A DNA stretch of 47,994 nucleotides, taken from NCBI GenBank assembly GCA_013298995.1, contig JAAFJW010000004.1:1-47994 (forward strand), written 5' to 3'. The notes beneath the pieces were generated by a model. The model did no database searches and had not been told where the DNA came from. It saw only the letters and a list, made by a program, of their open reading frames with translations. This stretch comes from Sphingobacteriales bacterium. Lineage in GTDB: Bacteria; Bacteroidota; Bacteroidia; Sphingobacteriales; Sphingobacteriaceae. The translations under genes and the position numbers were made by a program. Positions 1 to 47,994 of this stretch are shown piece after piece (the first letter of the stretch is position 1; the number at the start of each line of letters is the position of its first letter).

Positions 1-18
1 TCCACATTTTTTAAATTT

Positions 19-966
19 TTAAGCAAACTCTTTGGCTGCTAAGTAACGCTCGGCTTCTAAAGCCGCCATGCAACCTGTACCCGCAGCGGTAACAGCTTGT
101 CGCCATAGTTTATCTTGGGCATCGCCACAAACAAAAACACCTTCAATATCGGTTGCGGTGCTATCGGGTTTGGTAATTAAGTAACCTGTTTCGTCCATTT
201 TTAACCAATCTTTAAAAATTGCGGTGTTGGGGTTGTGCCCAATAGCCACAAAAAAGCCAGTAACATCTAAATCCTGCTCTTGCTTGGTTTGGTTGTTTAT
301 AACTTTTACAGCGGTAACTACTTTGCCATCGCCTAGTATTTCTTTGGTTTCGGTATTGTAAAGTACTTCTATATTATGGGTATTTAACACACGGTGTACC
401 ATGGCTTTAGAGGCTCTAAACTCATCACGGCGAACAATCATATACACTTTTTTACACAATTTGGCAAGGTAAGTTGCTTCTTCGGCGGCGGTATCGCCAG
501 CGCCTACTATGGCCACGTTTTGGTTTTTAAAAAAGAAACCATCGCAAACGGCACAGGCCGAAACGCCAAAACCATTGTATTTTTCTTCGGAAGGTAAGCC
601 CAGCCATTTTGCCGATGCGCCAGTAGAAATTATTACCGTATCGGCGGTTATGGTTTTGTTTTCGTCAACCACTACTTTGTGTACAGCACCCGAAAAATCG
701 ACCGACGAAACGTAACCAAACCTAATATCGGTACCAAAACGTTCGGCTTGTTTTCTAAAATCTTCCATCATATCAGGCCCCATCACACCGTTTGGGTAGC
801 CCGGGAAATTTTCTACATCGGTGGTTTTGGTAAGCTGGCCACCCATTTCCATACCGGTTATCATAAGTGGTTTTAAATCGGCCCTAGCCGCATAAATAGC
901 TGCGGTGTAACCTGCTGGCCCCGAGCCTATAATTAAGCATTGTACGTGTTCGTTTTCTGTTGTCAT
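19..966 (-). CDS. trxB: Thioredoxin-disulfide reductase
   Basis: NADPH-dependent FAD enzyme that reduces thioredoxin in the cytoplasm. Counting from the ATG at 966 the protein has 315 residues, the usual bacterial length. It shows the FAD-binding GSGPAGYTAAIYAARA (residues 14-29), the redox-active CAVC (138-141), the NADPH-binding GAGDTAAEE (155-163) and the C-terminal FAD motif with CGD near residue 290. The frame stays open 38 codons further upstream, but that stretch is Lys/Ile-rich and outside the family domain, so I chose the internal MTTENEH start. A TAAATTTG box lies about 20 bp upstream of this ATG. It appears to be a single-gene unit. Confidence 0.96.
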   Translation of the reverse strand: MTTENEHVQCLIIGSGPAGYTAAIYAARADLKPLMITGMEMGGQLTKTTDVENFPGYPNGVMGPDMMEDFRKQAERFGTDIRFGYVSSVDFSGAVHKVVVDENKTITADTVIISTGASAKWLGLPSEEKYNGFGVSACAVCDGFFFKNQNVAIVGAGDTAAEEATYLAKLCKKVYMIVRRDEFRASKAMVHRVLNTHNIEVLYNTETKEILGDGKVVTAVKVINNQTKQEQDLDVTGFFVAIGHNPNTAIFKDWLKMDETGYLITKPDSTATDIEGVFVCGDAQDKLWRQAVTAAGTGCMAALEAERYLAAKEFA

Positions 967-1331
967 TAGTTTGATTTTTAATGCAAATTTAATTTTTTTT
1001 AGGGTAAGATGGCTAGAGATATTTTTGATATTTGTTTTTTTTAGGTAAATAATTTGTGAGTGTGTTTTACTGTATAACATCTTTCATTGTTAATGAATGA
1101 TATTATCCATTATAAATAGAAGATATTTTATTTTGAAATATAAGATAAGTTAAATAATTGTTAACCATTTGTTTTTTAATGGGTTTAAGCAATTTTTTAT
1201 TAAAAAGAAAAACGAGCATCTATTATTAAACGGCGGATTCAACTCCAAATTGATATTGTTACCTCACCTTTAGCATCCCAAACACAACCATCGTTCATTA
1301 TTTTTTGTTCGGGTGGGATTTTATGAGAAAC
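967..1331. other. Intergenic region between rnz and trxB
   Basis: AT-rich spacer of 365 bases. Apart from the -7-like box close to trxB I see no gene, strong hairpin or repeat in it. Confidence 0.5.
984..991 (-). promoter_or_regulatory. Candidate -7 promoter box of trxB
   Basis: On the minus strand this reads TAAATTTG, matching the Bacteroidota sigma-A -7 consensus TAnnTTTG. It would put the transcription start about 10 nt before the chosen trxB ATG. No TTTG -33 element is seen at the expected distance, so the call rests on one box. Confidence 0.35.
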
Positions 1332-2243
1332 TTAAACCGTAAACGTTTTACCTTCAATAGCTAAATAGGTGTTTTTAAATGCAGATTGTGCCTCCTGCAA
1401 AAGTAAATTAACATCTTTATACCTTGCCGAAAAATGGCCTATTAATAAAATCTGAACATTAGCTTTATCCGCTAATTGCCCAGCTTCTAAAGCCGTAGTA
1501 TGGAAAGTTTCTTTGGCCCGTTGGCTCATATCGTGTAAAAAAGTACTTTCGTGGTAAAGCGTATTTACGTTTTTTATGCTTTGCAAATAATCTAAACTGT
1601 ACAAGGTATCGGAGCAGTAGGCGTAGCTGCGTGGTGCATCGGCATCGGTGGTTAAGGCTTGCGCCGAGTGTATGTTGCCTTGGCTATCGGTATAATCGAA
1701 GCCTTTTTTTATTAAATCAATGTATTCTTTTGGGATATTTAACGCCTCAACTTTTTGTTTAATAATTTTGCGTAGTTTTTTTTTGGTAGTAAATAAAAAA
1801 CCTGTGCAGGGTATGCGGTGGTTTAAAATAATGGTTTCTACCGTAAAATCGGGGTTATCAACAATTTTTTGCGGGCTTACATTTTGGGTAAAATGATAAT
1901 TGAGCGGAAACCTTAATACGCTACCCGAATGTAAAAACTGAATATCTAAAATATCTTTTAAAGCTGCTGGACAATAAAGGTTTAAGGCTTTTACACGTCC
2001 ATTTAGGTTCATTGAAGATAGCAATCCCACCAAACCAAAAAAATGATCGCCGTGTAAGTGGCTAATAAAAATACTGTCAATTTTATTAAATTTTATGCCG
2101 TAGCGTAACATTTGCTGCTGTGTACCTTCGCCACAATCAATCAATATTATTTTTTCGTTAATGTTTAGAATTTGAGCTGTGGGATTACGCTGAAAAATTG
2201 GCGTAGCCGAACTGCTACCCAAAATAGTTACCTCAAATTTCAT
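1332..2243 (-). CDS. rnz: Ribonuclease Z (tRNA 3'-processing endonuclease)
   Basis: Zinc-dependent metallo-beta-lactamase-fold nuclease that trims the 3' trailer of precursor tRNAs. The 303-residue length matches the short bacterial RNase Z. Visible are the metal-binding FISHLHGDHFFGL (HxHxDH, about residues 58-70), the YHEST segment near residue 230 and GHFSARY near residue 268, which supplies a late metal-binding His. The gene follows the STAS gene by 25 bp and is probably the last member of a purC-STAS-rnz transcript. Start ATG at 2243. Confidence 0.95.
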   Translation of the reverse strand: MKFEVTILGSSSATPIFQRNPTAQILNINEKIILIDCGEGTQQQMLRYGIKFNKIDSIFISHLHGDHFFGLVGLLSSMNLNGRVKALNLYCPAALKDILDIQFLHSGSVLRFPLNYHFTQNVSPQKIVDNPDFTVETIILNHRIPCTGFLFTTKKKLRKIIKQKVEALNIPKEYIDLIKKGFDYTDSQGNIHSAQALTTDADAPRSYAYCSDTLYSLDYLQSIKNVNTLYHESTFLHDMSQRAKETFHTTALEAGQLADKANVQILLIGHFSARYKDVNLLLQEAQSAFKNTYLAIEGKTFTV

Positions 2244-2268
2244 ATGTATTGTTCATCCATTTATAGGC

Positions 2269-2646
2269 TTACCCCAACTCTTTTTTTAGATCTTTTTCTA
2301 TCTCTTCCATAAAAATGAGGTCGATGGCTTCGGTTACTTTGGGCACTATGGTAATAATGGTTTCTAGTTGCGAAAGGGCAATTAATTTGCTTGTAGCATC
2401 ATTTAAACCTGTTAAAATAAATATACCTTCGGCATTTTTGCATAGCCTATGCCCTACCAGCAAGCTACTTAGCCCCGATGAGTCCACATATTTAACATTG
2501 CTTAAATCTAATACAATATTGCGCTGCCCTTCGGTATTAAACAATATTAATTCTGATTTTAGCATGGGCGAAACCAACGAATTTAACTTGCTTTCGTTTA
2601 ATTTTATGATTACGTATTTATCGTGTTTATCTACTGTAAATTTCAT
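2269..2646 (-). CDS. STAS-domain anti-anti-sigma-factor-like protein
   Basis: A single STAS domain of 125 residues, of the SpoIIAA/RsbV type that binds an anti-sigma factor/kinase in its unphosphorylated form. The signature DLSNVKYVDSSGLSSLL carries the conserved phosphorylatable Ser. The C-terminus adds a short acidic tail. No cognate serine kinase or sigma factor is nearby, so the partner must be elsewhere. It sits between purC (40 bp upstream) and rnz (25 bp downstream), all on the minus strand. Stand-alone STAS proteins beside purC and rnz are familiar from Bacteroidota genomes; the physiological role is not evident from sequence. Confidence 0.85.
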   Translation of the reverse strand: MKFTVDKHDKYVIIKLNESKLNSLVSPMLKSELILFNTEGQRNIVLDLSNVKYVDSSGLSSLLVGHRLCKNAEGIFILTGLNDATSKLIALSQLETIITIVPKVTEAIDLIFMEEIEKDLKKELG

Positions 2647-2686
2647 ACTACAATTTTAACTTGTTTTTAAAACTAACAAAATATTT

Positions 2687-3631
2687 TTAATATTGGGCAA
2701 TTGCCTTAATAACATTATCCTCTACCCTTTTATAAACGTTTGTAGTAGCTTCTTTTACAAACGGTTTGCCCGATATTTTTTCGTACAATTCTATATAACG
2801 TTCTGATATTGAATTTACTTTATCTTCATTCATTTCGGGTATGCTTTGCCCTTCTTTACCTTGAAAATTGTTTTCGATTAACCATTGGCGCACAAATTCT
2901 TTAGATAATTGCTTTTGAGCTTCGCCATTTGCTTGCAGTTGTTGATAGCTATCTTTATAAAAATATCGAGACGAATCGGGCGTATGTATTTCGTCTATTA
3001 AATAAATTACGTCATCGGCTTTGCCAAATTCGTATTTGGTATCAACCAAAATTAAACCACGCTGGGCAGCCATATCGGTACCTCGTTGGTACAATTGCTG
3101 GGTATATTGCTCTAGTTTTATATAATCGGCTTGGGTTACTATGCCTTGTTTTAAAATTTCTTCTCTCGAAATATCTTCATCGTGGCCGAAGGCGGCTTTG
3201 GTAGTTGGGGTGATAATGGGTTGTGGTAATTGGTCGTTTTCTTTTAAGCCATCGGGAAGGTTTACGCCACACACTTGCCTTTTACCAGCAGCATATTCTC
3301 GCCAGGCATGGCCAGCTAAGTAACCACGTATTACCATTTCTACTTTAAAAGGCTCACAAATTTTACCTATGGTTACGCTTGGGTCGGGCACTTGTAACAC
3401 CCAGTTGGGTACAATATCTTTTGTAGCTTCTAAAAACAAAGCTGCTATTTGGTTTAAAACCTGCCCTTTATAGGGGATTGCCTCGGGCAGCACTACATCA
3501 AAAGCCGAAATCCTATCGGTAACTACCATTACCAAAAACTCGTTTTTAATAGTATATACGTCTCTCACTTTGCCTTTGTAAAAATTAGTTTGACCTGGTA
3601 AGTTAAAATTGGTTTCTTTTATTGCGTTCAT
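2687..3631 (-). CDS. purC: Phosphoribosylaminoimidazole-succinocarboxamide synthase
   Basis: SAICAR synthase, which joins aspartate to CAIR with ATP in purine biosynthesis. The protein has 314 residues, the longer type common in Bacteroidota and eukaryotes. It shows the N-terminal GKVRDVY motif (20-26), the substrate-binding [15 protein letters not shown] segment near residue 145, and LVDTKYEFG near residue 195. Start ATG at 3631. It probably heads the purC-STAS-rnz transcript. A second purine gene, purH, lies at about 14.3 kb but is not linked. Confidence 0.96.
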
Positions 3632-3758
3632 GCTAGTGGTTAGGAGTTAGTGGTTAATGGTTGTTTTTTAAGTTGAATTTACAATGCTATTTAAGGGAAA
3701 AATTGCTATTTATTCTTATTGTTTTGGGTTTGATTTCGTTTTTAATAGATTCTAATTT

Positions 3759-5243
3759 TTAGTTTTTTAATTTAACAGACAGTATATATAACATTATTTT
3801 TCCTTTGTTTGATGTAAAATATTTTTGAGATGGGCTATTGGGCGAATCTGGAAAGGTACGTTCTAATGCACCATTTATTAATAATGGATCAATGTATTTT
3901 TTAAAGTTATCGGTATGTTTTTGTAAACCCAAACCATCTTCTTGTAACTCACTGTTTGATTTAGGTACGTTGGCAAAAGCTAATAATTTAATTTGCTCGT
4001 TTGTTAATTTATCAACCAAAACAACATATTTTTCTACCTGTTTTTCATTAGGAGTTTTAGGCAACTTAACCTTATCTAAAAAGTTCATTATCAAAACTTT
4101 TAAAGATTTATCAATAACACTTTTGATGCTTACTTGGTCGTTTACTTGGTCGTTTACTTGGTCGTTTACTTGGTCGGTCGAAGGGAACGTCATCCGAAGA
4201 AAATTATCCGAAAACTTAAAGCATATTTTATCATAATTTTCTAAAATACGGGGTATGCCCGAACCCAATTGTTCTACCAAATCCAAATCTTTAAAAACCC
4301 GCATTATCTCTTTATTGCGGGGTACCGAAAAGCCTTCAAAAAACTCGTCTTTACTTAAGCAATCGGGTAAACCACCTGCCGATGTTATCTCTATTCTATC
4401 ATCAAAAATTTCAAATTTGGGTGGTATTTCGTAAGTATAATCGTTATGTACAAAAGCATTAATTATGGCTTCACGTAGCGATATAGCATCCCAAAGTCTG
4501 GTTTCTTCTCTTTCTTTTGACGTAATTTTAGTAATGGTTTTGTTTTCGAGTTCAAATTTATCAAGCACCTGTTTGGTTGCTTTTATTAACGAATGGTAAC
4601 CGTATTCGTTATTCTCAATTAAATTTACCCTTGTTGTACCTTTATACTTGGCTACTTTTATTGATGTGTTATTTTTATCCGATAGTAAATACGCTACATA
4701 ATTATATACACCATCGGCGTTTAGTAACTCAAGATTTGTAGCAAATTTATCATTAAGTTTTACACCAGTAGCTTCGTAATAAATTTTAAGTTGTTCAAAA
4801 GTTAATACCTGCTGGTTAGATTTTATTTTGCTAATAGCATTTCGGGTGCGTTTAGCAAAAAGCTCATCAATTAGTTTTTGAGGCATAGGTTCTGCAGCTG
4901 TACCAATACGTAAAAAACAACCCTTATCAGTCATTCCGTATTTTTTTAAAAAATAAGGTTTGTCTGTACCACTTGCTACTACTATTTTAATAATATCAAA
5001 ACCGTTAATATGTTCGCTAACCACATCAAATAACCCCATACAAGATGGCGATATATTATTTTTAAGGCGGTCTTTTATTTTTAACTGCTCGCTATCACTA
5101 TCAATAACTCCAACTGGCGTACCATCATTATTAATGCCAATATAAATTAATCCACCTTCTCGATAATTTAAAAAAGCAACTACCTCTTTCTCCAACGAGT
5201 CGGTAAGTTGTTGCTTATATTCTATGCGATTAGTTTCTGGCAT
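3759..5243 (-). CDS. AlbA_2 / HATPase_c_4 putative transcriptional regulator
   Basis: 494 residues in two recognisable parts. An N-terminal Schlafen AlbA_2 domain (about 5-130) contains EVVAFLNYREGGLIYIGI and a PVGV turn. A GHKL-type ATPase segment (about 250-350) contains LREAIINAFVHNDY and the EQLGSGIPRI motif. The C-terminal third is unassigned. Between them, near residue 355, are four perfect NDQV-type tetrapeptides encoded by a 12-bp tandem repeat. Proteins of this architecture are annotated as ATP-binding transcriptional regulators or RNA-helicase-like proteins, with no agreed function. The gene stands alone, with 127 bp to purC on one side and 93 bp to the next gene on the other. Confidence 0.8.
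   Translation of the reverse strand: MPETNRIEYKQQLTDSLEKEVVAFLNYREGGLIYIGINNDGTPVGVIDSDSEQLKIKDRLKNNISPSCMGLFDVVSEHINGFDIIKIVVASGTDKPYFLKKYGMTDKGCFLRIGTAAEPMPQKLIDELFAKRTRNAISKIKSNQQVLTFEQLKIYYEATGVKLNDKFATNLELLNADGVYNYVAYLLSDKNNTSIKVAKYKGTTRVNLIENNEYGYHSLIKATKQVLDKFELENKTITKITSKEREETRLWDAISLREAIINAFVHNDYTYEIPPKFEIFDDRIEITSAGGLPDCLSKDEFFEGFSVPRNKEIMRVFKDLDLVEQLGSGIPRILENYDKICFKFSDNFLRMTFPSTDQVNDQVNDQVNDQVSIKSVIDKSLKVLIMNFLDKVKLPKTPNEKQVEKYVVLVDKLTNEQIKLLAFANVPKSNSELQEDGLGLQKHTDNFKKYIDPLLINGALERTFPDSPNSPSQKYFTSNKGKIMLYILSVKLKN
4131..4176. repeat. 12-bp tandem repeat inside the AlbA_2 gene
   Basis: The unit TACTTGGTCGTT occurs 3.8 times in perfect tandem. Each unit is four codons, so changes in copy number keep the reading frame and only lengthen or shorten the NDQV linker. 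Confidence 0.9.
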
Positions 5244-5336
5244 TAACCCTTATTTTAATATGTGTAAATGTATGTTAATAGATTAAAAATTAAATTGTAC
5301 AAGCCATCCGAGTTAATAATTTGGCATTATTGCGCC

Positions 5337-6293
5337 CTATTTTATATACCGCCTGTTCAAAATCTCGTAAAACCTATCTACTACCTCCTGTTTATCTACC
5401 CATTTGTTTTTTAAGGCATAGTTTTTTTGTAAAAAATTATCAGCACTTTCAAACGAATCGAAACGGTTTAAAATCTCTAAAGCTTCGCTATACGCCAAGT
5501 TATAGCCGTTAAAAAGTTCTTTAATAAAAATCATTTTATCGTTTAGGCTTATCGCCGATTTTAAATCGGCGGTAGCCATATTGCTCAATCGAGATGATAT
5601 ATTTTGCGCATTGTTTTGGTTTGATAAAAATTGGTTAAGGGTAATTTTTCTATCGTCAATAGTTTCGTTTTCGATAACATCACTGGTAGTTTGGGTTTCA
5701 CTTTTGGCGTTTAACGGCAGTGTTTCTTCCTCATTTTTGGCTTTTAATTTCGGTATATCCTCGCTTTCGGCACCATCTGTAGCTGTGGGTAAAACAATAT
5801 TTTCGGTTGCTACATCAGGTAAAATTACTGATGTATTAACGGCATTTAACTTTGCAAATAAATCTTGTTTTTCTTGTAAAAGCTTGGTTTCATCGGCAGT
5901 TAATTCTCTATCAAAAATACGTTCTACTTCAATATTTTGCTCAAACTCAAACATCATTTCTTCTTGTTTTTCGGGCACTGCAAATAAATTATCTGGTGCA
6001 AGCGCAACAAAATTGGTAGTTTCGTTTTTAATTGAGGCTTCAATTTTAGGAGTAATTATAAGGGTATCATCGGTGCTTTTGCTTTCCACTACTGCATCTT
6101 CATTGTTTTGATTTTTAGATAGTTGAATTTTTTTTAGTATCTCGATATGATCAATCAAAAAATCGGCATTAGCCGTAAAAAGTTCTAACTCTAAAAGATT
6201 GTAATTTTGTGTTTGCGTAAGGTATTGGTGTTGATCTTTTAAATCATCAATAATTTGGCCTATTTTTTTTAAAATTTCTTCTTGCTTCATCAT
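5337..6293 (-). CDS. Conserved acidic Bacteroidota protein of unknown function
   Basis: 318 residues, with no signal peptide or membrane segment. Residues 1-65 are predicted helical. The middle, about 70-215, is acidic, low-complexity and probably disordered. The C-terminal about 100 residues, beginning with DRKITLNQFLSNQ and including a LKSAISLNDKMIFIKELFNG stretch, look like a compact helical domain that I recognise as typical of uncharacterised Bacteroidota proteins. Two adjacent ATG codons (6293 and 6290) can both serve as start. It is divergent from ddl, with a 252-bp spacer. No function is proposed. Confidence 0.75.
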   Translation of the reverse strand: MMKQEEILKKIGQIIDDLKDQHQYLTQTQNYNLLELELFTANADFLIDHIEILKKIQLSKNQNNEDAVVESKSTDDTLIITPKIEASIKNETTNFVALAPDNLFAVPEKQEEMMFEFEQNIEVERIFDRELTADETKLLQEKQDLFAKLNAVNTSVILPDVATENIVLPTATDGAESEDIPKLKAKNEEETLPLNAKSETQTTSDVIENETIDDRKITLNQFLSNQNNAQNISSRLSNMATADLKSAISLNDKMIFIKELFNGYNLAYSEALEILNRFDSFESADNFLQKNYALKNKWVDKQEVVDRFYEILNRRYIK

Positions 6294-6532
6294 AGATAAA
6301 AATGTGAATGATTGCTATAAATTAAAATTGTGTTAGATAATAAACGCACCTAGTTTATACGTTTCAATTTTAATTAAAAAATTTCGTTTTCGGGTATAAA
6401 AACTCACATTTTTCATATACCCATTGTTTAATTTATTTTGTGTAAAACGCTTTATATTTTCCTTTGCACTGTTTTTTTAGCCATTAATTTTGTTAAAATA
6501 ATTATCAATTTTTTTTAACCCTCTCATAGTTT

Positions 6533-6540
6533 TATATTTG
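6533..6540 (+). promoter_or_regulatory. Candidate -7 box of ddl
   Basis: TATATTTG fits TAnnTTTG and ends only 5 nt before the ddl ATG. If it is used, transcription would start at or next to the start codon and give a leaderless mRNA. No -33 TTTG is seen at the right distance, so this may be coincidence. Confidence 0.3.
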
Positions 6541-6545
6541 CTATT

Positions 6546-7538
6546 ATGAGTAAAAAAAACATTGCGCTTGTTGCAGGCGGTTATACAGGCGAGTACGAAG
6601 TATCATTAAATAGTGCACTAAATATCGAACGTGAACTAGATAAGCAACTTTACCGAGTGTATAAAATTATTATTGATACACAAAATTGGTATTATGTTGA
6701 TAACAATCAAAAATACGAGATAAATAAAAACGATTTTAGCCTACACCTACCCACAGGCATTATCTGTTTTGACGCTGCGTTTATTACCATACACGGTTCG
6801 CCAGGCGAAGATGGTAAATTACAAGGCTATTTCGATTTGCTACGCATACCTTATAATACCTGCGATACTACCACAGCCGCCCTTACCATGAACAAAGCCT
6901 ACACAAAATCCGTAGTGCATAACGTAGCTAATTTATTTACAGCTAAATCATTAACGCTATACAAAAACACCAGCCAACCACAACAATTAATTAGCGATAA
7001 TTTAAAGTTTCCACTATTTATTAAACCCAATAATGGAGGAAGTAGTGTAGGTATGAGCAAAGTAAACGATGCCCACGAGCTTGAAACTGCCCTACAAAAA
7101 GCGTTTAACGAAGATAGCCAAATACTGGTAGAAGAATTTATACAAGGCCGCGAGTTTAGTATTGGCCTTGCGTTACTTAACGGCCAAATAAAAGTATTGC
7201 CTGCTACCGAAATTATTACCTCGAAAGATTTTTTTGATTACGAAGCCAAATATACCCCAGGCATTACCAACGAAATTACCCCAGCACAGTTAAGCGATAC
7301 CCAAAATAACACCATTACACAAATAGTAACCGATGTATATAAGGTACTTAATTGCAAAGGAATGGTAAGGATTGATTTTATTTTGCAACACCAAACGGAT
7401 GATTTTTATTTCATCGAAATTAATACCACCCCAGGACAATCGGCCAGTAGCCTTATACCACAACAATTACGGGCAGCGGGTATAAACGTTGGCTGGTTTT
7501 ACGGTAAACTGATTGAAGAAAGTTTAAAACTGGTGTAA
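6546..7538 (+). CDS. ddl: D-alanine--D-alanine ligase
   Basis: Cytoplasmic ATP-grasp ligase that makes the D-Ala-D-Ala dipeptide for peptidoglycan precursors. At 330 residues it has the normal length. Visible are the N-terminal GGYTGEYEVS, the nucleotide-binding FIKPNNGGSSVGMS (about 158-171), EEFIQGREFS, and the C-terminal FIEINTTPGQS with the metal-binding Glu/Asn. It stands alone on the plus strand, divergent from the acidic protein and convergent with a transposase remnant. Its stop codon lies inside a hairpin shared with that remnant. Confidence 0.95.
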   Translation: MSKKNIALVAGGYTGEYEVSLNSALNIERELDKQLYRVYKIIIDTQNWYYVDNNQKYEINKNDFSLHLPTGIICFDAAFITIHGSPGEDGKLQGYFDLLRIPYNTCDTTTAALTMNKAYTKSVVHNVANLFTAKSLTLYKNTSQPQQLISDNLKFPLFIKPNNGGSSVGMSKVNDAHELETALQKAFNEDSQILVEEFIQGREFSIGLALLNGQIKVLPATEIITSKDFFDYEAKYTPGITNEITPAQLSDTQNNTITQIVTDVYKVLNCKGMVRIDFILQHQTDDFYFIEINTTPGQSASSLIPQQLRAAGINVGWFYGKLIEESLKLV

Positions 7539-7566
7539 AAAAAATAGTTTTTTTTAAACCAGTTTT
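7526..7566. terminator. Bidirectional hairpin overlapping two convergent stop codons
   Basis: Arms AAAACTGGT (7526-7534) and ACCAGTTTT (7558-7566), then after a 2-nt internal bulge eight A (7537-7544) paired with eight T (7548-7555) around the loop TAG. It covers the final codons of both ddl (plus) and the transposase fragment (minus), so both proteins end in KLV. It probably works as a terminator in both directions. Confidence 0.6.
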
Positions 7567-8126
7567 TGTGGTACAGTACGTTTTTGATGGCTGTCGGTTT
7601 GCATAAAAGCATGTATTGAGGCCTGTTTTGAGCCTAAATCGAAAAGGAAATTGCTTGTTTTTTGGTCATACAATTTTTCATCATAGTCCAATAAATGCGA
7701 TAACTCCGATTGTTCTACATGAAAAGGAATGTTTTTTAGTGGTGATTGATAGCCCACACGGCAGTACACCATGCAAACAATAAATTGCCACAGTTGGGGA
7801 AAGTGCTTTTTTAATTTATCAAGTATTTTATCTTCATTTAGTGTATCTAAGAGCCATTTAGCAAGACCGTATTCCAAACAAAATGCTTCTTTTACAGACA
7901 AACTTTTATTACTTTTTTCTTTTAATTCTTTCTTTTCAGAAACCACAAAGCCGTGTTCTTGGGTGATACTACCCAAAATCCCTAAAGATATTTTTTTGGA
8001 GCGTTTGAGAACTTTATCGTACTGAGATTTTACGCCATACAGATAATATCTGTTGTTGATTACTTTCAATTCTGTACCAGGTTTTTTGTGAGTGGTTACC
8101 CAATCAGGATGTTTAATTTTTGCCAT
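7554..8126 (-). pseudogene. Truncated IS transposase (IS4/IS1634-like), N-terminal fragment
   Basis: 190 residues that match the N-terminal region of large DDE transposases of the IS4/IS1634 group: a KPGTELKVINNRYYLYGV opening, a KRSKKISLGILGSI strand-turn element and a helical LAKWLLDTLNEDKILDKL segment. Such proteins usually have roughly 450-600 residues. Here the sequence stops before any DDE catalytic residues could appear, and the last few codons run into the hairpin shared with ddl, so the rest was lost by deletion. It cannot be an active transposase. The family assignment comes from remembered motif patterns and is moderately sure. Confidence 0.65.
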
Positions 8127-8445
8127 AATATGTTACCTATTTAGGTAATGAAAATTAAAGCAAAAAAAGTCGAATAACCAATGATTATTCGACTTTTTAT
8201 TAAATTTAGTTACCTATTACCTAATGTAGTTTAGGGTTTGAGATTAAATATACGCCAATATTTGCCTATATACAACCTTTTTAGATATAAAATATGCCTT
8301 TTTAGAACTTTTTCTACAAAATAAATCTATTTATTCAAAATGAAAAAATACAGTAACTGTCTAAATTAAAATAGGTTGTGGGTTTACGTTCAAACACTAA
8401 ATATATTTTAATCCTCCGAAACTTCAATATATTAATTAATCTTAA
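8127..8445. other. Intergenic region between rodA and the IS remnant
   Basis: 319 bases. The left part holds the TTACCTA boxes and the hairpin. The remaining ~220 bases up to the rodA stop codon are AT-rich and show no gene or repeat that I recognise. Confidence 0.5.
8133..8224. repeat. TTACCTA boxes bracketing a 14-bp hairpin upstream of the transposase remnant
   Basis: A TTACCTA-TT-TAGGTAA palindrome lies at 8133-8148, and two direct copies, TTACCTA and TTACCTAA, at 8210-8224. Between them is a perfect 14-bp inverted repeat (8164-8177 with 8185-8198, loop of 7) with A- and T-rich ends, usable as a terminator. The set probably represents the end or control region of the original insertion sequence. 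Confidence 0.55.
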
Positions 8446-9708
8446 TCAGATAATCCCCATTCTGTTTGCATCTAATTTTAGTAAAATAAACAACAAAACA
8501 GTAAAACTTATTAACGATGAACCGCCGTAGCTAATGAAGGGTAGGGGAATGCCAATAACAGGTACGAGGCCTACCGTCATACCGATATTAATAAAAAAGT
8601 GGCAAAAAAGTATACAGGCCACGGCATAACCGTATATCCGTGAAAACGATGAGCGTTGCCTTTCGGCAATGTGTATTAAGCGTAAAATTAAAAATAAGTA
8701 AAGCGAAATTACGGTGGCAGTACCTGCAAAACCCCATTCTTCGCCTATGGTACAAAAAATAAAATCGGTACTTTGCTCGGGTACAAAGTTAAATTTTGTT
8801 TGGGTACCTTGCAGGTAACCACGGCCTAGCAAACCGCCCGAACCAATGGCAATTTTAGATTGGTTAACATTGTAACCAGCCCCACGAGGGTCGTTTATTA
8901 AGCCTAAAAGTAAATCGATGCGGGTTTTTTGGTGCGCTTGCAATACATTATTATATACAAAATCAACACTCAAAATAAATACCAACGAAAGTATAAATGT
9001 AGCAATGGTAGTGGCTATAATGCGTTTGTTTTTTTTGTAAGCATAATAAATAATACAAGCCATAACGATGCTGATAGCTGCAATTACTATCATTTTAGTA
9101 AATAATAAGGTGCCTATAAATAATACCACCATCATAAATCCTGCAAATAAAAAATAAGGCGATAGGCCTTCTCGGTATAGCACAAATATTAATGCCACAA
9201 ATACCAATGCCGAGCCTGTATCGGGCTGTAACATAATTAAAAACATGGGAAAAAGGAGGATAGCAGCAGCAGGTAACACGTTTCTAAAATCGTTTAACTT
9301 ACCAGTTAACGAACTAATATATCTAGCCAGCAATAGGCTTGTAGCCCACTTGGCAAACTCCGAAGGTTGTAACCTAAAGCTACCAATGGGTATCCAGGCT
9401 TGGTTGCCCCCTACATTACGCCCTATAAGTAACACAGCTACTAATAGCACAATGGTAACACCATAAAAAACAGGTGATAGCACATAAAAAAACTTAGAAT
9501 CGAGCAGTAAAATTACCACACCTATTATAATAGCAACCATAATAAATAATAATTGCTTGCCCGAATTAGTGCTAAAATCTATTATATATATAGCATTTTC
9601 GTTATATACAGCGGCGTAAATACTAAACCATCCGATAGCGATAAGCGAGATGAATAACATAATACTTATCCAATCTACATTAAAGAAAAAACTGCGTTGG
9701 TTTATCAT
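8446..9708 (-). CDS. rodA: Rod-shape peptidoglycan polymerase RodA (SEDS family)
   Basis: Integral inner-membrane SEDS glycosyltransferase that polymerises lipid II for lateral wall growth together with PBP2. The 420 residues are strongly hydrophobic, with about ten membrane spans. Family motifs are RLQPSEFAKWATSLLLARY (about 115-135), IGSGGLLGRGYLQGTQTKF and FVPEQSTDFIF (about 290-325), and the C-terminal IGIPLPFISYGGSSL. It is the last gene of the mreB-mreC-mreD-PBP2-rodA operon, 21 bp after PBP2. Start ATG at 9708. Confidence 0.95.
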   Translation of the reverse strand: MINQRSFFFNVDWISIMLFISLIAIGWFSIYAAVYNENAIYIIDFSTNSGKQLLFIMVAIIIGVVILLLDSKFFYVLSPVFYGVTIVLLVAVLLIGRNVGGNQAWIPIGSFRLQPSEFAKWATSLLLARYISSLTGKLNDFRNVLPAAAILLFPMFLIMLQPDTGSALVFVALIFVLYREGLSPYFLFAGFMMVVLFIGTLLFTKMIVIAAISIVMACIIYYAYKKNKRIIATTIATFILSLVFILSVDFVYNNVLQAHQKTRIDLLLGLINDPRGAGYNVNQSKIAIGSGGLLGRGYLQGTQTKFNFVPEQSTDFIFCTIGEEWGFAGTATVISLYLFLILRLIHIAERQRSSFSRIYGYAVACILFCHFFINIGMTVGLVPVIGIPLPFISYGGSSLISFTVLLFILLKLDANRMGII

Positions 9709-9729
9709 TTTTGTAATTTAAGTAATGGC

Positions 9730-11820
9730 TTATTTTTTTGTTAAAGTATCGGTTATTGTTTTAGATTTTTTTGTTGATATATATTTTTTGAGGCTATCTT
9801 TTTCTTTTTTTAAGTTTTTTTGTGGGATGTTTTTACGCAATGTATCTAATAATTTTTTGGGTGTTTTTATGGTGAGATTTCTTTTTAGCGTATCTTTTGG
9901 TTTTGCATTACTATTTTTGGTTTCAGGTAGTTTTTTTAAGCTATCTTTTATAAATACCAAACGCAACGAATCTTTAACCCTTTTACTTGCCAATGGGATA
10001 GGTTTTTTGGGCAATAAATTAGCTTTAAGCAATCTATCGGTATAATATTTAGGCCGCGATATGCTGTCTTTTAAATATTTTTCGACCAATAAACTGGCAA
10101 TAGGAGCCGACCATGTGGCACCATAACCCGCGTTTTCTACCACCACAGCAATAGCTATTTTTGGATTATTGCGTGGTGCAAAAGCAAAAAATACCGAGTG
10201 ATTTTCGCCATGCGGGTTTTGTACTGTTCCTGTTTTTCCGCACATTTCAATATCATTTATTTTCGAGTAATAAGCCGTACCTTGTTTTACTACACGGCTC
10301 ATACCTTCTATTACGGGCGAAAAATATTGCGTATCAATACCTACATAATTTTTTTGGGTAAACTCGGGGCGGATAATTTTTTTAGCTCCAATGGCTTTAA
10401 TTAAATGAGGCTTATAATAAAAACCACGGTTGGCCACAATAGCTACTACATTGGCCATTTGTAAGGGTGTAATACCCAGTTCGCCTTGGCCTATGCTTAA
10501 TGAAATATTAAAACCCGAGCCCCATCTTTCGCTTTTCCAGCGTTTGGTATATAATTCGGCAGTGGGTAATAATCCTTTACGTTCGCCAGGTAAATCAATA
10601 TCTAGCTTGCCACCTATACCAAATTTGCTTACCGCCTCACGCCATTTGCGGAAACCATTTATGGGGCGTAAGCCCGATTTATCAACCATTTTGGCATAGG
10701 TATAACCAAAATAAGTGTTGCAAGATTCTTGTATTGCGCCTATTAAATTTAAACTGCCATGCACATGGGTACATTTCATAAAACCACGGTAGCCATAACG
10801 GTATCCGCCTGGGCAACTGTATATGGTATTGTAATCAATGGTTTGAAACTGTTGCGCTACCAGTGCATTAATTATTTTAAAAATAGAACCTGGCGGGTAT
10901 TCGGCCTGTGTGGGGCGTATAAACATGGGCTTGTTACTATCATCCAATAGTTTCATATAATTATTGCCACGTTGGCGGCCTACCATCATATTAGGGTCGT
11001 AGCCTGGGCTACTTACAAAAGCTAGTATTTCGCCCGTTTCGGGCTCAATAGCTACAATGCTCCCAATTTTATTGCGCATTAATTGCTCGCCCATTAGTTG
11101 TATGCGTTTATCTAACGATGCAATAAGGTTGTCGCCCGATACGGCCAAGGTGTCGTATTTTCCTTCAAAAAACCGACCTTTTTCTCGGTTGTGTACATCA
11201 ACCATAATATTGCGTACACCACGCTGGCCTCGTAGCAAATCTTCGTACGATTTTTCGATGCCCGATTTACCTATATAATCGCCTTTATTGTAAAAGCTCC
11301 CCGATTTTTCTATCTCCCTATCGTTTACCTCGCCTATATAGCCCAAAAATTGTGCAGCTGTGCTATCGGGGTAATACCTTACCGAACGGTTTTGTACATA
11401 AAAGCCTGGATATTCGAATAATCTTTCTTGCAAGCCAGCCGATGTTTTGGCCGATAGCTGTTTCTCGAATACCGATGCTCGGTAAAGCGAATATTTTTTT
11501 GCTTTTATAAACTGTTTATCAAATTGTGTTTTTGAAATAGCTATTAAACTACAAAAAGCAAGCGTATCAAATGGTGCAACCTGCCCTGGTATTACCATCA
11601 AATCATATACAGGCTCGTTTTGTGCCAGCACTTTAAGGTTTCGGTCTAATATAATACCTCGGGCAGGGTAAATAATTAAACGCCTCAATACATTGTTATT
11701 GGCCGATAATAAATATTGATCGTCCACTACTTGGATATAAAAAATACGCAATAGTAGCGTAAGTGTAATCGCAATAAAAATGGCTTGTATTACATATTTT
11801 CGGCTAAAAAAACTATCCAT
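9730..11820 (-). CDS. mrdA: Penicillin-binding protein 2 (elongasome transpeptidase)
   Basis: Class B PBP that cross-links peptidoglycan in the rod complex. It has one N-terminal membrane anchor (about 8-30), a dimerisation/pedestal region and a transpeptidase domain. The active-site SIFK has its Ser at residue 312, the SxN motif is in ESCNTYFG, and KTGT begins at residue 529. The 696 residues exceed the usual ~620. The excess is a basic tail from about residue 610 with six variants of a K-D-S/T-L-K/R motif. The start ATG overlaps the mreD stop by one base. The partner gene rodA follows immediately. Confidence 0.94.
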   Translation of the reverse strand: MDSFFSRKYVIQAIFIAITLTLLLRIFYIQVVDDQYLLSANNNVLRRLIIYPARGIILDRNLKVLAQNEPVYDLMVIPGQVAPFDTLAFCSLIAISKTQFDKQFIKAKKYSLYRASVFEKQLSAKTSAGLQERLFEYPGFYVQNRSVRYYPDSTAAQFLGYIGEVNDREIEKSGSFYNKGDYIGKSGIEKSYEDLLRGQRGVRNIMVDVHNREKGRFFEGKYDTLAVSGDNLIASLDKRIQLMGEQLMRNKIGSIVAIEPETGEILAFVSSPGYDPNMMVGRQRGNNYMKLLDDSNKPMFIRPTQAEYPPGSIFKIINALVAQQFQTIDYNTIYSCPGGYRYGYRGFMKCTHVHGSLNLIGAIQESCNTYFGYTYAKMVDKSGLRPINGFRKWREAVSKFGIGGKLDIDLPGERKGLLPTAELYTKRWKSERWGSGFNISLSIGQGELGITPLQMANVVAIVANRGFYYKPHLIKAIGAKKIIRPEFTQKNYVGIDTQYFSPVIEGMSRVVKQGTAYYSKINDIEMCGKTGTVQNPHGENHSVFFAFAPRNNPKIAIAVVVENAGYGATWSAPIASLLVEKYLKDSISRPKYYTDRLLKANLLPKKPIPLASKRVKDSLRLVFIKDSLKKLPETKNSNAKPKDTLKRNLTIKTPKKLLDTLRKNIPQKNLKKEKDSLKKYISTKKSKTITDTLTKK

Positions 11821-12332
11821 TACCTTGCCCTTTTATAAAATAATAATTCGGTAACAAAAATTAAAAATAGTGTAAAGCCTGTGGTTAAAAGTGCTTTACT
11901 AAATAAATTAAAAGCCGCAGTAATATCAAACACTTCAAACATATACAAGCAAAAATGATGGGCAAATGTAAGCAGTAATGCGTAAAAGAAAAACCATCTA
12001 AAACCCATGGTGCTTAAATGGGGCGTTGTTTCGGTTTCTAGGCTATCGTTTTGAACAGTTACACTGATATACAAAATCCTAAGAAAAGCAATAACAGTAC
12101 AGGCTGCGGCATGTAACCCTAGCGTATTGCTAAACACATCAACCAATAAACCTATTAAAAACGATAGTAAAAACAACAACCATTTTGGGGTTTTAAAAGG
12201 CAATAAAAAAATAAATAAGATGTATAAAAAAGGGATGTTAAGGTTATAAATAATTATATTTTTGAGTAGTACTACCTGTATTAGTACAAGTAAAAAAAAC
12301 CTTAAAAAGTTATAAATGATAGTTTTATTCAT
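11820..12332 (-). CDS. mreD: Rod-shape-determining protein MreD
   Basis: Small inner-membrane component of the elongasome, 170 residues with five or six hydrophobic spans. Primary sequence in this family is poorly conserved, so the call depends on size, hydrophobicity and position: it overlaps the end of mreC by 8 bp and the start of the PBP2 gene by 1 bp. A FIGLLVDVFSNTLGLHAAA-like stretch near residue 60 (here IGLLVDVFSNTLGLHAAA) is characteristic of MreD. Confidence 0.88.
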   Translation of the reverse strand: MNKTIIYNFLRFFLLVLIQVVLLKNIIIYNLNIPFLYILFIFLLPFKTPKWLLFLLSFLIGLLVDVFSNTLGLHAAACTVIAFLRILYISVTVQNDSLETETTPHLSTMGFRWFFFYALLLTFAHHFCLYMFEVFDITAAFNLFSKALLTTGFTLFLIFVTELLFYKRAR

Positions 12333-13164
12333 CTGTAGATTTTTTATTTAGGCTTTCGAGATTTTGCTGCTCATTAGCAAATATATTTTTTATCACATAC
12401 ACATATTGTAAGGCATAAAAATTGGTAGCCAATTGTACCGAAATATTTAAAAAACTACCGCCCCCTTTAACGCCTGCTTTTAACACTTTGCCTACTGCAA
12501 TACCTTTTGGGAATGTTACACTAAGCCCCGAAGTACTTATTTTTGTTCCTTTTTTAAGATTTATTTGGTTAGGGATATCGGCCAAGGTAGCCGTTTCCGG
12601 GTTTTCGCCATCCCATAGTAATGGCCCAAAATAAGGTGTACCTTCTATTGATGAGGTGATTTTGGTATCTTCGTGTAAAACCGATTGTATGGAAGCAAAA
12701 TCGGGCGACACATTCCACACAATACCTACCACACCAGTAGGGCATATTACGCCCATCCCTTTTTTTATACCATGTTTACTACCACGGTTTATGGTAATGT
12801 AATTGTTACGGGCATTTACCGATTTGTTAATTACCTCGGCACCTATATATTGATACTGTACACGGTTAATGGTATCGTTAATGGTATTTACAACTACGCT
12901 ATCGTCAAAATGTGAGGCTTTTAATTGGTTTCGTAATAGCGTGTTTTCGGCTACCAATTGTTTGTTTACTGCATCAAGCTGTATGTATTTGCTAACGTTG
13001 TTTACTTGGGTATAAAATTTACCTACCCATTCATTAGAGGTATTAAGGGTGCTTACACGCTGGAAATCGTTGTTTCTAATAATAAGTACAAGCGAGAAAA
13101 TAAAAAATATGATAAACAAAAATAAAGCGCTGTATTTATTTATGAAACGCCATAGATTGTTCAT
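12325..13164 (-). CDS. mreC: Rod-shape-determining protein MreC
   Basis: Periplasmic scaffold of the elongasome that contacts PBP2. The 279 residues comprise a short cytoplasmic start, one membrane span (about 12-30), a coiled-coil-like segment (about 55-85, KQLVAENTLLRNQLKA) and the double beta-barrel domain with INRGSKHGIKKGMGVI, the family signature for the first barrel. It lies 32 bp downstream of mreB and overlaps mreD. Confidence 0.93.
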   Translation of the reverse strand: MNNLWRFINKYSALFLFIIFFIFSLVLIIRNNDFQRVSTLNTSNEWVGKFYTQVNNVSKYIQLDAVNKQLVAENTLLRNQLKASHFDDSVVVNTINDTINRVQYQYIGAEVINKSVNARNNYITINRGSKHGIKKGMGVICPTGVVGIVWNVSPDFASIQSVLHEDTKITSSIEGTPYFGPLLWDGENPETATLADIPNQINLKKGTKISTSGLSVTFPKGIAVGKVLKAGVKGGGSFLNISVQLATNFYALQYVYVIKNIFANEQQNLESLNKKSTDE

Positions 13165-13196
13165 TACTTTATGCTATAAATTTTATTTTTATTGTA

Positions 13197-14228
13197 TTAA
13201 CGACCTTCTTGCATCAAAAATTTAAAGTTATCTAAATTTTTTAAGGATATACCTGTACCTCGCACTACAGCCCGCAAAGGGTCGTCGGCAATGTGTACAG
13301 GTAGTTTTGTTTTTGCGTTTATTCGTTTATCCAATCCTCGCAGCAATGCACCACCACCTGTGAGGTAAATACCTGTTTGGTAAATATCGGCTGATAACTC
13401 GGGCGGGGTAATTTCTAATGCTTTTAATATTGCTTCTTCTATTTTGGATATTGATTTATCTAAACATTGGGCTATTTCGGTGTACGAAACGGTAATTTGT
13501 TTGGGTACGCCTGTCATCAAATCTCGGCCTTGTACGGCAAAATCGGCGGGTGGGTCTTGCAGTTCGGGCAAGGCCGAGCCTACTTCAATTTTTATACGTT
13601 CGGCGGTACGGTCGCCTATCATAATATTGTGCTGGCGGCGTATGTAGTTTACGATATCTGAGTCGAAATTATCGCCAGCAACACGTATAGATTGGTCACA
13701 TACAATCCCCGAAAGGGCAATAACCGCAATTTCGGTAGTACCACCGCCTATATCAATAATCATATTGCCCATTGGTTCTTCTACATCAATACCTATACCC
13801 ACGGCTGCGGCCATAGGCTCGTGTATGAGGTAAACATCTTTGGCACCAGCTATTTCGGCCGATTGCCTTACGGCTCTTTTTTCTACCTCGGTAATGCCCG
13901 ATGGAATGCATATTACCATACGTAGGTTAGGGAAAAACCAGCCTTTGCCGCCGTTTATCATTTTTATCATGCCCCGTATCATGTGTTCGGCGGCGTTAAA
14001 ATCGGCAATCACACCGTCTTTTAGTGGCCTTACAGTTTTAATATTATCGTGGGTTTTGCCTTCCATTTGCATGGCTTGCTTGCCTATGGCGATAACTTTA
14101 TTGGTAGTACGGTCAATGGCTACAATCGAGGGTTCATCTACCACTACTTTATCGTTGTGTATAATAAGGGTATTTGCGGTACCTAAATCTATAGCTATTT
14201 CTTGTGTAAACCAGTTGAATAAACCCAT
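13197..14228 (-). CDS. mreB: Rod-shape-determining protein MreB
   Basis: Actin-like cytoskeletal ATPase that guides lateral wall synthesis at the inner face of the membrane. The 343 residues match the family. Nucleotide-binding motifs are IDLGTANTLI (about 14-23), DIGGGTTEIAVIALSGIV (about 165-182) and YLTGGGALLRGLD (about 288-300). The N-terminal MGLFNWFTQE is the short amphipathic membrane-binding helix. It is the first gene of the five-gene elongasome operon. No convincing TAnnTTTG box is seen in its 91-bp upstream spacer. Confidence 0.97.
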   Translation of the reverse strand: MGLFNWFTQEIAIDLGTANTLIIHNDKVVVDEPSIVAIDRTTNKVIAIGKQAMQMEGKTHDNIKTVRPLKDGVIADFNAAEHMIRGMIKMINGGKGWFFPNLRMVICIPSGITEVEKRAVRQSAEIAGAKDVYLIHEPMAAAVGIGIDVEEPMGNMIIDIGGGTTEIAVIALSGIVCDQSIRVAGDNFDSDIVNYIRRQHNIMIGDRTAERIKIEVGSALPELQDPPADFAVQGRDLMTGVPKQITVSYTEIAQCLDKSISKIEEAILKALEITPPELSADIYQTGIYLTGGGALLRGLDKRINAKTKLPVHIADDPLRAVVRGTGISLKNLDNFKFLMQEGR

Positions 14229-14319
14229 TAAATTATTTTTTTTTAAGATTGTAAAGTTTGCAAAAAAAACTGCTTAATGCTAATCTATTTTGCCTTTGAT
14301 AACGTATTTTGTATAAATT

Positions 14320-15849
14320 TTAGTGTTTAAAGTGCCTAACCCCCGTAAGCACCATTGCAAGCCCTTTTTTATTGGCCATAGCAATCGAATCTTGGTCTTT
14401 TATAGAACCCCCTGGTTGCAAAACTGCCGTAATGCCTGCATCGGCGGCCAGCTCCACACAATCTGGGAACGGGAAAAACGCATCCGATGCCATTACTGCG
14501 CCTTGTAAATTAAAGCCAAAACTGTGGGCTTTTATAATGGCTTGCTTTAAGCTATCAACCCGCGATGTTTGCCCTACACCGCTAGCCATAAGTTGGCTAT
14601 CTTTTACAAATACAATGGTGTTTGATTTGGTGTGCTTTACCACTTTATTGGCAAAGTGTAAATCGTGTAGTTCGTTTTGGTTTGGTATAGCTTGGGTAAC
14701 GGTTTGCATTAAATCTATACCTTCAACGGTATTGTCTTTATCTTGCTCTATTACACCGTTTAGTAAGGTTTTAAATTGTTTTAAAGGTAAAATGGTTTTT
14801 TTTCTTAGCAGGATAATGCGGTTTTTTTTGGCCGATAATATTTCTATGGCTTGCGCCGAGTAGCTGGGTGCTATTAAAACTTCAAAAAACAAATTGCTAA
14901 TTTCGGTAGCCGTGGGCGCATCAACCTCGCCATTGCAAATTAATACGCCACCAAATGCCGATACAGGGTCGCAAGCCAAGGCTTTATGCCAAGCATCGAA
15001 TAAATTAGCCGCACTTGCTATACCACAAGCGTTGGTATGTTTTAAAATGGCAAAAGTAGGTTCGGTAAATTCGTCAATTAAAGCTACGGCTGCATCTACA
15101 TCAACCAAATTGTTGTACGATAGTTCTTTGCCATTAAGTTTGGTAAACATGGCATCTAAATCGCCATAAAAAATACCTTTTTGGTGCGGATTTTCGCCAT
15201 AGCGTAATACGCTGTGTTGTTGTATGCTTTGTTTAAAAACAGGCTCTTGGGCACCGTTATTAAAATAATTAAAAATTGCCGAATCGTAATGTGATGATAC
15301 ATTAAAAGCATTTTTGGCAAACGCTTTACGTTGTGCCAAAGTGGTTTCGCCATTTTGTGCTATCAATATATCGTTTAATGTGCTATAATCTGTTTTTGAT
15401 GAGATAATTACTACATCGTTAAAATTTTTAGCGGCTGCTCTAATAAGCGATATGCCACCAATATCTATTTTTTCGATAATATCGGCTTCGGTAGAAGTTT
15501 TATCTTGTAATGTTTCTTCAAAAGGATATAAATCTACAATTACCAAATCTATTTCGGGTATTTCGTACTCGGCAATTTGTTGTTTATCGCTTTCGTTATT
15601 TCTACGGGTTAATATCCCACCAAAAACCTTAGGGTGTAAGGTTTTAACACGGCCACCTAAAATAGATGGGTAACTGGTTAAATCTTCTACCGCAATAACG
15701 TTAATGCCCAAATCGTTTATAAATTTTTGTGTACCGCCTGTCGAGTAAATATTTACACCTTGCTTGTGTAAGGTTTTTATCAGGTTTTCGAGCTTATCTT
15801 TATAATATACAGATATTAAAGCATTTTTTATTTTTACGGTATTACTCAT
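14320..15849 (-). CDS. purH: Bifunctional AICAR transformylase / IMP cyclohydrolase
   Basis: Catalyses the last two steps of IMP synthesis. The 509 residues comprise an N-terminal IMP cyclohydrolase domain (about 1-195, with the STGGTQKFI loop and the YPFE motif) and a C-terminal AICAR formyltransferase domain. The catalytic Lys-His pair appears in ILKHTNACGIA near residues 268-269, and SDAFFPFPD lies near residue 430. Start ATG at 15849. A TATCTTTG box sits 27 bp upstream. It has its own promoter-like sequence and is not part of the mre operon, although both lie on the minus strand. Confidence 0.96.
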   Translation of the reverse strand: MSNTVKIKNALISVYYKDKLENLIKTLHKQGVNIYSTGGTQKFINDLGINVIAVEDLTSYPSILGGRVKTLHPKVFGGILTRRNNESDKQQIAEYEIPEIDLVIVDLYPFEETLQDKTSTEADIIEKIDIGGISLIRAAAKNFNDVVIISSKTDYSTLNDILIAQNGETTLAQRKAFAKNAFNVSSHYDSAIFNYFNNGAQEPVFKQSIQQHSVLRYGENPHQKGIFYGDLDAMFTKLNGKELSYNNLVDVDAAVALIDEFTEPTFAILKHTNACGIASAANLFDAWHKALACDPVSAFGGVLICNGEVDAPTATEISNLFFEVLIAPSYSAQAIEILSAKKNRIILLRKKTILPLKQFKTLLNGVIEQDKDNTVEGIDLMQTVTQAIPNQNELHDLHFANKVVKHTKSNTIVFVKDSQLMASGVGQTSRVDSLKQAIIKAHSFGFNLQGAVMASDAFFPFPDCVELAADAGITAVLQPGGSIKDQDSIAMANKKGLAMVLTGVRHFKH

Positions 15850-15875
15850 TGCAGGGCTTTTAATTTTTAAAGGTG

Positions 15876-15883
15876 CAAAGATA
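15876..15883 (-). promoter_or_regulatory. Candidate -7 promoter box of purH
   Basis: Minus-strand TATCTTTG followed by C and A, a very typical Bacteroidota -7 element (TAnnTTTG). It lies 27 bp before the purH ATG and implies a leader of about 20 nt. No clear -33 TTTG is present. Confidence 0.45.
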
Positions 15884-15983
15884 GTAAAATAGGTAAATTT
15901 TTTGCTGGGGATAATGCTATTTTGTTGTATATATTTTGGGGTGCTAATGTTTTGTGGGTTAAGTAATGTAGGCTTGATGATAG

Positions 15984-16024
15984 AAAAAAAAAGTCCTCAC
16001 CATTATTGTGATGAGGACTTTTTT
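15984..16024. terminator. Bidirectional rho-independent terminator of rnpB
   Basis: A 13-bp stem, AAAAAAGTCCTCA (15987-15999) with TGAGGACTTTTTT (16012-16024), with T-runs on both strands. It lies 7 bp beyond the 3' end of the RNase P RNA and is correctly placed to end that transcript on the minus strand. Confidence 0.85.
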
Positions 16025-16030
16025 AAAAAT

Positions 16031-16413
16031 GCAAATCTATAAGCCGGGTTCTGTACTTTAGCGTAAAGCGAAAGCCACTATCATTTATCTAGCCATACCG
16101 TTACCGGAATATGATCTATCGACCTACCCGTTACGACAGTGTTGTGCACACATTGGTTCGAGCAAAACCAGATTCGTAACTTATTTGGTCTTTCAACTCC
16201 TGAGGTTTACCACGGTGTACGTCGCCGTACAAAGTCGTGAGCTCTTACCTCGCGTTTTCACCCTTACCTCAATAAAATTAAGGCGGTTTATTTTCTGTAG
16301 CACTTGCTGTCCCCTGTGTTTTTAGGGGCCTTCCCGTTAGGAAGCAGGATGCGCTGTGTTGCCCGGACTTTCCTCTCTCTCGATGATATCGAAACAGCGA
16401 TAGTGCAATTTGC
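16031..16413 (-). ncRNA. rnpB: RNase P RNA, bacterial type A
   Basis: Catalytic RNA of RNase P, which removes the 5' leader of precursor tRNAs. On the minus strand the 5' part contains GAGGAAAGTCCGGGCAACAC, the conserved P4-region strand, and the 3' part contains ACAGAACCCGGCTTA, which pairs in P4/P1. The extreme ends GCAAAT (16408-16413) and ATTTGC (16031-16036) are complementary and define the P1 helix and hence the boundaries, giving about 383 nt. A TAACTTTG box stands just upstream and a strong terminator just downstream. It sits 20 bp after the cytochrome c gene on the same strand. Confidence 0.96.
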
Positions 16414-16417
16414 TTTA

Positions 16418-16425
16418 CAAAGTTA
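16418..16425 (-). promoter_or_regulatory. Candidate -7 promoter box of rnpB
   Basis: Minus-strand TAACTTTG fits TAnnTTTG and ends 4 nt before the predicted 5' end of RNase P RNA. A TTG is found 14 nt further upstream, which is closer than the usual spacer. The good positional agreement with the RNA 5' end is the main support. Confidence 0.5.
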
Positions 16426-16432
16426 ATTTATT

Positions 16433-16858
16433 TTACCTGCAATTTTTTAAGTGATTTTCGATTTCGCTAACATCGTATAATCCTTGCTGGTTACCAAAGG
16501 AGTTGGTTACAAAGGTGAGCAGTTTTGCCAAATCAATAGCAGCTAATTTTGGGTTGGCGGGCATTTTAAAATGATACCCTTGTTGGTGTATAGTAATGCT
16601 ATCGGCTATGCCATATTGTACAATACAGGGCAATATGGCTCTGTGTTTTCTTAAAAATGGGGTATCGGTTAAGGGTGGTATTAATTGTGCTAGGCCTTGG
16701 CCAGTAGCACTGTGGCAATTTTGGCAATGGCTTTTGTAAAGTTGTGCACCATCGGCAAAGTAGCGGGTATATTTTACCGATTGCTCGGTTACGCAGGCGT
16801 TTAATGCGATGCCAAATACGAGTAGCGTGAAGCAAAAACCGAGTAAAATTTTCCTCAT
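16433..16858 (-). CDS. Membrane-anchored c-type cytochrome lipoprotein
   Basis: 141 residues with a lipoprotein signal ending at LNAC (Cys22) and one class I cytochrome c domain. The haem-binding CQNCH is at residues 45-49 and the likely axial Met is M99 in HFKMPANP. It would be exported and anchored to a membrane, where it could pass electrons. It begins 1 bp after the SCO gene ends, so it is translated from the same transcript. The SCO neighbour points to a role around a copper-containing terminal oxidase, which is inference. Confidence 0.88.
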   Translation of the reverse strand: MRKILLGFCFTLLVFGIALNACVTEQSVKYTRYFADGAQLYKSHCQNCHSATGQGLAQLIPPLTDTPFLRKHRAILPCIVQYGIADSITIHQQGYHFKMPANPKLAAIDLAKLLTFVTNSFGNQQGLYDVSEIENHLKNCR

Positions 16859-16859
16859 T

Positions 16860-17510
16860 TTATTTGTCTTTATACTCGTTTAATAAAACCTGCATATCGT
16901 CTATCATTTGTGTAACTTGGGTTTCGTCGGTACCATCGTAGGCTCCTCTAATACGTTTGTTTTTATCAACCAATAAAAAATAACCGCTGTGTACGATGCC
17001 ACCTGGGGCGGCTCGGTCTTCAAAAGTGGACGACATGTAGCTGTTTTTGGCTAAGTTATACACCGTTTCTTTATCGCCGTAAAGGAAATACCATTGCTTA
17101 GCATTTACGCCTAGCTTGTTCGAAAAATTTTTTAAAACCGCAATGCTATCGTGTTTAGGGTCGATAGTGTGCGATAAAAATTTTACTTCGGCATTGCCTT
17201 TATACTTATCGTAAGCCCGTAACATTTGCTTTTTCATAATGGGGCAAATAGAAGGGCAGGAGGTGAAAAAGAAATCGGCAACGTAAATTTTATTATTTAA
17301 ACTATCTTGGTTTATGATGATGCTATCTTGGTTTAAAAAACTAAATTTTGGTATGGTTTGGTAAAGGGTATCAATAACTTCTACACCGTTTACCATTTTT
17401 TTTATAGCCTCACGCTCGCCGTAAATGGGTAATTTTTTAGGTGTTGATGTGCAGCTTGCTACAATTGTAGCTAAACTTAAAAGCGAATATATTTTTAGTT
17501 TGTGGGTCAT
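16860..17510 (-). CDS. SCO1/SenC family copper chaperone lipoprotein
   Basis: 216 residues. The lipobox is at VASC (Cys20), followed by a thioredoxin-fold SCO domain. The copper-binding CPSIC (Cys85, Cys89) and the conserved distal His173 in GIVHSGYFLL are all present, so it should bind copper. The family delivers copper to the CuA centre of cytochrome c oxidase or acts as a thiol reductase. The gene overlaps the preceding lipoprotein by one base and is followed after 1 bp by the cytochrome c gene. Confidence 0.93.
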   Translation of the reverse strand: MTHKLKIYSLLSLATIVASCTSTPKKLPIYGEREAIKKMVNGVEVIDTLYQTIPKFSFLNQDSIIINQDSLNNKIYVADFFFTSCPSICPIMKKQMLRAYDKYKGNAEVKFLSHTIDPKHDSIAVLKNFSNKLGVNAKQWYFLYGDKETVYNLAKNSYMSSTFEDRAAPGGIVHSGYFLLVDKNKRIRGAYDGTDETQVTQMIDDMQVLLNEYKDK

Positions 17511-17941
17511 TATTTTTTGTATTGAGATAAAAATTCATCACTGTTTTTTAAAGCTTTATTGGTTTGGCTTTCTACTTTTTCTATCTCGGTTTTTTGCTTG
17601 TTTAGGTATTCCATAATTTGGGTATGATTTTTACCTGCAAAATCGGGGTTAAAGTTATTCATCCAAGCCATCATGGCTTCGTCGGCTTTGGTTAAATCGG
17701 CATTTAAGTCGTTTGCTTTTTTATAAAAAGCTTCGTTATCTAAATTTGCGTGGTTGGCGTATTGTGTACTGGCCAAAAGTTTGGTAATACTTTGTTTATT
17801 TGCCATTATGGTTTCGCCTTTTTGCATTAACTCGTCGTGGGTTTCAATAATTTTTGCTTGTAATATCTCTTCGGCTTCTTTGGTGTTGTTACAGGCTGTA
17901 AATGAAAGGATTGTGAGTAGGACTAAAATTATTTTTTTCAT
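17510..17941 (-). CDS. Small helical lipoprotein upstream of SCO
   Basis: 143 residues counted from the ATG at 17941, chosen because it starts a lipoprotein signal, MKKIILVLLTILSFTAC. The frame extends 24 codons further upstream but that part is hydrophilic. After the Cys the protein is rich in Lys, Glu, Asn and Gln and almost entirely helical, probably coiled-coil. Comparable proteins next to SCO genes in Bacteroidota carry uninformative names. It probably heads the three-gene operon with SCO and cytochrome c; a link to copper or oxidase assembly is suggested only by position. Confidence 0.75.
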   Translation of the reverse strand: MKKIILVLLTILSFTACNNTKEAEEILQAKIIETHDELMQKGETIMANKQSITKLLASTQYANHANLDNEAFYKKANDLNADLTKADEAMMAWMNNFNPDFAGKNHTQIMEYLNKQKTEIEKVESQTNKALKNSDEFLSQYKK

Positions 17942-18214
17942 ATTTTTTTTGAGGCTTGCGTGTTGGTTGTGTTTTTTAGATTTTGCTATGTACTTTTGTA
18001 ATTGCGTTGGCAATTAAAGGGTAATCTTAAATTATAGATTTTTAAATACGGTATTCTTTAGCAATTTTTTTTATAAAAAAAATCCTAATATTTAACCTGC
18101 AAAGTAAGCAATAGTTTTAAAAGCTGCCAAAATGTTTTGGTTATTTTTAATACAAGTATCGGTTGTGGGTAGCGAATGAAAGCATAATTTTTTGCAGCAA
18201 AATACACTCTTCCC

Positions 18215-18281
18215 GTGTTTGGTGGCACACCAACTACTGACCAAATATATCTTTTAGTGTTTGGTGTGCCAACCACGGACA
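18215..18281. repeat. Two related TTGG..CCAA mini-palindromes
   Basis: GTGTTTGGTGGCACACCAAC at 18215 contains TTGGTG-GCA-CACCAA. GTGTTTGGTGTGCCAACCAC at 18257 contains TTGG-TGTG-CCAA with flanking GTG/CAC. They are direct repeats about 42 bp apart and each can fold into a small hairpin, in the style of REP elements. They abut repeat copy A. Confidence 0.6.
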
Positions 18282-18283
18282 AA

Positions 18284-18381
18284 GCAACCCGTAAAAAATA
18301 AATGCGTAATAAAATGTGCGTGTTGTTAATTATTTTAGCTAAGTTTAGTTTCGGATTGTAAATGCTGAAGTGCAGGGGTTT
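18284..18381 (+). repeat. Array repeat copy A
   Basis: First and left-truncated copy. It starts at GCAACCCGTAAAAAA and carries the shared core with TGTGCGTGTTGTTAATTA, TTAGCTAAGTTTAG and TTTCGGATTGTAAAT. It ends in the GCTGAAGTGCAGGGGTTT tail also found in copy C. The 5' palindrome seen in copies B to E is missing and is replaced by TTGG-type palindromes. Confidence 0.9.
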
Positions 18382-18420
18382 GGGCTGTAGAAATTAAGAA
18401 ACTAATTTTATAATTTTAAT

Positions 18421-18861
18421 ATGGTAATAAATATGAAATCGAATGCTTTAATTATTTTTTTTATAATACTTACACTGTTTTTTAACGGATTTTCTCAAGC
18501 ACAAACTTCGGAGCCAGAACACGAACTGATTAAAAAAAGGTTAAAAGCGTTTTACGTAAGTTATATTTCTGAAAGCGCAAAAGAGATTGTTAACATAAAA
18601 AAAATAGATGCAATCAAAATGAAATATATTACAGAAAAACTTTTAAAAAAAATAGATAAGGAAGAATTAGATTATGACCCAATTATAAATGCACAAGACT
18701 GTGATGTTCAATGGTTAAAAACATTGGAGATTATTAAGAGTTCGTCAACAACACAAATCTATATTGTTTCCTATACCGATGGTTATAGTAAAAGAAAAAA
18801 TAGTATAAAGTTGTTTATAACCAAAGAGTTTGGCAGTTTTAAAATAGCTAATATCTTGTAG
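18421..18861 (+). CDS. Secreted protein resembling DUF3828 family
   Basis: 146 residues with an N-terminal signal peptide that probably ends after FSQAQ. The start may be the ATG at 18421 or the one at 18433; the latter gives a more compact signal, MKSNALIIFF. The mature part is helical and charged, followed by a beta-rich end. The segment LDYDPIINAQDCD resembles the conserved core of DUF3828 proteins, which are exported and of unknown role. It lies alone between repeat copies A and B in the repeat orientation, 40 bp after copy A. Confidence 0.7.
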   Translation: MVINMKSNALIIFFIILTLFFNGFSQAQTSEPEHELIKKRLKAFYVSYISESAKEIVNIKKIDAIKMKYITEKLLKKIDKEELDYDPIINAQDCDVQWLKTLEIIKSSSTTQIYIVSYTDGYSKRKNSIKLFITKEFGSFKIANIL

Positions 18862-18910
18862 TGTCAGGCTCGCCCGCTGTTCCACTTTCCCCCAATAGAG
18901 CCGCATTTCC

Positions 18911-19064
18911 CCGCTGTTTCACTTATAACGCTCTTCGTGGTTTGCAACCTCGAAGCCCAAATAGTAGCGTTTGCAACCCGTAAAAAAAAATGCCTAATAA
19001 AATGTGCGTGTTGTTAATTATTTTAGCTAAGTTTAGTTTCGGATTGTAAATCCTGAATTGCAGG
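18911..19064 (+). repeat. Array repeat copy B
   Basis: Full-length copy. CCGCTGTTTCACTTATAACG leads into the hairpin CTTCGTGGTT-TGC-AACCTCGAAG (one T-T mismatch), then GTAGCGTTTGCAACCCG and the invariant core. Only in this copy is the last mini-palindrome perfect (GGATT-GTA-AATCC). It begins about 50 bp after the preceding gene's stop codon; a degenerate extra CCGCTGTTCCAC lies at about 18881. Confidence 0.92.
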
Positions 19065-19099
19065 TCGGGTAGTTCATAACACATCTAATATCATAAAAT

Positions 19100-20038
19100 A
19101 TGAAAGTCTTAATTTTTTGTTTACTATTCGTTATAAATTTATTTTATCAAACAAATGCCTGTAATCTTAATAAAGATTTACAGTTAAAAGATTCAATAAA
19201 AAATATTAAAGAAGTAAACATCTTCGGTAATTCACTTACAAAAGGATTGTTAGATATTAGTGCTTTTGATATTTATAAAGATACTTTATACCTCATTAAT
19301 ACCAATAAGGGGAAGCTAATTAAAGTCGATTTGAAAACAGGTAATATTTCTACGAACCCGAAACTTAATTTTATTTTAGAAAGCAAGTTAAAAAGCAAGG
19401 AGTTTGCAGGGAAAATCTCTGTTCAACCAAATGGTTATTACATAAGTTTTTTAAATAAGCTTTGTTTCATTACAAATGATGGTAAATTGGTTAAAGTTTA
19501 TAACAACACATATTTTATAAATGATTTCAATAAAATAAATGAAGATATTATTATCACATCTCAAAACTCAATTAACCTAATTAATACAAATGGTAAACTA
19601 TTATATAAGGTGCAGTTTGAATTATTTGATTCACAGTTTATAAGATATAATAATGGGATTTGTTACTCTCCAACTTCAGAAGATAATATTACAGAATTCC
19701 GAGTTTTAAATAATCATACCATTCAAACAAAAACATACCCACCAATAGACTTAACATTAAATATTAAAAATCCATATATAACTTATTCTGATGAAAACTA
19801 TTTTTTAGGATTCCCCTACAAGGATAGACGCAATATTTATATGTTTAAAAAAGGTATTAAAAGTAACGTTATACATAAAAAAATAGCTTTAAATGGATTA
19901 GATTTCACACCAAGTAATATAAAAATAGCTAAAGAAGAAGGTAACCCAAATTTTAGAATCGGATTTTGTAATGGTGTACATTATATAATTATACTTATGA
20001 ATGGTAAATTGAAAATAATGTCATTTACTTTTTCTTAA
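19100..20038 (+). CDS. Secreted protein of unknown function
   Basis: 312 residues with a cleavable signal peptide (MKVLIFCLLFVINLFYQTNA, cut near residue 20). The mature sequence consists of repeated short beta-strand patterns such as LYLINTNKGKLIKVDLKTGN and FITNDGKLVKVYN, which suggests a beta-propeller-like fold. No catalytic motif is recognised. Codon use is more AT-rich than in the flanking housekeeping genes, in keeping with acquired cargo. It sits alone between copies B and C, starting 36 bp after copy B. Confidence 0.65.
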   Translation: MKVLIFCLLFVINLFYQTNACNLNKDLQLKDSIKNIKEVNIFGNSLTKGLLDISAFDIYKDTLYLINTNKGKLIKVDLKTGNISTNPKLNFILESKLKSKEFAGKISVQPNGYYISFLNKLCFITNDGKLVKVYNNTYFINDFNKINEDIIITSQNSINLINTNGKLLYKVQFELFDSQFIRYNNGICYSPTSEDNITEFRVLNNHTIQTKTYPPIDLTLNIKNPYITYSDENYFLGFPYKDRRNIYMFKKGIKSNVIHKKIALNGLDFTPSNIKIAKEEGNPNFRIGFCNGVHYIIILMNGKLKIMSFTFS

Positions 20039-20095
20039 CCTGATTTATCCTTAGTATACCTACCGTGTACCCATAAGTATTTTTAATTTAATCAA

Positions 20096-20237
20096 ACGCT
20101 CTTCGTGGTTTGCAACCTCGAAGCGTAAATAGTAGCGTTTGCAACCCGTAAAAAAAAATGCCTAATAAAATGTGCGTGTTGTTAATTATTTTAGCTAAGT
20201 TTAGTTTCGGATTGTAAATGCTGAAGTGCAGGGGTTT
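20096..20237 (+). repeat. Array repeat copy C
   Basis: Has the CTTCGTGGTT/AACCTCGAAG hairpin, the GTAGCGTTTGCAACCCG box, the invariant core and the GCTGAAGTGCAGGGGTTT tail of copy A. The leading CCGCTGTTTCACTTATAA is absent. Its right end lies 5 bp from the stop codon of the YoeB-type toxin gene. Confidence 0.92.
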
Positions 20238-20242
20238 ATTAC

Positions 20243-20503
20243 TTACTTATAATGGAATTTGCAGGAAATAATTTTGATGTAATTGTTTTCCACTTTATAA
20301 ACCAAGCGGTGTTCGTCGGTAATTCTGCGAGACCAGTATCCAGCATAATCATATTTCAAAGCTTCGGGTTTTCCGGTACCCTCAAAAGGGGTTTTGGCGG
20401 TTTCTTTAACCAGTTTTCTGAGTTTCGCAAAAATTTGTCTGTTCTCGGTTTGCCAGTCATTGTACTGTTCAAAGGCAAATGGAGTAAACAGATAATCTCT
20501 CAT
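20243..20503 (-). CDS. YoeB/Txe-family mRNA interferase toxin
   Basis: 86 residues, typical for YoeB, a ribosome-dependent endoribonuclease that cuts mRNA in the A site. The residues matching the E. coli active site are all present, shifted by one: Glu47, Arg66, His84 and Tyr85, the last two in the terminal CKFHYK. The WSRRITDEHRLVYKV segment is the family signature. Its ATG overlaps the antitoxin stop by 4 bp (20500-20503), the usual coupled arrangement. It appears intact. Confidence 0.93.
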   Translation of the reverse strand: MRDYLFTPFAFEQYNDWQTENRQIFAKLRKLVKETAKTPFEGTGKPEALKYDYAGYWSRRITDEHRLVYKVENNYIKIISCKFHYK

Positions 20504-20724
20504 AAATCTTTATGTTTGATTAATATATGTTCGTTGTTTCTGTCCTGAGCTATAGATTTTTCGAGCATAGCCTTGTTTGCTGGGCTCGATAGCAGATAAG
20601 CCGTGGCATCCAATTCTTCTTCGACTGTGATGGTAATGGGCTTAGATTTGAAGGTAGCTTTAATGGCCTCCAAAATATCAGAGCTTGCTTCCTGTGCCGA
20701 TGCTAAATGATAGGTTGTGTACAT
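20500..20724 (-). CDS. YefM/Phd-type antitoxin
   Basis: 74 residues immediately upstream of the YoeB-type toxin and overlapping it by 4 bp. The N-terminal part would bind DNA and the C-terminal part would wrap the toxin. Primary sequence is divergent: PITITVEEELD would be the strand-helix element. The order antitoxin then toxin and the translational overlap give the call more weight than the sequence. It carries its own promoter presumably, since it reads opposite to the array repeats. Confidence 0.8.
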   Translation of the reverse strand: MYTTYHLASAQEASSDILEAIKATFKSKPITITVEEELDATAYLLSSPANKAMLEKSIAQDRNNEHILIKHKDL

Positions 20725-20862
20725 AAATATTTGTTTTAAAAAATGAGTATTTGCTATAATATTTTTGATTTAAAATCCTAAAATCATAGCATTTGTAAAA
20801 TTAGCTAAAATATTTTGGAGGAGCAAGTTTGTAAACGGCACAACCGTTGTGTGTATTCATCT

Positions 20863-21033
20863 CCCGCTGTTTCACTTATAACGCTCTTCGTGGTTTGCAA
20901 CCTCGAAGCCCAAATAGTAGCGTTTGCAACCCGTAAAAAAAAATGCCTAATAAAATGTGCGTGTTGTTAATTATTTTAGCTAAGTTTAGTTTCGGATTGT
21001 AAATTCTACGAAATTAGCTTCAGGGTTGCAAAT
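20863..21033 (+). repeat. Array repeat copy D
   Basis: Full-length copy with the CCCGCTGTTTCACTTATAAC lead, the CTTCG...CGAAG hairpin, the GTAG box and the invariant core. It differs at its end: TCTACGAAATTAGCTTCAGG followed by GTTGCAAAT, a tail shared with copy E and partly with F. Confidence 0.92.
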
Positions 21034-21129
21034 TCTATACAGCAGCTTTTAACTGATTGATTTGCAGATATAATTTTCCTATAAAAATTTTATAGGGAAA
21101 ATTGAGCCCCATTGGGCAAAATCTGAAGA
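21034..21129 (+). repeat. Direct repeat unit 1 before the pentapeptide gene
   Basis: Begins TCTATACAGCAGCTTTTAAC and ends with TTTATAGGGAAAATTG...AAATCTGAAGA. A second, longer and diverged version is found at 21220-21348. Confidence 0.8.
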
Positions 21130-21134
21130 ACCCT

Positions 21135-21198
21135 GTCACTCTGAACGATTGAAGAGTCTAAAATACGTTGATGAGACTCTTCAATCGTTCAGAGTGAC
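21135..21198. repeat. Perfect 25-bp inverted repeat (large hairpin)
   Basis: Arms 21135-21159 and 21174-21198 are exactly complementary, starting GTCACTCTGAACGATTGAAG and ending TTCAGAGTGAC, with a 14-nt loop. It sits between the two direct-repeat units. The GTCA(C/T)TCTGAACGA type sequence belongs to a class of palindromic repeats that I have met in many Bacteroidota genomes. It has no T-run, so a terminator role is unlikely. Confidence 0.9.
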
Positions 21199-21219
21199 AA
21201 GTGGTTTATTGTTTAATAA

Positions 21220-21348
21220 TCTATACAGAAGATTTTAACTGTTTGATTTACAGTTGCAATTTTTCTTGTAGAAATTCGCACAAGCTGCTGTTCTAAAACT
21301 TTTTATAGGGAAAATTGGAACTTATTGGGGGAAATCTGAAGAGTAGGT
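21220..21348 (+). repeat. Direct repeat unit 2 before the pentapeptide gene
   Basis: Begins TCTATACAGAAGATTTTAAC and ends TTTATAGGGAAAATTGGAAC...CTGAAGAGTAGG. Compared with unit 1 it has an extra ~30 bases in the middle. The end TGAAGAGTAGGT recurs at the right ends of copies E and F. Confidence 0.8.
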
Positions 21349-21365
21349 CTATTTTATTAATAAAG

Positions 21366-22373
21366 ATGACAAGACAAGAATTAGTTAAAAGGTGGAAAGA
21401 CTATGAAGGGGAGATTATTTTAAAAGAAATAATTAACTGTCTAAATATGAGAATTCCACTATCGTCCGTTAATGGCTTAAAAAAGCATCTAGGTCGTTGG
21501 GATCTTCGTGGGGCAAAGCTTTCAGAAATATCTGATGAACAAAAGATAGAAGCAGCTGGACATAAAGTTATTCAAAAGTTTGGTACTTTAAAAGTAAGAG
21601 ATAATGTTGTTGAGTCAGTTGATTTTTCGTTTTCAGATATAAGTTATTCATTTTGGCAAAAGTGCAGTATCTCAAACTGTTTATTTGAAGGGACAAAAGC
21701 TAAAGAATTGTGTATAATTGCATCTGATTTTCTGAACTGCTCCTTTAAAAAAACTAACCTATCCTATTCGTTTATGAATAAAAATATCGGAACCGACTCC
21801 GGGTCGTTTATTGCAGTTAGTTTTGAGGAAACGAATTTGTCTGAATGTATATTTTGTTTTCCGATAGTTAAGAATTGTCGATTTCAGGATTGTAATCTCA
21901 TAGCTACAAATTTTGATGGTAGCAGAATGGCGAATTGTCAATTTATAGGGGATGTAAATTCCCCTTGGTTTAGAGGCTATTCAACAACAGCTCAGAAATC
22001 TTTGTTAGGATTATTTAACAGAGTTGAACCTAAAAAGTATCCAAATGAAATGCAAAGTGTAGATTTTTCTAGGGCTAATTTAGTTGTAGTTTCTTTTTCT
22101 CATTCAATTGATTTATCTAGATGTATATTTCCAAGTAGCGAGGATTATATATTAATCAACGATCTTAAATATACAATGGAAAAGGTAAGATATATTATTG
22201 AATTAGAGTGGAAAGGCGAAGATAAAAGAAAGGGTTTGGAATTAATTGATAATCTCTACTTTAAAAAAGATAAACAAAATCAATTATTAGATATAATTGA
22301 TACTTTCCCTATCGCTTCTAGTGACGTTGAATTTGATAATAAATTTTTTAACCTAATCCGTTCCAATAATTAG
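21366..22373 (+). CDS. Pentapeptide-repeat protein
   Basis: 335 residues from the ATG at 21366; the open frame reaches back to a TTG at 21315 but that stretch lies in the repeat. The N-terminal ~70 residues are helical and charged. The middle, about 75-220, has repeated A/C-(D/N)-L/F-x-x units such as ISNCLFEGT, FLNCSFKKTNLSYS and FQDCNLIATNFDGS, expected to form a right-handed quadrilateral beta-helix. The last ~100 residues are helical again. Pentapeptide proteins range from gyrase protectors to effectors, so no activity is assigned. It is the sole gene between copies D and E. Confidence 0.82.
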   Translation: MTRQELVKRWKDYEGEIILKEIINCLNMRIPLSSVNGLKKHLGRWDLRGAKLSEISDEQKIEAAGHKVIQKFGTLKVRDNVVESVDFSFSDISYSFWQKCSISNCLFEGTKAKELCIIASDFLNCSFKKTNLSYSFMNKNIGTDSGSFIAVSFEETNLSECIFCFPIVKNCRFQDCNLIATNFDGSRMANCQFIGDVNSPWFRGYSTTAQKSLLGLFNRVEPKKYPNEMQSVDFSRANLVVVSFSHSIDLSRCIFPSSEDYILINDLKYTMEKVRYIIELEWKGEDKRKGLELIDNLYFKKDKQNQLLDIIDTFPIASSDVEFDNKFFNLIRSNN

Positions 22374-22390
22374 TGTTGAAAAACTCTTAC

Positions 22391-22568
22391 TTGTTTCACT
22401 TATAACGATCTTCGTGGTTTGCAACCTCGAAGCGTAAATAGTAGGGTTTGCAACCCGTAAAAAAATGCCTAATAAAATGTGCGTGTTGTTAATTATTTTA
22501 GCTAAGTTTAGTTTCGAATTGTAAATTCTACGAAATCAGCTTCAGGGTTGCAAACCTGAAGAGTAGGT
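22391..22568 (+). repeat. Array repeat copy E
   Basis: Full copy with small differences: GATCTTCG for GCTCTTCG, GTAGGGTTTGCAACCCG (so GGGTT-TGC-AACCC becomes a perfect palindrome), a shortened A-run and TTCGAATTG in place of TTCGGATTG. Its tail contains CTTCAGG-GTTGCAAA-CCTGAAG, a perfect 7-bp stem, followed by AGTAGG. It starts 18 bp after the pentapeptide gene. Confidence 0.92.
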
Positions 22569-22624
22569 ATTTACCTATTATTAATTCTAATAGAAGTACA
22601 TCATTTAGTTCAACACGATAATTT

Positions 22625-23134
22625 ATGAAAAATATACTTTTAATATTTAGCCTTTTAGCTTTTATAGCTTGCGATAATAAACATAAAAAAAACAAAGCTA
22701 ATCCACCCTTGAACAAAGTAGGAGAAACGAGGATAAGTAATAGTGAAACTTTAAAAGTTACCACACCTGTACAAAAAAAACAGTTTTATTTTGTTTATGA
22801 AAACGACACTCTTTTGCAAAAGCTAGTTATAAAATCACTTAACACTAAGCTTCTTGAATTTTCTTTAACATCTACCAATAAATCAAAAAATAAAACTTTT
22901 AACATCGAAGGTGTTGCAAAAGCTAAAAACACCTCTGATCTTGAAATTGATGAAGATGAGGATGGGAATGCTTACCCCGCTCAAGTCTATATCTTTGAGA
23001 AAGATTGTTGGTTGTCATTCCGTATTGATATGGAATCAAAAGATAAAATCCGTATTGTTGAAGCAGATTGTGATAAATTTCACAATGAGAGCTGTCTTTT
23101 CGGCTCTATAGGTGTTTTAAGACTTCTGAAGTAG
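22625..23134 (+). CDS. Lipoprotein of unknown function
   Basis: 169 residues. MKNILLIFSLLAFIAC is a lipoprotein signal with the lipidated Cys at 16, followed by a Lys/Asn-rich linker. The folded part, about 50-169, is predicted beta-rich with an acidic DLEIDEDEDGNAYPAQ loop that might bind a cation, and it ends with paired Cys in EADCDKFHNESC. No family is recognised. It starts 56 bp after copy E and shares a cassette interval with the following minus-strand toxin-antitoxin module. Confidence 0.65.
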   Translation: MKNILLIFSLLAFIACDNKHKKNKANPPLNKVGETRISNSETLKVTTPVQKKQFYFVYENDTLLQKLVIKSLNTKLLEFSLTSTNKSKNKTFNIEGVAKAKNTSDLEIDEDEDGNAYPAQVYIFEKDCWLSFRIDMESKDKIRIVEADCDKFHNESCLFGSIGVLRLLK

Positions 23135-23146
23135 CCACGTTTTTCC

Positions 23147-23214
23147 TTAGTCTTTTAGCCAAGGCTTTAGCGTTTGGGACTAAGGATTGGCAAATGCAAG
23201 AAGGGTTTCAAACC
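23147..23214. repeat. Degenerate palindromic repeats between lipoprotein and toxin module
   Basis: CCTTAGTC (about 23150) and GACTAAGG (about 23179) form an 8-bp inverted repeat. Next come GGATTGGCAAATGC and GGGTTTCAAACC, which resemble the mini-palindromes at the right end of copies A and C. This may be a decayed seventh array element; the invariant core is absent. Confidence 0.4.
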
Positions 23215-23250
23215 TATAAAAACGCAATAAATATTTATTAAGAGAACTAA

Positions 23251-23589
23251 TTACAAGTCTAGTACTTTTATAACCGCATCTTTAATTTCATTGAGCGTAA
23301 AGGTATCAATGTAGCCCAGTTTTTTAGTGAGGCGTTCTTGGGATAGCGAGCGAATTTGAAAACAATCGGCAGCGGAATTTTTGGAAAGCCCATTGGAGAT
23401 GTTGGGTTCAATTTTAACCATCCAAGGAGCGATATCGTATCGGTCTTTCCAGTCGGTAATGGGTACAATAATTTTTAGTGGAAGTTTTCCCAGCCTATCA
23501 TCATTTATTATAATGGCAGGTCTTTTTTTCTGTATTTCAGCACCTTTTGTGGGGTCAAGGTCAACCAACCAAATTTCACTTTGCTTCAT
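23251..23589 (-). CDS. PemK/MazF-family endoribonuclease toxin
   Basis: 112 residues from the ATG at 23589, chosen because MKQSEIWLVDLDPTKGAEI is the family's first beta-strand and loop; the frame upstream has only a non-standard start. KKRPAIIIND and IIVPITDW are the following conserved strands, and the QIRSLSQERL segment matches the PemK/MazF signature before the last helix. The family cleaves single-stranded RNA at short specific sites. The gene overlaps the preceding small antitoxin gene by 14 bp and appears intact. Confidence 0.9.
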   Translation of the reverse strand: MKQSEIWLVDLDPTKGAEIQKKRPAIIINDDRLGKLPLKIIVPITDWKDRYDIAPWMVKIEPNISNGLSKNSAADCFQIRSLSQERLTKKLGYIDTFTLNEIKDAVIKVLDL

Positions 23590-23788
23590 AGAAATGTTCA
23601 AAATCAAGTGAAGTAAAAGCGGTTAATTCCTTATCGTTTTTATAATCGCTGTAAAGTGCGTTGGCTGCAAATTCCAGTTGGTGGCTGGTTTCCTCTTTTT
23701 TAATGGATTTGATGGTTTCTTCAACCACATAAAACTTTTTGTTGAGGGGTAATCGTTGTATTTCCTGTATTATCTCTAATGTTTGCAT
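23576..23788 (-). CDS. Small antitoxin paired with PemK-like toxin
   Basis: 70 residues, acidic and largely helical, without a recognisable MazE or AbrB domain. QTLEIIQEIQRLPLNKKFYV resembles the opening of Bacteroidota addiction-module proteins that accompany PemK-like toxins. It overlaps the toxin start by 14 bp and begins 12 bp after an XRE-type regulator. Since it seems to lack its own DNA-binding domain, the adjacent regulator could supply the repressor function; this is inference. Confidence 0.7.
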   Translation of the reverse strand: MQTLEIIQEIQRLPLNKKFYVVEETIKSIKKEETSHQLEFAANALYSDYKNDKELTAFTSLDFEHFYEAK

Positions 23789-23800
23789 ATTTTGTAATAT

Positions 23801-24163
23801 TTAATGGGCTAAACTTAGGGCATTTGTAAGGGTATCTTTCAAACGTTTTTTAGTGATGGCCATATCAATAATGTTGAAGATAGATTTTTTTTCTATTTCT
23901 TCCAAATGGTCGAGCTGTTGTATTTTTTCGACTATATTTTTATCGTAGGAGTTGATATCCAAGGGCTGTTCTTTGCCAAAAAGTTCGGCAACATCTATGC
24001 CTAAAGTTTCGGCAATTTTTTCGAGAGAAGATAAGGTAGGCTCTACTTTTCCACCTTCTATGCGACTGTATTGCGCTTGGTCTATCCCAATGCTTAAAGC
24101 TACCTCTTTTTGTGAAAGGCTTTTGGTACTCCTAAGTTGCTTTATTTTGTCGCTTATGTTCAT
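23801..24163 (-). CDS. XRE-family helix-turn-helix regulator
   Basis: 120 residues. Residues 1-63 form a Cro/C1-type helix-turn-helix, with LSQKEVALSIGIDQAQYSRIE as the helix-turn-helix region and the AETLGIDVAELF third-helix signature. The rest is a helical, charged tail that may mediate dimerisation. It is the first gene of a three-gene minus-strand unit with the antitoxin and the PemK-like toxin, and probably controls that unit. Confidence 0.85.
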   Translation of the reverse strand: MNISDKIKQLRSTKSLSQKEVALSIGIDQAQYSRIEGGKVEPTLSSLEKIAETLGIDVAELFGKEQPLDINSYDKNIVEKIQQLDHLEEIEKKSIFNIIDMAITKKRLKDTLTNALSLAH

Positions 24164-24250
24164 ACTATATGATTTTTAACTAAACAAACTTAGTTATTTA
24201 TGCGGTTAGGTGCAATTATTAAATTCTTTATTAAAAATAACTATGTTGTA

Positions 24251-24390
24251 TAAACCTCGAATCCCAAATCGTAGCGTTTGCAACCCGTAAAAAAATGCCT
24301 AATAAAATGTGCGTGTTGTTAATTATTGTTTAGTTTCGGATTGTAAATTCTACGAAATTAGCCTCAAGATTGTAAATCATGAAGAGTAGG
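24251..24390 (+). repeat. Array repeat copy F (internally deleted)
   Basis: Last copy. The first half of the 5' hairpin is missing (only AACCTCGAATCC remains) and about 8 bp around TTAGCTAAG are deleted, so TTAATTATT runs directly into GTTTAGTTTCGG. The tail TCTACGAAATTAGC is shared with copy D, and the final TGAAGAGTAGG with copy E and direct-repeat unit 2. Confidence 0.88.
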
Positions 24391-24551
24391 TATTCGTGGC
24401 TATCGCTATTGTGAGGCTAAAAAAAATGTAAAGGCTTCGCCTTTATTTATTTGCCACGAATTCACGAATTTTGCTGGCAAAAAAATCTAAAACGCTATTT
24501 ATCTGTTTGTTTTAAACCTTATATCAAATTTTTTATTTGTGCCGAAACTTT
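24390..24551 (+). repeat. Dispersed structured repeat, left copy
   Basis: From about ATTCGTG to GCCGAAACTTT. It contains the hairpin AAAGGC-TTC-GCCTTT and the longer-range pair TTTGCCA/TGGCAAA around ACGAATTCACGAATT. A near-identical direct copy lies at 31419-31583, on the other side of the efflux operon. Confidence 0.88.
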
Positions 24552-24637
24552 TATTATTTAGCCAATTTGATGCTTTATCTCACAAACAAACTTAACAATT
24601 TAGGCAATAGCAAAATATTTATCACCTCTGGCATACC

Positions 24638-24684
24638 AAAAAAAGAGGATGTAGAAGCAAAATCTTCTACATCCTCTTTTTTTT
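24638..24684. terminator. Strong bidirectional terminator after the efflux operon
   Basis: A 20-bp perfect stem (24638-24657 with 24664-24683) with the core GAGGATGTAGAAG, a 6-nt loop, and A/T runs at both ends. It lies 64 bp beyond the stop codon of the RND gene on the minus strand and would also block plus-strand transcription from the array. Confidence 0.92.
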
Positions 24685-24747
24685 ACTGCTTATTTACACT
24701 GCTATACACTAGCTTTTAAGGCGCTGGTTTATATAGCAAACAACACC

Positions 24748-27700
24748 TTAATCAGCTTTTAAATGGGGTTTAGCTTTGGGTTTAGCAAAATGCGCTTTTA
24801 CTTTTACCCTAATCAAATACATAGATGGTACTACAATTAAGGTTAAAAAAGTAGCAAAGCTTAATCCAAAAATCATTGTCCACGATAGTGGGCCCCAAAA
24901 GGCTACGTTATCGCCACCAAAATAAATGTGTGGGTTGCCGGTACTAAATAAGGTGGCAAAATCTAAATTTAAACCAACAGCTAGCGGTATTAAACCCAGC
25001 ATTGTGGCGGTGGCGGTTAGTATAACGGGTGTCATACGGGTGCGGCCTGCTTCTAGTATTGCCTCGAAACCATCCATACCTTGTTCCATCATTAAATCGG
25101 CAAATTCTACCAATAATATCCCGTTTCGTACTACAATCCCCGCTAAGGCAACAATACCAATACCCATCATTACTATCGACATTTCCATACGGAACAAGCT
25201 AATACCCAGCAAAACACCTATAATACTAAATAAAATTTCGCTTAAAATAATTAGTGGTTTACCAATAGAATTAAACTGTATAACCAATATAATTAAGATT
25301 AAGAAAAACGAAGTTAATAAGGCACCACCTAAAAATGCAGCGGTTTCTTTTTGCTCTACCTGTTCGCCTGCCATATTTACTTGTACGCCTTCGGGTTTTC
25401 TAAAATCGGCTAATTCGTTTTCTATATTGGCTACTACTTCGTTAGGGTTATAATCGCCCAATACGTTTGATGATAGCATAATAATACGCTTTTGTTGCTT
25501 CCGTTTTATGCCTCCATACGTATTTACATAATCTATATTGGCAAACGATGATATAGGCACTTGCCTTACCATACCGCCCATGCCCATATCCCGATAGGTA
25601 ACTTTAATGTTTCTAAGTTGCTCTAAACTATTGCGTTGGTCTTTTTGCGCTCGCAAGTTTATTTCATAATCTTCGTCGGCATCTCTAAATTTAGAAACTT
25701 CTTTACCGTACAATGCAGTACGAATTTCCATGGCTATTTGCCCAGTAGAAATCCCTTCTCGGTTAGCCCTTTCACGGTTAATATCAAAAATTATTTCGGG
25801 TTTATTGTTTTGGAAATCAGATTTTAGCTCTTCTACACCAGCAATATTTTTAGCTACCAAATAGTTTTTTAAACGTACCGATGTTTGCACCAACGAATCT
25901 AGGTTATCGCCTGTAATTTCAATACTTATAGGTTTGGAGGTGGGTGGCCCCGATTGTTCTTGGGTTACCGAAATCTCGGCCCCAGCCACCCCTTTTATGG
26001 CTTTACGCATGGCTTCTAAATACTCGATAGAGCGTTTTCCGCTACGTTCGCCAAACTCTACAAAAGCTACCGTAACTTTACCACGGTTGGGGTAATTACC
26101 TTGGTCTTCATCTTGTGGGTCGGTTACGCCTACGGTAACGTTCGATAGTATAGACGATACATTGTGCCTACCCAAACTATCTACCACTTGGGTAACTTTT
26201 TTCTCGATAGATTTTGTAACCTCGTTGGTATATGCTTGGTCGGTACCTGTGGGTAGCGTTAAGTAAACGTATGCAAAATTAGGATCGGCTTCGGGGAAAA
26301 ACACAAACTTGGGTTTCATAATTCCTGTAAAAATTATCGAGAAAACCAATAATCCTAATGTACTACCCAAAATGGTGTATGGGCGGTGCAATGCCCAGTT
26401 TAAAAATCTTGCATATTTATCTAAAACTTTTGGCCAAGTATATTTTTGGAATTTTCGGATAGCTTTTTCTAATATAAAATGTTGCATTAAATACAAAAAT
26501 GCCATTAGCACTACAAAATTGCCAAAGCCAAAGTTTATTAAATAAGCCACCACTGTTGCCCCTCCAAAATACAATAGCGTACGTTTTACTTTTTTATCGA
26601 AAGTGGGTTTGTAAACCTCATCGGCAGTATGCGATTCCATAAAATCGACCGCAAAAACAGGGTTTATAATGTAAGCCACCACCAACGATGCCAGCAAAGT
26701 GATAATTAACGTAATAGGTAAAAAAAACATAAACTGCCCAATTACGCCAGGCCAAAAGGCTAGGGGGATAAAAGGGGCTAGGGTAGTCATGGTGCCCGAA
26801 AATACAGGTAAAAATACCTCGCCTGCGGCCATTTTTGCGGCTTGCTTTATAGGTACTTTGCCATTATCAAAAATACGGTGGGTGTTTTCTATAACCACCA
26901 CGGCATCATCAACCACAATACCTAAAGCAAGTAAGAACGAGAAAAGCACAATCATATTCATGGTGAAACCAATGGTTGGCATTAACAAAAATGCCACACA
27001 CATGGATAGCGGTACCGATAACGCCACAAAAAATGCGTTGGTAATCCCCATAAAAAACATGAGGATGAGGGTTACCAAAATAAAACCAATAACAATGGTG
27101 TTTATTAAATCGTGTAGGGTTACACGGGTTTTGTCCGATTGGTCGCCTGTGGTAACAATTTCTAAGCCTTTCGGAAATTCTTTGGCTTTCATTTCGGCCA
27201 GTAAAACACGTATTTTATCAGATGCCTCAATCAAGTTTTGCCCCGACCGTTTTTTAACATTTAACGTAATTACGTTTTTACCCGCCAGCCTAGCAAACGA
27301 TTCTTGTTCTTTAAAACCATCCACCACTTGGGCAATATCTCGCAAATAAACCGATGCGCCTGATGGTGTTTTTATAATGGTGTTTGATATTTCGGTGGCA
27401 TCTTTAAACTCTTTTTTGATATTTAAAGTTCGGCGAATGCCATCGCTAGGTACTGTACCGCCCGATGCCGAAATGTTTTCGTAACCAATGGCCATCTCAA
27501 TATCGCGGAACGATATTTGTGTAGAAGCCATTTTGTTCATATCTACATTTATTTGCACTTCGTTATCTAGGGCACCCACCAAATCAACCCCCGAAATTTC
27601 GGGCATAGCCTCAATACGGTCTTTAAGGTTTTTGGCGTACTTTTTAAGGGTTTTTAAGTCGTAATCGCCCGAAAGGTTCAAGTACATAATAGGCAAATCG

Positions 27701-28125
27701 GCAAGGTTAATGTCAATAACCTCGGGGTCGTCGGGTAGGTTATTGGGTAAATCTTGCTTGGCTTTGTCCACCGCATCTTTAATGCGTTGTTTGGCATCTT
27801 TAATAGAAACCTTTGAGTTAAACTCGGCAGTGATAAACGAAAAATCCTGAAAAGAATTAGAGGTAATACTTTTTAAACCTTGTACACCTTTAATTTGCGT
27901 TTCTAATTGCTTGGTTACCAAGTTTTCCATATTTGCAGGCGATGTACCAGGGTAAATGGTACGCACAAATATTTTCGGGATAGATATTTCGGGGAAATTT
28001 TCTTTTGGTAAGCTATTGTAGGCAAAATATCCTGCTATTAAAAGCAATACGGTAAGCACATAAATAGCCGTTTTATTATCAATAGCCCAGCTTGATGGGC
28101 CAAATTCTTTGTTACTATCTTTCAT
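24748..28125 (-). CDS. RND efflux transporter, inner-membrane permease subunit
   Basis: Proton-driven tripartite pump permease of the AcrB/HAE-1 type, 1125 residues. The TM4 proton-relay pair is present in GIVVDDAVVVIENTH, and TM10 reads GIVVRNGILLVEFA, with Arg where AcrB-type pumps usually have Lys. Two large periplasmic porter regions follow TM1 and TM7. The protein is about 80 residues longer than AcrB, mainly because of a segment near 490-570 (after DFMESHTADEVYKPTFDKK) that adds hydrophobic stretches between TM6 and TM7, and an insertion STGNPHIYFGGDN before the last spans. It is the last gene of the tetR-tolC-MFP-RND operon, 39 bp after the adaptor. Substrate unknown. Confidence 0.93.
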   Translation of the reverse strand: MKDSNKEFGPSSWAIDNKTAIYVLTVLLLIAGYFAYNSLPKENFPEISIPKIFVRTIYPGTSPANMENLVTKQLETQIKGVQGLKSITSNSFQDFSFITAEFNSKVSIKDAKQRIKDAVDKAKQDLPNNLPDDPEVIDINLADLPIMYLNLSGDYDLKTLKKYAKNLKDRIEAMPEISGVDLVGALDNEVQINVDMNKMASTQISFRDIEMAIGYENISASGGTVPSDGIRRTLNIKKEFKDATEISNTIIKTPSGASVYLRDIAQVVDGFKEQESFARLAGKNVITLNVKKRSGQNLIEASDKIRVLLAEMKAKEFPKGLEIVTTGDQSDKTRVTLHDLINTIVIGFILVTLILMFFMGITNAFFVALSVPLSMCVAFLLMPTIGFTMNMIVLFSFLLALGIVVDDAVVVIENTHRIFDNGKVPIKQAAKMAAGEVFLPVFSGTMTTLAPFIPLAFWPGVIGQFMFFLPITLIITLLASLVVAYIINPVFAVDFMESHTADEVYKPTFDKKVKRTLLYFGGATVVAYLINFGFGNFVVLMAFLYLMQHFILEKAIRKFQKYTWPKVLDKYARFLNWALHRPYTILGSTLGLLVFSIIFTGIMKPKFVFFPEADPNFAYVYLTLPTGTDQAYTNEVTKSIEKKVTQVVDSLGRHNVSSILSNVTVGVTDPQDEDQGNYPNRGKVTVAFVEFGERSGKRSIEYLEAMRKAIKGVAGAEISVTQEQSGPPTSKPISIEITGDNLDSLVQTSVRLKNYLVAKNIAGVEELKSDFQNNKPEIIFDINRERANREGISTGQIAMEIRTALYGKEVSKFRDADEDYEINLRAQKDQRNSLEQLRNIKVTYRDMGMGGMVRQVPISSFANIDYVNTYGGIKRKQQKRIIMLSSNVLGDYNPNEVVANIENELADFRKPEGVQVNMAGEQVEQKETAAFLGGALLTSFFLILIILVIQFNSIGKPLIILSEILFSIIGVLLGISLFRMEMSIVMMGIGIVALAGIVVRNGILLVEFADLMMEQGMDGFEAILEAGRTRMTPVILTATATMLGLIPLAVGLNLDFATLFSTGNPHIYFGGDNVAFWGPLSWTMIFGLSFATFLTLIVVPSMYLIRVKVKAHFAKPKAKPHLKAD

Positions 28126-28164
28126 CTTTTTTTATGTTTTTGATGTGTGATTTATTGAGGGTAA

Positions 28165-29256
28165 TTAAAACTTTACCAAATCGCCTTCGTTTAAGCCATT
28201 AAAGCCAAGGGTAATTACCTTATCGCCCGCTTTAAGGCCGCTAATAACTTCGGCATTGCCATTGTAAATTTTACCTACTTTTATGTTGGCTTTTACCACT
28301 TTAGCATCTTGCGAAAGCAAAACAAAATCGCCGTTTTCTGATTTTTGTATAGATTTTACGGGTACGGTTAAGGCGTTTGCTTTTTTATAATCCACAATTT
28401 TTAAAATGGCAAGCATATTTGGTCTAAAGCTAGCTTTAGATGGTAGCTTAACTTCTACATTAAAACTACGTGAAGCAGGGTCGATGTTTTTAGATGCAAA
28501 AGATATTTTGCTTAGCAAAGAATCTTGCGCATCGGGCACTAAAACTTCTACCTCATCGCCCATATCTATTTTGCCAGCATACGTTTCGGATACCAATGCT
28601 TTAGCTTTTAAAAGCGAAGCGTTTACGATACGCATACCAGGCAAGCCAGGTTGTATGGCTTGGCCAATTTTCCAGTCCATTAAATCAACTGTTCCGCTTA
28701 TAGGTGCAGTAACTTTGTACATTGATGCCTGCTGTTTTACTAGGGCCAATTGTTTTTCTAAACCTTGTTTTTGGGTTTTGGCACTTAAAAACTGTACCTC
28801 GGTACCTATTTTTTGGTCCCAAAGGTTTTTTTGGCGGTTAAATAAGTTAGTAGCCAAATCTAATTGCGTTTCTACCTGTGCAATGCTTTGGCGCAATACG
28901 GCATCATCAAGCTGTGCAAGCACTTGGTCTTTACTTACACGTTGCCCTATGTTTACCATAATATTGGTAATTACACCTGGTGCTTGTGCGTTTACTTGTA
29001 CGTTTTGCTCGGCATCAACTTTACCTTGTATTTCTATATAGTTTTTAAAAGTGCTTGTGCTAACCTCAATTACCGAAACATCTTTATAAATTTTTTCTTG
29101 CTTTGCGCCAATTTCGGTTTCTAGCTTTGCAATGCTGCTGTTAATTTCGGCTTGTTGTTTTTTTAACTCGGCCAGTTGGGCAGGTTTATCTTTGGGGGCG
29201 TTATTACAAGCTGCAAATAATAAAGCGGTTAGTGTGGTGAATAGTAATTTTTTCAT
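28165..29256 (-). CDS. RND efflux periplasmic adaptor (membrane fusion protein)
   Basis: 363 residues, lipid-anchored through the lipobox LLFAAC (Cys16). An N-terminal coiled segment (about 28-55, KKQQAEINSSIAKLETEIGA) is followed by the first half-lipoyl motif NVQVNAQAPGVITNIMVNIG and the second half-lipoyl VTAPISGTVDLMDWKIGQ around an alpha-hairpin. A beta-barrel and membrane-proximal domain then end in VISGLKAGDKVITLGFNGL. It links the RND permease to the TolC-type channel. The gene stands between them in the operon. Confidence 0.93.
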   Translation of the reverse strand: MKKLLFTTLTALLFAACNNAPKDKPAQLAELKKQQAEINSSIAKLETEIGAKQEKIYKDVSVIEVSTSTFKNYIEIQGKVDAEQNVQVNAQAPGVITNIMVNIGQRVSKDQVLAQLDDAVLRQSIAQVETQLDLATNLFNRQKNLWDQKIGTEVQFLSAKTQKQGLEKQLALVKQQASMYKVTAPISGTVDLMDWKIGQAIQPGLPGMRIVNASLLKAKALVSETYAGKIDMGDEVEVLVPDAQDSLLSKISFASKNIDPASRSFNVEVKLPSKASFRPNMLAILKIVDYKKANALTVPVKSIQKSENGDFVLLSQDAKVVKANIKVGKIYNGNAEVISGLKAGDKVITLGFNGLNEGDLVKF

Positions 29257-29310
29257 TTTATTTATTTTTTGGTGTTGATGATTTTTTTTTTTTGAAGCAA
29301 TTTTACGTGT

Positions 29311-30654
29311 CTATTTTATGCGACCTAATGCTTTGTCTAAATTTACTTTGTTAATTAAGGCATCGTATAGTGCGCTTATGTAATTGGTTTCGGCTTCTTT
29401 TAATGCCGTTTCGGCGGTGGTAACTTCTAAGCTGGAACCTACACCTTGCTCGTATTTTACTTTGGTAACCCGCAGTACTTCTTGTGCCAATTGGCGGTTG
29501 CTTTTTTGGTTTTCTAACGATGTTATACCATTTATATAAGCCGTTTGCGATTGGTTAATTTGTAGGTTAATACCGTTTTGTAGGTTAAATAAATCGTTAT
29601 CCGATTTTGTAACCGCCAATTTTGCTTGCTTTACCCTGTAATACCTTTGCCCGCTACTAAAAATAGGAATGTTTAATTGCAAACCAATTATAGAAGTAGG
29701 GAAACTTTTATTAAACAAGGTATTAAAATCGTTACTTAGAAAGGCTCTCGAAAAACTGCCAAACGCCGCTAATGATGGCAAAGCTTGTGCTTTATACCTT
29801 TTTAAATCTAATTGATTTAATTTTTTGCTAGTTTGCAACAAAGCATATTCGGGGCGGTTTAAATATGCCGAAGTATCGGCGGTAATGGTTTCTTTAGCAA
29901 AGCTAATATCTTCAATTTTCTCGTTAATAATTAGTTTATCGCCAATAGGCATACCCATCTGAAATTTTAATAAATTATTGTTTAAATCTAACAATCGCAA
30001 TACATTGCTACGTTCGGTTTTTATATTGTTTGATAAAACGGTTAACCTATCCACATCAATTTTTTCTACAAAACCATTTTTAAGGTATTGTTGGGTATCG
30101 TTTAGGGTTTTTTGTAAACGGCTAATGTTGGCATCTAACAAACTTAAACGTTCGTTGGCAATTAAAACCGAATAATAGGCTTGGGTTACAGCCACAGCGG
30201 TTTCTACTTTGGTACGGTTTAAGGCTCTTGCCGATAACTCTTTAAAAGTTTTTGCAGCTTGTAAGCCTACTATGTACGAACCATCAAACAATAGCTGGCT
30301 AATATTTATACCTGGGTTGGCTTGGTATTTTACCCCAAACTGTACTGGCACAACTTCGCCTGGCCTGCCAGCAAGTTCGCCAGGAATTAATGAAGTTGGT
30401 ATATCTAAAAAGTCTTGAAAATTAGCCACTCCAGTAACCTGAGGCAAGCCAATAGCCGTAGTTTCACGCACTTTATATTTGGCTATTTCTTCATCAATTT
30501 TTGCATTTAAAATAGTTGTTTGATGCTCGTAAGCATAGTTTATGCAGCTTTCTAACTTAAAGTTATGCACTTTTGTACTATCGGTTTGCGCCAATAAAGT
30601 ATTTAAGGCAAAACTTAAAACAACTGCTAATAGTAATTTTGTAGGTTTCATCAT
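29311..30654 (-). CDS. TolC-family outer-membrane efflux protein
   Basis: 447 residues with a cleavable signal ending at LNTLLAQ (near residue 23). The two internally similar halves typical of TolC are visible: ESCINYAYEHQTTILNAKID opens the first, and AVTQAYYSVLIANERLSLLD and LKEAETNYISALYDALINK mark the helical hairpins. It forms a trimeric channel with the adaptor and permease encoded downstream. Its ATG is one base after the tetR stop region, so the two are probably co-translated. Confidence 0.92.
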   Translation of the reverse strand: MMKPTKLLLAVVLSFALNTLLAQTDSTKVHNFKLESCINYAYEHQTTILNAKIDEEIAKYKVRETTAIGLPQVTGVANFQDFLDIPTSLIPGELAGRPGEVVPVQFGVKYQANPGINISQLLFDGSYIVGLQAAKTFKELSARALNRTKVETAVAVTQAYYSVLIANERLSLLDANISRLQKTLNDTQQYLKNGFVEKIDVDRLTVLSNNIKTERSNVLRLLDLNNNLLKFQMGMPIGDKLIINEKIEDISFAKETITADTSAYLNRPEYALLQTSKKLNQLDLKRYKAQALPSLAAFGSFSRAFLSNDFNTLFNKSFPTSIIGLQLNIPIFSSGQRYYRVKQAKLAVTKSDNDLFNLQNGINLQINQSQTAYINGITSLENQKSNRQLAQEVLRVTKVKYEQGVGSSLEVTTAETALKEAETNYISALYDALINKVNLDKALGRIK

Positions 30655-30655
30655 A

Positions 30656-31264
30656 TTATGGTTGGGTTTTATATTTATTAATTAATACGTGGCCGCTTAG
30701 GGTGCTTACGCCAAACAAAAAGTGTATGGTGGTTTCTAAAATCACATCGAAAAGGCTGTGGCTGCCGTTTCGCACCAAATTACATTCAAAGCTCCAGTTT
30801 ATTTGGCTTACACGTAGGGTAGCTAAAATTTCGGTGTTTAAATCGGACCTAAATATACTTTCGGCTATGCCACGTTCCAGCCCTTTTTTTACAGTATTAT
30901 AAACGTATGTGTGGTGGAAATCTAACATCAACTGGTGGGCTTTGCTGTGGTATTTTTGTAAATCGTAAAATACAGTTGGGTTTATGCCAGCAAGCATGGT
31001 TTTTAAAAAATCCATACATAAAAAAACTTCCTCAATGGCGTTGCTAGCGTTTTTGGTACGCTCGGCCATTTGGCATTCATCATCGGCAAGCATTTTGGCT
31101 ATTAGCTTGTAAACCAAATCGTCTTTATCTTTATAATAAGTATAAATTGTTTTTTTCGACATTGATAGTTGCTTGGCAATATCGTCCATAGTAACTGTTT
31201 TTATACCAAATTTCATAAACAATTTTTCGGCCTCGGCTAAAATATACTCCTCTGTTTTTTCCAT
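30656..31264 (-). CDS. TetR/AcrR-family repressor of the efflux operon
   Basis: 202 residues from the ATG at 31264 (MEKTEEYILAEAEKLF); the frame upstream offers only TTG. The N-terminal helix-turn-helix is TVTMDDIAKQLSMSKKTIYT followed by YYKDKDDLV, the hallmark of the family. The C-terminal about 150 residues are the ligand-binding and dimerisation domain. It is the first gene of the operon it most likely represses. A 10-bp inverted repeat that overlaps the promoter 25 bp upstream is the probable binding site. Confidence 0.92.
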   Translation of the reverse strand: MEKTEEYILAEAEKLFMKFGIKTVTMDDIAKQLSMSKKTIYTYYKDKDDLVYKLIAKMLADDECQMAERTKNASNAIEEVFLCMDFLKTMLAGINPTVFYDLQKYHSKAHQLMLDFHHTYVYNTVKKGLERGIAESIFRSDLNTEILATLRVSQINWSFECNLVRNGSHSLFDVILETTIHFLFGVSTLSGHVLINKYKTQP

Positions 31265-31280
31265 ATCTCTAATTCGCAAA

Positions 31281-31311
31281 CAAAACTATGGAAACTTTTA
31301 ACATTTCCAAA
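31281..31311 (-). promoter_or_regulatory. Promoter of the tetR-tolC-MFP-RND operon
   Basis: On the minus strand TTTG (31308-31311), a 19-nt spacer, and TAGTTTTG (31281-31288) match both Bacteroidota promoter elements, TTTG at -33 and TAnnTTTG at -7, with normal spacing. The -7 box ends 16 bp before the tetR ATG. This is the best promoter match in the window. Confidence 0.7.
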
Positions 31312-31318
31312 GTTTCCA
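31289..31318. promoter_or_regulatory. Candidate TetR operator
   Basis: Perfect 10-bp inverted repeat TGGAAACTTT (31289-31298) and AAAGTTTCCA (31309-31318) with a 10-bp spacer. One arm fills the space next to the -7 box and the other covers the -33 box, so a bound dimer would exclude RNA polymerase. Confidence 0.65.
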
Positions 31319-31418
31319 AATAAATTTTTTAATATTTTTTTTAAGGCATAATAGAATAGCTTGGCGGGTTAGATGTTTTACATTTATTATTATAAATCCA
31401 TAAAATTTATACGCCCAA

Positions 31419-31583
31419 ATTCGTGTATTGGTGCTATTAAATTACGAGGCTAAAAAAAATGTAAAGGCTTCGCCTTTATTTATTTGCCACCAATTCACGA
31501 ATTTTGCTGGCAAAAAAAATCATAAAACGTTATTTATCTGTTTGTTTAAGCCTTGTATCAAATTTTTATTTGTGCCGAAACTT
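31419..31583 (+). repeat. Dispersed structured repeat, right copy
   Basis: Matches 24390-24551 with few differences from GAGGCTAAAAAAAATG through GTGCCGAAACTTT, including both hairpins. The same orientation as the left copy makes the pair direct repeats around the efflux operon. Confidence 0.88.
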
Positions 31584-31636
31584 TAGTTAAAATAATAAAC
31601 TGAGGTTGATTAATAAAATATTAATAACTGTAATTT

Positions 31637-31700
31637 GGGCGTTTTTCTGCCTGCTCTGGCAGGTAACACGCCGTCCGCTGCTAGCTGGCAGGCAAGTATC
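31637..31700 (+). repeat. GGGCGTT-type palindromic element, short version
   Basis: GGGCGTT followed by CTGCC/GGCAGG palindromes, then AACACGCCGTCCGCTGCTA and TATCTTTTTTT. The order GGGCGTT, AACACGCnGT, TATCTTTTT is shared with the element at 33596, and the type is familiar as an extragenic repeat of Bacteroidota. Confidence 0.6.
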
Positions 31701-31864
31701 TTTTTTTATTTGTCTATCCCCAAAAGGGGAGGAGATGCATGAATGTGGATATAAGGCATAAAAAATTGCAGAGTAGCCATGGCGTTAATCCTAAATCAGT
31801 AATCAAAAATCGCTTTACACTAATTTAACATATACATATTATACTGATAATGCAATTTTAATGG

Positions 31865-31891
31865 TTTGGTTACATATCAACTATATGTTTG
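31865..31891 (+). promoter_or_regulatory. Possible promoter of the beta-helix lipoprotein gene
   Basis: TTTG (31865-31868) and TATGTTTG (31884-31891) resemble the -33 and -7 elements, but the 15-nt spacer is short. It would leave a leader of about 110 nt before the ATG at 32006. Confidence 0.35.
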
Positions 31892-32005
31892 CATTGCTTA
31901 TTTAAAGGTATAACCATTGTTCTTCTTATTATTTTAAGTGAAAACTTAGATTAATAAAATTAAAAAATTATTTAAAAACAAATTATTAAAACAAAACAAA
32001 ACAAA

Positions 32006-33451
32006 ATGAAAAAATTAATTTACACAGCTTTAGGTGTTGCGGCACTATTTGCTACTTCATGTAAAAAAGAAAATCTTGACCAAGGTCAAAAAGCCTTAGT
32101 TGTATCTGGTGTGGTTGATACCCTTAAAGGTGATATTACCGTAAACACTACAGTTACTAAAACTACTTACCTTAAAGGTTTAGTTTACGTAAAACCAGGT
32201 GTTACTTTAACTGTAAACCCAGGTGTTACTATCAAAGGAAGCCAAGGTGGTGTTAGTTTTGATTTGGTAAACCTTGAAAACAACAAAGGAACTTTAATTG
32301 TAGAAAAAGGTGCAAAATTAATTGCAAACGGTACTGCAGCTAATCCAATTATTTGGACTTCAAACAAAACTGCTGGTACTCGCGATTTTGGCGATTGGGG
32401 TGGTATCGTAATTTTAGGAAACGCTCCTATCTTTACTTCTACAGGTGCTGCTACAAATATTTTCGAAGCTTTAACTGCTGTACCTAACACAGGTGGCCGT
32501 AACTCATACGGTGGTACAATTGCTAACGATAACTCAGGTTCTATGACTTACAACCGTATTGAGTTTGCTGGTGGTGTTGTTGTAGCTGCTAACAGAGAGG
32601 TTAATGGTTTAACTTTATGTGGTGTTGGTAATGCTACCACGCTTAAATACATCGAAGTATCTAACTCTGGTGATGATGCTTTTGAGTTTTTTGGTGGTAC
32701 TGTAAACGCTAGCTACCTAGTGTCTTTTGGTAACAAAGATGATGATTACGATTTTGATGAGGCTTACGCTGGTAACTTGCAATTTATTATTGCTTACCGT
32801 AACGATTTAGCTGATAACTCAGGCTCAGCAATGATTGAATTAGATAACAATGCTACTGCAGCAGTTTATGCTTCAAAAACTTTGCCTTTTATAGCTAACG
32901 CTACTTTAATAGGTCCTGCATCTACAGTAGTACGTACAATTGATGGTTCTGGTAACCCAATTGTAGGAAGCCGTTATGATGGTGGTGTTTATGTGAGAAG
33001 ATCTGGTTTAATCAGATTAGCAAATTCATTAATCATCGCTCAAGCTATGCCTTGTGCTTTTGCTTCAAGCCCTACAACTGATGCTAATTTATTATTAGCT
33101 CCTACAGCTACAGGTGCATCAGCAGTGGTTAACAATCTTTTCCAAACTAACAATTCTGGTACTTCTGTAGTAATGGATGCTAACGAATCTAACCCAATTG
33201 TAATACCTTCTCCAGCAACTGTTAACAATACCGCTTTAATTGCACAATTTACTACTTGGGGTAATCCTTTCTTAGCTAACTTTGCTGCTTTCAAATTAGG
33301 TGCTGCACTTAACCCACTACCAACTTCACCTGCTTTAACTGGCGGTATGAACTTAGCTGCTTACGGTTTTGTAGGTACTACACAACGTGGTGCGGTTAGA
33401 ACTACAGATGTGTGGACTGCTCAACCTTGGATTTCAACTGCTACAAACTAA
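32006..33451 (+). CDS. Beta-helix surface lipoprotein
   Basis: 481 residues. Lipoprotein signal MKKLIYTALGVAALFATSC (Cys19) followed by KKE. The rest is Gly/Ala/Thr/Asn-rich beta-strand repeats such as GLVYVKPGVTLTVNPGVTIK and GTLIVEKGAKLIANGTAANP, expected to form a right-handed parallel beta-helix. An acidic stretch, NKDDDYDFDEAY, may bind Ca2+. It is clearly related to the protein at 45393 (shared GTA..PI..TS, NA..LVS....D.DF..AY.G..Q.I.A.R and N.T.IGP patterns). Codons are biased to GCT, GGT, ACT and AAC, unlike neighbouring genes, which suggests high expression. Exact function is unknown. Confidence 0.8.
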   Translation: MKKLIYTALGVAALFATSCKKENLDQGQKALVVSGVVDTLKGDITVNTTVTKTTYLKGLVYVKPGVTLTVNPGVTIKGSQGGVSFDLVNLENNKGTLIVEKGAKLIANGTAANPIIWTSNKTAGTRDFGDWGGIVILGNAPIFTSTGAATNIFEALTAVPNTGGRNSYGGTIANDNSGSMTYNRIEFAGGVVVAANREVNGLTLCGVGNATTLKYIEVSNSGDDAFEFFGGTVNASYLVSFGNKDDDYDFDEAYAGNLQFIIAYRNDLADNSGSAMIELDNNATAAVYASKTLPFIANATLIGPASTVVRTIDGSGNPIVGSRYDGGVYVRRSGLIRLANSLIIAQAMPCAFASSPTTDANLLLAPTATGASAVVNNLFQTNNSGTSVVMDANESNPIVIPSPATVNNTALIAQFTTWGNPFLANFAAFKLGAALNPLPTSPALTGGMNLAAYGFVGTTQRGAVRTTDVWTAQPWISTATN

Positions 33452-33509
33452 AAATAGCTATAAACTAAAAATATTTTATTTTAAATAAGCATTAAAATAT
33501 CCTATAAGT

Positions 33510-33545
33510 AAAAAAGGTTGTCTATGTAAATAGGCAACCTTTTTT
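33510..33545 (+). terminator. Rho-independent terminator after the beta-helix lipoprotein gene
   Basis: AAAAAAGGTTG (33510-33520) pairs with CAACCTTTTTT (33535-33545), extended inside by CTAT/ATAG with one mismatch. It ends in a T-run 59 bp after the stop codon. Confidence 0.88.
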
Positions 33546-33595
33546 GGTTTATAACCTTATTACGATGTATAAATATTGTTTTATGATGATGATTA

Positions 33596-33736
33596 GGGCG
33601 TTTTAACACGCTGTACATTATATCTTTTTCTTTATAGCCCCCCTCCCCTAAATTCCCCCTTTGGGGGTTAGGGAAGGGGGGCTATAAAGAAAAAGGATGC
33701 CTGCCTGCGCAGGCAGGCCATTGCCATCGTTAACGC
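33596..33736. repeat. MITE-like extragenic element with long imperfect hairpin
   Basis: Ends GGGCGTTTTAAC and GTTAACGC are near-inverse. Inside, CTTTTTCTTTATAGCCCCCC and GGGGGGCTATAAAGAAAAAG pair over 20 bp, extended by CCCCTAA/TTAGGG and CCCCC/GGGGG with small bulges. Next to it is a perfect 20-bp palindrome made of GCCTGCCTGC and GCAGGCAGGC (about 33699-33718). No transposase is encoded. Confidence 0.75.
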
Positions 33737-33829
33737 TATAAAAATGTAAATAAAATATTGATTAACAGTAAATTGCGTTAAACTTTAATCATCGTAACTC
33801 AGTCAAATAAATATTTGCTTGTAAAATCC

Positions 33830-34780
33830 CTACCCATCAACCTTAATTTGGTTATCCACCACAAACGATTTTTTTATTAGCGTTGCACCTTCTTTAGGTA
33901 GTTTTTGGGCATAGCTAATTAAGTTTTGTGCACCACCCACAAATGGAAATAAAAACAAGTTATACATAAATTTAAGCCAAGTTTTTTTACGGTAGCTATT
34001 AAAAATACGTATTTTACAAAGCCTTGTAGTATATAGTTTTATTAAGATGCGGTAATTGGCTTGTTTGTTTAATTTTAATTTTATAATGCGGCGTAAGCAG
34101 GCTTTTTCTATAATGGCATAATGCCATAGCGTGGTTTCGGCTTCGTTGCCCGTAGTAGAAATACCGCCTTGGTGTATGCGGTAGTAATATAAGGGTTGGT
34201 TTATAAAAAATATATCCCCTTCTTCTTCCAAAAGGTAATACAAATCTTGGTCAACGGCTTTTTTGTTATTTTTGCATAAACCCTCGGTTTTTATGTACGC
34301 ACTTTTTTTAAAGGTTGCAAAATGGTGTATGCTACCATCGCTTAGCATTAAATAGGGTGTGTTTTTGGGTATAGCCTTGGGGTATTCGGCAACTCGGTTT
34401 ACTACTAAACTGGCATTGCAAATATAATGAGTACTGTGTATAAGGCTACATTGGGGCTGGTTAATATGGGCATCAACCATTATTTGTAGGGCGTTGGGGT
34501 GCAGGGCATCATCGGGATCCAAAAAGCCTAAAATATCGCCAGTTGCCAATGCCGCACAACGGTTTTTGGTATAACCACAGCCAAAGTTTTTTGCATTATG
34601 GTAAATTTTTATGCGGGTATTGGTTTTGTATTTTTGTAATAGGGTAGTTACATTATCGTTTGAGGCATCGTCAACCAAAATAATTTCCCAATGGGTATAG
34701 GTTTGATTAAGTACGCTTTGCAGTGCATTATCCAAATATTGGGCATTATTGTAATGGGCTATTAATACCGAAAATAACAT
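33830..34780 (-). CDS. Glycosyltransferase family 2
   Basis: 316 residues, GT-A fold, cytoplasmic. LFSVLIAHYNNAQYLDNALQ opens the nucleotide-sugar-binding domain, VDDASNDN and FLDPDDALHP supply the first Asp and the DxD-type metal site, and VDQDLYYLLEEEG near residue 195 is the usual catalytic-base region. The C-terminal ~100 residues are basic and partly amphipathic. It is the last gene of the minus-strand glycosyltransferase run, 7 bp after its neighbour. The sugar donor cannot be told from sequence. Confidence 0.9.
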   Translation of the reverse strand: MLFSVLIAHYNNAQYLDNALQSVLNQTYTHWEIILVDDASNDNVTTLLQKYKTNTRIKIYHNAKNFGCGYTKNRCAALATGDILGFLDPDDALHPNALQIMVDAHINQPQCSLIHSTHYICNASLVVNRVAEYPKAIPKNTPYLMLSDGSIHHFATFKKSAYIKTEGLCKNNKKAVDQDLYYLLEEEGDIFFINQPLYYYRIHQGGISTTGNEAETTLWHYAIIEKACLRRIIKLKLNKQANYRILIKLYTTRLCKIRIFNSYRKKTWLKFMYNLFLFPFVGGAQNLISYAQKLPKEGATLIKKSFVVDNQIKVDG

Positions 34781-34787
34781 AGTAGGG

Positions 34788-35819
34788 CTAGTTTATAAAA
34801 TAGTTATTAACGGCTGTAATACTATAATGTGTGTTAAGAAAACGGGGTATTTCGGCTTTAATATTATGTAGCAAGTTTGGGCTTTTAAAAATCTTTAAAA
34901 GCGTTTGGGTATCGTGAGCTAAGTTTTGGGTAAATATAAAACCATTTTTGCCGTTTTGTATTAATTCGCCAGTGGTATTGGTATTATTGGTAATTACAAT
35001 TTTACCTTTTGTTAAACTATATAAGATACTACCGCTAAAGGGATAGTAAAATTTATAGCTATTAAAAAACAGTGGGGCAAAGGTAGCATCGGCAAAAATA
35101 GCAGCTAATTTATCATTGCTTACATAGCCTAAATAATATACATTTTGCTGGTATGTTTTTTTGAGATAATTAAAATAAGCCAGCTCGGTACCCATTGCCG
35201 TACCTACCACGTAATATTTAATATGCGGATGTGTGGCTAGCATATTTTGGTGTAATTTTAACGAATATTCTATACCCTTATTTTTGCCTATAAAACCCAA
35301 ATACACAAAATTTTGATTATTGCTTGTGCTTGTTTCTATGTTATTGGTATCAATTATATGGGGTAAATATTGTACATTTTGTAGTTTATATTTTTGCTGT
35401 ACTATGGCCACTCCTTTGTGCGAAAGCACATATATGGTTTTAATTTTTTTTAGATATTTATTTATCGCATTGCCACTATTAAAGTAAATATCATAAAATT
35501 TGGCTATTTTATTTAAAAACTGATTTTTAAATGCGTAAAACGGAAACTTTATTAATGGAGGGTCGTGTAGGGTGATGGTAATGTTTTTATAGTTTGATTG
35601 TAGTAGGTAAAGCAAAATTTGGATTTCTTTTTTTTGAAATATACCTATTTCTAAATGTATTTTATCATTAACAGATAACTGCGAAATTATCGTATCAAAA
35701 TCGGTATTGCTATCTATAAATATGTAATTTTTATCTTTTAATACCAAGTTGTAAAAATCGTTGGCGTATTTGCATATACCCGATGTACCTAGCTGTGTAC
35801 TAATGTAAAAGTGCTTCAT
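34788..35819 (-). CDS. GT-B fold glycosyltransferase (family 4-like)
   Basis: 343 residues. The N-terminal half is divergent. The C-terminal half has NFVYLGFIGKNKGIEYSLKL, a YYLGYVSNDKLAAIFADATF segment and an ILYSLTKGKIVITNNTNTTGE region, corresponding to the nucleotide-binding half of group 1 transferases. The usual E-x7-E motif is replaced by a weaker version, so the exact family is uncertain. It begins 2 bp before the end of its upstream neighbour's spacer and is clearly co-transcribed. Confidence 0.75.
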   Translation of the reverse strand: MKHFYISTQLGTSGICKYANDFYNLVLKDKNYIFIDSNTDFDTIISQLSVNDKIHLEIGIFQKKEIQILLYLLQSNYKNITITLHDPPLIKFPFYAFKNQFLNKIAKFYDIYFNSGNAINKYLKKIKTIYVLSHKGVAIVQQKYKLQNVQYLPHIIDTNNIETSTSNNQNFVYLGFIGKNKGIEYSLKLHQNMLATHPHIKYYVVGTAMGTELAYFNYLKKTYQQNVYYLGYVSNDKLAAIFADATFAPLFFNSYKFYYPFSGSILYSLTKGKIVITNNTNTTGELIQNGKNGFIFTQNLAHDTQTLLKIFKSPNLLHNIKAEIPRFLNTHYSITAVNNYFIN

Positions 35820-35821
35820 TT

Positions 35822-36865
35822 TTAAATACTTTGCAACAGTAAATTACCCTGCTCAAATAGGTAATTGGGTTCTTTTGTTTTATTAATGTTGGCTACTTTA
35901 TTGATATTCGAAATTATGTTTTTATAATAAGGCTTGATACTTAATAATTCTTTAATATAGGCTTTGTTCCATAAAAAGTATATTTTTCGGCCATATTTTT
36001 TGGGTGGGATAATGTAATACTTTATTAGCCTAACTAAGCTCAACAAAAAATGAAAGTACCAGTTTTTTATTAGCTTATGTGTATAGCCAGTACAAATATG
36101 CGCATAGTACAAGTTGCGTATAGGGCCATCGGTACCATTAGCCGTAAAAAGTTTTTGTATATAGTTTAGGGTTAAGCGTTCGGTGGGTAGGTAATGGTAA
36201 AATTGTAGGCTTTCGGCGTAATGTAATTTGTATCCCATTAAAACCATGGCATTTGTAAGTTCAATATCTTCGGACGAACTTAATTTTTTACCCACACGGC
36301 CTTTAAAAAATTGGGTGTAACCACTATCATCTAATTGTTTTATTACTTCTTTTTTAAATACCAAACCAGCACCGTATAGGCAAAGTAGTTTGCCGTTTTC
36401 TCGCACAATTTCTTGCGAGCCAAGGGCGAAAGATTCCGCATATTCATCAAACCAATATGGTTTTTCGGTTTCAAAAACGGGCATTCCCATACCACCGCAG
36501 GCGGCTATGTTACTATCGTTATTTAAAATATGGTAAGCATCATTAATATAATTGGGCAATAGCCAATTATCATCATCGCAAAATAAAACGTAAGCGTAGC
36601 TTGCTTGGGCAATTCCCTTTTTACGGGCATTGCCTAAACCTGGCTGTGCTTCGTAGGTGCTTATAAGCGGTATGGGCGAATTAAAACTTTCCCATATTTC
36701 GCTTGCGTAAGTGGCTGTATGGTCGGTAGATGCGTTATCAACAATAATTATCTCAACAATAATATCTTTACTAATAACCTGGTGCGCCAAGGCTTTTAGC
36801 GTTTTATACAACCTTGTAGTACTATTGTAGCAACATACTACCACCGAAACTCCGTTTTTATACAT
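35822..36865 (-). CDS. Glycosyltransferase family 2
   Basis: 347 residues. GVSVVVCCYNSTTRLYKTLK and IIIVDNASTDHT form the nucleotide-binding start, LFCDDDNWL is the DxD-type metal site, and GLGNARKKGIAQA is a conserved family loop. SSSEDIELTNAMVLMGYKL near residue 205 includes the catalytic ED motif. The C-terminal ~100 residues contain a hydrophobic, basic stretch that may attach it to the membrane. It lies 14 bp after the previous gene of the cluster. Confidence 0.9.
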   Translation of the reverse strand: MYKNGVSVVVCCYNSTTRLYKTLKALAHQVISKDIIVEIIIVDNASTDHTATYASEIWESFNSPIPLISTYEAQPGLGNARKKGIAQASYAYVLFCDDDNWLLPNYINDAYHILNNDSNIAACGGMGMPVFETEKPYWFDEYAESFALGSQEIVRENGKLLCLYGAGLVFKKEVIKQLDDSGYTQFFKGRVGKKLSSSEDIELTNAMVLMGYKLHYAESLQFYHYLPTERLTLNYIQKLFTANGTDGPIRNLYYAHICTGYTHKLIKNWYFHFLLSLVRLIKYYIIPPKKYGRKIYFLWNKAYIKELLSIKPYYKNIISNINKVANINKTKEPNYLFEQGNLLLQSI

Positions 36866-36879
36866 TGCGACCGAAATTT

Positions 36880-37770
36880 TTAATAGCTTAAATCGTGAAT
36901 ACCTGCGCTAGCATTTAGGCTTGTATTTATAAATCTCACCTCTTTTACGTACGATTTTTTATTTCTGTATTTTAGTGGTTTATTAATAATTTGTCGTTTG
37001 GTATCAAAAAACCAGCCCCATTTGTTAAAATATTTAATGGTAGATTGTAAATGAAATAGCAATAATTTAGAATTTCGGTACGATTCTTTATTATAACAAT
37101 GGTAAATAGTTTCGAAAGGGTAATATACCGTATGTGCGCATTGGTTTATACGTCGGCATAAATCGGTATCTTCTAAATATAAAAAAAATCGCTCATCAAA
37201 CATGCCCGATTGTTCTAAAATATTTGTACGGATAAACATAAAGCAACCCGATAAATTGGGTACTTGCATGGTAGCGTTGTAGTCTAAATGTTTTAATTCA
37301 TACTCGTCTAACACGTTTTTAAAATGATTTTTAATTTTTTCGGGTATAAATCTTCTTAAAAACAAATCGGATGGGGAAGGTAGTTTTTTACATAAATGCT
37401 GTACGTTACCGTTTTCGTAAAGTACTTTGGGCATACTTAGACCTATATCGGTGTTTCGTTCCATAAAGTTAAACATACCCTCAAGGGTATTTTTATCAAA
37501 CTTTACATCGGGGTTTAAAACCAAATGATATTTTGATAAACCTATTGCTTTTTTAATAGCAACATTGTTACCCGCACCATAGCCTAAGTTTTTACCTGTG
37601 TGTATGTACTCGATATTAGGCGCATTAAATTGCTTTTGTAGCTGGGTAGGGGAGTTATCTACCAAATAAAGTTTTGTTTTTAATGTACAGTTTAAAAAAC
37701 TTGTAACCGCTTTTTCTAATTTATCAATTGGGGTGTTGTACAGCACAATTGAGCAGGTAATATCATACAT
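36880..37770 (-). CDS. Glycosyltransferase family 2 (rhamnosyltransferase-like)
   Basis: 296 residues from the ATG at 37770; an upstream TTG would add 12 residues. It resembles WbbL-type transferases: ITCSIVLYNTPIDKLEKAV, GYGAGNNVAIKKAI, VLNPDVKF (metal site), NLSGCFMFIRTNILEQSGMF and FLYLEDTDLCRRI, where the ED pair is the probable base. The start overlaps the stop of the preceding gene by 8 bp, which indicates translational coupling. The acceptor is unknown. Confidence 0.9.
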   Translation of the reverse strand: MYDITCSIVLYNTPIDKLEKAVTSFLNCTLKTKLYLVDNSPTQLQKQFNAPNIEYIHTGKNLGYGAGNNVAIKKAIGLSKYHLVLNPDVKFDKNTLEGMFNFMERNTDIGLSMPKVLYENGNVQHLCKKLPSPSDLFLRRFIPEKIKNHFKNVLDEYELKHLDYNATMQVPNLSGCFMFIRTNILEQSGMFDERFFLYLEDTDLCRRINQCAHTVYYPFETIYHCYNKESYRNSKLLLFHLQSTIKYFNKWGWFFDTKRQIINKPLKYRNKKSYVKEVRFINTSLNASAGIHDLSY

Positions 37771-38926
37771 ACGCTTGAGTTTTAGGTAAAATAATTTGTT
37801 TTTCAATAAGGGTTTTTAAATTTTGGGCTGTTTTGGCCCACGAAAATTTTTGTGCTTGCGCTAATCCTTTTTCGCTTAATTGCTGCGCTAGGCTATCGTT
37901 GTTTATTAATTTTTGTAGTGCTTTGGTAATATCATCTTCGTCATTAGGGTTAATGTATAAAGCCGCATTTTCGCATACTTCTATTACGGCAGGTGTGGTT
38001 GATGCGATAACAGGGCAACCGCAGGCCATTGCTTCTAGTGGGGGCATGCCAAAGCCCTCGTAAAGGCTAGGGAAAATTAGTGCTAAAGCCTCGTGGTATA
38101 AAGCTGGCATTAGGTTATCGGGTACATAATCTAAAAAATGTACGCTTGTACTAAGCCCTATATTTAAAACCAACTGTTTTATACGGTTTAGGTAAGGTTG
38201 TTTACCGCCTACAATTACCAAGGGATGGTTTAGCTGCTCAGCCGTACTAAGTTTAGTATATGCCGATAAAAGTATCTCGAAATTTTTGTGAGGATAAGTG
38301 GGGCCAATAGCTAAAAAATAGTTTTTAACCCCATATTTATCAGCTATTTTGTTGCTTTTTGTAGCAACAAAACAATATTTATTATTATCGTAACCATTGT
38401 AAATAACATGTATTTTTTCTTCCGGAAAGTTCAAGTACTTGATAATATCTTGCTTTGTTGTTTCGGATATGGCAATAACGAACTTGGATTTTGCCATTAA
38501 ATAAGGCAGTAAATATTTAAAGTAAAAACGCTGATGCGGGCTAATGGTATTAAACCTAAGGGATAGTAAATCGTGTATTGTTATCACTTGATTATTAGCA
38601 AAAAAGCTACCGTGTGTGGTGGTGCTTATTACTAAATCGTAATTTTTTGATTTAAAAGGGTAAAAAAATGTATTCCATAAAAACCTAATTATTGCAGCAA
38701 TTTTACCATATTGCGATGAAAGCATTAGATTGGATAGTTTAAAAACATTTATTTTGTTTTCTAAAAACGAAAGGGTAGGGGTAAAAACGGTAAATTTTTC
38801 GTACTCGTTTTTCCAATTTAGTTTGGCTAAGCTGTTAATAATATTGTAGGTATAAATACCTACGCCTGTTGGGCTGTTATCCAACATCGAGGCATTTAAC
38901 GCTATTTTTATTTTACCCTTAATCAT
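37763..38926 (-). CDS. Glycosyltransferase family 4 (group 1)
   Basis: 387 residues, GT-B fold. DNSPTGVGIYTYNIINSLAK is the N-terminal acceptor-side loop. YFLAIGPTYPHKNFEILLSA starts the donor-binding half, and ALIFPSLYEGFGMPPLEAMA contains the E-x7-E motif, followed by CGCPVIAS. It is the first gene of the five-gene minus-strand cluster and follows a promoter-like sequence. Confidence 0.93.
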   Translation of the reverse strand: MIKGKIKIALNASMLDNSPTGVGIYTYNIINSLAKLNWKNEYEKFTVFTPTLSFLENKINVFKLSNLMLSSQYGKIAAIIRFLWNTFFYPFKSKNYDLVISTTTHGSFFANNQVITIHDLLSLRFNTISPHQRFYFKYLLPYLMAKSKFVIAISETTKQDIIKYLNFPEEKIHVIYNGYDNNKYCFVATKSNKIADKYGVKNYFLAIGPTYPHKNFEILLSAYTKLSTAEQLNHPLVIVGGKQPYLNRIKQLVLNIGLSTSVHFLDYVPDNLMPALYHEALALIFPSLYEGFGMPPLEAMACGCPVIASTTPAVIEVCENAALYINPNDEDDITKALQKLINNDSLAQQLSEKGLAQAQKFSWAKTAQNLKTLIEKQIILPKTQAYV

Positions 38927-38952
38927 TTATAAAATATTACATATTTGGCACA

Positions 38953-38981
38953 CAAAATAGTGTAGCGTAACTAAGTACAAA
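38953..38981 (-). promoter_or_regulatory. Possible promoter of the glycosyltransferase cluster
   Basis: Minus-strand TTTG (38978-38981), 18 nt, then TATTTTG (38953-38959), one base short of TAnnTTTG. It lies 27 bp upstream of the first ATG of the cluster. Confidence 0.35.
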
Positions 38982-39153
38982 AATCAGTTTTTACGTTTAA
39001 CTGTGTTTTAAAAAATTGTTACCATAAAGTGATTATTAAGGTTATTTTTAGCTAAAAAGGGGTGGTGTGTTAACTTAAATTTAACTTTAAGTTTTTATTT
39101 AGCTGTTATATTAGCAAATATTTTAGGACTAAAACTTAGGGTTATTTGTACTT

Positions 39154-39966
39154 ATGATTAAATATTATAGCAACAAAACAGTGTTTTTAAAAATCGGATT
39201 ATCCCTCGTATGTTGGCTTGCAGTTGTAAATAATGCTTGTGCGCAAACCCTAAACCCCGATTTATATAAATGGACTTTTACCCTTGGATTAGGCTTAAAC
39301 AGCAATTCGGTTATCGACAAAAATTTTAGCCAGTTACCCTATTCGGGAAATGGTTTAGGCTTATCAGGCTCCATTACCTATCAAGGCAGGCTTATACAAC
39401 AACAATTGAACCTAACTTATGGTATGGCAACATTACAAAACAAGTACTACAACAGTTTATATGCAACCTATTTTACAGCAAACTACAGCCCCCTTTTTTG
39501 CTTAAATAATGCTAGCAATAGTGCTTTTAAAATTTTGGCTGGGCCACAAATAGCCATGCAATACGCCCGTCGAAATTACAGCGGTTTTGTAAACAATAAT
39601 TCGTCGTTCGAGTTTAGTACCTCGCTAGCTACATCCATAGAAATTAGCTACAGCATAATCCCAATAGGCTTGGTGTTAAAAAATAAAATTGCAGTACCTG
39701 TGTTTTCATATATGCAACAACCCGCTTTTGGCTTCGCAACCTTTTTTGCAAACTCGGGTAGCCAAAACTCCGTTAAAAACAGTAGTGATTTTTTGGTGCC
39801 CAATAAATTTTATCGAATTATAAACAACTTTACCATTGATAAACAATTGGCCCCAAGGCATAAAATTTTATTGAGTTACAACCTCGATTTTTATAAAATA
39901 AATACAATAAGGGAAGTAAAAAGTATTCACAATAATTTAATAGTAGCATACAGTTATTTACTTTAA
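39154..39966 (+). CDS. Predicted outer-membrane beta-barrel protein
   Basis: 270 residues with a signal peptide that ends near NNACAQ (residue 31). The mature sequence has alternating amphipathic strands (WTFTLGLGLNSNS, LGLSGSITYQGRL, QQQLNLTYGMA, LVVSYNLDFYKI-like near the end) and finishes with VAYSYLL, ending in hydrophobic residues. This matches small porin-like barrels of Bacteroidota. It starts a plus-strand run with the S41 peptidase 2 bp later, opposite to the glycosyltransferase cluster. A glycan-export or surface role is only suggested by position. Confidence 0.65.
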   Translation: MIKYYSNKTVFLKIGLSLVCWLAVVNNACAQTLNPDLYKWTFTLGLGLNSNSVIDKNFSQLPYSGNGLGLSGSITYQGRLIQQQLNLTYGMATLQNKYYNSLYATYFTANYSPLFCLNNASNSAFKILAGPQIAMQYARRNYSGFVNNNSSFEFSTSLATSIEISYSIIPIGLVLKNKIAVPVFSYMQQPAFGFATFFANSGSQNSVKNSSDFLVPNKFYRIINNFTIDKQLAPRHKILLSYNLDFYKINTIREVKSIHNNLIVAYSYLL

Positions 39967-39968
39967 TT

Positions 39969-40994
39969 ATGTTTATAAATTTGATGGTGAAAAATAAAAT
40001 TAAAACAGTAGCCTGCTTGCTACTTACCCTATTTTTTTTGGGTGGTTGCAAAAAAACATTTAACCAGCCACAATCAAACCCCGAAGCTGTGTTTAACGAA
40101 TTATGGGGCTTTATGGATAAACACTACCCCATGTTTGCCATTAAAGAAATTGATTGGGATAAAACCTATGCGCAGTATAAAAATAGGGTTAAGCCTGGGA
40201 TGGTAGATGCCGAACTTTTTAGCCTGTTAAACCAATTATTATTTACCCTTAAAGATGGGCATGTAACTTTAATGTCGGCTACTGATACCGCTACCTACCT
40301 AGGGTTTTACAAAAACTATCCTTTAAATTTTAACCTAGCTAATATTAAAAACAATTATCTGTTTAACGATTTTAAAAAAGCAGGACCAGTAATGTATAAA
40401 ATAGTAAGCAACGTTGCTTACATATACTATGCTTCGTTTGCTCAAAACATATCTGATGCCGAGTTAGATATATTTTTTAATGATATAAAAGCCACAAAAG
40501 GATTAATTATTGATGTACGCAACAACACAGGCGGAAACCCCGCAAACGCCGAGAAATTTTTTAGCCGTTTAATAAACCAAAAAACGCTGGTAAAATACGA
40601 GGTAATTAAAAACGGCCCCGGGCGTAACGATTTTTTTGAACCTAAACCGTTTTATATATCACCCAACGGGCAAACCTACGCCAAACCAATAATTTTATTA
40701 ACCAATAGGCTATGCTTTAGCACCTGTAACGATTTTGCCCTTTACATTTCATTATTGCCCAATGCCCAAATAATGGGCAACCCCACAGGCGGTGGCGCAG
40801 GCTTACCCTATAATTATATATTAGCCAACGGCTGGAAACTGCAATATTCGGCTACTTACACCCTTTCGCCCAAAATGCGAAACATCGAAAACGGCATACA
40901 ACCCAACCGCACTATTAATTTTGAACCACAAGACGAAAATAATGGTAAGGATATTATTTTGGAAACTGCATTTAATACCCTTTCTTTAGAGTGA
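39969..40994 (+). CDS. S41-family peptidase lipoprotein
   Basis: 341 residues. The second in-frame ATG at 39984 gives a compact lipoprotein signal, VACLLLTLFFLGGC; either start is possible. An N-terminal helical domain (about 25-120, FNELWGFMDKHYPMF and LKDGHVTL) precedes the protease core: GLIIDVRNNTGGNPANAEKF is the conserved strand-loop, and ILLTNRLCFSTCNDFALYI contains the probable nucleophile Ser, followed by GNPTGGGAG. No PDZ domain is obvious. Surface or periplasmic. It is probably co-transcribed with the preceding barrel protein. Confidence 0.87.
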   Translation: MFINLMVKNKIKTVACLLLTLFFLGGCKKTFNQPQSNPEAVFNELWGFMDKHYPMFAIKEIDWDKTYAQYKNRVKPGMVDAELFSLLNQLLFTLKDGHVTLMSATDTATYLGFYKNYPLNFNLANIKNNYLFNDFKKAGPVMYKIVSNVAYIYYASFAQNISDAELDIFFNDIKATKGLIIDVRNNTGGNPANAEKFFSRLINQKTLVKYEVIKNGPGRNDFFEPKPFYISPNGQTYAKPIILLTNRLCFSTCNDFALYISLLPNAQIMGNPTGGGAGLPYNYILANGWKLQYSATYTLSPKMRNIENGIQPNRTINFEPQDENNGKDIILETAFNTLSLE

Positions 40995-41023
40995 TTATAT
41001 TTTTTTAATTTTAATATTAAACA

Positions 41024-42097
41024 ATGATTCGTTTATTACGTAGCTTTTTATCAACAACCATAAAGTGCTGTATCGCCATTCCGTTGTATTATCAATACAA
41101 ACTATGGGGCAACAATAAGCGTAAAACCAATAAAGCCGTTGTAATACAGCTAAAGCACCCCCATTTTAAAAGATATTTATACCTTTTTATAAAATTTTTA
41201 TACCTCGAAGGCTACACTATTTACATAAAGCCCAATTTTATTACCTTTTATAATTTAAAAACCGACCAGTTTTGCACCTATTTGTTTTCCGAAAAAATAA
41301 TATGCGTAGATAAACCTCCCAAAAACATAAAAACTATTGTGTTGGATGAAACTGTATTAAATGCTAATTATTTTGAAGCCCCAAAAACAGCCGCCGCCTA
41401 CCATGTACCCATGTCGCAACACCCATTAATGTATAAAGAAAACTGGTGGAATGCCCCAATTACAGATGCGAAACGCAAACAATCGTTATTTATGGCGGGT
41501 AATTTTGATGAAAGCACCTATTCGGTTATCGAAAAAGATAATGTTTTTGATACCATATCGCGGCTGGGCATTTATTCTTTTTTGGCCAATAAGCAATTAC
41601 TTTACCCAATAGATAGTTTACAAAAGTTAGACGATTTTTATGCTAGTGCCATTGATTATAAAATTATATTGCTAAACCGTTTACAACTAAACGTACCAAT
41701 GGACGAGCTGAGGCATTGGCTCGCCAAATTTGATTTTTATTTTGCATTGCCTGGCGTAGTTATGCCGTTTAGCCATAATATTATCGAGGCAATGTCGGTA
41801 GGCTGTATTCCATTTATACAGCAAAGCTATGCCGATATGTTTAGCCCACCACTTATACACCATAAACAAGTGCTCACATTTACAGACATAACTGATTTAG
41901 AAGATAAAATAAAATATTTATTTGCCTTAGATAGCCAAAAAATACAAGAAATGCGAAACGAAGTATATACTTATTACAACAATTACTTAACGCCTACTAA
42001 AGTTGTACAAAACCTAGAAAAAGCTAATTTTAAAAACATATACCTACAAGCCGAGCATTATAGCGTAGCGTTATTTAAAGAGTCCGAAAAAGTATAA
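41024..42097 (+). CDS. Exostosin-like (GT47-like) putative glycosyltransferase
   Basis: 357 residues, no signal peptide but a weak hydrophobic N-terminus. The segment FDFYFALPGVVMPFSHNIIE followed by AMSVGCIPFI resembles the C-terminal nucleotide-sugar-binding signature of exostosin-family transferases (R/F..CP.G....S.R..EA...GCIPV). The rest is not recognised. It lies 29 bp after the S41 peptidase and near five other transferases, which supports a role in surface glycan synthesis. The family call is tentative. Confidence 0.6.
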   Translation: MIRLLRSFLSTTIKCCIAIPLYYQYKLWGNNKRKTNKAVVIQLKHPHFKRYLYLFIKFLYLEGYTIYIKPNFITFYNLKTDQFCTYLFSEKIICVDKPPKNIKTIVLDETVLNANYFEAPKTAAAYHVPMSQHPLMYKENWWNAPITDAKRKQSLFMAGNFDESTYSVIEKDNVFDTISRLGIYSFLANKQLLYPIDSLQKLDDFYASAIDYKIILLNRLQLNVPMDELRHWLAKFDFYFALPGVVMPFSHNIIEAMSVGCIPFIQQSYADMFSPPLIHHKQVLTFTDITDLEDKIKYLFALDSQKIQEMRNEVYTYYNNYLTPTKVVQNLEKANFKNIYLQAEHYSVALFKESEKV

Positions 42098-42200
42098 ACA
42101 CTTTTATATGCATAAGGCTTATCGCAGTTTTTATTAAAAAAACGCCAAGTATTTAATGTTTACTTAACATTTATTTAACGTTATTCATATTTAGCTTTCC

Positions 42201-42208
42201 TATTTTTG
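42201..42208 (+). promoter_or_regulatory. Candidate -7 box of the first TonB-dependent receptor gene
   Basis: TATTTTTG followed by C matches TAnnTTTG. It lies 35 bp before the chosen ATG at 42244. No TTTG is present at -33. Confidence 0.4.
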
Positions 42209-42243
42209 CGGTATTATTAGTGTTAATATACAAAGCAAAAAAT

Positions 42244-45200
42244 ATGTTTCAAACTTCTACAAAAACCTACTTCTTAAAATTTTTGTTTTTAGCCCTATTT
42301 CTATTTTGTTTTAATATAGGGTTCTCTCAAATCCGTAACGGATATTTAAAAGGTTACGTTATTGATGGTTCTACCAATAAAAAAATATTAAATGCCAAAA
42401 TATCTCATAGCGGTGTATCCATAAATACCATCTATAAAAATACAGAAACGGGTATCGATGGAAGTTATATATTAGAAACCGACCCCGAAACGTACACCAT
42501 AACCTATTCTGCAAAGGGGTTTCAAACCAAACAAATCGAAGGCGTAAATATTAGCGAAAATAACCTCAGCTATTTAGACGTAGTTTTGTACCCTGTAACC
42601 AACCCCAACTTTAACGTTAATGGTTTATCATTAACCACCGATTCGTTAAATTTTGCAGATTCGGTTAAGTCAACAAATTTTAGGGCCGAACATTACGCTG
42701 TTGCTAACCTATCTCAAAAAAACTCAGCCGATTTTCAGTTGCTATCCTCCGAAACCATACAACCAGGGATTGATAAAAATGCCAGTTTTGTATTAAAACG
42801 TTTAAACGGATTGGTGGTTTTAGATAATCCTAATAACCAACAATTACAAACTTTAACTATACGAGGCTTAGGCCAAAGGTATAATCAGGTAACGCTAAAC
42901 GGTGCACTTTTTAATTCGTTTGATGCCACAAAACGCAATTTCGCACTAGATTTTATCCCTACCGAAGCTATTGATAATGTAAGTTTAACTAAAAGTGCCG
43001 ATCCTTTTACCCCAGCCGATTATTCGGGAGGATCTATAAATATAAATACCAAAGAGTTTCCCGAAAAAGATTTTATTTACGCCCAAGCGGGCAGCGGTTT
43101 TTCGCAGTACAGCATTGATAAAAATTTTTTGGGAGATAAAACTGGTGGTGGTGCAGAGTTTTTGGGCTTTGGCGGTAAAAGCCGAGATTTACCAGCCGAG
43201 TTTCCTAACCATAAATCAGAATTTGAATTTAATAAACTTAATGTACAAGAACAGGTTAGGCTTTCTAAAATGCTGACTACTAATTTAAGTCCCAAAAACT
43301 TTGGTAACACAAGCCCAAATGCTAATTTTATATTTGGTTACGGAAAAACCCTATACCTTAAGGGTGGAGAAAAACTTGGCTTTATTGCTTATATAAAGCA
43401 AAAACATAATAACCTTATCGAAGATTTTGAAACCCAAGCCATACCTGATGTGGCCAATAACCCATTTCCTTTTAGCCAACAAAAATTGTTGGTAAAAGCA
43501 CAATCTATCAACACTAGGTTTATCAGTAATGCTGACTTAGGCGGCTTTTTTAATGCCACCATTGCCTTTAATAAAAGTAAAATATCTTTTAAGAATATGT
43601 TGGGTACTATGTTAATTAACAACTTAACTGTAAAACAACGTTACAAAAAATATGATGAAGACATAAAAGCTAGTAATGGTGTAAATTATTTTGTTGACGA
43701 TAAAAAATTATGGGTATCGCAATTATCGGGTACGCATAGCTTAGGTAACGATGGTAACTTTAAACTAAATTGGAATGCCAACTATACTTATTTTAAACAA
43801 AAAAACCCAGATGACCGCAACTTTTTATTACAGCGAGATACCATTACCAATAAGTATGAACTAGCAAACAATAGGTTTGATTTTATAAACTCGGGCCGTA
43901 AATGGACAGAAACCAGCGAAAAAAGCTTTTTTGGAGATATAAACATTCAAATACCATTTAACCTGCTAAACCATGCACAAGTATTATCGGGCGGTATTAA
44001 TATACAAACCAAAAACAAAGTGTTATTTACCGATTTATTAATGTACACAGGCAAAGGATTTACCAGCCCCGATAGCCTATTAGCTGCCGACCGCTACTAC
44101 CAAGGTGGTTTAACCCTTACCAACTATTTTATTAAAGACATAAACTTACGCGACGGAGTAAATGTTGCGGATAACAGTAAGGGTAATTATACGGCTTCAT
44201 CTAACATTGGTGCATCGTACTTAAAATTAGAAAGTAAAATTACCAATGCATTAACTGCCAATGTAGGCTTTAGGTTAGAAACCAGCAGTAATTTAATATC
44301 TAACATCGAATACAGAAATGAGCCAGGTTTTAAATACCCGCAGCTATATACCATGAACGAAAACTCGAAAATTGTAGATTATAACCTTTTACCATCATTA
44401 AAAGTAAACTATAAAGCTGCTAACGATATTACCGTTTATGCACTGTATTACAAATCGTTAAACAGGCCACAATTACAAGAACTATCGCAATACCGTAGTT
44501 TCGATACGCATGCTTCGATAGTAAACATAGGTAACCCATTATTAGCCTTAACCACCATTGATAACATAGATTTAGGCATTAATGTATATAAAATTAAAGG
44601 TACTAGTATAAGCTTAAGCGGTTTTTATAAAAAAATAGACCAACCGATAGAAAACGTTTTATCTACCTATGGCAATACATTTGGTGTTTTACAATCTACA
44701 CCATTTAATATGCCTACGGCAACTATTTTAGGCATCGAGTATGCTATACAATCAAAACTCGATTTTATTTCAAAAAGGTTAAAAGACCTTACTTTTTTTA
44801 CCAATGCAAATTATGTAAAATCTAAAGTAGAAAAAGGTTTTATACGCAGTAGCCGTACACCTCAAATAGAAGAACATACCCTTAGCGGAAGTCCAAATTA
44901 TACTATAAATGCAGGTTTAACTTACAGTAAACCCAAAATTGGCTCTGTTACCGTATTGTATAACACAACTGGCGATTATGTTACCGCAGTAGGCTCGGGT
45001 ACGGTATATAAATTGGCCAACGGTAACTCGGTTAAAGCCATTCCCGATTATGTAGTTAGAGGTAACCACAGGTTAGATTTACAAATGAGTAAAAAACTAT
45101 TAAAATCTAAAGCGCAAATAATATTTGGAGTTAACAATATATTAAACCAAGCCGATATTGTTTACCAAGACCTTAACGGCAATAAAAAGTTTGATAAACC

Positions 45201-45324
45201 TGTAAAACTAACTATAAACAACACTGGCGAACAGGGTTATTTACAAAGAGGAGTTGACAATACCGTAATAAGTATAAGAGCGCAGCCATCTTATTATTTA
45301 ACGTTTTCTTATACATTTTACTAA
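42244..45324 (+). CDS. TonB-dependent outer-membrane receptor
   Basis: 1026 residues from the ATG at 42244; a GTG at 42220 would add 8 residues ahead of the signal peptide. The signal peptide ends near CFNIGFSQ. A carboxypeptidase-regulatory-like domain (about 25-115, GYLKGYVIDGSTNKKI) precedes the plug (about 165-285: TLTIRGLGQRYNQVTLNGAL and YSGGSININTKEFP) and a large beta-barrel ending in YYLTFSYTFY with the terminal aromatic residue of outer-membrane proteins. It imports a ligand using TonB energy. It is not a typical SusC, since no SusD follows; instead a beta-helix lipoprotein gene begins 68 bp downstream. Confidence 0.92.
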   Translation: MFQTSTKTYFLKFLFLALFLFCFNIGFSQIRNGYLKGYVIDGSTNKKILNAKISHSGVSINTIYKNTETGIDGSYILETDPETYTITYSAKGFQTKQIEGVNISENNLSYLDVVLYPVTNPNFNVNGLSLTTDSLNFADSVKSTNFRAEHYAVANLSQKNSADFQLLSSETIQPGIDKNASFVLKRLNGLVVLDNPNNQQLQTLTIRGLGQRYNQVTLNGALFNSFDATKRNFALDFIPTEAIDNVSLTKSADPFTPADYSGGSININTKEFPEKDFIYAQAGSGFSQYSIDKNFLGDKTGGGAEFLGFGGKSRDLPAEFPNHKSEFEFNKLNVQEQVRLSKMLTTNLSPKNFGNTSPNANFIFGYGKTLYLKGGEKLGFIAYIKQKHNNLIEDFETQAIPDVANNPFPFSQQKLLVKAQSINTRFISNADLGGFFNATIAFNKSKISFKNMLGTMLINNLTVKQRYKKYDEDIKASNGVNYFVDDKKLWVSQLSGTHSLGNDGNFKLNWNANYTYFKQKNPDDRNFLLQRDTITNKYELANNRFDFINSGRKWTETSEKSFFGDINIQIPFNLLNHAQVLSGGINIQTKNKVLFTDLLMYTGKGFTSPDSLLAADRYYQGGLTLTNYFIKDINLRDGVNVADNSKGNYTASSNIGASYLKLESKITNALTANVGFRLETSSNLISNIEYRNEPGFKYPQLYTMNENSKIVDYNLLPSLKVNYKAANDITVYALYYKSLNRPQLQELSQYRSFDTHASIVNIGNPLLALTTIDNIDLGINVYKIKGTSISLSGFYKKIDQPIENVLSTYGNTFGVLQSTPFNMPTATILGIEYAIQSKLDFISKRLKDLTFFTNANYVKSKVEKGFIRSSRTPQIEEHTLSGSPNYTINAGLTYSKPKIGSVTVLYNTTGDYVTAVGSGTVYKLANGNSVKAIPDYVVRGNHRLDLQMSKKLLKSKAQIIFGVNNILNQADIVYQDLNGNKKFDKPVKLTINNTGEQGYLQRGVDNTVISIRAQPSYYLTFSYTFY

Positions 45325-45392
45325 AAAGCAAAAACTATTAACCCGTTCTAATTTTAATAAAATATTTAATTTATTAACAAAGAAATTCTATA

Positions 45393-46757
45393 ATGAAAAA
45401 AAATAAATTTATATACTTACTTACTGCTATTATTTTGTTTGGTGGCTTAATTGTTAGCTGTAAAAAACAAGAAGACATTACTATTAAAACACCAAAGCCC
45501 GAAAAAAATATTAGTGCATTTAAAGTTAGTAACAATTTTCCGAAAGTAATGCACCTTTACAGCGATACCGTTTATACGATTGATGAGGTTTTTAACCGCT
45601 TAGACGGAGAACAATTAATTATTGATTCTGGTACACTTATTAAAGTAGGCAAATTTGATAAAAATGTGCCCTCTGGTAGCTCCATTGGTGGTATATTTAT
45701 TGGGCCAGGTGCTAGTATGGTAGCTAATGGTACGGCACAAAAACCCATTGTTTTTACCAGTAGTACACCTAAAGGTTTACAAGATGTAAATTGGCAGGGT
45801 ATTTATATAAAAGGTAAATCATACAATAACAACGGAGGGGCAAGCGGTAGCCCAACCGATTTTTCTTGCTCGCTTAAATATGTTAGGGTAGAGTTTGCAT
45901 CATTAACTTTTGATGGCGTAGGTAGCCAAAGCCGAGTTGAAAACGTACAGGTAAGTTATACTAAACCAAAATCGGCATTTACCATAATGGGTGGTACTTT
46001 TAATGCCCACAATTTAGTATCGTATGCCTGTGGTGGTGATAACGATTTTTACATAGCTTATGGCTATACGGGTAAAATGCAAAATATAATGGCTATTCGC
46101 CATCCTTATATAGCCACATTGGGTAATGGTAATCTGCAGGCTATAGCTGGCGTATATATCGAAAACAATACCAATAAAAAAGCCTTACCCGCCACATATC
46201 CTATACTGTCAAATTTAACGGTTATTGGCCCTGGTTTACAAAATGGCATTAACCCTAATTACGCTAGGGCTACTGCAATTATTACAACCAATAATGCCAA
46301 ATTTCAAATCAGAAATTCAATCTTTTTAGATTATCCAGTAACTACTTGGGCTATGGGCGATAGAGATTCGTACAATAATTTACGTGAAAAAAGAGCAGAG
46401 GTTGATTACTCAATTTTTTATACAAAAACTTTACAAAGCCCGTTTTTTTTAATTCCTAGTGGGGCTGCACCATTTACATCGACTAATTTTGCAAACATTA
46501 TTGCGTCTTACAGCAATAATAGCCGTACAGATGTTGGTGCCCAAGCGTTTTATAAAAACCCGTTTAGTTACGAAGATATTGATTTATCGGTTAACCCTAA
46601 CACTACCATATTGTATAAAGCTAATTTTGATGCTCCTAATTTTAATGATACTTTCTTTAATAAAGTAAACTATATAGGCGCAATAGGTACCGATAATTGG
46701 TTACAAGGATGGACAAATTTTACACCTCTAAGAACCAACTATAACCAAGCCCAATAA
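45393..46757 (+). CDS. Beta-helix surface lipoprotein, paired with TonB receptors
   Basis: 454 residues. Lipoprotein signal with lipobox LIVSC (Cys23) followed by KKQ. The mature part has strand repeats such as GTLIKVGKFDKN, GGIFIGPGASMVANGTAQKP and GGTFNAHNLVSYACGGDNDF. It shares with the protein at 32006 the GTA..PI..TS motif, W.GI, an acidic D.DF..AY.G segment and N.T.IGP, so the two are paralogues. It lies between two TonB-dependent receptor genes with short spacers (68 and 33 bp), all on the plus strand, and is probably the surface partner of one or both receptors. Confidence 0.8.
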   Translation: MKKNKFIYLLTAIILFGGLIVSCKKQEDITIKTPKPEKNISAFKVSNNFPKVMHLYSDTVYTIDEVFNRLDGEQLIIDSGTLIKVGKFDKNVPSGSSIGGIFIGPGASMVANGTAQKPIVFTSSTPKGLQDVNWQGIYIKGKSYNNNGGASGSPTDFSCSLKYVRVEFASLTFDGVGSQSRVENVQVSYTKPKSAFTIMGGTFNAHNLVSYACGGDNDFYIAYGYTGKMQNIMAIRHPYIATLGNGNLQAIAGVYIENNTNKKALPATYPILSNLTVIGPGLQNGINPNYARATAIITTNNAKFQIRNSIFLDYPVTTWAMGDRDSYNNLREKRAEVDYSIFYTKTLQSPFFLIPSGAAPFTSTNFANIIASYSNNSRTDVGAQAFYKNPFSYEDIDLSVNPNTTILYKANFDAPNFNDTFFNKVNYIGAIGTDNWLQGWTNFTPLRTNYNQAQ

Positions 46758-46790
46758 CCCCTACAATATTTTAAACATAAATATAAAAAT

Positions 46791-47994
46791 ATGAAGTTTT
46801 TTTACAGCTATAAAATGTTAAACCCTAACTATTGCACTATTAAAAAAATAGTAGCCTTTATTTTAGTAATGTTTAATTTTTTGCTTTGCGCCCAAGCGCA
46901 AAATAACAATGGTAAAGTTGCAGGTAAATTGTACGACGCCGCTACCAACGAAACCCTTATAGGCGTGGTGGTAAGTGTAGAAGGATTAAAAACCTCTACC
47001 TCAACCGACCCTAGCGGTAATTACGTACTATCTTTACCAGCAGGTACATATACCCTAAATTTTAGGTACATAGGCTACCAAACCAAGCGTTTAAGTGGGG
47101 TAGAGGTTAAAAAAGCACAAACTACGTTTCAAAACATTATTTTAAAATCGGCATCGCAGCAATTGCAAAGCGTGGTGGTAACATCTTCAGTAAAAAAAGA
47201 AAGCCAATCGGCTGTGTACTCGGCACAAAAACGTAGTTCGGCAGTATCAGACGGTATATCGCAAGAAGCTATACGCAAAACTCCCGACAATAATGCCGCC
47301 CAAGTGCTTACCCGTGTTACAGGCATAAATATACAAGACAATAAATTTGTGGTAGTGCGTGGCCTTGGCGACCAATACAACCAAACCATGGTAAACGGCG
47401 TACAAATGACCAGTACCGAAACCGATAGAAATGCTTTTTCGTTCGATTTAATACCCGCTGCCGTTATTGATAATATAGTAGTAAACAAAACCGCCACGCC
47501 CGATATGCCAGGCAACTTCGCGGGTGGCGTGGTACAAATAAATACCAAAGATTTTCCAGATAATAATTTTATATCGGTTAATATACAAGGAGGCTTCTCG
47601 GACCAAACCATTGGTAGAGATTTTTACTCGGATAAACGCACCCCACTAGAGTTTTTAAGCTTTGGCGGAACCAGCAGAAACTTACCCAAAGATTTTCCGT
47701 TAAGTACCAGTAGAGTACCCGAAACGGCCTTAAACACACAAGAACGCTACCGTTACTTGCGTATGTTGCCCAATAATTTAGTACCTATAAACAATGGCCC
47801 ATCGCAGCCTAACCAGCAGGTACAAATAGGTTTTGGGCGAACCATTAACTTAAAAAACAATACCAAATTTGGTATTGTAGCTGCATTAAACCAACGTAAA
47901 ACGGAGTTGATAGAGGAAGAGATTAGCGGAAGCGGGCCTACCTTTTTTGAAATAAATACTACTAAGCCTAGTGCAATTTTTCATCCTTTAGTAG
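46791..47994 (+). CDS. TonB-dependent outer-membrane receptor (partial, runs off the window)
   Basis: Open from the ATG at 46791 to the window edge without a stop, 401 residues visible. Signal peptide ending near LLCAQAQ; carboxypeptidase-regulatory-like domain (about 40-125, GKVAGKLYDAATNETLIGVV); then the plug with ITRVTGINIQ-like and VVVRGLGDQYNQTMVNGVQ motifs, TPDMPGNFAGGVVQINTKDF, and the first barrel strands. The plug closely parallels that of the receptor at 42244 (RGLG..YNQ..(L/V)NG, F..D.IP..(V/A)IDN), so the two are paralogues. A 3' end beyond 47994 is expected. Confidence 0.93.
   Translation, partial: MKFFYSYKMLNPNYCTIKKIVAFILVMFNFLLCAQAQNNNGKVAGKLYDAATNETLIGVVVSVEGLKTSTSTDPSGNYVLSLPAGTYTLNFRYIGYQTKRLSGVEVKKAQTTFQNIILKSASQQLQSVVVTSSVKKESQSAVYSAQKRSSAVSDGISQEAIRKTPDNNAAQVLTRVTGINIQDNKFVVVRGLGDQYNQTMVNGVQMTSTETDRNAFSFDLIPAAVIDNIVVNKTATPDMPGNFAGGVVQINTKDFPDNNFISVNIQGGFSDQTIGRDFYSDKRTPLEFLSFGGTSRNLPKDFPLSTSRVPETALNTQERYRYLRMLPNNLVPINNGPSQPNQQVQIGFGRTINLKNNTKFGIVAALNQRKTELIEEEISGSGPTFFEINTTKPSAIFHPLV

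Follow-up and report, generated by a model that had tools for sequence, protein, structure and literature searches.

Probable tandem receptor-lipoprotein pairs at the contig end

The stretch of DNA analyzed here (the window; 47,994 nucleotides from a Sphingobacteriales bacterium) was found to encode two TonB-dependent receptors (TBDR1 and TBDR2) and two related lipoproteins (LIP1 and LIP3), with a third lipoprotein (LIP2) on a second contig, C54. The features of the locus are as follows.

32006..33451, plus strand: LIP3, lone paralogue of LIP1, 481 aa, with a complete acidic ladder (sequence match and AlphaFold model)
39969..40994, plus strand: S41-family peptidase lipoprotein (PF03572, 4.2e-24), upstream of the operon and of uncertain membership in the unit
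42151..42183, plus strand: PhoB-box-like element of three tandem 11-bp repeats, ATTTAATGTTT ACTTAACATTT ATTTAACGTTA (the two best matches to a 22-bp motif in the 48-kb window)
42201..42208, plus strand: possible -7 promoter element, TATTTTTG (sequence position and consensus)
42244..45324, plus strand: TBDR1, TonB-dependent receptor, 1026 aa (PF00593, 4.4e-27; PF07715; PF13620)
45393..46757, plus strand: LIP1, 454 aa, ElpS-like beta-helix lipoprotein with loss of the acidic ladder (family profile match)
46791..47993, plus strand: TBDR2, N-terminal part, cut by the contig end (PF07715; PF13715)
C54, L075:2124-3482: LIP2, third lipoprotein, 18 bp after the end of TBDR2

TBDR1 was found to carry the barrel, Plug and CarboxypepD_reg domains of Pfam and to be paralogous to TBDR2 (33% identity over 376 aa, E 2e-62). 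LIP1, separated from TBDR1 by 68 bp and from TBDR2 by 33 bp, displayed a lipobox followed by KKQ (...VSCKKQED) and was related to LIP3 (30% over 218 aa, E 9e-18), for which no receptor neighbor was detected. The original prediction of two paralogous TonB receptors with short spacers, of a second lipoprotein paralogue alone at 32006 and of a KKQ sequence behind the lipidated cysteine was thus borne out. ATG 42244 was favored over GTG 42220 as the start of TBDR1 based on the possible -7 element at 42201..42208, which was assigned by the Bacteroidota -7 consensus, TAnnTTTG.

The window ends in 267 bp that were 98.5% identical to the first 267 bp of C54, and the reading frame of TBDR2 continued into this contig (L075:3-2105) to give a joined receptor of about 1012 aa followed by LIP2. 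Both receptors previously proposed to flank the lipoprotein are real, but the receptor-lipoprotein-receptor sandwich was rejected as an artefact of the contig end, because C54 extends TBDR2 in frame and then adds LIP2. The unit is most likely a receptor-lipoprotein pair present twice in tandem. The four mismatches in the 267-bp overlap may reflect either strain variation or a near-identical repeat.

No relative of the S41 peptidase gene was detected in any other region that was surveyed. An S41 peptidase also adjoins the TBDT/FI pair of the Flavobacterium johnsoniae locus PUSIII (PMC8115612, Table 1), and the gene order S41-FecR-TBDR-LIP was observed in another genome (L109).

A receptor-paired lipoprotein family and its acidic ladder

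LIP1 had no match in Pfam or NCBIfam, and a genome scan with LIP1 alone as query confirmed nothing. Compared to a profile of 24 family members, LIP1 was matched with a probability of 100 (E 2.7e-42) and similarity over about 400 columns. The lipoprotein of a Sphingomonas ElpS-type locus was 35% identical to LIP3 (E 2e-32) and matched LIP1 at E 2e-6. Of 395 genomes sampled from the phylum, 253 carried the family. In a quick tree, LIP1 and LIP2 were placed on long branches and the position of LIP3 was unsure.

A same-strand TBDR neighbor within 400 bp was found for 62 of 77 family ORFs in the regions surveyed (taken from the genome-scan listings of the family, the window and C54), including LIP1 and LIP2 but not LIP3. 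We estimate the chance rate of such adjacency at well under 1%, from 17 Plug hits in 2.78 Mb. Consistent receptor neighbors had been the proposed test of the unit, and by this count the family was not refuted. The zapA-, rny- and pheT-like housekeeping genes (named by eye) upstream of family pairs were also considered as functional partners and were set aside, their order being conserved but uninformative on function.

AlphaFold models of LIP3 and LIP1 (mean pLDDT 73.2 and 72.4) were both coiled and all-beta, and the LIP3 model aligned to right-handed parallel beta-helices with VIA-align Z of 18-22, consistent with the beta-helix originally predicted. The nearest folds were mostly polysaccharide lyases, epimerases and tailspikes. 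A Foldseek structure search gave no match at E <= 0.001, and a sequence search of solved structures gave nothing useful.

An acidic ladder of eight columns, a feature defined in the present survey rather than a published criterion, was complete in 148 of 162 family members (members were counted if they filled 6 or more of the 8 columns, with D, E and N scored as kept). On this scoring, LIP3 kept 8/8 columns, LIP1 2/7 aligned columns and LIP2 0/8. The invariant acids E198, E227, D249 and E278 of LIP3 lie on equivalent strands of successive coils, as judged from the strands of the AlphaFold model. The acidic, possibly Ca-binding patch that had been ascribed to LIP1 is thus a feature of the family, largely lost in LIP1 itself and kept in LIP3. 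In light of the ladder loss in LIP1 and LIP2, the function of the family may not apply to these two proteins.

PhoB-box-like repeats and Pho-gene neighbors

The repeat TTAACAT, at a period of 11 bp, was present in three copies directly before TBDR1. Among the upstream stretches of family operons, 493 period-11 repeats were detected compared to about 106 in shuffles, while other spacings gave 101-189 compared to 104-113. A 22-bp motif trained without the window (and retrained on the named loci alone) reached 10 bits or more in the upstream stretches of 126 of the 155 family operons, a set that includes a few other TBDRs. The same score was reached in only 4 of the 155 shuffled sequences and before 58 of the 389 other genes examined; the top-scoring of these other genes included Porin_O_P, PhoB, PitA and Na/Pi genes. 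On held-out data the motif was recovered in 54/72 stretches and in 17/360 shuffles. The window's own genome encodes a PhoB, 63% identical to the PhoB of L127, whose gene bears a 19-bit box.

The motif before TBDR1 scored 17.6. When the window was shuffled ten times with a Markov model, the best scores were 12.8-20.2, two of which exceeded this value. Within a 48-kb sequence the score by itself thus does not make the match significant, and its weight rests on its position. A simple PhoB pattern showed no genome-wide excess (125 matches versus 157 for the reversed pattern). Upstream of LIP3 the box was weak at best (11.3 bits, and 7.8 bits with the named-loci model). When members were grouped by their acids (only D and E counted here, and rows lacking a scored upstream dropped), a box of at least 10 bits preceded 110/122 ladder-bearing members with a receptor nearby and 13/18 without, compared to 0/4 members with 5-6 acids and 2/6 with 4 or fewer. 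No description of a PhoB box for Bacteroidota was recognised among the literature matches listed, and the term is absent from PMC8115612.

Genes for PhoBR, Pst, PitA, Na/Pi or Porin_O_P were found nearby in 31 of the 80 named loci, compared to 8 of 71 other regions. The named loci were the top 80 among 592 confirmed ones when these were ordered by their similarity to L127, which is itself PhoBR-linked. For these calls most seeds were Pfam-checked and PhoB was required to have at least 55% identity over 90%; the lone PstS call at L099 rests on a 28% threshold. Examples were TBDR-LIP-Porin_O_P-PstSCAB-PhoU (L128), PhoR-PhoU-PstB-PstA within a Bacteroidales locus (L158), TBDR-LIP-PstS-PstC-PstA in an Opitutaceae (L224) and phoB-phoR-pstS-2OG-LIP-TBDR-DUF3450-ExbB-ExbD-TonB on an Alteromonas plasmid (L230). 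Such neighbors accompany only a minority of the family loci. A search of the window's own genome for PstB gave none at 1e-30, a weak result from a search run without a positive control.

A probable phosphate-starvation uptake unit and its alternatives

The pairing of receptor and lipoprotein, with no SusD-family match for LIP1 or LIP3 in Pfam or NCBIfam, agrees with the conserved unit without SusD that had been predicted; SusD membership was ruled out on this basis. Similar to SusC/SusD, a receptor and a predicted surface lipoprotein share one operon and the receptor has a CarboxypepD-like N-terminal domain. The two systems differ in that the lipoprotein fold is a beta-helix and the receptors fall far under the SusC/RagA cut-off (TIGR04056; the incomplete N-part of TBDR2 reached 67.6 of 368.25 bits, and no match was listed for TBDR1). 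Thus, the unit is not SusCD, although it may work similarly. BtuG is a beta-propeller. In the BtuB/BtuG system for vitamin B12 of Bacteroides, a TonB transporter is likewise accompanied by a surface lipoprotein outside the SusD family (PMC10404256); the system differs in its ligand.

It had also been stated that no characterized example was known; two have in fact been described, ElpS/Cc0171 (PMC2996285) and the F. johnsoniae lipoproteins FI and FII with their TBDTs (PMC8115612), by expression, localisation and partial phenotypes only. The likeness of the window unit to both rests on gene order and the descriptions in these papers rather than direct sequence match. In the phosphate-starvation system of Caulobacter crescentus, the surface lipoprotein ElpS (Cc0170) adjoins a TonB receptor in the order elpS-cc0171-gspC-N, and cc0171 was not induced by phosphate starvation (PMC2996285). 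The same order was found in Sphingomonas (LIP-TBDR-gspC..N). By contrast, the window unit is receptor-first, probably doubled and ladder-less in LIP1 and LIP2, and its neighbors in the window included no recognised genes for type II secretion. In F. johnsoniae, TBDTs adjoin beta-helix-type lipoproteins in PUSIII (Fjoh_3856 FI / Fjoh_3857 TBDT) and PUSIV (Fjoh_0546 FII / Fjoh_0545 TBDT), both induced by phosphate depletion and the latter within the phoBR operon (PMC8115612). PUSIII carries a sigma factor and FecR, whereas the window operon, with its two probable tandem pairs, carries the PhoB-box-like element instead; none of the ORFs next to the unit, which runs off the contig, was recognised as either regulator. 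No more recent functional study of FI/FII or ElpS was found in the literature searched, which included passages of PMC11208175. The kind of system is already known, if little understood, and is here probably doubled and altered in an unusual way by the loss of the ladder in LIP1 and LIP2.

Taken together, the locus probably encodes an ElpS/Cc0171-type system for acquisition at the outer membrane during phosphate starvation. Based on the Pho-gene neighbors and the PhoB-box-like repeats, a phosphorus compound is the most likely substrate, rather than iron or a glycan; among the limitations originally suggested for expression (iron, phosphate or glycan), the evidence picks phosphate. When phosphate is scarce, PhoB would bind the 11-bp repeats before TBDR1 and switch on TBDR1-LIP1-TBDR2-LIP2. 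Each lipoprotein, a putative surface-anchored parallel beta-helix, may serve as the lid or capture protein that takes up a phosphorus-containing ligand and hands it to its partner receptor, which would use TonB energy for the import. Phosphatases in the periplasm and Pi carriers of the inner membrane would complete uptake. In most family members, the acidic ladder on consecutive coils, with metal bound to it, would probably be the site of the ligand. LIP1 and LIP2, with the ladder lost, may bind differently or act as a lid only, while LIP3 keeps the ladder.

Alternatively, the lipoprotein may be a surface beta-helix hydrolase or lyase (a phosphodiesterase, a phosphatase activator or a releaser of phosphorus from cell-wall polymers) whose product is imported by the receptor. 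The nearest folds of LIP3 would fit such an enzyme, as would its four invariant acids, since metal-dependent lyases place acids likewise in equivalent strands of successive coils. Yet the fold is generic, as many enzymes and tailspikes that are unrelated to each other reach Z of 18-22, and LIP1 and LIP2 are without the acids while operon and box are retained. Overproduction of ElpS raised phosphatase activity, but the purified protein had none (PMC2996285). We regard an enzymatic role as unlikely.

It is quite improbable that LIP3 alone works, with LIP1 and LIP2 as decaying or neutral duplicates: these two are ladder-less and long-branched beside a LIP3 with an 8/8 ladder, but their reading frames are intact and tightly spaced to receptor genes, the similarity of LIP1 to the family spans about 400 columns, and LIP3 has at best a weak box and no receptor neighbor. 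Very improbable is a unit that takes up glycans in the manner of SusCD and is unconnected to phosphorus. The CarboxypepD-type domains of both receptors, the frequency of polysaccharide binding among beta-helix proteins and the acid-less pairs of two other genomes (L094 and L117) that lack a PhoB box (5.7 and 8.3 bits) are consistent with it; the PhoB-box-like repeats, the Pho-gene neighbors and the literature on close relatives argue against it, and none of the genes next to the pair in the window was recognised as a CAZyme.

Extending the phosphate-starvation reading, we tentatively suggest that ElpS-type TonB-driven uptake of phosphate, a phosphate-metal or an organophosphate complex through receptor/beta-helix pairs could be a main phylum-wide route for phosphorus across the outer membrane of Bacteroidota, with TTAACAT repeats as PhoB box, and that loss of the metal-binding ladder could have adapted the two pairs described here to a different phosphorus ligand. 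The presence of ladder-bearing and ladder-less lipoproteins in one genome offers a natural test of a ladder that is otherwise near-invariant, and the motif is usable for mapping Pho regulons across the phylum. To our knowledge, most Bacteroidota TonB receptors are of unknown substrate; here one common class of these receptors is tied to phosphorus through its gene neighborhood and a shared promoter element.

Gene order of the receptor-lipoprotein unit

The genome assembly comprises 2.78 Mb in 211 contigs and belongs to the Bacteroidota, judging by named relatives of its family loci and by its sequences. One of the contigs is the window (contig C146), in which three genes of the unit were located as follows.

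Genes of the unit in the window
42244-45324, same strand as LIP1 and TBDR2: TBDR1, TonB-dependent receptor with Plug, CarboxypepD and barrel domains
45393-46757, same strand as TBDR1: LIP1, beta-helix lipoprotein, after a 68-bp gap
46791-47993, same strand as LIP1: first part of TBDR2, TonB-dependent receptor, after a 33-bp gap, with Plug and CarboxypepD domains

At its end, the window overlaps the start of a second contig of the genome (C54) by 267 bases, which match at 98.5%. The TBDR2 frame was found to run across this join; the resulting receptor, about 1012 aa long, shares 30% identity with TBDR1 across almost the full length. LIP2, the third family member of the genome, starts on C54 only 18 bp past the end of the joined TBDR2 and is followed by a gene judged by eye to be transposase-like. 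Based on the overlap, the open frame and the position of LIP2, the likely gene order is TBDR1-LIP1-TBDR2-LIP2, then the transposase-like gene. When the genome was searched at 1e-10 with the usual receptor of the family as query, no receptors beyond TBDR1 and TBDR2 were detected; thus, the lone lipoprotein LIP3 (32006) is without a receptor of its own. Immediately ahead of LIP3, on the opposite strand, is an RND efflux set (24748-31279) of AcrB-type pump, membrane fusion protein, outer-membrane factor and TetR regulator.

Relatives and distribution of the pair

LIP1 and LIP3 had no match in Pfam or NCBIfam and no convincing PDB match by sequence search. According to published reports, ElpS of Caulobacter is a phosphate-starvation surface lipoprotein encoded next to receptor Cc0171 and to a cluster for type II secretion (Le Blastier 2010, PMC2996285), several Caulobacter TonB receptors are placed under PhoB (2024 study, PMC11208175), and in F. 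johnsoniae phosphate depletion strongly induces the lipoproteins FI (the most abundant exoprotein), FII and FIII and the TBDTs beside FI and FII, these lipoproteins being related by the authors to the Caulobacter protein (Lidbury 2020, PMC8115612). No substrate was found in the sections of the three reports that were covered. The ElpS/Cc0171 gene order was also found in Sphingomonas and Indioceanicola loci, and a Sphingomonas lipoprotein from such a locus is a clear homologue of LIP3.

By use of a profile built from 24 members, the family was detected in 253 of 395 genomes sampled from the phylum; among 80 near relatives, 46 (LIP1 query) and 64 (LIP3 query) had the family at 1e-10. For the 77 family ORFs in the places listed by these two scans, plus the window and C54, a receptor was immediately upstream of 53 and immediately downstream of 9, while 13 had no receptor neighbor (2 being second lipoproteins behind a first) and 2 were at contig ends (1 such second lipoprotein). 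Beyond the phylum, the pair or its lipoprotein was found in Alphaproteobacteria, Gammaproteobacteria and Opitutaceae. The receptor-lipoprotein unit of the original prediction holds as observed, in the TBDR1-LIP1 pair and in 62 of 77 family ORFs. Its comparison to SusCD is fair as regards how the unit may act, but these lipoproteins belong to another family, one already described (ElpS; FI/FII).

Very long ORFs matching the family were observed in two regions (L126, 6406-10269, 1287 aa; L135, 5194-10713, 1839 aa), each with two separate family matches, apparently tandem domain repeats inside one protein.

PhoB-box-like repeats and Pho genes

Repeats with an 11-bp period were in nearly fivefold excess upstream of family operons, all other spacings giving less. 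The TTAACAT repeat with this period is a putative Bacteroidota PhoB box. The motif AGTTAACATTTACTTAACATTA, derived without use of the window, scored at least 10 bits in 126 of 155 family upstream regions. Only 4 of 155 shuffles reached this score, as did 58 of 389 neighbor genes, the top-scoring of which include phosphate-selective porins (Porin_O_P), PhoB, a PHO4-type carrier (PitA) and a Na/Pi carrier. Retrained on the named loci only (best 80 of 592 confirmed), the motif found 54 of 72 held-out regions compared to 17 of 360 shuffles. Its two best places in the window were 42151 and 42162, and three tandem repeats (42151-42183) end 61 bp ahead of the TBDR1 ATG (42244). The genome's own PhoB gene is preceded by a 19-bit box, and a box in region L236 precedes a gene with a lamin-tail domain (pf00932), which is also present in phosphate-induced nucleases of F. 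johnsoniae (PMC8115612, Table 1). Further boxes in the genome precede genes judged by eye to have no evident phosphate tie (e.g., a nadB-like gene). The motif score by itself is not exceptional for 48 kb of window and the pattern is in no genome-wide excess, two further points against the PhoB/phosphate reading.

A weaker PhoB-box-like site (39065-39089, 13.0 bits) was observed ahead of a gene for an unknown 270-aa protein (39154-39966), just before an S41 peptidase (39969-40994).

Pho genes were found near the pair in 31 of the same 80 best loci and in 8 of 71 other regions. The most telling example is Alteromonas macleodii plasmid pBGP9 (L230, 2262-16828), with phoB-phoR-pstS-2OG oxygenase-lipoprotein-TonB receptor-DUF3450-ExbB-ExbB-ExbD-TonB in a single stretch, a candidate self-contained, plasmid-borne cassette for TonB-driven phosphorus uptake. 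Outside Bacteroidota, an Opitutaceae region (L224, 1-6198) has receptor, lipoprotein, PstS, PstC and PstA consecutively.

The acidic ladder and its loss

The predicted model of LIP3 is a right-handed parallel beta-helix. All eight acidic columns of the family alignment (D, E or N counted as kept) were retained in 148 of 162 members. In the strand list of the model, E198, E227, D249 and E278 of LIP3 are on equivalent short strands of successive coils and therefore, as modeled, can line up as a ladder. Pectate lyases hold Ca2+ by such an acid ladder. The ladder could hold a metal, which in turn would hold phosphate.

The tree pairs LIP1 with LIP2 as sisters (support 100), and the ladder is gone from both. 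A PhoB box was present for 110 of 122 ladder-bearing members beside a receptor and for 2 of 6 ladder-lost members (the window and the second lipoprotein of L140); thus, the box-kept, ladder-lost combination of the window is rare. The acid-less lipoproteins of regions L094 and L117 form a clade apart from LIP1/LIP2, and the ladder therefore seems to have been lost more than once. In both regions (L094, 60-3054; L117, 6486-9689) a receptor, split into several frames in L094, is followed by two ladder-less lipoproteins with no PhoB box. Separately, the lipoproteins of L102, L104, L111 and L119 form one clade with 6 of 8 acids, no receptor neighbors and no PhoB box, and possibly have a different job.

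The function of the unit is most likely phosphorus acquisition. This kind of system is already known, and that of the window is a variant of it by its doubled unit and ladder loss. What may be new to a specialist is the PhoB-box motif, together with how widely the family is linked to Pho genes.
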